The translations under genes and the position numbers were made by a program. From positions 1 to 26,075 of IMG/VR virus record IMGVR_UViG_3300025617_000099: a stretch of 26,075 nucleotides of DNA; one strand, written 5' to 3'. Of this stretch, positions 1 to 26,075 are shown piece by piece (position 1 is the stretch's first letter; each line of letters begins with the position of its first letter). Origin of the DNA: a virus. The notes beneath the pieces were generated by a model. It searched no databases and was not told the DNA's origin. It saw nothing but the letters and a program-made list of their open reading frames with translations.

Positions 1-84
1 AGCGACGACGAGACAGACAGTACGCATTTTAATAACTGCAACAATGTTTTTAACAAATTGGTTAATGCAGTGCAAACAAATTAA
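1..84 (+). CDS. Possible 3' end of a hypothetical gene
   Basis: The frame beginning at base 1 is open for 27 codons and stops at TAA 82-84, ending in VNAVQTN. The stop lies 9 bases before the -35 box of the next promoter, the same stop-then-promoter layout seen throughout the left half. A second frame is also open here (to TGA 95-97), so the assignment is tentative. No function can be read from the fragment. Confidence 0.35.
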   Translation, partial: SDDETDSTHFNNCNNVFNKLVNAVQTN

Positions 85-93
85 AAAAAGAGG

Positions 94-122
94 TTGACAG
101 CAGCATAGCATTGTGTTATGCT
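94..122 (+). promoter_or_regulatory. Sigma70-type promoter for the 55-aa gene
   Basis: TTGACA at 94-99 and TATGCT at 117-122 with a 17-bp spacer, preceded by AAAAAAAGAGG like several other promoters here. It lacks the ACTGTATATAACAGT palindrome. The first gene starts 41 bases downstream. Confidence 0.75.
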
Positions 123-163
123 GCTTGTACAGTAAAAAATTAACTAGCATATGAGGGCTATAT

Positions 164-331
164 ATGCAAAATATTAAAGTACAAAATGGCAAGTATACAC
201 GCTTGCAACTTGTTAACATTTTAGATTGCGGTGCGCAAGTTTACAATGCGCTGTTTATTAAAAACGACGGCTACACGGAAAAGCGTGTGTGTACTGTAAA
301 AAATAACAAAGTGCTAGCATGGCAAACGTAA
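164..331 (+). CDS. Small hypothetical early protein, 55 aa
   Basis: The ATG at 164 is preceded by GAGGGC (153-158) at good spacing, the same RBS as most neighbours. The product is small and basic (MQNIKVQNGKYTRL...NNKVLAWQT) with two cysteines and no recognisable motif. It has its own promoter (94-122) and is followed by a hairpin terminator (350-370), so it is a single-gene transcription unit. The family is unknown; role in host takeover is only inferred from the context. Confidence 0.7.
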   Translation: MQNIKVQNGKYTRLQLVNILDCGAQVYNALFIKNDGYTEKRVCTVKNNKVLAWQT

Positions 332-340
332 TGCAAAGCA

Positions 341-375
341 TTTGCATTTAGGGGCCTCGAGCCTCTTTTTGCAAA
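341..375 (+). terminator. Hairpin terminator after the 55-aa gene
   Basis: Stem AGGGGC (350-355) pairs with GCCTCT (361-366, one G-U) around loop CTCGA and runs into TTTT. Flanking TTTGCA (341-346) and TGCAAA (370-375) can extend the stem. It ends the first unit just before the next promoter. Confidence 0.7.
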
Positions 376-382
376 TTAGGGG

Positions 383-411
383 TTGACGGTTCGGCAAGAA
401 GAGTCTATACT
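383..411 (+). promoter_or_regulatory. Sigma70-type promoter for the 97-aa gene
   Basis: TTGACG 383-388, 17-bp spacer, TATACT 406-411, preceded by AAATTAGGGG. Only the left half-site ACTGT of the common palindrome is present; the right half is replaced by ACACATACACT. Confidence 0.75.
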
Positions 412-452
412 GTACACATACACTAAAACATTAATTGCAAAGAGGGCAAACT

Positions 453-746
453 ATGCAATATACTTTTGAAACGCACGGCGACGGTCTTTGGGGTTGCGAA
501 GAAGGTCGTGCTGTGACTATCACGGGCTTCAGCATCGACTACTATTTTGATTCGGAGTACAACGAGGTTCCTGCAGATCATCCTGAGGCGCAGATCGGCC
601 ACGTCACTGTACTGCACGACAGCGATTGGGATGTCTACACTGACAAGGGCTTCCGTGAAGCGGCTCGTTTCGTAACAGGTATCCCCGACTTGGACTTCAC
701 AGAGCAAGGCATGCAAGAACCGGGCTTTGCGAGCATGGAGGTATAA
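453..746 (+). CDS. Hypothetical early protein, 97 aa
   Basis: The start is taken at ATG 453, eleven bases after the start of GAGGGC (442-447), not at an upstream TTG in the same frame. The protein is acidic and aromatic-rich (MQYTFETHGDGLWGCEEG...), with a central segment VTVLHDSDWDVYTDKGF and no membrane segment. It is soluble by composition and of unknown function. It is first in a two-gene unit; the next ATG lies three bases after its stop. Confidence 0.8.
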   Translation: MQYTFETHGDGLWGCEEGRAVTITGFSIDYYFDSEYNEVPADHPEAQIGHVTVLHDSDWDVYTDKGFREAARFVTGIPDLDFTEQGMQEPGFASMEV

Positions 747-749
747 GAC

Positions 750-1007
750 ATGTATACAGTTGAGATTTACCGCGCAGACAAGCGCACCAAAGCGGGCGAG
801 CGTCTAGTACTTAAAAAGGACTACGACACGGACAACAAGAGCACGTTGGAGAAGTCAGTCAAGGATCATCTTGCACGGAACGAGCGTTATGAGATACACG
901 AGACTTATGTGACTCGTACCTCGCTCATGGGAGGCAAGGAGTTTCAGGAACGCTATGACACTCCCTACTACTGCTCGCCCAGCTCAGAAACCTACTGGTC
1001 GATGTAA
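750..1007 (+). CDS. Hypothetical early protein, 85 aa
   Basis: The ATG at 750 follows GGAGG at 738-742, inside the end of the previous gene, so translation is probably coupled. The 85-aa product is charged (MYTVEIYRADKRTKAGE...) and ends in a Tyr/Ser-rich tail (DTPYYCSPSSETYWSM). From memory, similar small proteins with this tail occur in other marine phages, but no biochemical role is known to me. Its stop lies just before the next promoter. Confidence 0.8.
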   Translation: MYTVEIYRADKRTKAGERLVLKKDYDTDNKSTLEKSVKDHLARNERYEIHETYVTRTSLMGGKEFQERYDTPYYCSPSSETYWSM

Positions 1008-1015
1008 AAAAGAGG

Positions 1016-1055
1016 TTGACAGCAGCCGAGGTTGAGGTTATACTATAATCATAGT
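1016..1055 (+). promoter_or_regulatory. Sigma70-type promoter with a variant palindrome
   Basis: TTGACA 1016-1021, 17-bp spacer, TATACT 1039-1044. In place of the common operator there is another perfect inverted repeat, ACTAT (1042-1046)-AATC-ATAGT (1051-1055), at the same position relative to the -10 box. Confidence 0.75.
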
Positions 1056-1094
1056 GAGGAATACCACTCACTTTCTTAATACAAGGAGAAACTT

Positions 1095-1394
1095 ATGGAC
1101 TACATCGTAGCAAAAATCACCACTCCAGACGGAGTATTCTTTACAGCCAGATCAGACGACCGCAAAGAGAAGCAGGTTGTTCAAGACGGCATCAACGGCT
1201 ACCGTGCTGGGAATCGTGGCCGCATTTACCAGAGCTTATATAATCACGAGGTTTGCCTTGTTGAGAATCAAGCAGCCGGTATGAGCAAAGAAGCAGCCGA
1301 ATCCCTTAAGAAAGCATTTATCAAAGTGGCGAGCAGCCAGGGGTATGAAGTGCTGAATTTTGGAAAAAAAGAGGTTGACAAGCAGGCTGCTTGA
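1095..1394 (+). CDS. Hypothetical early protein, 99 aa; C-terminus overlaps next promoter
   Basis: The ATG at 1095 follows AAGGAG (1083-1088). The protein (MDYIVAKITTPDGVFF...) is basic and soluble, with a helical second half (SKEAAESLKKAFIKVASSQGYE). Its last residues, EVDKQAA, are encoded by GAGGTTGACAAGCAGGCTGCT, so the -35 box TTGACA (1375-1380) of the next promoter lies inside the gene and the stop TGA lies in the promoter spacer. The function is unknown. Confidence 0.8.
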   Translation: MDYIVAKITTPDGVFFTARSDDRKEKQVVQDGINGYRAGNRGRIYQSLYNHEVCLVENQAAGMSKEAAESLKKAFIKVASSQGYEVLNFGKKEVDKQAA

Positions 1395-1415
1395 TCATAT
1401 ACTGTATATAACAGT
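1375..1415 (+). promoter_or_regulatory. Early promoter with ACTGTATATAACAGT operator
   Basis: TTGACA 1375-1380, 17-bp spacer, TATACT 1398-1403. The perfect inverted repeat ACTGTATATAACAGT (1401-1415) shares ACT with the -10 box and covers the expected transcription start. The -35 box lies inside the upstream coding sequence. Confidence 0.85.
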
Positions 1416-1432
1416 TAGGGAAAGGGCACAAG

Positions 1433-1816
1433 ATGGCACACTTATTTTTCGAGAAGAACTCCAATTATACTGTGGTTGAGACTCGCGAGGTGGATCAGTT
1501 CACTGTAGAGATCTCGTTCGCACCAGACGACACTCAGTTGGACCTACTGTTCGACACTGAAGAAGACTACTACCCCGAGTTGATCGAGAACTTGGAGAGT
1601 GGCTTTTGGCAGCACATGATCTGCAAGGTTGCTGCCTACTATGACGGCACGGAGATGGGCACTGCCTACTTGGGAAGCATCGTAGCAGAGGACGGCACCA
1701 AGTGGATCGCAAGTGATCCCGACTATGTTCAGGACCTAGTTGATCAAGCGGTAGACGAAGCACGTGGTGAAGCTGTCCGCATGTTGGATCGACTCAAAGC
1801 AGATTTTTTGTCATAA
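1433..1816 (+). CDS. Hypothetical early protein, 127 aa
   Basis: The ATG at 1433 follows AAGGGC (1422-1427), a one-base variant of the usual GAGGGC. The product is strongly acidic (MAHLFFEKNSNYTVVETREVDQF...), with an N-terminal beta-rich part and a C-terminal helix rich in Asp, Glu and Arg (residues about 97-124). It is a single-gene unit between two operator-bearing promoters. No family is recognised; the acidity would suit a protein or DNA-mimic interaction role, which is speculation. Confidence 0.8.
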   Translation: MAHLFFEKNSNYTVVETREVDQFTVEISFAPDDTQLDLLFDTEEDYYPELIENLESGFWQHMICKVAAYYDGTEMGTAYLGSIVAEDGTKWIASDPDYVQDLVDQAVDEARGEAVRMLDRLKADFLS

Positions 1817-1830
1817 AGGCAAAAAAGAGG

Positions 1831-1871
1831 TTGACAAACCCCACTGTTGGTGGTATACTGTATATAACAGT
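1831..1871 (+). promoter_or_regulatory. Early promoter with ACTGTATATAACAGT operator
   Basis: TTGACA 1831-1836, 17-bp spacer, TATACT 1854-1859, perfect palindrome at 1857-1871. Confidence 0.85.
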
Positions 1872-1894
1872 TAAACAAAGCGAGGGCAAACGCA

Positions 1895-2104
1895 ATGACA
1901 GACTTCCGTAATGTAGCACTAGAGTTGGTTGAGAACGGCATGGTAACTGCCGAAGACATGTTGACTATGGCGCTCAAGTATATGAGCAACGATGACGTTG
2001 AGGACATGCTTGACGCTAATGAGTTGAGCGAGCGGTTCTTCGAAGACGATGATGGGCAACCTACCTGGGAGCAAGAATGGGCAGACTTCGGGGAGGAATA
2101 CTAA
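1895..2104 (+). CDS. Small acidic early protein, 69 aa
   Basis: The ATG at 1895 follows GAGGGC (1882-1887). The product is highly acidic and helical; residues 30-48 read MSNDDVEDMLDANELSERF. From memory, this 'DDV.DMLDANELS.RF' pattern occurs in small proteins of many marine T4-like phages, so it is probably a conserved but uncharacterised family. Its TAA overlaps the ATG of the next gene (TAATG), indicating coupled translation. Confidence 0.85.
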   Translation: MTDFRNVALELVENGMVTAEDMLTMALKYMSNDDVEDMLDANELSERFFEDDDGQPTWEQEWADFGEEY

Positions 2105-2265
2105 TGGCAGGAGCAGACAACACTCGCCGCATCTACATCACTGTGGCGCTAGAGATACTGCGTGACGCTAACGAACAGGAAGTGATCGCAGAGTGCGACT
2201 ACACATTCGAACACGCAGACATCGTTGATACAGAAATTATGGGGGAGGACGAATACTATGCCTAA
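2104..2265 (+). CDS. Small hypothetical protein, 53 aa
   Basis: The start at ATG 2104 overlaps the previous stop by one base and has GGGGAGGA upstream. A further upstream ATG (2077) in frame would add nine residues but has no RBS. The product (MAGADNTRRIYITVALEIL...) is acidic and of unknown function. It overlaps the next gene by 8 bases, so 1895-2827 is a three-gene operon. Confidence 0.75.
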   Translation: MAGADNTRRIYITVALEILRDANEQEVIAECDYTFEHADIVDTEIMGEDEYYA

Positions 2266-2827
2266 TTGGTGCAACAACTCAATCACGATCAGCGGTCCAA
2301 CTGAGACCATCAAGCAACTTTGGGAAGACGCTCGTAGTGGCGAAGACTTTGGCTTGCTTCAAGCAATGGCGCCTATGCCAGAGGCGCTCAACGACACTGT
2401 CAAAGGATCCAACGGTGATGCAGTCAACTGGTATGACTGGCGAGTCTCTAACTGGGGCACCAAGTGGGATGTCTCCGACGAAGGCTTGGAGTTCATCGAC
2501 CACGGTGACGGCACTGCTATGATCGACGGATGGTTTGAGAGTGCATGGGCTCCACCTATTGGTGCTTACGAGCAGTTCTGTGACGACATGGATAACTGTA
2601 ACATCACAGCATCCTATCACGAACCTGGCATGGACTTTGCTGGCTTCTGGAGCAAGGACGAAGGTGATGAGTATCTAGACAACCTCTACGAAGAGTTCAA
2701 ACTGCCAGAGGATGAACGCTCGGACCTCTACAATCGACTAGACGAGGAGTATGCTCTGAGTGAGAACTACGACATGTGGGACGAAGACGAAGACGAGATG
2801 GACGACTCCAACGACGGAGAAAATTAG
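2258..2827 (+). CDS. Api92-like protein with ferredoxin-like fold, 189 aa
   Basis: The product begins MPNWCNNSITISGP, the hallmark N-terminus of the Api92-like/ferredoxin-like phage and plasmid family (MPNWC.N...I.G). Residues 60-135 follow the family pattern of Trp/Gly-rich segments (NWYDWRVSNWGTKWD, WFESAWAPPIGAYEQF), and the last 50 residues are almost all acidic. The ATG at 2258 with GGGGGAGGA upstream is chosen because it gives the conserved MPNWC start; the longer frame from 2225 does not. The family's biochemical role is not established. It is last in its operon and its stop abuts the next promoter. Confidence 0.85.
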   Translation: MPNWCNNSITISGPTETIKQLWEDARSGEDFGLLQAMAPMPEALNDTVKGSNGDAVNWYDWRVSNWGTKWDVSDEGLEFIDHGDGTAMIDGWFESAWAPPIGAYEQFCDDMDNCNITASYHEPGMDFAGFWSKDEGDEYLDNLYEEFKLPEDERSDLYNRLDEEYALSENYDMWDEDEDEMDDSNDGEN

Positions 2828-2830
2828 GGG

Positions 2831-2871
2831 TTGACAAGCAGGCCCTCCGGTGCTATACTATATATAACAGT
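2831..2871 (+). promoter_or_regulatory. Early promoter with one-base variant operator
   Basis: TTGACA 2831-2836, 17-bp spacer, TATACT 2854-2859. The operator is ACTATATATAACAGT (2857-2871), one base off the common sequence in the left arm. The spacer itself contains GCCCTC (2842-2847). Confidence 0.8.
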
Positions 2872-2890
2872 TAGGGCATTGGAGGGCAAC

Positions 2891-3166
2891 ATGGCATTTT
2901 GGACTCACACCGTAGCACCCGTAGGTCGTTTCGTAGAGAAGGAACGCGGTAACTATTTCGAATACTCACTCAACGATGATCCGTTCAACTTCTGCGAAGA
3001 CTTCCCACACAAGATATGGGTAGGCGGACTTGTAAACGATCAGGGCTACCGTTACGGCATTGTCAAGAAGACTGTGGCATATGTCTGCGTAGACGAAGAC
3101 GAGTTTGGCTTGCCTGTGCTTGAGAAGTGGGACATCAAAAATAATGTGGCATATCACCCACATTAG
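2891..3166 (+). CDS. Hypothetical early protein, 91 aa
   Basis: The ATG at 2891 is five bases after GAGGGC (2882-2887). A longer frame back to 2831 would run through the promoter and is rejected. The product (MAFWTHTVAPVGRFVEKERGNYFEY...) is aromatic-rich and probably a compact beta protein. It is a single-gene unit and its stop TAG lies in the TTAGGGG leader of the next promoter. No function is recognised. Confidence 0.8.
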   Translation: MAFWTHTVAPVGRFVEKERGNYFEYSLNDDPFNFCEDFPHKIWVGGLVNDQGYRYGIVKKTVAYVCVDEDEFGLPVLEKWDIKNNVAYHPH

Positions 3167-3169
3167 GGG

Positions 3170-3210
3170 TTGACAAGTTCAACGTTTGATCATATACTGT
3201 ATATAACAGT
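3170..3210 (+). promoter_or_regulatory. Early promoter with ACTGTATATAACAGT operator
   Basis: TTGACA 3170-3175, 17-bp spacer, TATACT 3193-3198, perfect palindrome at 3196-3210. Confidence 0.85.
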
Positions 3211-3229
3211 TAGGAAAGAGGGCTACACA

Positions 3230-3445
3230 ATGACATTCCAAGACTATTCCATGAACAATGCATACCAACTAGGTGCATACAAAGCAATCGCACAGATGAT
3301 GGCAGAAGCTGTGCGCAAGTTGGATGCAACAGAAGCAGGCAGCTTTGAAGCTGAGTTTGCTATGATGAGCCTAGTGTTGCTTGCAAAACAGTTTGAAGAA
3401 ACTGTAGAAAAGTTTGAAAAAGAGGTTGACACTGTAGCAGAGTGA
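3230..3445 (+). CDS. Small helical early protein, 71 aa, with EVDTVAE tail
   Basis: The ATG at 3230 follows GAGGGC (3218-3223). The product is Ala/Met/Glu-rich and almost wholly helical (AYKAIAQMMAEAVRKLDATEAG...), compatible with a coiled coil. It ends in EVDTVAE, encoded by the -35 region of the next promoter (GTT GAC ACT). The 58-aa gene ending at 8075 has exactly the same seven-residue tail for the same reason. The function is unknown. Confidence 0.75.
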   Translation: MTFQDYSMNNAYQLGAYKAIAQMMAEAVRKLDATEAGSFEAEFAMMSLVLLAKQFEETVEKFEKEVDTVAE

Positions 3446-3454
3446 TGCTATAGT
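3426..3454 (+). promoter_or_regulatory. Sigma70-type promoter inside the end of a gene
   Basis: TTGACA 3426-3431, 17-bp spacer, TATAGT 3449-3454, without the palindrome. The -35 box encodes Val-Asp of the upstream gene and the stop codon lies in the spacer. The sequence closely matches the promoter at 8056-8084. Confidence 0.75.
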
Positions 3455-3496
3455 GTAAGCATAAGTTGAAACAAACATCCTAGAGAGGGCAATACA

Positions 3497-3976
3497 ATGG
3501 GAACTCGTTCAGCAATCGGTTACAAGACACCAGAAGGCAAGATCCGCGCAAAGTATTCACACTATGACGGCTATGTCGCTGGCGCAGGCAAGATGCTCCA
3601 GGAGCACTACCAAGAAGCACGTAAGATTGCACAGATGGTAGAGCTTGGCGATCAAAGCTACATGGACAAGCACATCTTTCCAGTAGGCAAGAATCACAGC
3701 TTTGAAACTCCAGAAGAAGACTGCACAATCTTTTACGGTCGCGATCGCGGCGAGACTAATGTCGACGCACAAGAGTTTGACACTGTGCAGGAGTTTGTGG
3801 AATACTACACGGGCGCAGGTTGCGAATACTTTTACCTGCACACAGCCGCAGGTTGGATTGTGCATGATCGCTACACTGTAGGCAACGATGCAAACGGCTT
3901 TCCAATCTTTGACGACTTGGAGACTTGTGTAACACTTGAAGTGGCTCGCTTGAAAGCACAAGGCTACGATATCTAA
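3497..3976 (+). CDS. Conserved phage protein of the MGTRS family, 159 aa
   Basis: The ATG at 3497 follows GAGGGC (3485-3490). The N-terminus MGTRSAIGYKTPEGKIRAKY followed by SHYDGYVAGAGKML (residues 21-34) matches a widespread phage family that usually begins MGTRS and carries a Y.H.DGY motif. The family has no known activity. Residues 95-125 are Tyr/Phe-rich (FVEYYTGAGCEYFYLH). It is a single-gene unit upstream of the tRNA promoter. Confidence 0.85.
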   Translation: MGTRSAIGYKTPEGKIRAKYSHYDGYVAGAGKMLQEHYQEARKIAQMVELGDQSYMDKHIFPVGKNHSFETPEEDCTIFYGRDRGETNVDAQEFDTVQEFVEYYTGAGCEYFYLHTAAGWIVHDRYTVGNDANGFPIFDDLETCVTLEVARLKAQGYDI

Positions 3977-3983
3977 AAAGGAG

Positions 3984-4019
3984 TTGACAGTGTGGCGCTT
4001 CGGCGCTACACTATAAATA
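3984..4019 (+). promoter_or_regulatory. tRNA-operon promoter: sigma70 boxes plus T4-late-type TATAAATA
   Basis: TTGACA 3984-3989, 17-bp spacer, TACACT 4007-4012. Overlapping its end is an exact T4-type late box, TATAAATA (4012-4019), 14 bases before the first tRNA. The spacer holds a near-perfect hairpin, TGTGGCGC-TTCG-GCGCTACA. The tRNAs could be transcribed both early and late. Confidence 0.65.
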
Positions 4020-4033
4020 AGAAAAGAAGATAA

Positions 4034-4110
4034 CTGCCCTTAGCTCAGCTGGATAGAGCAACAGCCTTCTAAGCTGTGGGTCGCAGGTTCGAATCCTGCA
4101 GGGCAGGCCA
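4034..4110 (+). tRNA. tRNA-Arg (TCT anticodon)
   Basis: A full 77-nt cloverleaf: acceptor CTGCCCT/AGGGCAG, anticodon stem ACAGC/GCTGT around loop CTTCTAA, T arm GCAGG-TTCGAAT-CCTGC, discriminator G, and an encoded CCA. The TCT anticodon reads AGA. It is first of three tRNAs spaced by only a few bases, so all are probably processed from one transcript. Confidence 0.95.
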
Positions 4111-4114
4111 ATTA

Positions 4115-4199
4115 GCTCCCATGGTGGAATAGGTAGACACACCAGACTTAAAATCTGTTGCCTTCGGGCGTCCCGGTTCGAGTCCGGGTGGGAGCACCA
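4115..4199 (+). tRNA. tRNA-Leu (TAA anticodon)
   Basis: An 85-nt class II tRNA: acceptor GCTCCCA/TGGGAGC, loop CTTAAAA with anticodon TAA, long variable arm around GCCTTCGGGC, T arm CCCGG-TTCGAGT-CCGGG, discriminator A, encoded CCA. The TAA anticodon reads UUA. It lies four bases after tRNA-Arg. Confidence 0.95.
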
Positions 4200-4205
4200 A
4201 AGACA

Positions 4206-4282
4206 GGGCCTATAGCTCAATTGGTTAGAGCACCGGACTCATAATCCGTAGGTTCCGAGTTCGAGTCTCGGTGGGCCCACCA
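4206..4282 (+). tRNA. tRNA with CAT anticodon, probably Ile2, otherwise Met
   Basis: A 77-nt cloverleaf: acceptor GGGCCTA/TGGGCCC, anticodon stem-loop CCGGA-CTCATAA-TCCGT, T arm CCGAG-TTCGAGT-CTCGG, encoded CCA. The GGACTCATAATCC stem resembles bacterial tRNA-Ile2, whose C34 is changed to lysidine to read AUA. Elongator tRNA-Met cannot be excluded by eye. Confidence 0.9.
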
Positions 4283-4285
4283 AAA

Positions 4286-4355
4286 TACAGGGAGTAGAGC
4301 AGCCAGCGAGCCGCCCTCACTCAAAGGAAATTAAATGCTCCTCCCTGTACTTTTT
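4286..4355 (+). ncRNA. Long hairpin with GCCCTC loop closing the tRNA operon
   Basis: TACAGGGAG (4286-4294) pairs with CTCCCTGTA (4341-4349). After a two-base bulge, GAGC (4297-4300) pairs with GCTC (4337-4340). The 36-nt loop contains GCCCTC (4313-4318). The stem is followed by C and TTTTT (4351-4355), so it can act as a terminator, but the loop is far larger than normal. The bulge plus GAGC/GCTC layout recurs in the hairpin at 6979-7032. GCCCTC is the exact complement of the early-gene RBS GAGGGC. Confidence 0.65.
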
Positions 4356-4358
4356 CGG

Positions 4359-4387
4359 TTGACAACCGCGGGCACTGGTGCTATATT
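4359..4387 (+). promoter_or_regulatory. Sigma70-type promoter after the tRNA operon
   Basis: TTGACA 4359-4364, 17-bp spacer, TATATT 4382-4387, starting four bases after the terminator U-tract. It has no palindromic operator. Confidence 0.75.
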
Positions 4388-4425
4388 AAATGTATAACGC
4401 AACATAGCAGAGAGGGATACACGCT

Positions 4426-4614
4426 ATGACATTCCAGCAACAAGTAGCCAAGTTCGTAAGCGACAACCTAGATCGTACAGCCGACCGCTATGAACAGATT
4501 TGGTCAATCAAGTCAGCACTGCTCGCACATGGTCATGAGATCCTCGCAACAGACAGAGAGACTATCGATAGTGTGCTAGATGTGCTGTTCGAAGAATATG
4601 GTTTCCAGGCATAA
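4426..4614 (+). CDS. Small hypothetical early protein, 62 aa
   Basis: The ATG at 4426 follows GAGGGA (one base off GAGGGC). The product is helical and charged (MTFQQQVAKFVSDNLDRTADRYEQIWSI...), without membrane segments or motifs. It shares its opening MTFQ with the 71-aa gene at 3230. It is first of a two-gene unit; the RBS of the next gene immediately follows its stop. Confidence 0.75.
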   Translation: MTFQQQVAKFVSDNLDRTADRYEQIWSIKSALLAHGHEILATDRETIDSVLDVLFEEYGFQA

Positions 4615-4626
4615 GGAGGGCAAGCA

Positions 4627-4824
4627 ATGATCAAAGTTTTCAACTCAGCATACCGTGAAACAATCCTAGATCCGAAGATGCTTCCGCTAGACGAAGTCAA
4701 CATCGTAAGCAACAAGATTGACTACATGGGTCGTCCTTACATCCTGTTCGAGCACAACGACTACCCTGGCGGTGCGCTCCGTGCAGAGTTCCGCAACGAT
4801 TGCTGGGAATGTGATTTAGATTAA
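4627..4824 (+). CDS. Small hypothetical early protein, 65 aa
   Basis: The ATG at 4627 follows GGAGGGC (4615-4621) at ideal distance. The product (MIKVFNSAYRETILDPKMLPL...) contains a C-terminal FRNDCWECDLD with a Cys-Trp-Glu-Cys pair, which might bind a metal or simply be reduced. No family is recognised. Its stop directly precedes the TAGGGG leader of the next promoter. Confidence 0.75.
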   Translation: MIKVFNSAYRETILDPKMLPLDEVNIVSNKIDYMGRPYILFEHNDYPGGALRAEFRNDCWECDLD

Positions 4825-4832
4825 AATAGGGG

Positions 4833-4873
4833 TTGACAAACACACAGTTTGATCGTATACTGTATATAACAGT
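4833..4873 (+). promoter_or_regulatory. Early promoter with ACTGTATATAACAGT operator
   Basis: TTGACA 4833-4838, 17-bp spacer, TATACT 4856-4861, perfect palindrome at 4859-4873. Confidence 0.85.
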
Positions 4874-4894
4874 TAGGCAATAGGAGGGCATCCA

Positions 4895-5086
4895 ATGGCA
4901 ACAAACTTAAAGACTTCAACAGACGCGGTTGTATTGACTCGCTTCTACGGTGGCGAGGACGGTGTCTGCGTACAAGTCAACTCACGGCGTGTGTTTGAGA
5001 ACGTTCGCTTGACACGCGACGAAGCTCGTGCTTTGGCAAAAGACTTGATGGACTTTGCCGCATGTGCAGAAGAGGAGGACTTCTGA
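4895..5086 (+). CDS. Small hypothetical early protein, 63 aa
   Basis: The ATG at 4895 follows GAGGGC (4884-4889). The first half looks like a beta hairpin (VVLTRFYGGEDGVCVQVNS) and the second half like a helix (LTRDEARALAKDLMDFAACAEEED). No function is known to me. The stop TGA overlaps the ATG of the following gene. Confidence 0.8.
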   Translation: MATNLKTSTDAVVLTRFYGGEDGVCVQVNSRRVFENVRLTRDEARALAKDLMDFAACAEEEDF

Positions 5087-5241
5087 TGACGCCTTTTGAT
5101 GAATGGTATAAAAATAAAGAAAAGGTTCTTGTTGAAAAGTTTGGAACTTTGGCAGCAAAAGAACTTAGGTCTGAAATGTATTCGTCCTTTGAGTTTGGTG
5201 CTTCTATTGGTTTCAAACAAGGAAAAGGAAGCACACAATGA
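5086..5241 (+). CDS. Small hypothetical protein, 51 aa
   Basis: The ATG at 5086 overlaps the previous stop (TGATG) and has AGAGGAGG upstream. The stop TGA (5239-5241) overlaps the next ATG (ATGA). The product (MTPFDEWYKNKEKVLVEKFG...) is Lys/Phe-rich and ends SIGFKQGKGSTQ. Base use is more A/T-rich than its neighbours, hinting at a different origin. Coupling on both sides and both RBSs support a real gene. Confidence 0.7.
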   Translation: MTPFDEWYKNKEKVLVEKFGTLAAKELRSEMYSSFEFGASIGFKQGKGSTQ

Positions 5242-5513
5242 ACACAACTTATTTCGAAGCAACACCACAGCAGAAACAACTTGCACAGATCGGCCGCGAC
5301 ATGATGGACTTCTCCGAGGAGTACGGTAAGATCCACGGGCTCAAGGCAGTCACTGATGATGGCTTGCGAGTCCTCAACAACCTCAGCCAAGTAGGCTATA
5401 TGCTGACCACAGTTGGAGCAGCCTACGGTGCTAGCCTCAAGAGCTTCTCAGCAGAAGAGCAAAAATTAATTTTAGATTTTATTAATAAAGTGGTTGACAT
5501 CGAGCGCAAGTGA
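5238..5513 (+). CDS. Hypothetical early protein, 91 aa
   Basis: The ATG at 5238 follows AAGGAAAAGGAAG. The product is soluble and helical (MNTTYFEATPQQKQLAQIG...), with an Ala/Gly-rich middle (VGYMLTTVGAAYGASL). Its last codons, encoding VVDIERK, contain the next promoter's TTGACA at 5494-5499, and the stop TGA lies in the spacer. It is third in the unit 4895-5513. The function is unknown. Confidence 0.8.
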   Translation: MNTTYFEATPQQKQLAQIGRDMMDFSEEYGKIHGLKAVTDDGLRVLNNLSQVGYMLTTVGAAYGASLKSFSAEEQKLILDFINKVVDIERK

Positions 5514-5534
5514 TCATATACTGTATATAACAGT
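5494..5534 (+). promoter_or_regulatory. Early promoter with ACTGTATATAACAGT operator
   Basis: TTGACA 5494-5499 (inside the upstream gene), 17-bp spacer, TATACT 5517-5522, perfect palindrome at 5520-5534. Confidence 0.85.
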
Positions 5535-5555
5535 TAGGGCAAAGAGGACAGCACA

Positions 5556-5744
5556 ATGAAACAGACAATCGGTTTTATCCTTATCGTAGCGGGCGTCATT
5601 GCAATGGCAGGTAGTGCTAACGACTGCGATGGTGCGTGTATGGACCAAGCTAACACTATTGGCGAGATGCTTATGGTTGCTGGTGCTGGTTTGTTTGCTG
5701 TGCTAGTTGGCGCATTGGCTGTATTCAACGGAACGGAGCAGTAA
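5556..5744 (+). CDS. Small two-helix membrane protein, 62 aa
   Basis: The ATG at 5556 follows GAGGAC, a variant of the common RBS. Residues 4-19 and 36-57 are hydrophobic membrane spans; the loop between them (ANDCDGACMDQAN) is acidic with two cysteines, C24 and C28. It likely sits in the host inner membrane with a short external or periplasmic loop. It is followed one base after its stop by another small membrane protein. A role in altering the host envelope, for example superinfection exclusion or lysis control, is only inferred. Confidence 0.75.
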   Translation: MKQTIGFILIVAGVIAMAGSANDCDGACMDQANTIGEMLMVAGAGLFAVLVGALAVFNGTEQ

Positions 5745-5745
5745 G

Positions 5746-5889
5746 ATGATTAAGGCAATTGTATTTGGATTGGTTGGCGCTGGTGCAATGTACTTGTATC
5801 TCAACCCAGGCGACATGGACGGACTGATCAGTATCGCAACTTCTGCGGTCAATGACGGTGCAACTATTGTTAAAGAAGCAACTGAATAA
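5746..5889 (+). CDS. Small single-span membrane protein, 47 aa
   Basis: The start at ATG 5746 gives a compact product; the longer frame from 5707 overlaps the upstream gene heavily and is rejected. Residues 3-18 (KAIVFGLVGAGAMYLY) are a Gly/Ala-rich membrane span, followed by a polar tail that could form an amphipathic helix. The close spacing with the preceding two-span protein suggests they work together. No family is recognised. Confidence 0.65.
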   Translation: MIKAIVFGLVGAGAMYLYLNPGDMDGLISIATSAVNDGATIVKEATE

Positions 5890-5893
5890 TAGG

Positions 5894-5933
5894 TTGACAA
5901 CTGTTAGATTGAATGTATACTGTATATAACAGT
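5894..5933 (+). promoter_or_regulatory. Early promoter with ACTGTATATAACAGT operator (16-bp spacer)
   Basis: TTGACA 5894-5899, 16-bp spacer, TATACT 5916-5921, perfect palindrome at 5919-5933. It is the only one of this class with a 16-bp spacer. It drives the AAA+ ATPase gene and, by read-through, the hairpin RNAs downstream. Confidence 0.85.
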
Positions 5934-5955
5934 TAGGCAATGAGGGCTAAAGCAA

Positions 5956-6957
5956 ATGACTAATATCACAATCAAGAGCGGCACGTACAAGATTCGTGGC
6001 AAGGACGTAGACCTAGCAGGTATGACCTTTCCACTCGTAGAAGAATTTAAAGTAGGCGCACGAGGCGGCTACGTAACAGTAGACGGAACAGCAATTGCAG
6101 GCTTCCCAGATCGCAACATCAAGATTGCTTGCGATGGCCCGGAGGACTACGAAGTTGCCGACGCAAGTGTTAAGGTCGAGCAACGAGAAGAGACGGACGA
6201 AGAGATCATCGAGCGCATCCGTGAACGCTTTGACATGTTGAAGGACATGACCAAAGCAGTTAAGAAAGGTGATGTTCGAGCGATGATCGTTTCGGGTCCT
6301 CCGGGCGTAGGTAAGAGCCATGGTGTAGAAGAAGTACTAGACCGCTACAAGACTATGGAAGCACTGGGCGGTGCCTCTAAGTATACAGTTGTCAAAGGTG
6401 CGATGAGCCCAATCGGCTTGTACTGCAAGCTCTTTAACTATGCAGACAAAGACAACGTTATTGTGTTCGATGACTGTGATGCTATCTTCGAAGAGCCGCT
6501 GGCGCTTAATATTTTGAAGGCTGCGCTTGACTCAAAGAAGACACGCCGCATCCACTGGAACACTGACAGCTTCAAACTGCGCAACGAAGGTGTGCCAGAC
6601 AGCTTTGAGTTCAAAGGCTCAGCTATCTTTATCACTAACTTGGACTTCGGTGACATCAAGTCAAAGAAGATCAAGAGCCACTTGGAAGCACTAGAAAGCC
6701 GCTGTCACTACATGGACTTGACAATTACAACTGAGCGTGAGAAGATGCTCAGAATTGCACAAGTTATCCGTGATGGCATGCTAGATAGTTATAAGCTTGC
6801 CGACGAAGTCAAAGATGAGATCATCGACTTCGTTGACATTAATAAGAAGCGACTGCGTGAATTGTCCTTAAGGACCGTATTAAAAGTCGCCGACTTGGCT
6901 GTAGCATTTCCCAGCAAGTGGGAAGCTATGGCAGAGAACACTGTCATGAAGCGTTAA
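5956..6957 (+). CDS. AAA+ family ATPase, 333 aa
   Basis: The ATG at 5956 follows GAGGGC (5942-5947). Walker A is GPPGVGKS (residues 114-121), Walker B VIVFDDCD (168-175), sensor-1 asparagine is in FITNLD (about 228), and R249 in LEALESRC is a candidate arginine finger. Residues 1-75 form a separate beta-rich N-terminal domain, and an acidic helix (about 76-100) links it to the ATPase core. The fold predicts a ring-forming ATPase that remodels a protein or DNA partner; it is not clearly gp44 clamp loader, and the partner is unknown. It is by far the largest gene of the early module, and three hairpins follow its stop. Confidence 0.85.
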   Translation: MTNITIKSGTYKIRGKDVDLAGMTFPLVEEFKVGARGGYVTVDGTAIAGFPDRNIKIACDGPEDYEVADASVKVEQREETDEEIIERIRERFDMLKDMTKAVKKGDVRAMIVSGPPGVGKSHGVEEVLDRYKTMEALGGASKYTVVKGAMSPIGLYCKLFNYADKDNVIVFDDCDAIFEEPLALNILKAALDSKKTRRIHWNTDSFKLRNEGVPDSFEFKGSAIFITNLDFGDIKSKKIKSHLEALESRCHYMDLTITTEREKMLRIAQVIRDGMLDSYKLADEVKDEIIDFVDINKKRLRELSLRTVLKVADLAVAFPSKWEAMAENTVMKR

Positions 6958-6978
6958 TGCCCTCGACGCAGACAGTGT

Positions 6979-7032
6979 AGTGCTAGCATTGAGCAACCCC
7001 CCTCAGCCCTCAACGCTCTGCTAGTACTTTTT
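6979..7032 (+). ncRNA. Hairpin 1 of the GCCCTC RNA cluster
   Basis: AGTGCTAGCA (6979-6988) pairs with TGCTAGTACT (7019-7028, one G-U). After a TT bulge, GAGC (6991-6994) pairs with GCTC (7015-7018). The 20-nt loop holds CCCCTC and GCCCTC (7006-7011). TTTT follows, so it can terminate transcription. Its layout copies the hairpin after the tRNAs. An alternative TTGAG/CTCAA pairing would partly hide GCCCTC. Another GCCCTC lies at 6959-6964, right after the ATPase stop. Confidence 0.7.
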
Positions 7033-7063
7033 GAAGCAACAGCAAGCCCTCACGCTTTGCTTC
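7033..7063 (+). ncRNA. Hairpin 2 of the GCCCTC RNA cluster
   Basis: GAAGCAA (7033-7039) pairs with TTGCTTC (7057-7063). After a one-base bulge, AGC pairs with GCT. The ten-base apical loop is AAGCCCTCAC. It is not followed by a U-tract, so it is not a terminator; its only evident feature is the exposed GCCCTC. Confidence 0.7.
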
Positions 7064-7068
7064 AGGTT

Positions 7069-7111
7069 AGCCCGGGAAGGATGTGCCCTCGTCCAACCCG
7101 GGCTTTTTTTT
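7069..7111 (+). terminator. Hairpin 3 of the GCCCTC cluster, strong intrinsic terminator
   Basis: AGCCCGGG (7069-7076) pairs with CCCGGGCT (7097-7104) and an inner GGA/TCC extends the stem. The ten-base loop TGTGCCCTCG exposes GCCCTC (7085-7090). The stem runs into eight T's. It ends the ATPase transcript and the hairpin array. Confidence 0.9.
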
Positions 7112-7132
7112 GATCTTTTTTTAAATTAGGGG

Positions 7133-7173
7133 TTGACATTTGGGTACAGTGACCATATACTGTATATAACAGT
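7133..7173 (+). promoter_or_regulatory. Early promoter with ACTGTATATAACAGT operator
   Basis: TTGACA 7133-7138, 17-bp spacer, TATACT 7156-7161, perfect palindrome at 7159-7173, preceded by AAATTAGGGG. Confidence 0.85.
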
Positions 7174-7200
7174 TAGGAAATAGGCATTGAGGGCAAAACT

Positions 7201-7542
7201 ATGCAATTCGTAATCACAACACAATTCCTTGAGAACTATGGTGCACACTGCGAGAGCGGCAAGTTCGCTGATGGTAATGCGTACTGGAAGATGAAAGGTG
7301 GCTCAGACTACCTTGTGCAGGACTTGGATCGCATCCAAGATGCTGTTGCGTTTGTAGCGGCGATCGCTATGCAGAACGGCATTGGTGCCAAGGAGTTCCC
7401 AGTAGAGTGGCAAACAGAAGCTGAGTGGATCAGCAAACTGCCTGAGGACGAGGACTATCGTGACTTCCTCAAGGAACAAGTGTTAGTGGTAAGCCCCAAG
7501 CGTGGCTCGAAAACAACACGCGGCTATCCACAGGATTTTTAA
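7201..7542 (+). CDS. Conserved phage protein, 113 aa
   Basis: The ATG at 7201 follows GAGGGC (7189-7194). The pattern MQFVITTQFLENYGAH...GNAYWKMKGG...DLDRIQDAVAFV is, from memory, shared with small proteins of many tailed phages and is likely a conserved uncharacterised family. The product is soluble; the C-terminal quarter is basic (SPKRGSKTTRGYPQDF). It is a single-gene unit under an operator-bearing promoter. Confidence 0.85.
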   Translation: MQFVITTQFLENYGAHCESGKFADGNAYWKMKGGSDYLVQDLDRIQDAVAFVAAIAMQNGIGAKEFPVEWQTEAEWISKLPEDEDYRDFLKEQVLVVSPKRGSKTTRGYPQDF

Positions 7543-7551
7543 AATTAGGGG

Positions 7552-7592
7552 TTGACAAACCCACAGAGTGAAGATATACTGTATATAACAGT
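7552..7592 (+). promoter_or_regulatory. Early promoter with ACTGTATATAACAGT operator
   Basis: TTGACA 7552-7557, 17-bp spacer, TATACT 7575-7580, perfect palindrome at 7578-7592, preceded by AAATTAGGGG. Confidence 0.85.
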
Positions 7593-7613
7593 TAAGCAAA
7601 AGAGGGCAAACAA

Positions 7614-7886
7614 ATGCAAACACTGAAGCAATTCATCCAAGACAACAACCGCTGGATCGCACTGTTCGGCAAAGCGGACATGACTTTCCCACTAACACAA
7701 GCAGACGTAGATGACTTAGCACGTACACTGGACGGCAAGCTGTCACCTGAGAACCTGCACTGCGATGGAGAGATCAGTCGTGCAGAAGCCAATCGCAAGT
7801 ATCGCTTTCTCGCTACAGTATATCGCGAGCTGTGTGAGTACTGCGACATGAAAGGCTTGAAAGAACCAACTGTATACGAACTCTAA
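7614..7886 (+). CDS. Conserved phage protein, 90 aa
   Basis: The ATG at 7614 follows GAGGGC (7602-7607). The core RWIALFGKADMTFPLTQADV...DLARTLDGKLSPENLHCDGEISRAEANRKYRFL is, from memory, a pattern found in several marine phages, with no known biochemical function. It has two cysteines near the C-terminus (YCDM region). It is followed 12 bases later by the 58-aa gene, so the two share a promoter. Confidence 0.8.
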   Translation: MQTLKQFIQDNNRWIALFGKADMTFPLTQADVDDLARTLDGKLSPENLHCDGEISRAEANRKYRFLATVYRELCEYCDMKGLKEPTVYEL

Positions 7887-7898
7887 GAGGTAACGACT

Positions 7899-8075
7899 AT
7901 GAAGACAGTAGCACACACACTTGAGCAATTGGACACAGCATTGGACACAGTAGAGGAGCTCGTGCGTGAGCTTCCGTTGTCAATGAAGAACGAAGCACGT
8001 CTAATCGATATGCTGTACGACATCTATGAAACTGCTGAAGCAGCCACATTAGAGGTTGACACTGTAGCCGAATGA
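7899..8075 (+). CDS. Small helical early protein, 58 aa, with EVDTVAE tail
   Basis: The ATG at 7899 follows AAGAGG. The product (MKTVAHTLEQLDTALDTVEE...) is heptad-like with regularly spaced Leu/Val, suggesting a coiled coil. It ends in LEVDTVAE; the last seven residues equal those of the 71-aa gene ending at 3445, because both gene ends overlap nearly identical promoters. The function is unknown. Confidence 0.75.
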   Translation: MKTVAHTLEQLDTALDTVEELVRELPLSMKNEARLIDMLYDIYETAEAATLEVDTVAE

Positions 8076-8094
8076 GGCTATACTGTATATAAGT
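8056..8094 (+). promoter_or_regulatory. Early promoter with degenerate operator
   Basis: TTGACA 8056-8061 inside the previous gene, 17-bp spacer, TATACT 8079-8084. The left half ACTGTATATAA is intact, but the right half is AGTT instead of ACAGT. Confidence 0.8.
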
Positions 8095-8116
8095 TAACAA
8101 AGCAAGAGGGCAAACT

Positions 8117-8494
8117 ATGCAAGCAACAACACTTACTCCTAATCAATTAGCAGAGCAATACTCAGCAGAAGATGTACAGCGCATCGTAGATGAAGCGTGT
8201 GAGGCAGCATACAAGGCAGCTGACACTTACTTCCACGATGTACTGGGCGGGCAGGATATGTATGCCTGTGGCTTTGCTTGGGTTAACATCTACGGCATCA
8301 AGGGTAACACTCGTATAGGCAAACGCTTTGCGCTTGCAGGTGTACGCAAAGACTACACTGGTGCGCTACAGATATGGAACCCAAGCAAGTACGGTTGCCA
8401 GAACGTAGACACACTAGAAGCAGGTGCTAGAGCTGCCGCTAAGGTACTAGAGAGCTACGGCTTTAGAGCATACGCAGGTTCAAGACTAGACTAA
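8117..8494 (+). CDS. Conserved phage protein, 125 aa
   Basis: The ATG at 8117 follows GAGGGC (8106-8111). Residues 20-60 are helical (AEDVQRIVDEACEAAYKAADTYF), followed by CGFAWVNIYG and a C-terminal EAGARAAAKVLESYGFRAYAGSRLD. From memory, similar sequences are widespread in tailed phages as proteins of unknown function. It is the last gene of the early module, and a terminator lies 55 bases downstream. Confidence 0.8.
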   Translation: MQATTLTPNQLAEQYSAEDVQRIVDEACEAAYKAADTYFHDVLGGQDMYACGFAWVNIYGIKGNTRIGKRFALAGVRKDYTGALQIWNPSKYGCQNVDTLEAGARAAAKVLESYGFRAYAGSRLD

Positions 8495-8798
8495 AAGGAT
8501 ACAGCTGAGCAACTGTTGAAACTGCTTGTCATTTTAGTTCCTTAAACTTGCGTAGTCAGAAATGGCTACGCTTTTTTTTGAAAAGAAAAAACTTCGGGAG
8601 GGCGAAAAGAAAAAAAATTTCTCGAGGGGTCGGGGCGTAAGTGTTTGAAAACAAACAGCTTTTTGCTAGTAGTAGTGGTAGCAAATCACCACCTCACTTC
8701 TGTAAGTACTTCACCTAAAAAAACTGCGCAGCAAAATTTTTTACCCTGCAGGACCCATTTGGGGTGTAAATAGTATTACAAAGTCTAGGAGAACTACT
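8495..8798 (+). other. Non-coding gap with terminator and short hairpins
   Basis: No convincing gene is seen. After the terminator (8548-8579) come an A/G-rich stretch, an orphan GAGGGC (8598-8603) with no start codon at the right distance, a TGTTTG-AAAA-CAAACA hairpin (8642-8657), a TTTGCTA/TAGCAAA hairpin (8662-8685), and a TAAATA box (8767-8772) that may be a weak late promoter for the next small gene. Confidence 0.5.
8548..8579 (+). terminator. Intrinsic terminator ending the early module
   Basis: GCGTAGTC (8550-8557) pairs with GGCTACGC (8564-8571, one G-U) around a six-base loop and runs directly into eight T's. Confidence 0.85.
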
Positions 8799-8936
8799 AT
8801 GCACAAACAAGACACTTGTAAGTCATGCGGACATGCATGTCACTGTAATCAACCGTCACCAAAGGTCAATCAACATCCTTGCACAGACAGTACGTGTGGT
8901 TGCACACGTTGTACATGTATACGCAAAAAGAAATAA
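8799..8936 (+). CDS. Cysteine-rich metallothionein-like peptide, 45 aa
   Basis: The ATG at 8799 follows TAGGAG (8786-8791). The 45-residue product has nine cysteines (C7, C10, C14, C16, C28, C33, C35, C38, C40), arranged as CKSCGHACHC and CTDSTCGCTRCTC, plus three later histidines, and ends in IRKKK. Repeated C-x-C and C-x-x-C spacing at 20% Cys is typical of bacterial metallothioneins and other small zinc-binding peptides. It lacks the usual central domain of SmtA-type proteins, so it may instead be a minimal zinc knuckle. Metal binding is inferred from spacing only. Confidence 0.6.
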   Translation: MHKQDTCKSCGHACHCNQPSPKVNQHPCTDSTCGCTRCTCIRKKK

Positions 8937-9076
8937 CGAATGCTACTAGTAGCAGAGTAGTACGAGTGCGCAAGTGCTCGTACTCTTGTGTTAAAACAAG
9001 GTCCTCTTATGTATGCTCTAGTGTGACGCTAGTCTAACACTACGATAAGTAACACTACACAACGAGTCAATGGAAT
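8937..9076 (+). other. Structured non-coding stretch
   Basis: An 11-bp imperfect hairpin with a GCAA tetraloop occupies 8959-8984 (AGTACGAG/CTCGTACT core), followed at once by CTTGT/ACAAG (8985-9000). There is no U-tract. The rest, up to the next ATG, shows no gene or clear promoter. Confidence 0.4.
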
Positions 9077-9292
9077 ATGTACACAGTCAAACTCATATAC
9101 GATCCAGAGCCAAACACAACAATACTAAAAGAGTCAATCACATACTGTGCTACAGTAGAACTATTTCTAAAAGGTATACACACAGTACAGTCAAGTGCTA
9201 GCCGCATAGTGTTTGAGAGTGATCGAGACCGTATGCTAGGCTTGATATACTTGTCGGAGTCAACTAGCTTTCGAGCAGTATGCGTAGACTAG
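9077..9292 (+). CDS. Small hypothetical protein, 71 aa
   Basis: The ATG at 9077 has only a weak TGGA upstream. The product (MYTVKLIYDPEPNTTILKES...) mixes beta strands and charged turns, with two cysteines. Its opening MYTV- resembles the 85-aa gene at 750. A short perfect inverted repeat (CGTAGACT/AGTCTACG, 9283-9301) spans the stop codon. The absence of the module's GAGGGC signal lowers confidence. Confidence 0.5.
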   Translation: MYTVKLIYDPEPNTTILKESITYCATVELFLKGIHTVQSSASRIVFESDRDRMLGLIYLSESTSFRAVCVD

Positions 9293-9619
9293 AAGTCTAC
9301 GGTGTGATAGTGTATTAAAAGACTCATCTTTTAGTTAACCTAGCTTTACGGGGTGTTTTAGGGCTATGCAATTAGTCTGTCGTTATGGTTGTGACCGTTT
9401 GTTTTTTATGTGTGCGTATAGTATCGTTATACTGGACTTGGGTTAAGTGCGTATATTAAGGTGTAAAAATTTGCTTAAATCTAGCTCTGCTAGCTGCTTC
9501 GCAGCTCTAGGCTTTTGCGCTGACCGCGTTGCGGCTTTTCTGGCGCAGGCGCTTCGCGCTTGTTCGGACGTGGGGTCACAAAAAAAGGCCGCGGTGTGCA
9601 GCCTTTTTGTTTGTGTTGG
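9293..9619. other. Convergent intergenic region rich in short hairpins
   Basis: No convincing gene. It holds TAAAAGA-CTCA-TCTTTTA (9316-9333), three GC-rich tri-loop hairpins in a row (AGCTGC-TTC-GCAGCT 9492-9506; CCGC-GTT-GCGG 9524-9534; AGGCGC-TTC-GCGCTT 9547-9561), and the two-way terminator near 9582-9608. Open frames across it have unlikely composition and no RBS. Confidence 0.5.
9581..9608. terminator. Bidirectional terminator between converging modules
   Basis: AAAAAGGC pairs with GCCTTTTT around a short loop (CGCGGTGTGCA). The A-run on one side and T-run on the other let it act in both directions, exactly where + strand genes end and the - strand virion-type gene ends (9620). Confidence 0.75.
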
Positions 9620-9964
9620 TTATGCTACTGGATCAACTACGTTTACTTCTGTGCCGTTGATTCTAAACACACAACCTGTTGAGTTGGTGCAGATCAAACT
9701 AATAGCTTGGCCGGCGCCTACTACTACACCTGTGCGCTCAATCATGCCTTTGGGAACAATAGTAGTGTCATACTCGATGTAGTCTGCGTCTGTAAGGTTA
9801 GTGCCGTGCAGTGCTATTCTTATGTTGATGTCTGATGCAGTAGTGTTCATCATACTGATTGATACTACAGCATACCCGCCTTCATTGTCTGCTAGGGGAA
9901 TACTGTAGATGTTTTCTAGTACGTTTTGGGCTAGTTCGCCGTTAGCTAGTGTTCCTGTTGCCAT
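9620..9964 (-). CDS. Probable virion (structural) protein, 114 aa
   Basis: The product (MATGTLANGELAQNVLENIYSIPLA...) is beta-rich, low in charge and lacks cysteine clusters. The pattern of residues about 32-85 (VVSISMMNTTASDINIRIAL, DYIEYDTTIVPKGMIERTGVVVGAGQAI) resembles small structural proteins of marine T4-like phages. GGAG lies just before the ATG, and a late-type GATAAATA box sits 22 bases upstream, fitting a late gene. The exact place in the particle is unknown. Confidence 0.7.
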   Translation of the reverse strand: MATGTLANGELAQNVLENIYSIPLADNEGGYAVVSISMMNTTASDINIRIALHGTNLTDADYIEYDTTIVPKGMIERTGVVVGAGQAISLICTNSTGCVFRINGTEVNVVDPVA

Positions 9965-9985
9965 AGTTGTCTCCGTTATATGTGT

Positions 9986-10276
9986 TTATTTATCGCCATC
10001 ATCGTCATCTAGTGGGGGTAGGTCGTCGGGGAACACTTCAAAAAACTCACGTGCTCGTTTGCGTTCCCATCCAGCAGCATTGAGAACATCTAATCCTTTG
10101 CGAGTAAGAAAGATGTCTCTCACATTAATGATTGCAATCAGCTCTTGATCAAACAGAGGTTTACACTCTTTCATTTGATCTGGATCAAAGCGACTGAGTT
10201 CTCCTGCTTGTGCTTTGGCCAGCAGTTGATATTCTCTTAGTGTTCTTCCGTTCTTAGACAGCAGTTGGGACTTCAT
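9986..10276 (-). CDS. Hypothetical protein, 96 aa, acidic tail
   Basis: The ATG at 10276 follows AAGAGGA and lies 23 bases inside the end of the nitrilase-family gene, so it is translationally coupled. The product is mixed-charge and helical (KSQLLSKNGRTLREYQLLAKAQ...), ending DDLPPLDDDDGDK. The last codons and stop, GAT AAA TAA, form the late promoter box for the next gene. The function is unknown. Confidence 0.75.
   Translation of the reverse strand: MKSQLLSKNGRTLREYQLLAKAQAGELSRFDPDQMKECKPLFDQELIAIINVRDIFLTRKGLDVLNAAGWERKRAREFFEVFPDDLPPLDDDDGDK
9987..9994 (-). promoter_or_regulatory. T4-late-type promoter GATAAATA
   Basis: GATAAATA on the - strand (one base from the T4 late consensus TATAAATA) lies 22 bases before the ATG of the virion-type gene and overlaps the stop of the preceding gene. 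Confidence 0.6.
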
Positions 10277-11126
10277 ATGTTCCTCTTTCTAGATCTAGTG
10301 TTAGTGTTACTGAGTCTTCGCCTGAATCGTCACACCATGCAACCCAATCACCGCTGGGAGCAATGATACCTGATGTTACTTGTGTTCGGTCGATGGCTTT
10401 TTGTTCTAGTTCGTCTTCTGGTTTGTAACGATCATGTGGACCCAAGACCATAGCAATTGAACTGTTACTCACAACTACCCAGATGTTGTTGTCACGAGCC
10501 ATTAGTCTCAGTTGGCTGTCGTGATATGCATACACCAACGGATCCCAAGTTTTCACATTACAATTTGCCAGTACAAAAACAACCTTAACACCTTGTGCTG
10601 CCAATTGTTGTCCTATATAGGGATTGCCTCCCCAAGTGACTCTAGGAGTACCCCAAGCATCGTTACAAATAAGTGTACTGCCTATATATTTTTGATCAGC
10701 GTCCACATAAAAGTAGTTGGGCACGTATCCTGGCAGATAGTATTTGGTTTCACCACCGCCATTGATACCTCGGCACATCAATCTCTTTTTGTATGTGCTC
10801 AACAAGTCTCCGTTGCGGTTGTAGACTCTTGCTTGGTTATAGGGCAAGCCGTCTGGCTCTACATGTCCTGTTCCTAGAATAAGACCAACACCGTGATTCT
10901 GTTGTAGTCCTTCAACTTCTTCTAATTTCTTTTCATACCGTTCGATTGCACGATCGTTCATGTCACTAAGCACAGGGGCTTGACAGTATCCGCTAAGACT
11001 GCACTCGGGTGTTACGATCCAGTCACTGGTTTTATTCGCTAGGATATTTCTTCTAAGGGTCTTTACATTTAGGTTTATATGATCACTTACAGGAATTTGT
11101 AAGGCTGTTACTGTTACTTTGCTCAT
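10254..11126 (-). CDS. Nitrilase/amidase superfamily (carbon-nitrogen hydrolase), 290 aa
   Basis: The family hydrolyses amide or nitrile C-N bonds with a Glu-Lys-Cys triad. Here the triad is E41 in TPECSLSGY, K113/K114 in STYKKRLMC, and C154 in TLICNDAWGTPR. Length (about 270-300 aa) and motif spacing are normal, so an intact cytosolic enzyme is expected. The substrate cannot be told; the closest motif look is to amidase/formamidase and carbamoylase members. It starts seven bases after the helicase stop and overlaps the next gene, so it belongs to the helicase operon. Such enzymes are unusual in phages; a nitrogen-salvage role is inference. Confidence 0.8.
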   Translation of the reverse strand: MSKVTVTALQIPVSDHINLNVKTLRRNILANKTSDWIVTPECSLSGYCQAPVLSDMNDRAIERYEKKLEEVEGLQQNHGVGLILGTGHVEPDGLPYNQARVYNRNGDLLSTYKKRLMCRGINGGGETKYYLPGYVPNYFYVDADQKYIGSTLICNDAWGTPRVTWGGNPYIGQQLAAQGVKVVFVLANCNVKTWDPLVYAYHDSQLRLMARDNNIWVVVSNSSIAMVLGPHDRYKPEDELEQKAIDRTQVTSGIIAPSGDWVAWCDDSGEDSVTLTLDLERGTYEVPTAV

Positions 11127-11133
11127 ACACTAT

Positions 11134-12579
11134 TTACTCGCCGTCTAAATTATTAAGGAAAGCTCTGAGTTTGGTCGAGTCTGTTTCTGCACGAATCTTT
11201 TTAACTGGAGCGCCATCTTCAGGATCTGTGCTTACTGTGCCAGTACTGCCTGATGTTGTGCTAGGATTGCGCTTGAGTGCGTTTACAATACTACTTGCAC
11301 TGCTAGCACCGCTAGTACCTGCTGTGCCTTGTTCTTCGTCTTCGCCGATATCAAAGATGCGCAGCGTGTCTACATCAAAGCCTAGATCAACTTTCTGTCC
11401 TACACCACTTGATGAACGTGTCTTCATCAACTGTATCTGATAGCGTCCACGTTCACGCATAGCTCTACTTGTAAAGATACCAATCAAGTTATCCGCAGTA
11501 TTAATCTTACTAATACCACCCGAAATATGCGAGTGATCAAATTCAATCTCTTCCACACTCGATCTGTTCAACTGCGATGCTGTAACAAAGATTGTGTTGA
11601 GCTCCATGGCCAAGTTGCGCAGCTCTTCTGATACATACTTGTCTTTCACAAACAAGTTCTCTGCAGATATCTTCTGTCCGATTGGATGCATAAGATCCAA
11701 GTAGTCAATCAACAGCACGTCTACCTTGCGTCCTGTCTTGATCTCATACTCTTTCAAATAAGCTCTAACATCGTTTGCGTTCTTGCCTGTGGGCATGTAC
11801 TTGACTTGGAAAGCGCCCGCCTTCTTGCCAATCATCTTGACTTTCATCTCAACGTCATCAATGCTCTTGAATACATCACGACTTGGAATCTCTGATGTCA
11901 TACTGTCAAGACGCATACTAACTAGATTCTCTGAGAGCTCAAACGTCAAGTACATAACGTTGAGTCCTTGCAAACACCAGTTCACACCCATGTTCGCCAT
12001 AAACAAACTCTTACCAGACCCTGAACCACCTGCAAAGATATTCAGCTCGCCTCTGTTGAATCCACCAAACAGTTTCTTGTCCAATGCAGGCCACCCTGTA
12101 CTGATCTGTCCGTTCTTGTCTTTGATAGCTTCCAGTCTTGCCCTAGGGTCAGCAAAGTAATCTGTGCCCAAGTCTTTCTGCAAGCCAATCTGTACAGCCT
12201 GCTTGACCAGTTCTTCACAGCGTCCATACTCACCGTTCTCTAGCAAGTCTGCGCTTTTAAGGATAGCTGCCTCTAGTGCTTTGTGCTTAGAGAACGTTTC
12301 GAAGTCTTGCAACAACCAATCATAGTGATTCTCTTGCAGTTGCCCTGGATCTTTCAGGTTGCTGTCAGTAGCAGCGTTCACCATATCAAATGTAGGCAAT
12401 GCGTTGTGCTCTTCTACATAGCTCTTAATAAACTTAGCTGGCTCTGCTAAACGCCTATCAAATGTAGTAGGATCAAACACACCCTGACAGCGTACAAAGC
12501 TCTCAGCGTCTGTCATAAACATTTCTAGATATACCTTCTGTATATCATAACCATAGTCTGTGTTTTGTCTAGTTGTCAT
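11134..12579 (-). CDS. 41: T4 gp41-like replicative DNA helicase (DnaB family), 481 aa
   Basis: A ring helicase that unwinds the fork 5'-3' and works with the gp61 primase encoded at 14521. Residues 1-140 form the N-terminal primase-interaction region. The RecA-like core has Walker A GGSGSGKS (184-191), Walker B VLLIDYLDLM (288-297) and the H3 motif ASQLNR (334-339). GISKI (355-359) precedes the arginine-containing end of the core. The last 60 residues are a Ser/Gly/Thr-rich linker and short tail. The start is at ATG 12579, with a weak RBS, 24 bases after a consensus promoter (12604-12632). Confidence 0.93.
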   Translation of the reverse strand: MTTRQNTDYGYDIQKVYLEMFMTDAESFVRCQGVFDPTTFDRRLAEPAKFIKSYVEEHNALPTFDMVNAATDSNLKDPGQLQENHYDWLLQDFETFSKHKALEAAILKSADLLENGEYGRCEELVKQAVQIGLQKDLGTDYFADPRARLEAIKDKNGQISTGWPALDKKLFGGFNRGELNIFAGGSGSGKSLFMANMGVNWCLQGLNVMYLTFELSENLVSMRLDSMTSEIPSRDVFKSIDDVEMKVKMIGKKAGAFQVKYMPTGKNANDVRAYLKEYEIKTGRKVDVLLIDYLDLMHPIGQKISAENLFVKDKYVSEELRNLAMELNTIFVTASQLNRSSVEEIEFDHSHISGGISKINTADNLIGIFTSRAMRERGRYQIQLMKTRSSSGVGQKVDLGFDVDTLRIFDIGEDEEQGTAGTSGASSASSIVNALKRNPSTTSGSTGTVSTDPEDGAPVKKIRAETDSTKLRAFLNNLDGE

Positions 12580-12587
12580 TCTGATCT

Positions 12588-13214
12588 CTATTGCTTTTTA
12601 GCTATTATACGTGAATAATCGATATGTGTCAAGTCTCCTTCGCTACCGAAGCCTCCTAAAGGTAGTGTATTAAAACTTAGACTATATCTGTCTTTGTTGT
12701 CGTTTACAATTACTTCGTGTTCTAAGTGACTAGGAAATAATATTACTCCAAGTCCTTTAGGATAGATAGTATAATTGTTCCACGGTGCAATTTCTGGATC
12801 TCTAGTAATCTTAAAGAAGTCATGATCGTGATTAGTAAACACAATCGGGGTATCACCGTCTTCGAAATAAAACACGCCGCTGACAACACTGTTAGGATGT
12901 GCATGTGCTACATGCTTTTGTCCTGTACGTTTGATACTTAGCCAGCTTTGTGTAATGCCCATGCCTTCTACTTGGTAACCTAGTATTTCTTTAGCATATT
13001 CATCAACACACTCAACTAACCAATTGCGCAAAGGTGTACACTCGTTGTTGTTAAGAATGTAACTGTCTTTACTACGGTAACCATAGTTTTCGATTACTTC
13101 ATCAGATGTTTCTGCAAGCTCTACTTGTCCTAGGAAGTTGATGCACTCTGTAACGTCAATAGGACATACGTTCATATAAATGGTTGTTGGAAATATTTGT
13201 TCTAAATGCATCAT
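12588..13214 (-). CDS. Putative 2OG-Fe(II) oxygenase, 208 aa
   Basis: Fits the 2OG-FeII_Oxy_5 type common in marine T4-like phages: HVAHAHPNSVVSGVFYF (about 101-117) gives the first metal histidine region, FPSHLEHEV (160-168) the distal histidine, and RYSLSFN (176-182) the arginine that holds 2-oxoglutarate. These enzymes hydroxylate proteins or small molecules; the substrate is unknown. Two start ATGs are adjacent (MMH). Its last 14 codons contain a perfect promoter for gp41, so the codons for DLTHIDYSRIIA do double duty. Confidence 0.82.
   Translation of the reverse strand: MMHLEQIFPTTIYMNVCPIDVTECINFLGQVELAETSDEVIENYGYRSKDSYILNNNECTPLRNWLVECVDEYAKEILGYQVEGMGITQSWLSIKRTGQKHVAHAHPNSVVSGVFYFEDGDTPIVFTNHDHDFFKITRDPEIAPWNNYTIYPKGLGVILFPSHLEHEVIVNDNKDRYSLSFNTLPLGGFGSEGDLTHIDYSRIIAKKQ
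12604..12632 (-). promoter_or_regulatory. Consensus sigma70 promoter for the helicase gene
   Basis: On the - strand TTGACA (12632-12627), a 17-bp spacer and TATAAT (12609-12604), fully consensus and wholly within the end of the oxygenase gene. The helicase ATG is 24 bases after the -10 box. Confidence 0.8.
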
Positions 13215-13215
13215 A

Positions 13216-13320
13216 CTACTGCCTATGTAAAAGACTTAATAGTTGTTCTTCGGTAACACTAATATCTAAATTATCTAACCAACTACTAATATCGTCATAT
13301 GTTTTATATCTATCTATCAT
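13216..13320 (-). CDS. Small hypothetical protein, 34 aa
   Basis: The ATG at 13320 overlaps the end of the carbamoyltransferase gene by 11 bases; the TAG at 13216-13218 lies just before the oxygenase ATG. The product MIDRYKTYDDISSWLDNLDI... is acidic and helical. It neatly fills the only gap in an otherwise gapless operon, which supports it; no family is known. Confidence 0.55.
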   Translation of the reverse strand: MIDRYKTYDDISSWLDNLDISVTEEQLLSLLHRQ

Positions 13321-14278
13321 GCCACTTCTTATCCACTTCTGTATATTGTTTAGTATGTGCTAGTACTGCGCCAATACAACTGCCAGGATCGCCTGGATTT
13401 TTAGGTACGTGTACATTATCCCATCTGTTACGTAATTTATCAACAGCATCACGATTAAGTGCGCCGCCGCCTGCTAGTGCTAGGTTAGCACTGCCTGTTT
13501 TAGATAATGTCCATTCGCTTACGTTCATTACACAGTACTCAAACACAGACTGTGTTGCGGCAGCAATATCGTACATGTCTTGCTCTGTAGTTAGCTCAGG
13601 CTTCCACCAGCGACAACCTCTATGTAAGTTTTCTTTCATTGAGATTTTAGGATTAAAACCCATGCCTTCAGTACTGACCAATTCATTTAGTATAGGCATG
13701 AACAACTTGTGTGGGTCGCCTTTCTTAGCCCATTGACTGATTAAGTATTCATCACGCTGTGGAACTAGGCCTACACGCTGTGTCATAGCACTATAGAAAA
13801 GTCCTAGACTGTGTGGATAACCTTGCGAATGTATTTTCTTAAGTTTGCCGTTCTTACCGTGCCATATAGTTAGTGTTTCAAACTCGCCGATGCTGTCTAA
13901 ACAAATTACAGCACAGTCATCGTGCGGTTGTGTGTAGTATGCATAAGCAGCGTGGCTAAGGTGATGCTGGGTATATGTAATGCTTCTATTTACAATACCT
14001 CTTTCTTTAAAATATTGATCGATATTATTTTCTTTTAGTAACCATCCTTGTCCTGCCCACCACTGTCGAATAGTTTTAAGTACTGGACGTTCGTACCAAA
14101 AGATATGACTAGGATATCCCCAACCCTCGATAGCATAATCTATAATGCCTTTGTTGAGATCAGGGTCGTTAGGTATCTCTGAAAAATCTCGTGCTAGCCC
14201 AGCCCACACTAAATCACCGTAGTTAAACACTGCTAGGCTAGCATCATGACTGTTGCCTACGGCTCCCCAAGTAATCAT
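13310..14278 (-). CDS. NodU-like carbamoyltransferase, N-terminal domain form, 322 aa
   Basis: NodU/TobZ-type enzymes move a carbamoyl group from carbamoyl phosphate to sugar hydroxyls. Visible motifs: HDASLAV (11-17), HHLSHAAYAYY (105-115), CLDSIGEFETL (126-136), LALAGGGALN, and NPGDPGSCIGAVL near the C-terminus. The actin-like/Kae1-like N-terminal domain appears complete, but full NodU proteins are about 550-600 aa, and the C-terminal YrdC-like part is absent. The shortened form may still be active with a host partner, or may only do the second half-reaction. It overlaps the 37-aa gene by ATGA. Confidence 0.85.
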   Translation of the reverse strand: MITWGAVGNSHDASLAVFNYGDLVWAGLARDFSEIPNDPDLNKGIIDYAIEGWGYPSHIFWYERPVLKTIRQWWAGQGWLLKENNIDQYFKERGIVNRSITYTQHHLSHAAYAYYTQPHDDCAVICLDSIGEFETLTIWHGKNGKLKKIHSQGYPHSLGLFYSAMTQRVGLVPQRDEYLISQWAKKGDPHKLFMPILNELVSTEGMGFNPKISMKENLHRGCRWWKPELTTEQDMYDIAAATQSVFEYCVMNVSEWTLSKTGSANLALAGGGALNRDAVDKLRNRWDNVHVPKNPGDPGSCIGAVLAHTKQYTEVDKKWHDR

Positions 14279-14388
14279 TTGTAGATAAAAGGATCCTGTT
14301 TTTTAAGTTCTTCGATACGTTTTTTAAGTGCTTGACGCTCTTTGTATTTTGTGTATGGAGTTTTAATCCATGCCCATAGTTTTTTCAT
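14275..14388 (-). CDS. Small basic protein, 37 aa
   Basis: The ATG at 14388 follows GAGGAG; the stop TGA overlaps the carbamoyltransferase ATG. The product starts MKKLWAWIKTPYTKYKERQ and ends KKQDPFIYK, with a strongly basic central helix. From memory, a nearly identical tiny protein occurs in T4-like marine phages, which supports it as a conserved gene. Nucleic-acid or membrane-surface binding is possible from its charge but unproven. Confidence 0.65.
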   Translation of the reverse strand: MKKLWAWIKTPYTKYKERQALKKRIEELKKQDPFIYK

Positions 14389-14533
14389 ATTCTTCAGTCT
14401 CCTCAATCGGCGGAAGTTCTTCTACTGTAATTACACTCGGCGGTGTGTATGTAAAGTCGTTTTGAGTAGTTTCTTTGTTAAACAAAACAAATGTTACTAT
14501 TAATAACACAAGTATAATAATTAGTCGAACCAT
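14363..14533 (-). CDS. Small N-terminally anchored membrane protein, 56 aa
   Basis: The ATG at 14533 lies 13 bases inside the end of the primase gene; the RBS is weak. Residues 2-18 (VRLIIILVLLIVTFVLF) are a membrane span, followed by a Pro/Glu-rich tail (TPPSVITVEELPPIEETEEYE). It overlaps the 37-aa gene by 26 bases in another frame. The span followed by an acidic tail suggests an inner-membrane peptide; no function is known. Confidence 0.6.
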   Translation of the reverse strand: MVRLIIILVLLIVTFVLFNKETTQNDFTYTPPSVITVEELPPIEETEEYEKTMGMD

Positions 14534-15504
14534 TTTTTAGCTTTCAGTCTTGTTTTAAGTGCGCTGTCTGTTGCACTAGTTGCAATACTATGTAATGTAT
14601 ATAGTCTTCCGTATCTAGCAACAGCATCACCTACGTCATTGATATCGCTCGCCCAGTCTGGCATGCTTACGCTAAATCCTAGTTCAATAGCACGTTCTAC
14701 TAGCTTGCTTCCTGCCTTGTCTCTATCGGGTACAACGATGATGTCTTTTTGTAAACGCTTGAGTAGCATAGCCTGTTGGTCCGATATCTCCGACCCTCCC
14801 AGTGCGCAACCTTCTACGTGTATGGCATCTATCTGACCCTCACACACAATAGCAAATACCTTAGTATGACGTTGCTCATCTAACCCATATACAAAGCCCG
14901 GCTGTATCTCACTTAGGTACTTGGGCTTCTTGTCAGGCACCACACTACGTCCAGTCCAACCCACTACCCTACCTTCGTAGTAGAAGGGTATGATCAATCT
15001 ATCACGGTACCCTAGGCTGGGGCTCCAGTAGTAGTCAGTGTCATCTACGTTTAGATTACGTGCTGCCATGTATTCTAGCACAGCCATGCTAAACTTGTTG
15101 AAGTCTGTGATGTCTGTGATCTTGACAGCATCGTCTGGCAACGGGACAGTATTGAAGGTAGGCAAGCTCGCTATACGCTCCTTGACCTCAACGCCTTCAT
15201 TTTCTCTCATTACATCTAGCGCCACCTTGTTGATTATATCGTCAGGTGCTCCCATCCACTGGAGTAGTTTGCGCAACTTGTGTGAAAATTGTCTGCCCGG
15301 TTGCCAGCTTGCTTTGAAACCACAATTAAAGCAGTGATAGCTGATACCACCATCAGGGTTAGCAATCATGCCACCTCTGCCGCGAGTGTCTGCACTGTGT
15401 CCATTGTGGTGACAACACTGTGCATTGAAACTAAGCCAGCCACTAGGAGTTTGTTTCCTCTTAGCAGGCAAGTATGTCAGAACTGTTTCGCTTACTACAC
15501 TCAT
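14521..15504 (-). CDS. 61: T4 gp61-like DNA primase, 327 aa
   Basis: Makes RNA primers for lagging-strand synthesis with the gp41 helicase. The N-terminal zinc-binding domain is seen in CCHHNGH (30-36) and YHCFNCGF (56-63). The TOPRIM core carries the catalytic glutamate in VCEGQIDAI (E222) and the metal-binding DxD in VVPDRDKAG (D260, D262), with RLIIPFYYEGRVVGWTGR (169-186) before it. The length is normal. The start at ATG 15504 keeps the zinc domain; no RBS lies upstream, and a perfect promoter places the expected transcription start on the A of the ATG, suggesting a leaderless mRNA. Confidence 0.93.
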   Translation of the reverse strand: MSVVSETVLTYLPAKRKQTPSGWLSFNAQCCHHNGHSADTRGRGGMIANPDGGISYHCFNCGFKASWQPGRQFSHKLRKLLQWMGAPDDIINKVALDVMRENEGVEVKERIASLPTFNTVPLPDDAVKITDITDFNKFSMAVLEYMAARNLNVDDTDYYWSPSLGYRDRLIIPFYYEGRVVGWTGRSVVPDKKPKYLSEIQPGFVYGLDEQRHTKVFAIVCEGQIDAIHVEGCALGGSEISDQQAMLLKRLQKDIIVVPDRDKAGSKLVERAIELGFSVSMPDWASDINDVGDAVARYGRLYTLHSIATSATDSALKTRLKAKKWFD

Positions 15505-15510
15505 ACTATT

Positions 15511-15539
15511 ATTATAGCGTCAAGTGTGGGAGTTGTCAA
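15511..15539 (-). promoter_or_regulatory. Consensus sigma70 promoter for primase (leaderless layout)
   Basis: On the - strand TTGACA (15539-15534), a 17-bp spacer, TATAAT (15516-15511), then six bases to the ATG at 15504. The -35 box contains the stop TGA of the upstream gene. Confidence 0.82.
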
Positions 15540-15961
15540 TCTTTATTGGCGTAATAGCCTTTCTTTTTAAGATATCGTTTTGCAACCTGCATCTCACTAA
15601 ATCGATGCATAAGAATCATATCGTAAGTAGTGTCGCCCAGTGTTCTTCTTTCTTCTATAAAAACGATGTCGTTATTTAATCCGTAAAAAGTTAAACATGA
15701 ATTGCCAATTTCGATTCTTTCCTCGTCAGTTATATCCCAATTCAAATGAATGATAACTGCTTCGTGCTTATCGTCGTCCCAGTTTTTAGAATATCTTTCT
15801 ACTATTCCTAAAACTTGAGCTTCGATTGTAGCTTCTTCAAACCACACGGTATTTTTTAATAAAGACTTTTTGGCATAAGGGCATCTGGGCAGATTGTTAT
15901 GTTCAGGAGTACGCTCGCTCAGATAGCCACAAATCCAGTCTTCGACATCACGTCTAAACAT
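15536..15961 (-). CDS. Conserved hypothetical protein, 141 aa
   Basis: The ATG at 15961 follows GAGAGGA. The opening MFRRDVEDWICGYLSERTPEHNNLPRCPYAKKSLL includes an 'N.LP.CPYA' motif reminiscent of the 'CPFA' motif of some uncharacterised bacterial families, but this is weak. The C-terminal half is mixed alpha/beta and ends in a Lys/Tyr-rich stretch (KRYLKKKGYYANKD). The stop lies inside the primase -35 box. Confidence 0.75.
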   Translation of the reverse strand: MFRRDVEDWICGYLSERTPEHNNLPRCPYAKKSLLKNTVWFEEATIEAQVLGIVERYSKNWDDDKHEAVIIHLNWDITDEERIEIGNSCLTFYGLNNDIVFIEERRTLGDTTYDMILMHRFSEMQVAKRYLKKKGYYANKD

Positions 15962-16011
15962 TAGATCCTCTCAATAATAAGTATTGATTAATATCAATTC
16001 AAAATTATTTA

Positions 16012-16452
16012 TTAAGAACTAGTTTGGAACTCTTTAATCTCGATAGTACCTTCGGCATCAAATTGTGTGTCTGCATATGTAAGAACTTCTGTTGTTGAGT
16101 CCTCAGGAATTAATGTAACAACATAACTTAGGTATTGCCCTTCGATGTCGTCTAGAGATTCGGCAGTAACAGTAACGTCAAAACGTCCTTTACTACCTGT
16201 AGGTGTTCCTTGGATATTAAGCATTTGTTGTTTGTATTCGTCAAAGCCTCTGAACACTGGAATATAACCTGTAATGTCTACAAGTTTCTGATCACCGTTT
16301 TTGACCTCGAAAGCAAAAGTATTATCGATACCTCTCCAGGCTTTTAGATTTTTTTCGTACAACTTCCTATACTCCGTGACTATTCCTGTTCCTATATCGT
16401 CTATGACAAGGACGGTTTTATTTGTGACTAAATACCTTGAGACAATTTGCAT
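16012..16452 (-). CDS. Possible structural (beta-rich) protein, 146 aa
   Basis: The product is beta-rich with few charges clustered: FAFEVKNGDQKLVDITGYIPVFRG and RFDVTVTAESLDDIEGQYLSYVVTL look like the beta-sandwich repeats of phage baseplate or fibre-associated proteins. That reading is inference; no specific family is certain. A GATAAATA late-type box lies 23 bases upstream and AGGATG is just before the start, which fits late expression. It is transcribed away from the + gene at 16490. Confidence 0.6.
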   Translation of the reverse strand: MQIVSRYLVTNKTVLVIDDIGTGIVTEYRKLYEKNLKAWRGIDNTFAFEVKNGDQKLVDITGYIPVFRGFDEYKQQMLNIQGTPTGSKGRFDVTVTAESLDDIEGQYLSYVVTLIPEDSTTEVLTYADTQFDAEGTIEIKEFQTSS

Positions 16453-16475
16453 TTATTTGCATCCTAATATAATAG

Positions 16476-16483
16476 TATTTATC
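16476..16483 (-). promoter_or_regulatory. T4-late-type promoter GATAAATA
   Basis: GATAAATA on the - strand, 23 bases before the ATG at 16452, nearly the same spacing as the GATAAATA box before the virion-type gene at 9964. Confidence 0.55.
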
Positions 16484-16489
16484 GGAATT

Positions 16490-16861
16490 ATGCTAAGAAA
16501 AGATATTGAAGAAAATTTTCCGTTTTTGAGTGTAGTCACATACGGAGGGCAAGAGTATATTGGTATTATCAATAATCAAGATAATACCATTACTAGCATC
16601 TATGTGTACACAGAATTAAGAACAGAACAAGAGAAACAAAAGTTTATTGAACTAGGAGAAGTATGGTGGTGGGAATCAAATCGAATGATTCCTATTAGTA
16701 TTTTTCTTCGTGATGAAATTGAGTATTTTAAATATTGTTTAAAAACTATGAACAGCAAAGATGTTAAAGTTACGCTTGGTCCTACAGTTGATCTAACTAA
16801 TCTTGCCGTTAAAAGAGTAAAGCGTAAAACTACACAACTAATTCGTAAACCTAAGAGTTAA
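16490..16861 (+). CDS. Conserved hypothetical protein, 123 aa, lone + strand gene
   Basis: The start at ATG 16490 is preferred; the longer frame runs back across the opposing gene. TATAAT (16468-16473) lies upstream but no good -35 box is seen. The product has a run of three tryptophans (59-61, GEVWWWESNRMIPISIF) and a very basic C-terminus (AVKRVKRKTTQLIRKPKS). From memory, this combination is seen in a conserved T4-like marine phage protein of unknown role. Its last 11 bases overlap the end of the opposing mini-DnaE gene. Confidence 0.75.
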   Translation: MLRKDIEENFPFLSVVTYGGQEYIGIINNQDNTITSIYVYTELRTEQEKQKFIELGEVWWWESNRMIPISIFLRDEIEYFKYCLKTMNSKDVKVTLGPTVDLTNLAVKRVKRKTTQLIRKPKS

Positions 16862-17420
16862 GTTGTTCTACTAACAAATTCATATGTACAACTACGGCTA
16901 CTGCGTAGCTCACAGCATGAGCCTTTTTAAAGTAGTATGCACCGTCCTCTGGCTTAGTCCAAACTTCCTTTAGTATAGTCGTCCACGTCTCGTCCGCTAG
17001 ATGTCTTTTTGCCGGACGAATGATTGCTAGTGCGGCTGCGAGTTGTTCTACGTTTGTTGGCTTCAGTTTCTTCAATAGCTCTGAGTGCCCTGAGAGATGA
17101 AACACCTGATCCGCGAACTCTTGGTGTTCTAGAAGTTCCCATAATGGCTCCTTGTTCATAAGTTCTTCTAAGTGTGCTTCGTCACGCACATCTTTGTATA
17201 TGCTTACATTAAGAAAGTCAAGTTTAAAGTAGCCGCGTTCTTCTGCGGCCTTATGTTCGATTGTAGAGATATTGTCCACAGGGTTATGTGGGATTGCAGT
17301 AACATAAACTCCAGTGTTGTGTTTCTTTCCACTGTCTAGACGTGCGACATGATGTTGTATCTTAGATAATACAACATCTCTGTCAGCAAAGTCTATGTCA
17401 ATATCAGGTAAGTCTATCAA
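16851..17420 (-). CDS. Mini DnaE-like protein (Pol III alpha palm relic), 189 aa
   Basis: Four segments align in order with bacterial DNA polymerase III alpha: PDIDIDFADRD (5-15) with PDFDVDF; KHNTGVYVTAIP (33-44) with KHAGGVVIAPT; GYFKLDFLNV (63-72) with the KFDFLGL motif; and LLKKLKPTNVEQLAAALAIIRP (115-136) plus FKKAHAVSYAVAVV (164-177) with the fingers motifs. All three catalytic aspartates appear kept (D8, D10, D68). The protein is about one-sixth of DnaE, lacking PHP, thumb and C-terminal domains. It starts at TTG inside the deformylase gene. It could be a small nucleotidyltransferase or DNA-binding remnant; activity is unproven. Confidence 0.7.
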   Translation of the reverse strand: MIDLPDIDIDFADRDVVLSKIQHHVARLDSGKKHNTGVYVTAIPHNPVDNISTIEHKAAEERGYFKLDFLNVSIYKDVRDEAHLEELMNKEPLWELLEHQEFADQVFHLSGHSELLKKLKPTNVEQLAAALAIIRPAKRHLADETWTTILKEVWTKPEDGAYYFKKAHAVSYAVAVVVHMNLLVEQLNS

Positions 17421-17898
17421 GCTTTTTTGCCTTTTTCTGTGCCATGTCCCATTTAAGTTTACTCACACGATCTTTAAATGTAATACCCTGTAAGTGATCC
17501 CATTCGTGTAAAAATACTCTAGCACTATATCCTTCAATCTTTACAGTTTGTTTTTCTAAATTTTCATCATACCATTCTGCAAGAATTTCTTTTGGACGTT
17601 TTACTTTTACATACACGTTTGGAAAACTTAGACATCCTTCTACTTCTGTTACAGTCTCTTCTGTATGTTGTAGTATAACAGGATTAATACAAATTGTCGA
17701 GTTTTCTTTGCTGTCTCCCATTACAAAAACAGTAAAGTCTAATCCTACTTGACATGCACTTAATCCAATGCCGTTTGACTCTAACATAATATCAGTCATG
17801 TCTTCTTTTAACTGTTTAGGATCTACTGGAGGATTTTCACAGTCGAACGGTTTAAGTTGTTGATCTAAAATAGGGTCTGGGTAGTATACTAATTTCAT
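17404..17898 (-). CDS. def: Peptide deformylase, 164 aa
   Basis: Removes the formyl group from the N-terminal Met of new proteins. All three family motifs are intact: GIGLSACQ (43-50), EGCLS (87-91, metal ligand C89) and HEWDH (131-135, metal ligands H131 and H135 with catalytic E132). The length matches bacterial and marine-phage enzymes. Phage copies are thought to boost protein turnover during infection. The start overlaps the previous stop (ATGA), and the Lys-rich C-terminus overlaps the mini-DnaE start by 17 bases. Confidence 0.93.
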   Translation of the reverse strand: MKLVYYPDPILDQQLKPFDCENPPVDPKQLKEDMTDIMLESNGIGLSACQVGLDFTVFVMGDSKENSTICINPVILQHTEETVTEVEGCLSFPNVYVKVKRPKEILAEWYDENLEKQTVKIEGYSARVFLHEWDHLQGITFKDRVSKLKWDMAQKKAKKLDRLT

Positions 17899-18596
17899 AA
17901 GTTTGATTCCTTGGCTACGTCTTTTACTAGTTGGACATCGTTAGGCAATCTTTTAAATCGCATGGCCCAGTGCTCTGGATTAATAACATGATATACCATA
18001 GCTAGTTGTTCATCATTAAATTTACTTAACATTTCTTTGCCACTAGCACAGTTAAGTATGAGCCAAGGACTAATCTTTCCATCTTTGATATGCCACACAG
18101 CTCTGTTTAAACTTACGTGCTGAAAGTAATGATTCCACGGCGCAGGCTCATTTTCGGCAGCCCATTCTAACATACTTTCTATACTACGTTCTAGTGCAGT
18201 AGTTACATCTTCTTTTAAAATAAATTCTAAGACATATTTTTCATACATCTCATCTCTGCACCAGTGATCTAACTTAACACCTGAAGTTACAACATAATCG
18301 ATATAACGATCAGGATACAAAGGGCGAACGTTAGATATAAAGCTACCAAACTTAACGAACGCATTGTAGTACGGACTTTTACTGAACTCTTCGTACGTCT
18401 TTTCTTTTTTGTTTCCTGCGCTAAGTTTATAAAATCTTTGAAAGGCATAATATCCGTGTCTTACTCGTTTCTCATCTTTTTGTAATGCTCTGCGTTTTGG
18501 TTCACACATATGTGCTGCGAGAGTTTTTTCTCGCATGTAACCATTGCCGCAGTACTCGCACTTGTATGGCTTATCAGAGCTTGACGTCAATGTCAT
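17895..18596 (-). CDS. Conserved protein with N-terminal zinc finger, 233 aa
   Basis: The start is placed at ATG 18596; the frame is open 16 codons further, but those overlap the previous gene. Residues 11-31 (YKCEYCGNGYMREKTLAAHMC) form a C-x2-C...H-x-C zinc finger (C13, C16, H29, C31). The rest is alpha-helical and Trp/Tyr-rich (SKSPYYNAFVKFGSFISN, EWAAENEPAPWNHYFQHV). From memory, similar proteins occur in T4-like marine phages without known function. It overlaps both neighbours, so translation is coupled. Confidence 0.8.
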   Translation of the reverse strand: MTLTSSSDKPYKCEYCGNGYMREKTLAAHMCEPKRRALQKDEKRVRHGYYAFQRFYKLSAGNKKEKTYEEFSKSPYYNAFVKFGSFISNVRPLYPDRYIDYVVTSGVKLDHWCRDEMYEKYVLEFILKEDVTTALERSIESMLEWAAENEPAPWNHYFQHVSLNRAVWHIKDGKISPWLILNCASGKEMLSKFNDEQLAMVYHVINPEHWAMRFKRLPNDVQLVKDVAKESNL

Positions 18597-19041
18597 GTTC
18601 TTCAGCCAATTGTTTGAGTTCTTTTTTTGTATATAGTCCAGCAAGTAATTCTACCTCATCTGTTTTCATGTTAGGATGAATTTGTTCTAGCAGTTTAACA
18701 GCCTTGTCATTGCCGCCAGCTTTCTTTTTAAATCCAATCCATGGATGAAACTGATCTTTACCATAGGCTCCACTCATGCACAACAATTGCCACATCAGTT
18801 TCTGATGTCCGTTTTCTTTGCCTACACCGATTGTGTTAAAGTGTTTGTTGTAGTACTCGTTAGTCTTAAAAATTGCAAGCTCTTGCTTTTCACGACTGCC
18901 GCTAACACTAGCAACATATCTATTCAACAACCAAAAGCTGATTTGTTTTTTGTGCTCGTCTTCTAGATGATTCCAAATGTCTTTTTCGTCATTGTCAATC
19001 CAGCTGAGTATTTCTTTTATTGCAAGTTTTTCTGATGCCAT
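18574..19041 (-). CDS. Conserved hypothetical protein, 155 aa; possible gp62-like
   Basis: The ATG at 19041 lies 25 bases inside the kdsB end. Features: an N-terminal helical part (IKEILSWIDNDEKDIWNHLEDEHKKQISFWLLNRYVAS), a middle LMWQLLCMSGAYGKDQFHPWIGF, and a C-terminal KKELKQLAEEHDIDVKL. This looks like a conserved protein of marine T4-like phages, and I suspect, without proof, the clamp-loader small subunit gp62. No nucleotide-binding motif is present. Confidence 0.7.
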   Translation of the reverse strand: MASEKLAIKEILSWIDNDEKDIWNHLEDEHKKQISFWLLNRYVASVSGSREKQELAIFKTNEYYNKHFNTIGVGKENGHQKLMWQLLCMSGAYGKDQFHPWIGFKKKAGGNDKAVKLLEQIHPNMKTDEVELLAGLYTKKELKQLAEEHDIDVKL

Positions 19042-19700
19042 GCTTCTACGTCCTCTGGAGAATTAATTTCTATACCATTATAGTATACAGGATTTATTCC
19101 AATTTGCCAACTGTTTTTTAACCATCTAAGTTGTTCTAATTGCTCAATTCTTTCTTCTTCAGGTACAGGCAGTGAAGGGTACATTTCTAATGCATTACGT
19201 TTATAACCGTACACACCTAAATGCCAACTACCATATCCTGTGATACCTCTGCCAAACCATAATGCATGTTCACTTGCGTGTACACACTTTACTGTGTTAG
19301 GATCGTCTTGCATCTCTTTTGGCATTGTAGCATACACAGTTGACACAGCATAGTATTGCAATAGGTTATGGCATTTGTTGATTACTTCTGCTGTAATGTC
19401 TGGCATATCACCTTGTACATTAATAAACGTGTTGTACTGTTTAAAGAAATCGTTCTTAACAGCACCTGCACATCGTTCAGTGCCGTTAGCATAATCTACT
19501 TCTTCAATCCAACAACAGCTAGCACCGAACAGATTAAAGATGCGCATATCGTCTGTTAGTACATATGTATCTAACCCAGTCTTGCGACAGCGTTCGTACA
19601 CTCTGCGTATCATAGGAATGTTGTCTAGTGCAATCAAAGGTTTGCCTGGGAGACGTGTGCTGCCGTATCTAGCGGGTATAAGAATAGCGGTGGATGTCAT
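19017..19700 (-). CDS. kdsB: KdsB, CMP-Kdo synthetase, 227 aa
   Basis: Activates Kdo with CTP to give CMP-Kdo for lipopolysaccharide or capsule. Motifs: nucleotide loop IPARYGSTRLPGKPL (8-22), NGTERCA (72-78, normally SGT(D/E)R), NVQGDMP (94-100, normally VQGDEP), and EQLEQLRWL near the C-terminus. The length is slightly under the usual 245-255. The start is at ATG 19700 with GAGG upstream; an adjacent TTG could add one residue. It overlaps kdsA by 32 bases. Confidence 0.9.
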   Translation of the reverse strand: MTSTAILIPARYGSTRLPGKPLIALDNIPMIRRVYERCRKTGLDTYVLTDDMRIFNLFGASCCWIEEVDYANGTERCAGAVKNDFFKQYNTFINVQGDMPDITAEVINKCHNLLQYYAVSTVYATMPKEMQDDPNTVKCVHASEHALWFGRGITGYGSWHLGVYGYKRNALEMYPSLPVPEEERIEQLEQLRWLKNSWQIGINPVYYNGIEINSPEDVEAWHQKNLQ

Positions 19701-20442
19701 CAACTACCTCCTCAAAGTCTTCTAAGCGTATCATATTAGGTCCGTCACTAGGTGCGTTGTCTGGATCGGCGTGTACTTCTAAGAAGAAATTCCTAATCCC
19801 CAAAGCACTAGCTGCACGAGATAGGCCAGGAACATAATCCCTATTGCCGCCGCTACTACTTCCGAGGCCACCTGGCTTTTGTACGCTGTGTGTGGCGTCC
19901 AATACAATAGGACAATCAAAGTTATCAAGCATATAGTTAAGGCCGGTGAAATCAACAACCAAAGTATTATATCCAAAACTAGTACCCCTTTCTGTGATCC
20001 ATACTTCTTTAGCACCTTGTGTTTTACTAAGGATACCTTTTACGTCCCACGGTGCTAGGAACTGACCCTTTTTAATATTAACAATCTTATCTGTGCGACA
20101 TGCGGCTTCAATTAGATCAGTCTGGCGACAAAGGAATGCAGGAATCTGTAACACATCAACAGCATCACCAAAATGCTGACGAATTAAATTTACTTGAATT
20201 ACATCATGTACGTCAGTAAGTGTGTTTACTCCGAGAGTGTCTTTTAGAGCACGAAAGTCATACATTGTAGGAGCAAGACCTACGCCACGCTTACCGCTCA
20301 TGCTTGTACGATTTGCTTTGTCGTAGCTTGCTTTGAAGTAATATTCAATGTCATACTTGTCGCACACACGTTTGCACTCACGTGCAATCTCTGCACTCTG
20401 TGCTAGTGTCTCGTGCTGACACGGTCCTGCAATAATTCTCAT
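19669..20442 (-). CDS. kdsA: KdsA, Kdo-8-phosphate synthase (metal-dependent type), 257 aa
   Basis: Condenses arabinose-5-phosphate with phosphoenolpyruvate to Kdo-8-phosphate. Motifs: AGPCQHE (5-11), FKASYDKANRTS (36-47), LQIPAFLCRQTDL (98-110), VNIKKGQFLAPW (121-132), TERGTSFGYNTLVVDF (150-165), DATHSVQKPGG (182-192). The four metal ligands expected in the Aquifex-type enzyme are present: C8, H185, E222, D233; the E. coli type has Asn in place of Cys. It appears complete and active. Its ATG overlaps the previous stop. Confidence 0.95.
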   Translation of the reverse strand: MRIIAGPCQHETLAQSAEIARECKRVCDKYDIEYYFKASYDKANRTSMSGKRGVGLAPTMYDFRALKDTLGVNTLTDVHDVIQVNLIRQHFGDAVDVLQIPAFLCRQTDLIEAACRTDKIVNIKKGQFLAPWDVKGILSKTQGAKEVWITERGTSFGYNTLVVDFTGLNYMLDNFDCPIVLDATHSVQKPGGLGSSSGGNRDYVPGLSRAASALGIRNFFLEVHADPDNAPSDGPNMIRLEDFEEVVDDIHRYSYTR

Positions 20443-20726
20443 TTTTCGTCCTTTACTACGTAATACATTGTTACTAATTGATCTAGAATTTTTTCTAGCG
20501 TAGGATGTTCTTTAGCTAGTCTACACAAGTCTTGCCAATCACTGTATGACAATAAATCGCCTTGTGCTCTTGCTACGCCTGCAGGATCGCCGCCTATGAT
20601 CCAACGCGGTACTGTATTGTGCGGAGGGTCTCGATAACGAGCATACACAACACCGTCGCTACGCTCGTATATCAATGCTTCACCTGGTATTAATTTATCC
20701 GGCGTTGATGCGCTCAATGAGTTCAC
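20439..20726 (-). CDS. Conserved hypothetical protein, 95 aa
   Basis: It starts at a GTG (20726) 32 bases inside the previous gene; a slightly shorter start cannot be excluded. The core ALIYERSDGVVYARYRDPPHNTVPRWIIGGD (about 17-47) is distinctive and beta-rich, followed by a helical tail (SYSDWQDLCRLAKEHPTLEKILDQL). I recall similar T4-like marine phage proteins, unnamed. The location in front of kdsA does not by itself imply a sugar role. Confidence 0.75.
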   Translation of the reverse strand: MNSLSASTPDKLIPGEALIYERSDGVVYARYRDPPHNTVPRWIIGGDPAGVARAQGDLLSYSDWQDLCRLAKEHPTLEKILDQLVTMYYVVKDEK

Positions 20727-20991
20727 CTTTGCTTAAACTTGCATTAGCTTTAACGCCTTTTTCTTTTGCAAGGGCAAGCAAATCTTTCTTAGTCATAGAA
20801 TCTAAATCAACTTTTGCTGTCTTTTTAGTCGCAGGCTTTTTAGCTTGCTTCTTAGGTTTAGCAGGCACATTAGCTTGCTCTACCTTTACAACTTTGCCAA
20901 CATGCGATTTTACTTCTTCTTTTGGCGCTTGAGCAATGACAGGAGTGTCAGGCACATCTGAACCAAATAGCTTCTTTAACCAATTAAACAT
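20695..20991 (-). CDS. Small protein with Rho-N/SAP-like C-terminal domain, 98 aa
   Basis: Residues 1-20 are a short amphipathic N-terminus (MFNWLKKLFGSDVPD). Residues 40-60 are a Lys/Ala/Pro linker (PAKPKKQAKKPATKKTAK). Residues 62-97 (DLDSMTKKDLLALAKEKGVKANASLSKGELIERI) match the helix-extended-helix domain shared by Rho N-termini and SAP proteins, which bind nucleic acid. Thus it may tether DNA or RNA to a surface. It starts at the TAATG overlap with the cupin gene. Confidence 0.75.
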   Translation of the reverse strand: MFNWLKKLFGSDVPDTPVIAQAPKEEVKSHVGKVVKVEQANVPAKPKKQAKKPATKKTAKVDLDSMTKKDLLALAKEKGVKANASLSKGELIERINAG

Positions 20992-21365
20992 TATTTCTTT
21001 CCTTTTTTGTCTACTGCGGTGCCAATAGTACGACGAACAATATCGTCGTGATTAAACTCCGCCCAGTACAATTCAAAAGCGACACCGTCTTCTAAACCTT
21101 CAAACTGGTGGATCTTTCCTGGCTTCACTTGCGTGAAGTCGCCTGCCTCAAGAATAGTTTCATCTACTAAACCTTCTTGTGCTCCGTCTTGCCAAACACG
21201 TACTAGCATTTTTCCTGACTCTACAAAGAAGCCATTCCATTTATATTGATGCTCGTGTTCTGAACATTTGTACCCTGCCTTATATTCAATACGATGGAAT
21301 TCTAATACACCGTTTGCATGAATTAATTCTGTTTGACCCCAAATCTTTCCTGCTTTCACACTCAT
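20991..21365 (-). CDS. Cupin-fold protein, 124 aa
   Basis: Single-domain cupin. Motif 1: KCSEHEHQYKWNGFFVESGKMLVRVW (33-58), with H37 and H39 as likely metal ligands; motif 2: AGDFTQVKPGKIHQFEG (74-90), with H86. The resemblance is to small sugar-isomerase-like cupins common in marine phages, often beside oxygenase genes. The reaction is unknown. It has AAGGAAAGG in front of its ATG, and its stop overlaps the next start (TAATG). Confidence 0.85.
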   Translation of the reverse strand: MSVKAGKIWGQTELIHANGVLEFHRIEYKAGYKCSEHEHQYKWNGFFVESGKMLVRVWQDGAQEGLVDETILEAGDFTQVKPGKIHQFEGLEDGVAFELYWAEFNHDDIVRRTIGTAVDKKGKK

Positions 21366-21374
21366 TACCTTTCC

Positions 21375-21956
21375 TTAGTTTTCGCCGTCACCTAGTCTAA
21401 ATTCTAATAAATCTCCATTGCCTACTACCCATCCTGTTAGGATATACTTAGTATTACTTAATGGAGGATTACCACGATGTACATGTGTCCAGCCTGCTGG
21501 CCAAATAACAATACGTCCGTGTTTAGCATTTACACGCTTGCCTTGATATAGAAACTCAGTTTCGCCACCTTCAGTTACATCATTTAAATAGATTGTCCAA
21601 GCAAGGACACGTTCAACTGTGTTCATACCAAACCGTTCACTATGCCAACGATGGTAGCCGTCGCCTGTAAGAGGAACTGAACGTTGCATTACACAAAGAC
21701 TGCTCATTAAGTCTTGGCCTTGCAAGAACGGAAAGTCTTCTGCATATTCTTCTAAACATGGTCCTAAGCAAGCATAGATATTATCTACAAAGTCTTTACG
21801 TGCGCCGTCTACTGCAATTTGTGTGTCTGCAATATTTGGCCCTTTGCGTCTAACCATACGACCAGTAGTGCTAGCTGTATCAAACCATTTAATTAATTCG
21901 TTTGATAGTTCTACAGGAATTCTATCTTCGTATATTCTGATAAAATCTTCTGTCAT
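21375..21956 (-). CDS. 2OG-Fe(II) oxygenase, prolyl-hydroxylase-like, 193 aa
   Basis: The oxygenase core spans about 88-178: YHRWHSERFG gives H105-x-E107, a His-x-Glu variant of the iron-binding His-x-Asp; TIYLNDVTEGGETEF (121-135) is the conserved strand; WPAGWTHVHRG (152-162) supplies the distal histidine (H158 or H160); and the basic residue after it (K170) may bind 2-oxoglutarate. It is distinct from the second oxygenase at 12588. The substrate is unknown. Its ATG overlaps the previous stop by one base. Confidence 0.85.
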   Translation of the reverse strand: MTEDFIRIYEDRIPVELSNELIKWFDTASTTGRMVRRKGPNIADTQIAVDGARKDFVDNIYACLGPCLEEYAEDFPFLQGQDLMSSLCVMQRSVPLTGDGYHRWHSERFGMNTVERVLAWTIYLNDVTEGGETEFLYQGKRVNAKHGRIVIWPAGWTHVHRGNPPLSNTKYILTGWVVGNGDLLEFRLGDGEN

Positions 21957-22462
21957 TAAAATAACTTTCCGTAATCAATTAATTCTGTTTGTCTTGTTAC
22001 ATCTCTAATAAAGTACGCACATAATGGATTGTCTCCGTCTTCAACTGGTACACTTAACAGTTGTCCGTTTTTAACTTTTGGGAAGAACCATTTGACTTCA
22101 TTGTAAAAATTAGTTACCTTAATGTCGCCAAACTCTGCTTTAAAACTGGTTAATGGATTAAACAAGAAAGCTTCAAAACCTCTGTCGGCAATACTAGTTA
22201 ATTGTAGTACTTCTAGATCATTTCCGCTTTCTGAGCATCCAACAGCCATATGCCAGTCAATTGGCATCATAATTTCTTTGCCGTTGACTTCTAAAACAAT
22301 AGCAGGTGAGCTAAATGATTCTAAGAAAATTAAAGGAATAAAAAAGAAGTCGGGCTCTTTCGAATCTGAATTATCTAACACAGCAAAACGAATGTCTTCA
22401 TCTATTTCGTCTGGTAGTTGATTTAAGTCTAGTGGTTGATTGTCGAGTGTTAATATTTTCAT
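21956..22462 (-). CDS. Conserved hypothetical protein, 168 aa, next to uvsW
   Basis: Beta-rich, acidic product (MKILTLDNQPLDLNQLPDEI...). The segment ESFSSPAIVLEVNGKEIMMPIDWHMAVGCSESGNDLEVLQL (about 48-88) appears to be the best conserved part. From memory the family sits beside uvsW in many marine T4-like phages, suggesting a replication-related role, but nothing catalytic is visible. The gene begins two bases after the uvsW stop. Confidence 0.75.
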   Translation of the reverse strand: MKILTLDNQPLDLNQLPDEIDEDIRFAVLDNSDSKEPDFFFIPLIFLESFSSPAIVLEVNGKEIMMPIDWHMAVGCSESGNDLEVLQLTSIADRGFEAFLFNPLTSFKAEFGDIKVTNFYNEVKWFFPKVKNGQLLSVPVEDGDNPLCAYFIRDVTRQTELIDYGKLF

Positions 22463-22464
22463 AA

Positions 22465-23928
22465 TTAGTTCCAGTCTACTTTTTCTATAGTGAAAGGATA
22501 TTGTGCTTCCTTATAGAATTTTTTACGTTGTGTTAAGTGTCGCTTTGCGAACTTACATGTACTTGTCAGATCCCATATCTGAACAAAGTCCTTGTCCTTT
22601 GCCTTTCTTACGCCTCTACCAATTGACTGGATTACTCTAACAAAACTCTTGCCAGGCTCAAGTAACACAAGGTTAAAGATACGTGGAATATTAAGTCCGA
22701 CAGCCGCAACACCATATGTAGCAATAATTACTTCATTGGTTCCTTCACGGATTGTATCGTATGTTTCTTTCCTGTCTTTGTTCTTTACAGCACCGCTTAC
22801 AAACGTGCTGCCCGGAATAAGTTCTGCTAGTGCTTCGCCTGCACTGATTCTATCTACTAGTATAAGTGTGTTGCCTTCTTGCCTTACATTGTTCATTAGC
22901 TTTGCAATGTATTCAATACGTGCCTGATTTGTTACGAGATATTTTAATTCTGATTGATAATCACTATGTGCTTGTGTATCGATTAATTGTACAATGTTAA
23001 CGTGACACTGTGCAAGTACACCCTTGTCTTGCAACTCTTTAGCACTGATCTGTCCAATGACAGGACCCAAGCTAGCATGAATACTTTCGAACTCAAACTT
23101 CTCTTTGGGCACAGTGCCAGTTAGTCCCCAGCGGATTGGAGCGTTACGTAGGTTGCGTGTGAGCAAGTTCTTAAGAACTTCTGCTTTGGCTTGGTGTACT
23201 TCGTCGACAATAATAGTGCTTACACCTTCTAAGAACTCTGCGAGGCTTAGTACTGCACTGCCGTCTTTGAACTTCTTGTCTAAAATGTTCAAGCTCTGCC
23301 ATGTACAGATAGTGTGAGTCTTACCTAACTGCTTTCTGTCGCCGAAGTACACCCCTACGTCGAGACCGCAGTTGATGTAGTCTTCTTCTGTTTGTTCTAC
23401 TAGCGACTTGTTAGGAACAATCACAAGACTTCTACCATACGGCTCACTTATGTGTGACAGCGTTGCTGTGGTAATAGTTTTACCTGCACCAGTAGCAATC
23501 TGTTGCAAGCTCTGTGGATTCTTAATAAAGTTGTTGATTGCTTCTACTTGATAGTCACGTAGAATAATATCTTCGCCTTCTGCTGGATGACCTGCCGGCC
23601 ATACTATACCTTGGTCCTTCCAGTAGTTTTCTGTTACTTCCGGAAAGTCGAACTGTACAGGATGTCGTCTGTCATCAATATCTACAATCTGTACATTGTT
23701 CTTAGCAAGCACTTCTACAATAGTGTCAAGGTGATTAACATAGCCTGTACCGCCAATACCAAAGAATGCAACCTTGCCGTCCCAGCGACCCAGTTTATAT
23801 TGCGGCATATACTTTGCATAAGGAACTTCAAACTTAAGAGCGTTTGCCAGCTTACGACGAACGTCTACTTCAAGTCCTTCTATTTTGATGTTCACTTCAT
23901 CTTCAATTATTAGTTTACATGACGCCAT
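22465..23928 (-). CDS. uvsW: UvsW-like DNA/RNA helicase, 487 aa
   Basis: T4 UvsW is a superfamily 2 helicase that unwinds R-loops and branched DNA and switches replication from origin- to recombination-driven. Visible motifs: Q-like RDYQVEA (124-130), Walker A ATGAGKT (145-151), DEVH box (242-245), GLTGTVP and the motif VI region QSIGRGVRKAKD near the C-terminus. Residues 1-110 form the N-terminal DNA-binding domain (KYMPQYKLGRWDGKV...). The length is close to T4 UvsW (about 500). No good -35 box lies ahead of it; it is probably expressed from the promoter at 25170. Confidence 0.94.
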   Translation of the reverse strand: MASCKLIIEDEVNIKIEGLEVDVRRKLANALKFEVPYAKYMPQYKLGRWDGKVAFFGIGGTGYVNHLDTIVEVLAKNNVQIVDIDDRRHPVQFDFPEVTENYWKDQGIVWPAGHPAEGEDIILRDYQVEAINNFIKNPQSLQQIATGAGKTITTATLSHISEPYGRSLVIVPNKSLVEQTEEDYINCGLDVGVYFGDRKQLGKTHTICTWQSLNILDKKFKDGSAVLSLAEFLEGVSTIIVDEVHQAKAEVLKNLLTRNLRNAPIRWGLTGTVPKEKFEFESIHASLGPVIGQISAKELQDKGVLAQCHVNIVQLIDTQAHSDYQSELKYLVTNQARIEYIAKLMNNVRQEGNTLILVDRISAGEALAELIPGSTFVSGAVKNKDRKETYDTIREGTNEVIIATYGVAAVGLNIPRIFNLVLLEPGKSFVRVIQSIGRGVRKAKDKDFVQIWDLTSTCKFAKRHLTQRKKFYKEAQYPFTIEKVDWN

Positions 23929-25163
23929 TAAATTAAATTATACCTCTTTCCGAGACCGTATCTACCAAAGTAACTAGGTTCTTCAACATACTCAATGTTT
24001 ATATCTAGCCCGTCTACAAACTTAGCTGCTTGCTTAAAATGATCTGAATCAAACCTTAGACTTGTGTAAGGTTTCCATCCAGAATTTACTAAAGGCTTAG
24101 GAACTTTATTACTATTAATATACACTACTTTTGTATTTTTTGCAACCAAATTGTTTAGTTTGTTATCTCTAATAAACTCATTAAATTCTGCACCAGTATT
24201 ACTATCCAATCTAAACATTACACTAATATCTTCAGCGGGGATAATATTTTTAAGTGCTCTATGCATTAAAGACAACATGTTAATAGCATTACTATCGTTT
24301 AAAACTACAAGCAAAGGAAATCGATTTAAATCATATAAACTAGACATCAAGTCGTTTAGAGAATGTGTTGAAGGTTTAACAATAATTTTACTAGAAGATC
24401 TTTTTGCAATTTTTGCTGTTAGAGGATTTGCTAAATTTAAAATTTGCTCTAACTCGCTATCAAAATGTTTTAGACCAAACAAGTATCTACGATCGTAATA
24501 CTGTAGTAAATTATTCGGCTCTGCATGATCTTTAATAGCAGCTATTGCATTATCTGGAATATTTCTTAATTCTCCGTTGTACACTCCTGGAACATATTCG
24601 TGTTTATTAGATTCTAACTCTGCAAGTTCTTTGTACAAATCAACAAGTTCTTGATCAATGTCAAAGCTCTTTTCTTTAAATGCAGACAGAATATCGTATA
24701 CATTTCGTTCGGTTAGTCTAAAGAAATGCGAATGTGATCCCTTTTCATGATAATAATCTCCATCCCGTTTTTGGATATCATTAATTAACATGATTAATTT
24801 TTTACTAAACGGAAATCTTACTTTGATGTATTTTCCTTTATCGCTAGATTCATAAACTACATTTTCGGGATAGTCTACAATTTTAATATATTTGCTACGA
24901 TCTATTTGCCGCAAAGGTTGCCGCAAAGAATCAATTGCACGATCAAACTCGTAGTCTAACGCTGTAAACTGATTGCGATATGCTTGCAACTTTTCTTTCA
25001 TAAGTGCATACTGTCTATCCGTTAGTGCAGTACCTTTAAAAGACTGCCTAGCAATACTATGCATAATAGTTGCATCACTAGATTCAATTTGCATTTTTGC
25101 TTGTCCTTGCAATCCTGCAAGAACTTCGAGTAGATCTTCAATAGTGTTAGCTGCATTTTTCAT
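23928..25163 (-). CDS. Conserved hypothetical protein upstream of uvsW, 411 aa
   Basis: Largest unknown of the right half. The first 95 residues look helical, possibly coiled coil (QAKMQIESSDATIMH..., LMKEKLQAYRNQFTALDYEFDRAIDSLRQ); the rest is mixed alpha/beta with FPLLVVLNDSNAINML (about 285-300). No catalytic motif is recognised. It overlaps uvsW by one base, so a joint role is likely. The start at 25163 has no RBS but lies exactly at the predicted transcription start. M24 (25094), with AGGA upstream, is an alternative. Confidence 0.8.
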   Translation of the reverse strand: MKNAANTIEDLLEVLAGLQGQAKMQIESSDATIMHSIARQSFKGTALTDRQYALMKEKLQAYRNQFTALDYEFDRAIDSLRQPLRQIDRSKYIKIVDYPENVVYESSDKGKYIKVRFPFSKKLIMLINDIQKRDGDYYHEKGSHSHFFRLTERNVYDILSAFKEKSFDIDQELVDLYKELAELESNKHEYVPGVYNGELRNIPDNAIAAIKDHAEPNNLLQYYDRRYLFGLKHFDSELEQILNLANPLTAKIAKRSSSKIIVKPSTHSLNDLMSSLYDLNRFPLLVVLNDSNAINMLSLMHRALKNIIPAEDISVMFRLDSNTGAEFNEFIRDNKLNNLVAKNTKVVYINSNKVPKPLVNSGWKPYTSLRFDSDHFKQAAKFVDGLDINIEYVEEPSYFGRYGLGKRYNLI

Positions 25164-25169
25164 AAGTTA

Positions 25170-25198
25170 ATTATAACTTAAAAAAGCTTACTTGTCAA
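25170..25198 (-). promoter_or_regulatory. Consensus sigma70 promoter, leaderless layout
   Basis: On the - strand TTGACA (25198-25193), a 17-bp spacer, TATAAT (25175-25170), then six bases to the ATG at 25163. The boxes are perfect consensus. The -35 box encodes Leu-Thr near the end of the upstream gene. Confidence 0.85.
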
Positions 25199-26026
25199 GC
25201 GTTTATGTGGGATACCTTGAGAGATTTCATCGACAGTATATTCTGTCCAGGCGTAGTCGTTTAGCCATTGTGTTCTATCTGGTAAGGGAGGATTGTTGAT
25301 GTTTGTAAGGCTTTTAATACTAACGTCCCAGGCAAGACTACTGTGACTAGTATATGCTGGTATGCCTTCTATTACACTGTGTATGCCTGGGTTACTAGTC
25401 CAACTTACTGTGCAATATATATTTTCAAAGTTCATATCAAAGTCATCATATGTGCCGGGTATTTGAGTTGGTTCTTGACGATATACGTTTTTGTATTGTG
25501 TTTCTATTGCTTCTAATCTACATCTAGGATGGGGACGGAACAGTATAGGACGGTCTGTGTGTGCTTGTATGTTTTCAATAGTGTCCATGACCCATCGACT
25601 CATGCGAGGTTGATTACGCCACTGTTCGCTCTTTTCGTGTTGTCCTGCTATAAGAATAAATTCGCTGTCAGTGCGCCAAGGCTTTAGTCTAAGGCCAAGT
25701 AGATCGCTACGCCTACTATCGTTCCCAGCATCACCGAAAAAAGCATCTCTATTAATCCCATTTAATCCTACCTTCCATGTTGTTCCTCTTTTAATACCAC
25801 CTACTTCTAAGACCACCACCGGTTTGGATTGCGAACGTGCCCTGTCCCATATATCTTTATTCTGAGACATTCGACCATTCCACAGAACACTCCAAATGAC
25901 ATCCACATCAGCAGTAGGGTCATTGTCAACGCAATGCCAACCAAGACTAGCGGCACCAGCAGCAAAAGCATTAAAAACTGGCTCACTGTTGAGTGCTCCA
26001 TATTTCCTCCATAAACTAAACTTCAT
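25178..26026 (-). CDS. KpsS/KpsC-like capsular polysaccharide protein (possible Kdo transferase), 282 aa
   Basis: The start at ATG 26026 gives the typical opening MKFSLWRKYGALNSEPVF; a TTG ten codons upstream is rejected. Motifs: ILFRPHPR (161-168) and TSNPGIHSVIEGIPAY (210-225), which recall the nucleotide-sugar binding C-domain of Capsule_synth proteins (KpsC, KpsS). In those families the enzymes add beta-Kdo from CMP-Kdo. Phage homologs exist but activity is unproven. Together with KdsA and KdsB this would form a pathway from Kdo synthesis to transfer. Confidence 0.65.
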   Translation of the reverse strand: MKFSLWRKYGALNSEPVFNAFAAGAASLGWHCVDNDPTADVDVIWSVLWNGRMSQNKDIWDRARSQSKPVVVLEVGGIKRGTTWKVGLNGINRDAFFGDAGNDSRRSDLLGLRLKPWRTDSEFILIAGQHEKSEQWRNQPRMSRWVMDTIENIQAHTDRPILFRPHPRCRLEAIETQYKNVYRQEPTQIPGTYDDFDMNFENIYCTVSWTSNPGIHSVIEGIPAYTSHSSLAWDVSIKSLTNINNPPLPDRTQWLNDYAWTEYTVDEISQGIPHKRLTSKLF

Positions 26027-26075
26027 TCCAATACGCTTCTGGTCTGTGCTGCACAAGGTCCTTTTCTTTGCTCTT
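26016..26075 (-). CDS. 3' end of an unknown gene (partial)
   Basis: The frame entering from the right edge is open for 19 codons, ends ...DLVQHRPEAYWNEV, and stops at TAG (26018-26016), overlapping the next ATG by 11 bases, the same stop/start overlap as seen all along this operon. The fragment is too short to name. Confidence 0.5.
   Translation of the reverse strand, partial: KSKEKDLVQHRPEAYWNEV

What the first reader, a model, noticed from the sequence alone, without database searches (positions are those of the whole stretch)
6958..7111. Tandem hairpin RNAs exposing GCCCTC, the complement of the phage's own RBS
Directly after the AAA+ ATPase stop lie four GCCCTC copies (6959, 7006, 7046, 7085), three of them in or at the apical loops of consecutive hairpins; two of the hairpins are not simple terminators or have unusually large loops. 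GCCCTC is the exact reverse complement of GAGGGC, the RBS in front of 12 of 15 promoter-proximal genes in this module, and pairing extends to 7-8 bp at several (for example TGAGGGCT at 152-159 and 5941-5948 with AGCCCTCA in loop 1). This predicts a 3'-UTR-derived RNA array that titrates or shuts off translation of the early gene set, a phage-encoded anti-RBS regulator in the spirit of C-rich-loop sRNAs (such as RNAIII or the alphaproteobacterial cuckoo RNAs), but tandem and self-targeting.
Basis: partly seen in the sequence, partly recalled or inferred. Interest (0 to 1): 0.88.

Follow-up and report, generated by a model that had tools for sequence, protein, structure and literature searches.

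The report
Phage RNA hairpins matching own RBS
A marine virus of bacteria, related to phage T4, carries a row of RNA hairpins after one of its early genes whose loops are the exact complement of the ribosome-landing signal used by its other early genes; in relatives that changed the signal the loops changed to match, so this looks like a private RNA switch that turns the virus's own early proteins off.

Summary
Four GCCCTC copies follow the AAA+ stop codon, and all four (not three) lie in apical loops of consecutive hairpins; the last is an intrinsic terminator. GAGGGC is the RBS of 11 (not 12) of 15 promoter-proximal genes.

Comparative data make this a strong case. In 48 non-redundant relatives, 125 of 138 GCCCTC copies after the AAA+ gene sit in apical loops, against 7.6% in shuffles, with stems that differ between phages. 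The commonest loop 6-mer is the exact complement of the commonest early-leader 6-mer. Other lineages use other RBS signatures, and their loops match: GAGAGG/CCUCUC, AGGAGCGA/UCGCUCCU, AAAGGAAC/GUUCCUUU. Own-genome 7-mer matches are 43-58%, cross-lineage at most 10%. In four large contigs the GAGGGC RBS is mostly confined to one early cluster that also holds the array. A second GCCCTC hairpin ends the tRNA operon in 10 of 21 phages.

So pairing of these loops with the RBS is almost certainly selected. That it represses early translation is inferred, not shown. It works like cuckoo/CcsR, RNAIII or LhrC anti-SD RNAs but belongs to none of them. Not in Rfam; no expression data; host unknown.

The parts
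5894..5929 (+). early-type promoter of the AAA+ transcription unit (TTGACA ... TATACTGTATATAA)
   Evidence: pattern search, 9 such sites on the + strand, 0 on the other, 0 in reversed control
5942..5947 (+). GAGGGC RBS of the AAA+ gene itself (8-nt match TGAGGGCT to loops 2 and 3)
5956..6957 (+). AAA+ ATPase gene, PHROG 1250, homologue of T4-like nrdC.10; its transcript carries the array
   Evidence: (E 1.7e-83), (hit H72, IME08 nrdC.10)
6938..6978 (+). hairpin 1, straddling the stop codon; loop with UAAUGCCCUCG
   Evidence: same position conserved in relatives
6959..6964 (+). anti-RBS loop motif GCCCUC, copy 1
6979..7028 (+). hairpin 2 with 20-nt loop containing CCCCCCUC and GCCCUC
7006..7011 (+). 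anti-RBS loop motif GCCCUC, copy 2
7031..7065 (+). hairpin 3, 10-nt loop
7046..7051 (+). anti-RBS loop motif GCCCUC, copy 3
7069..7104 (+). hairpin 4 = intrinsic terminator stem with inner hairpin, 6-nt loop GCCCUC, followed by U tract to 7111
7085..7090 (+). anti-RBS loop motif GCCCUC, copy 4
4286..4355 (+). second element: hairpin plus U tract ending the tRNA operon (Arg-Leu-Met), GCCCUC at 4313-4318 in its loop; hairpins with GCCCUC loops are found at the same place in 9 relatives. In this window the fold depends on the stretch folded (loop, poorly defined)
153..158 (+). target RBS GAGGGC (gene 164-331)
442..447 (+). target RBS GAGGGC (gene 453-746)
1882..1887 (+). target RBS GAGGGC (gene 1895-2104)
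2882..2887 (+). target RBS GAGGGC (gene 2891-3166)
3218..3223 (+). target RBS GAGGGC (gene 3230-3445)
3485..3490 (+). target RBS GAGGGC (gene 3497-3976)
4616..4621 (+). target RBS GAGGGC (gene 4627-4824, not promoter-proximal)
4884..4889 (+). target RBS GAGGGC (gene 4895-5086)
7189..7194 (+). target RBS GAGGGC (gene 7201-7542, first gene after the array)
7602..7607 (+). target RBS GAGGGC (gene 7614-7886)
8106..8111 (+). target RBS GAGGGC (gene 8117-8494)

Best explanation
The 3' UTR of the early AAA+ ATPase gene encodes an anti-RBS RNA. It is a row of 1-5 independent hairpins, the last usually the transcription terminator, each exposing in its apical loop the exact complement of a lineage-specific RBS signature shared by the phage's early genes (here GAGGGC/GCCCUC). 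The RNA accumulates either as the 3' part of the AAA+ mRNA or as a processed, structured fragment. Its loops then pair with the A-rich leaders of the early mRNAs and compete with the 30S subunit, so translation of the whole early set, the AAA+ gene included, declines as the array builds up. This would be an RNA counterpart of what the RegB nuclease does in T4, namely selective inactivation of early mRNAs through their SD sequence. Late phage genes and most host mRNAs would be spared because they use other SD sequences. Shown here: the loops, the regulon-wide RBS signature, its concentration in one early cluster, and the joint change of loop and RBS across lineages. Inferred: a stable RNA, repression (rather than protection or sponging), and the timing.
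For: Structure: 125 of 138 GCCCTC copies in 48 non-redundant UTRs are in apical loops against 7.6% when everything but the copies is shuffled; mean folding z -5.6. Unbiased match: the top loop 6-mer (GCCCTC, 45 of 48 UTRs) is the exact complement of the top leader 6-mer (GAGGGC, 241 of 474 leaders); the same holds for CCTCTC/GAGAGG in another lineage. Joint change: four signatures in lineages that are partly separated on the AAA+ tree by lineages without an array. Leaders with a 7-nt match to their own genome's loops 0.43, 0.58, 0.51, 0.56; to other lineages' loops at most 0.10. Specificity: best-loop pairing with the window's early leaders averages -14.3 kcal/mol, 16S anti-SD -7.4; for a canonical SD the order reverses, -6.1 to -7.5 against -13.0. 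Confinement: 16/19, 6/9, 9/9 and 10/10 GAGGGC RBSs lie in one 20-kb piece of four contigs of 116-357 kb, and nearly all intergenic GCCCTC not opposite such an RBS lies in the array or the tRNA tail. Tandem GCCCTC pattern: 46 hits in 30 records, reversed control 0; 42 lie after the AAA+ gene. Persistence: in L028 an insertion separates the AAA+ gene from the array, yet the array is kept. Second location: tRNA-operon hairpins with GCCCUC loops in 10 of 21 phages.
Against: No transcript, processing or translation data. Within the GAGGGC lineage the loops are stricter than the RBSs (GCCCTC 133 of 150 loop motifs; RBS GAGGGC 260, AAGGGC 51, GAGGGA/T 46), so there is no fine-scale covariation; L049 and L050 use mostly GAGGGA with GCCCTC loops. 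Freshwater relatives use AGGAGCG, and another group AGGAGCA, without an array at this site or a detected tandem array elsewhere, so a shared signature does not need an array. About 30% of promoter-linked starts in the near group do not match. Pairing of a linear leader with a tight 6-nt loop is not captured by the energy model: cofolding of hairpin 4 with a leader did not predict the complex.
Confidence: 0.7

Rival explanations
1. Cis autoregulation only: the loops pair with the RBS of the same AAA+ mRNA (5'-3' contact), and the other early genes carry the same RBS merely because promoter-leader cassettes were duplicated.
For: The array is always on or next to the AAA+ gene, and the AAA+ gene's own RBS is GAGGGC in 22 of 42 and AGGGC or GAGGG in 14 more.
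Against: The AAA+ RBS is hardly more often GAGGGC than those of other early genes (302 of 633). In L026, L028, L038, L053 and L058 the AAA+ RBS lacks the signature while loops are kept. A second GCCCUC hairpin ends the tRNA operon. Leader flanks around the six bases are not conserved, as recent cassette copies would be.
Confidence: 0.1
2. Inter-phage interference: the array mainly blocks the early genes of related phages entering the same cell (superinfection or co-infection exclusion), and lineages escape by changing the RBS signature together with their own array, like plasmid incompatibility groups set by antisense loops.
For: Signatures differ sharply between lineages and loops follow; stems are free to vary while loops are fixed.
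Against: Not exclusive with the best explanation.
Confidence: 0.1
3. Protein-binding array: the loops bind or titrate an RNA-binding protein (CsrB-like sponge, or the AAA+ protein itself), and the complementarity to the RBS is secondary.
For: Number-variable, constant-loop, variable-stem hairpins are also the layout of protein sponges (general knowledge); CcsR RNAs work with the CcaF1 protein (PMC10253847); close linkage to the AAA+ gene.
Against: A protein sponge would carry the same motif as its targets, not the complement; joint change of loop and RBS by complementarity in several lineages is what base pairing predicts.
Confidence: 0.05
4. Ordinary 3'-end hairpins: mRNA stabilisers and a terminator whose loops match by chance or by composition.
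For: The last hairpin is a terminator and hairpin 1 sits at the stop codon.
Against: 90.6% loop placement against 7.6% in shuffles; exact complementarity of top loop and leader 6-mers; lineage-specific matching; reversed-pattern control zero.
Confidence: 0.02

Closest known systems
Cuckoo RNAs / CcsR1-4 / SmelA075-SmelA099 of alphaproteobacteria (CIN1 locus)
   Same: Three or four tandem hairpins with a constant anti-SD loop and variable stems (PMC3927594); co-transcribed 3' of a protein gene with a Rho-independent terminator at the end (PMC10253847).
   Different: Loop there is CCUCCUCCC, complementary to the general SD; here it is complementary to a private RBS signature and changes with it between lineages. 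The linked gene there is DUF1127, here a T4-type AAA+ gene. Those are bacterial stress regulators; this is phage-encoded and fits the phage's own early genes.
LhrC (Listeria) and RNAIII/RsaE/SprD/FsrA-type UCCC sRNAs
   Same: Redundant C-rich motifs on one RNA, one in the terminator loop in LhrC, that block SD sequences (PMC4132741).
   Different: UCCC motif against the general SD and defined targets; here GCCCUC, or another motif by lineage, against a whole early regulon.
T4 RegB endoribonuclease
   Same: Selective inactivation of phage early mRNAs through their SD sequence (GGAG), including its own, easing the early-to-late transition (PMC3014915).
   Different: A nuclease, not an RNA. No RegB (PF10715) match in 12 IMG/VR contigs searched, nine of them array-bearing, while the T4 positive control was found.
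Phage sRNAs such as lambda OOP and PreS, VpdS, sas, 24B_1
   Same: Phage-encoded RNAs acting by base pairing (reviewed in PMC12197685).
   Different: Single or few targets; a term search of that review showed no anti-RBS array.

Membership tests
Cuckoo RNA / CcsR family | anti-SD loop CCUCCUCCC in each hairpin | tested here: not met
   loops are GCCCUC in this lineage, CCUCUC, UCGCUCC(U) or GUUCCUUU in others
Cuckoo RNA / CcsR family | tandem hairpins, constant loop, variable stems | tested here: met
   125 of 138 copies in apical loops, stems differ
Cuckoo RNA / CcsR family | located 3' of a DUF1127 protein gene | tested here: not met
   follows an AAA+ gene, PHROG 1250
Cuckoo RNA / CcsR family | Rho-independent terminator at the 3' end | tested here: met
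   hairpin 4 plus U tract; U tracts after the last hairpin in many relatives
Cuckoo RNA / CcsR family | RNase E-processed discrete RNAs | not testable with these tools
   no transcript data
UCCC (C-rich loop) sRNAs, RNAIII/LhrC type | UCCC loop motif | tested here: not met
   motif is GCCCUC; UCCC does not occur in the window's four loops
UCCC (C-rich loop) sRNAs, RNAIII/LhrC type | loops block target SD sequences | not testable with these tools
   complementarity to RBS shown; blocking not tested
Any Rfam family | covariance-model match | tested here: not met
   no match at E up to 1 in 6900-7150; only tRNAs in the window
T4 RegB system | RegB protein (PF10715) | tested here: not met
   0 of 12 IMG/VR contigs, T4 control found at 1e-69; contigs may be incomplete, and the window's own fragment was not part of the search

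The most novel reading that the evidence does not exclude
A private translation code with its own off-switch: T4-like, often jumbo, phages mark their early genes with a lineage-specific, non-canonical RBS and carry a matching anti-RBS hairpin array. Signature and array change together and so define incompatibility-like groups, which both time the phage's own early programme and shut down early genes of same-signature competitors in a co-infected cell.
Probability: 0.2. Interest if true: 0.95.

Novelty: new variant of a known kind. Interest (0 to 1): 0.88.

Why it matters
If true, phages in this group regulate an entire gene set through a non-coding RNA that reads a private RBS signature instead of the universal SD. 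That would give a modular design (hairpins that share only six loop bases), a clean example of RNA regulator and regulon evolving together, and an RNA route to the shut-off of early translation that T4 achieves with a nuclease. It is directly testable with reporters and offers ready-made orthogonal RBS/anti-RBS pairs in several versions.

Tried and rejected
PA5oct/Cassandra (Arenbergviridae), the closest cultured relatives by DnaB helicase and with a 50%-identical AAA+ protein: only about 44 bp between the AAA+ gene and the next gene, and no array, so no cultured model was found. Host: the genome-contig scan gave seven MAG contigs in bins of unrelated phyla, most likely stray phage contigs; host left open. 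An array elsewhere in the two groups without one at the AAA+ site: no tandem anti-RBS pattern apart from two matches that did not look like hairpin arrays (isolated hairpins cannot be excluded). Fine covariation inside the GAGGGC lineage (AAGGGC RBS with GCCCTT loops in L027, L032, L041): too few cases and not consistent. GAGGGC unusually unpaired in leaders: not so, 0.63 against 0.70 for all positions. Rfam, also at a loose threshold: nothing. Scans for two common hairpin sequences in IMG/VR returned many unrelated GC-rich phages; the tandem arrays with hairpins found there belonged to AAA+ relatives, including the diverged L324. One paper on the cuckoo family (PMC4615179) was not held.

Full report
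WHAT IS THERE. The window is a 26-kb IMG/VR virus record with early genes on the + strand behind repeated TTGACA...TATACTGTATATAA promoters and replication genes (DnaB-like helicase, primase, further helicase) on the - strand. Relatives lie on contigs up to 357 kb, and 8 of 12 contigs tested carry a T4-type portal protein, so these are T4-like, often jumbo, phages. Directly after the AAA+ ATPase gene (5956-6957; PHROG 1250; annotated nrdC.10 in the T4-like phage IME08) four hairpins follow. Hairpin 1 (6938-6978) contains the stop codon and GCCCTC in one loop; hairpin 2 (6979-7028) has a large loop with CCCCCCTC and GCCCTC; hairpin 3 is 7031-7065; hairpin 4 (7069-7104) is a terminator with an inner hairpin. 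GAGGGC is the RBS of 11 of 15 promoter-proximal genes and of one further gene. The energy and the 6-mer count are well outside shuffles.

IS IT CONSERVED. A scan of viral contigs with the AAA+ protein gave 78 loci. In the near group (68% identity or more) nearly every 3' UTR has one to five GCCCTC copies, with stems that differ, such as GGATGTgccctcGTCC, GCGTAgccctcACGC, GGACCgccctcATCC and GGGTgccctcCCC. In 48 non-redundant UTRs 125 of 138 copies are in apical loops of the minimum-energy fold; when everything except the copies is shuffled the figure is 7.6%. In L028, where no copy follows the stop codon directly, an insertion of several hundred bases separates the gene from the array, which is still there. 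The pattern GCCCTC-N20-50-GCCCTC was searched in 30 records: 46 hits, none in the reversed control. Of these, 42 are at the AAA+ array; one is a tRNA-tail element (G012:5230), and the other three lie elsewhere, at least two of them looking like the complement of two RBSs.

THE TARGET SIDE. Among promoter-linked starts in the near group, 302 of 633 have GAGGGC and a further 137 AGGGC or GAGGG; in a group with about 60% AAA+ identity and no array, 0 of 116. The six bases mostly stand 3-8 nt before ATG with A-rich flanks that are not conserved. In four contigs of 116-357 kb, 16/19, 6/9, 9/9 and 10/10 of the genes with this signature lie in one 20-kb piece that also holds the array; the rest of the genome uses other leaders. 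By nearest-neighbour energies the window's best loop pairs with its early leaders at -14.3 kcal/mol on average, the 16S anti-SD at -7.4; a canonical SD shows the reverse (the anti-SD sequence used is general knowledge).

THE DECISIVE TEST: DO LOOPS FOLLOW THE RBS. More distant AAA+ relatives have other RBS signatures. L384/L386/L387/L380 use GAGAGG and have hairpin loops with CCTCTC. L408/L411/L424/L428/L431 use AGGAGCGA and AGCGAGG, with loops TCGCTCC(T) and CCCTCGCT. L388 uses AAAGGAAC, with loop GTTCCTTT; this one rests on a single genome. Leaders with a 7-nt exact complement to loops of their own genome: 0.43, 0.58, 0.51, 0.56. Against loops of other lineages: at most 0.10. Groups without an array give at most 0.01 on their own loops. 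Without choosing the motif beforehand, the commonest loop 6-mer and commonest leader 6-mer are exact complements in two lineages and overlap in a third. On the AAA+ tree the array lineages (GAGGGC; AGGAGCG; GAGAGG with its sister AAAGGAAC) are interspersed with lineages without an array (some deep branches are poorly supported). Several origins or repeated loss would both explain this; either way loop and RBS have ended up matched in four different versions.

A SECOND ELEMENT. In 10 of 21 near-group phages with tRNA genes checked, the hairpin that ends the tRNA operon also exposes GCCCTC, mostly with unrelated stems; L031 has two. It is present in the window (4286-4355), although there the fold depends on the stretch chosen. 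Where the tRNA operon runs straight into the next promoter or gene it is absent. This suggests that GCCCTC loops are useful on abundant transcripts as such, not only as part of the AAA+ mRNA.

MECHANISM. The most likely reading is an anti-RBS RNA that pairs with early leaders and limits their translation as it accumulates. Steps shown: loops, signature, concentration in one cluster, joint change. Steps inferred: discrete or stable RNA, repression, timing. The T4 nuclease RegB gives a precedent for the logic: it cuts the GGAG SD of early mRNAs, its own included (PMC3014915). No RegB match was found in the contigs tested; this is weak evidence, as contigs may be incomplete. Rivals: cis autoregulation only (weakened because five phages keep the array although the AAA+ RBS lacks the signature), inter-phage interference (not excluded, compatible), protein sponge (weak, since loops are the complement of the target and not its copy), chance (excluded).

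LIMITS. All evidence is comparative. The start-site calls are heuristic, related loci are not independent, and within the GAGGGC lineage the loops are more constant than the RBSs. Two groups keep a shared RBS motif (AGGAGCA, AGGAGCG) without a detected array. The host is unknown, and no cultured phage with an array was found.

COMPARISON. Constant-loop, variable-stem tandem hairpins with anti-SD loops are known from alphaproteobacteria (SmelA075/SmelA099, loops CCUCCUCCC, PMC3927594; CcsR1-4 with terminator, 3' of ccaF1, PMC10253847), and redundant UCCC motifs from LhrC and RNAIII-type RNAs (PMC4132741). The present RNA works like these but fails their defining motif and gene-context features; Rfam has no match. 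I found no report of a phage anti-RBS array in the papers searched, a search limited to openly licensed papers. I therefore file it as a new variant of a known kind; the private, co-evolving RBS signature is what is new.

Noticed in passing
window 4286-4355; L013, L017, L018, L024, L031, L010, L014, L035, L058: The hairpin that ends the phage tRNA operon also exposes GCCCTC in its loop, mostly with a different stem in each phage; the 3' arm in several contains GCTCCTCCC, itself anti-SD-like but inside a stem.
   Followed up: partly
L408, L411, L424, L428, L431: This lineage seems to have two RBS sub-signatures (AGGAGCGA and AGCGAGG) and two kinds of loops in one array, one fitting each.
   Followed up: partly
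L028 about 2193-2850: An insertion lies between the AAA+ stop codon and the displaced hairpin array (copies at 2910 and 3059); the inserted sequence was not identified.
   Followed up: no
L486-L554 (relatives of L424): AGGAGC(G) RBS signature shared by many early genes, with a small gene starting at the end of the AAA+ gene instead of an array.
   Followed up: partly
L397, L399-L404: A conserved hairpin follows the AAA+ gene in these relatives (GATGGGGTGATTGCCTAGTAAACAACTCCACCCATC); its loop holds AACAACTCC, complementary to GGAGTTGTT, and the related L396 has RBS AGGAGTT. Possibly another loop/RBS pair.
   Followed up: no
window 13310-14278: Gene on the - strand matching the Nol-like carbamoyltransferase family (PHROG 1601), an auxiliary gene among replication genes.
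   Followed up: no
L377-L383: Contigs of this phage group sit in MAG bins labelled Porticoccaceae, Neomarinimicrobiota, Flavobacteriaceae, Euryarchaeota and Pelagibacter; such bins appear contaminated with phage contigs, one of 335 kb.
   Followed up: no
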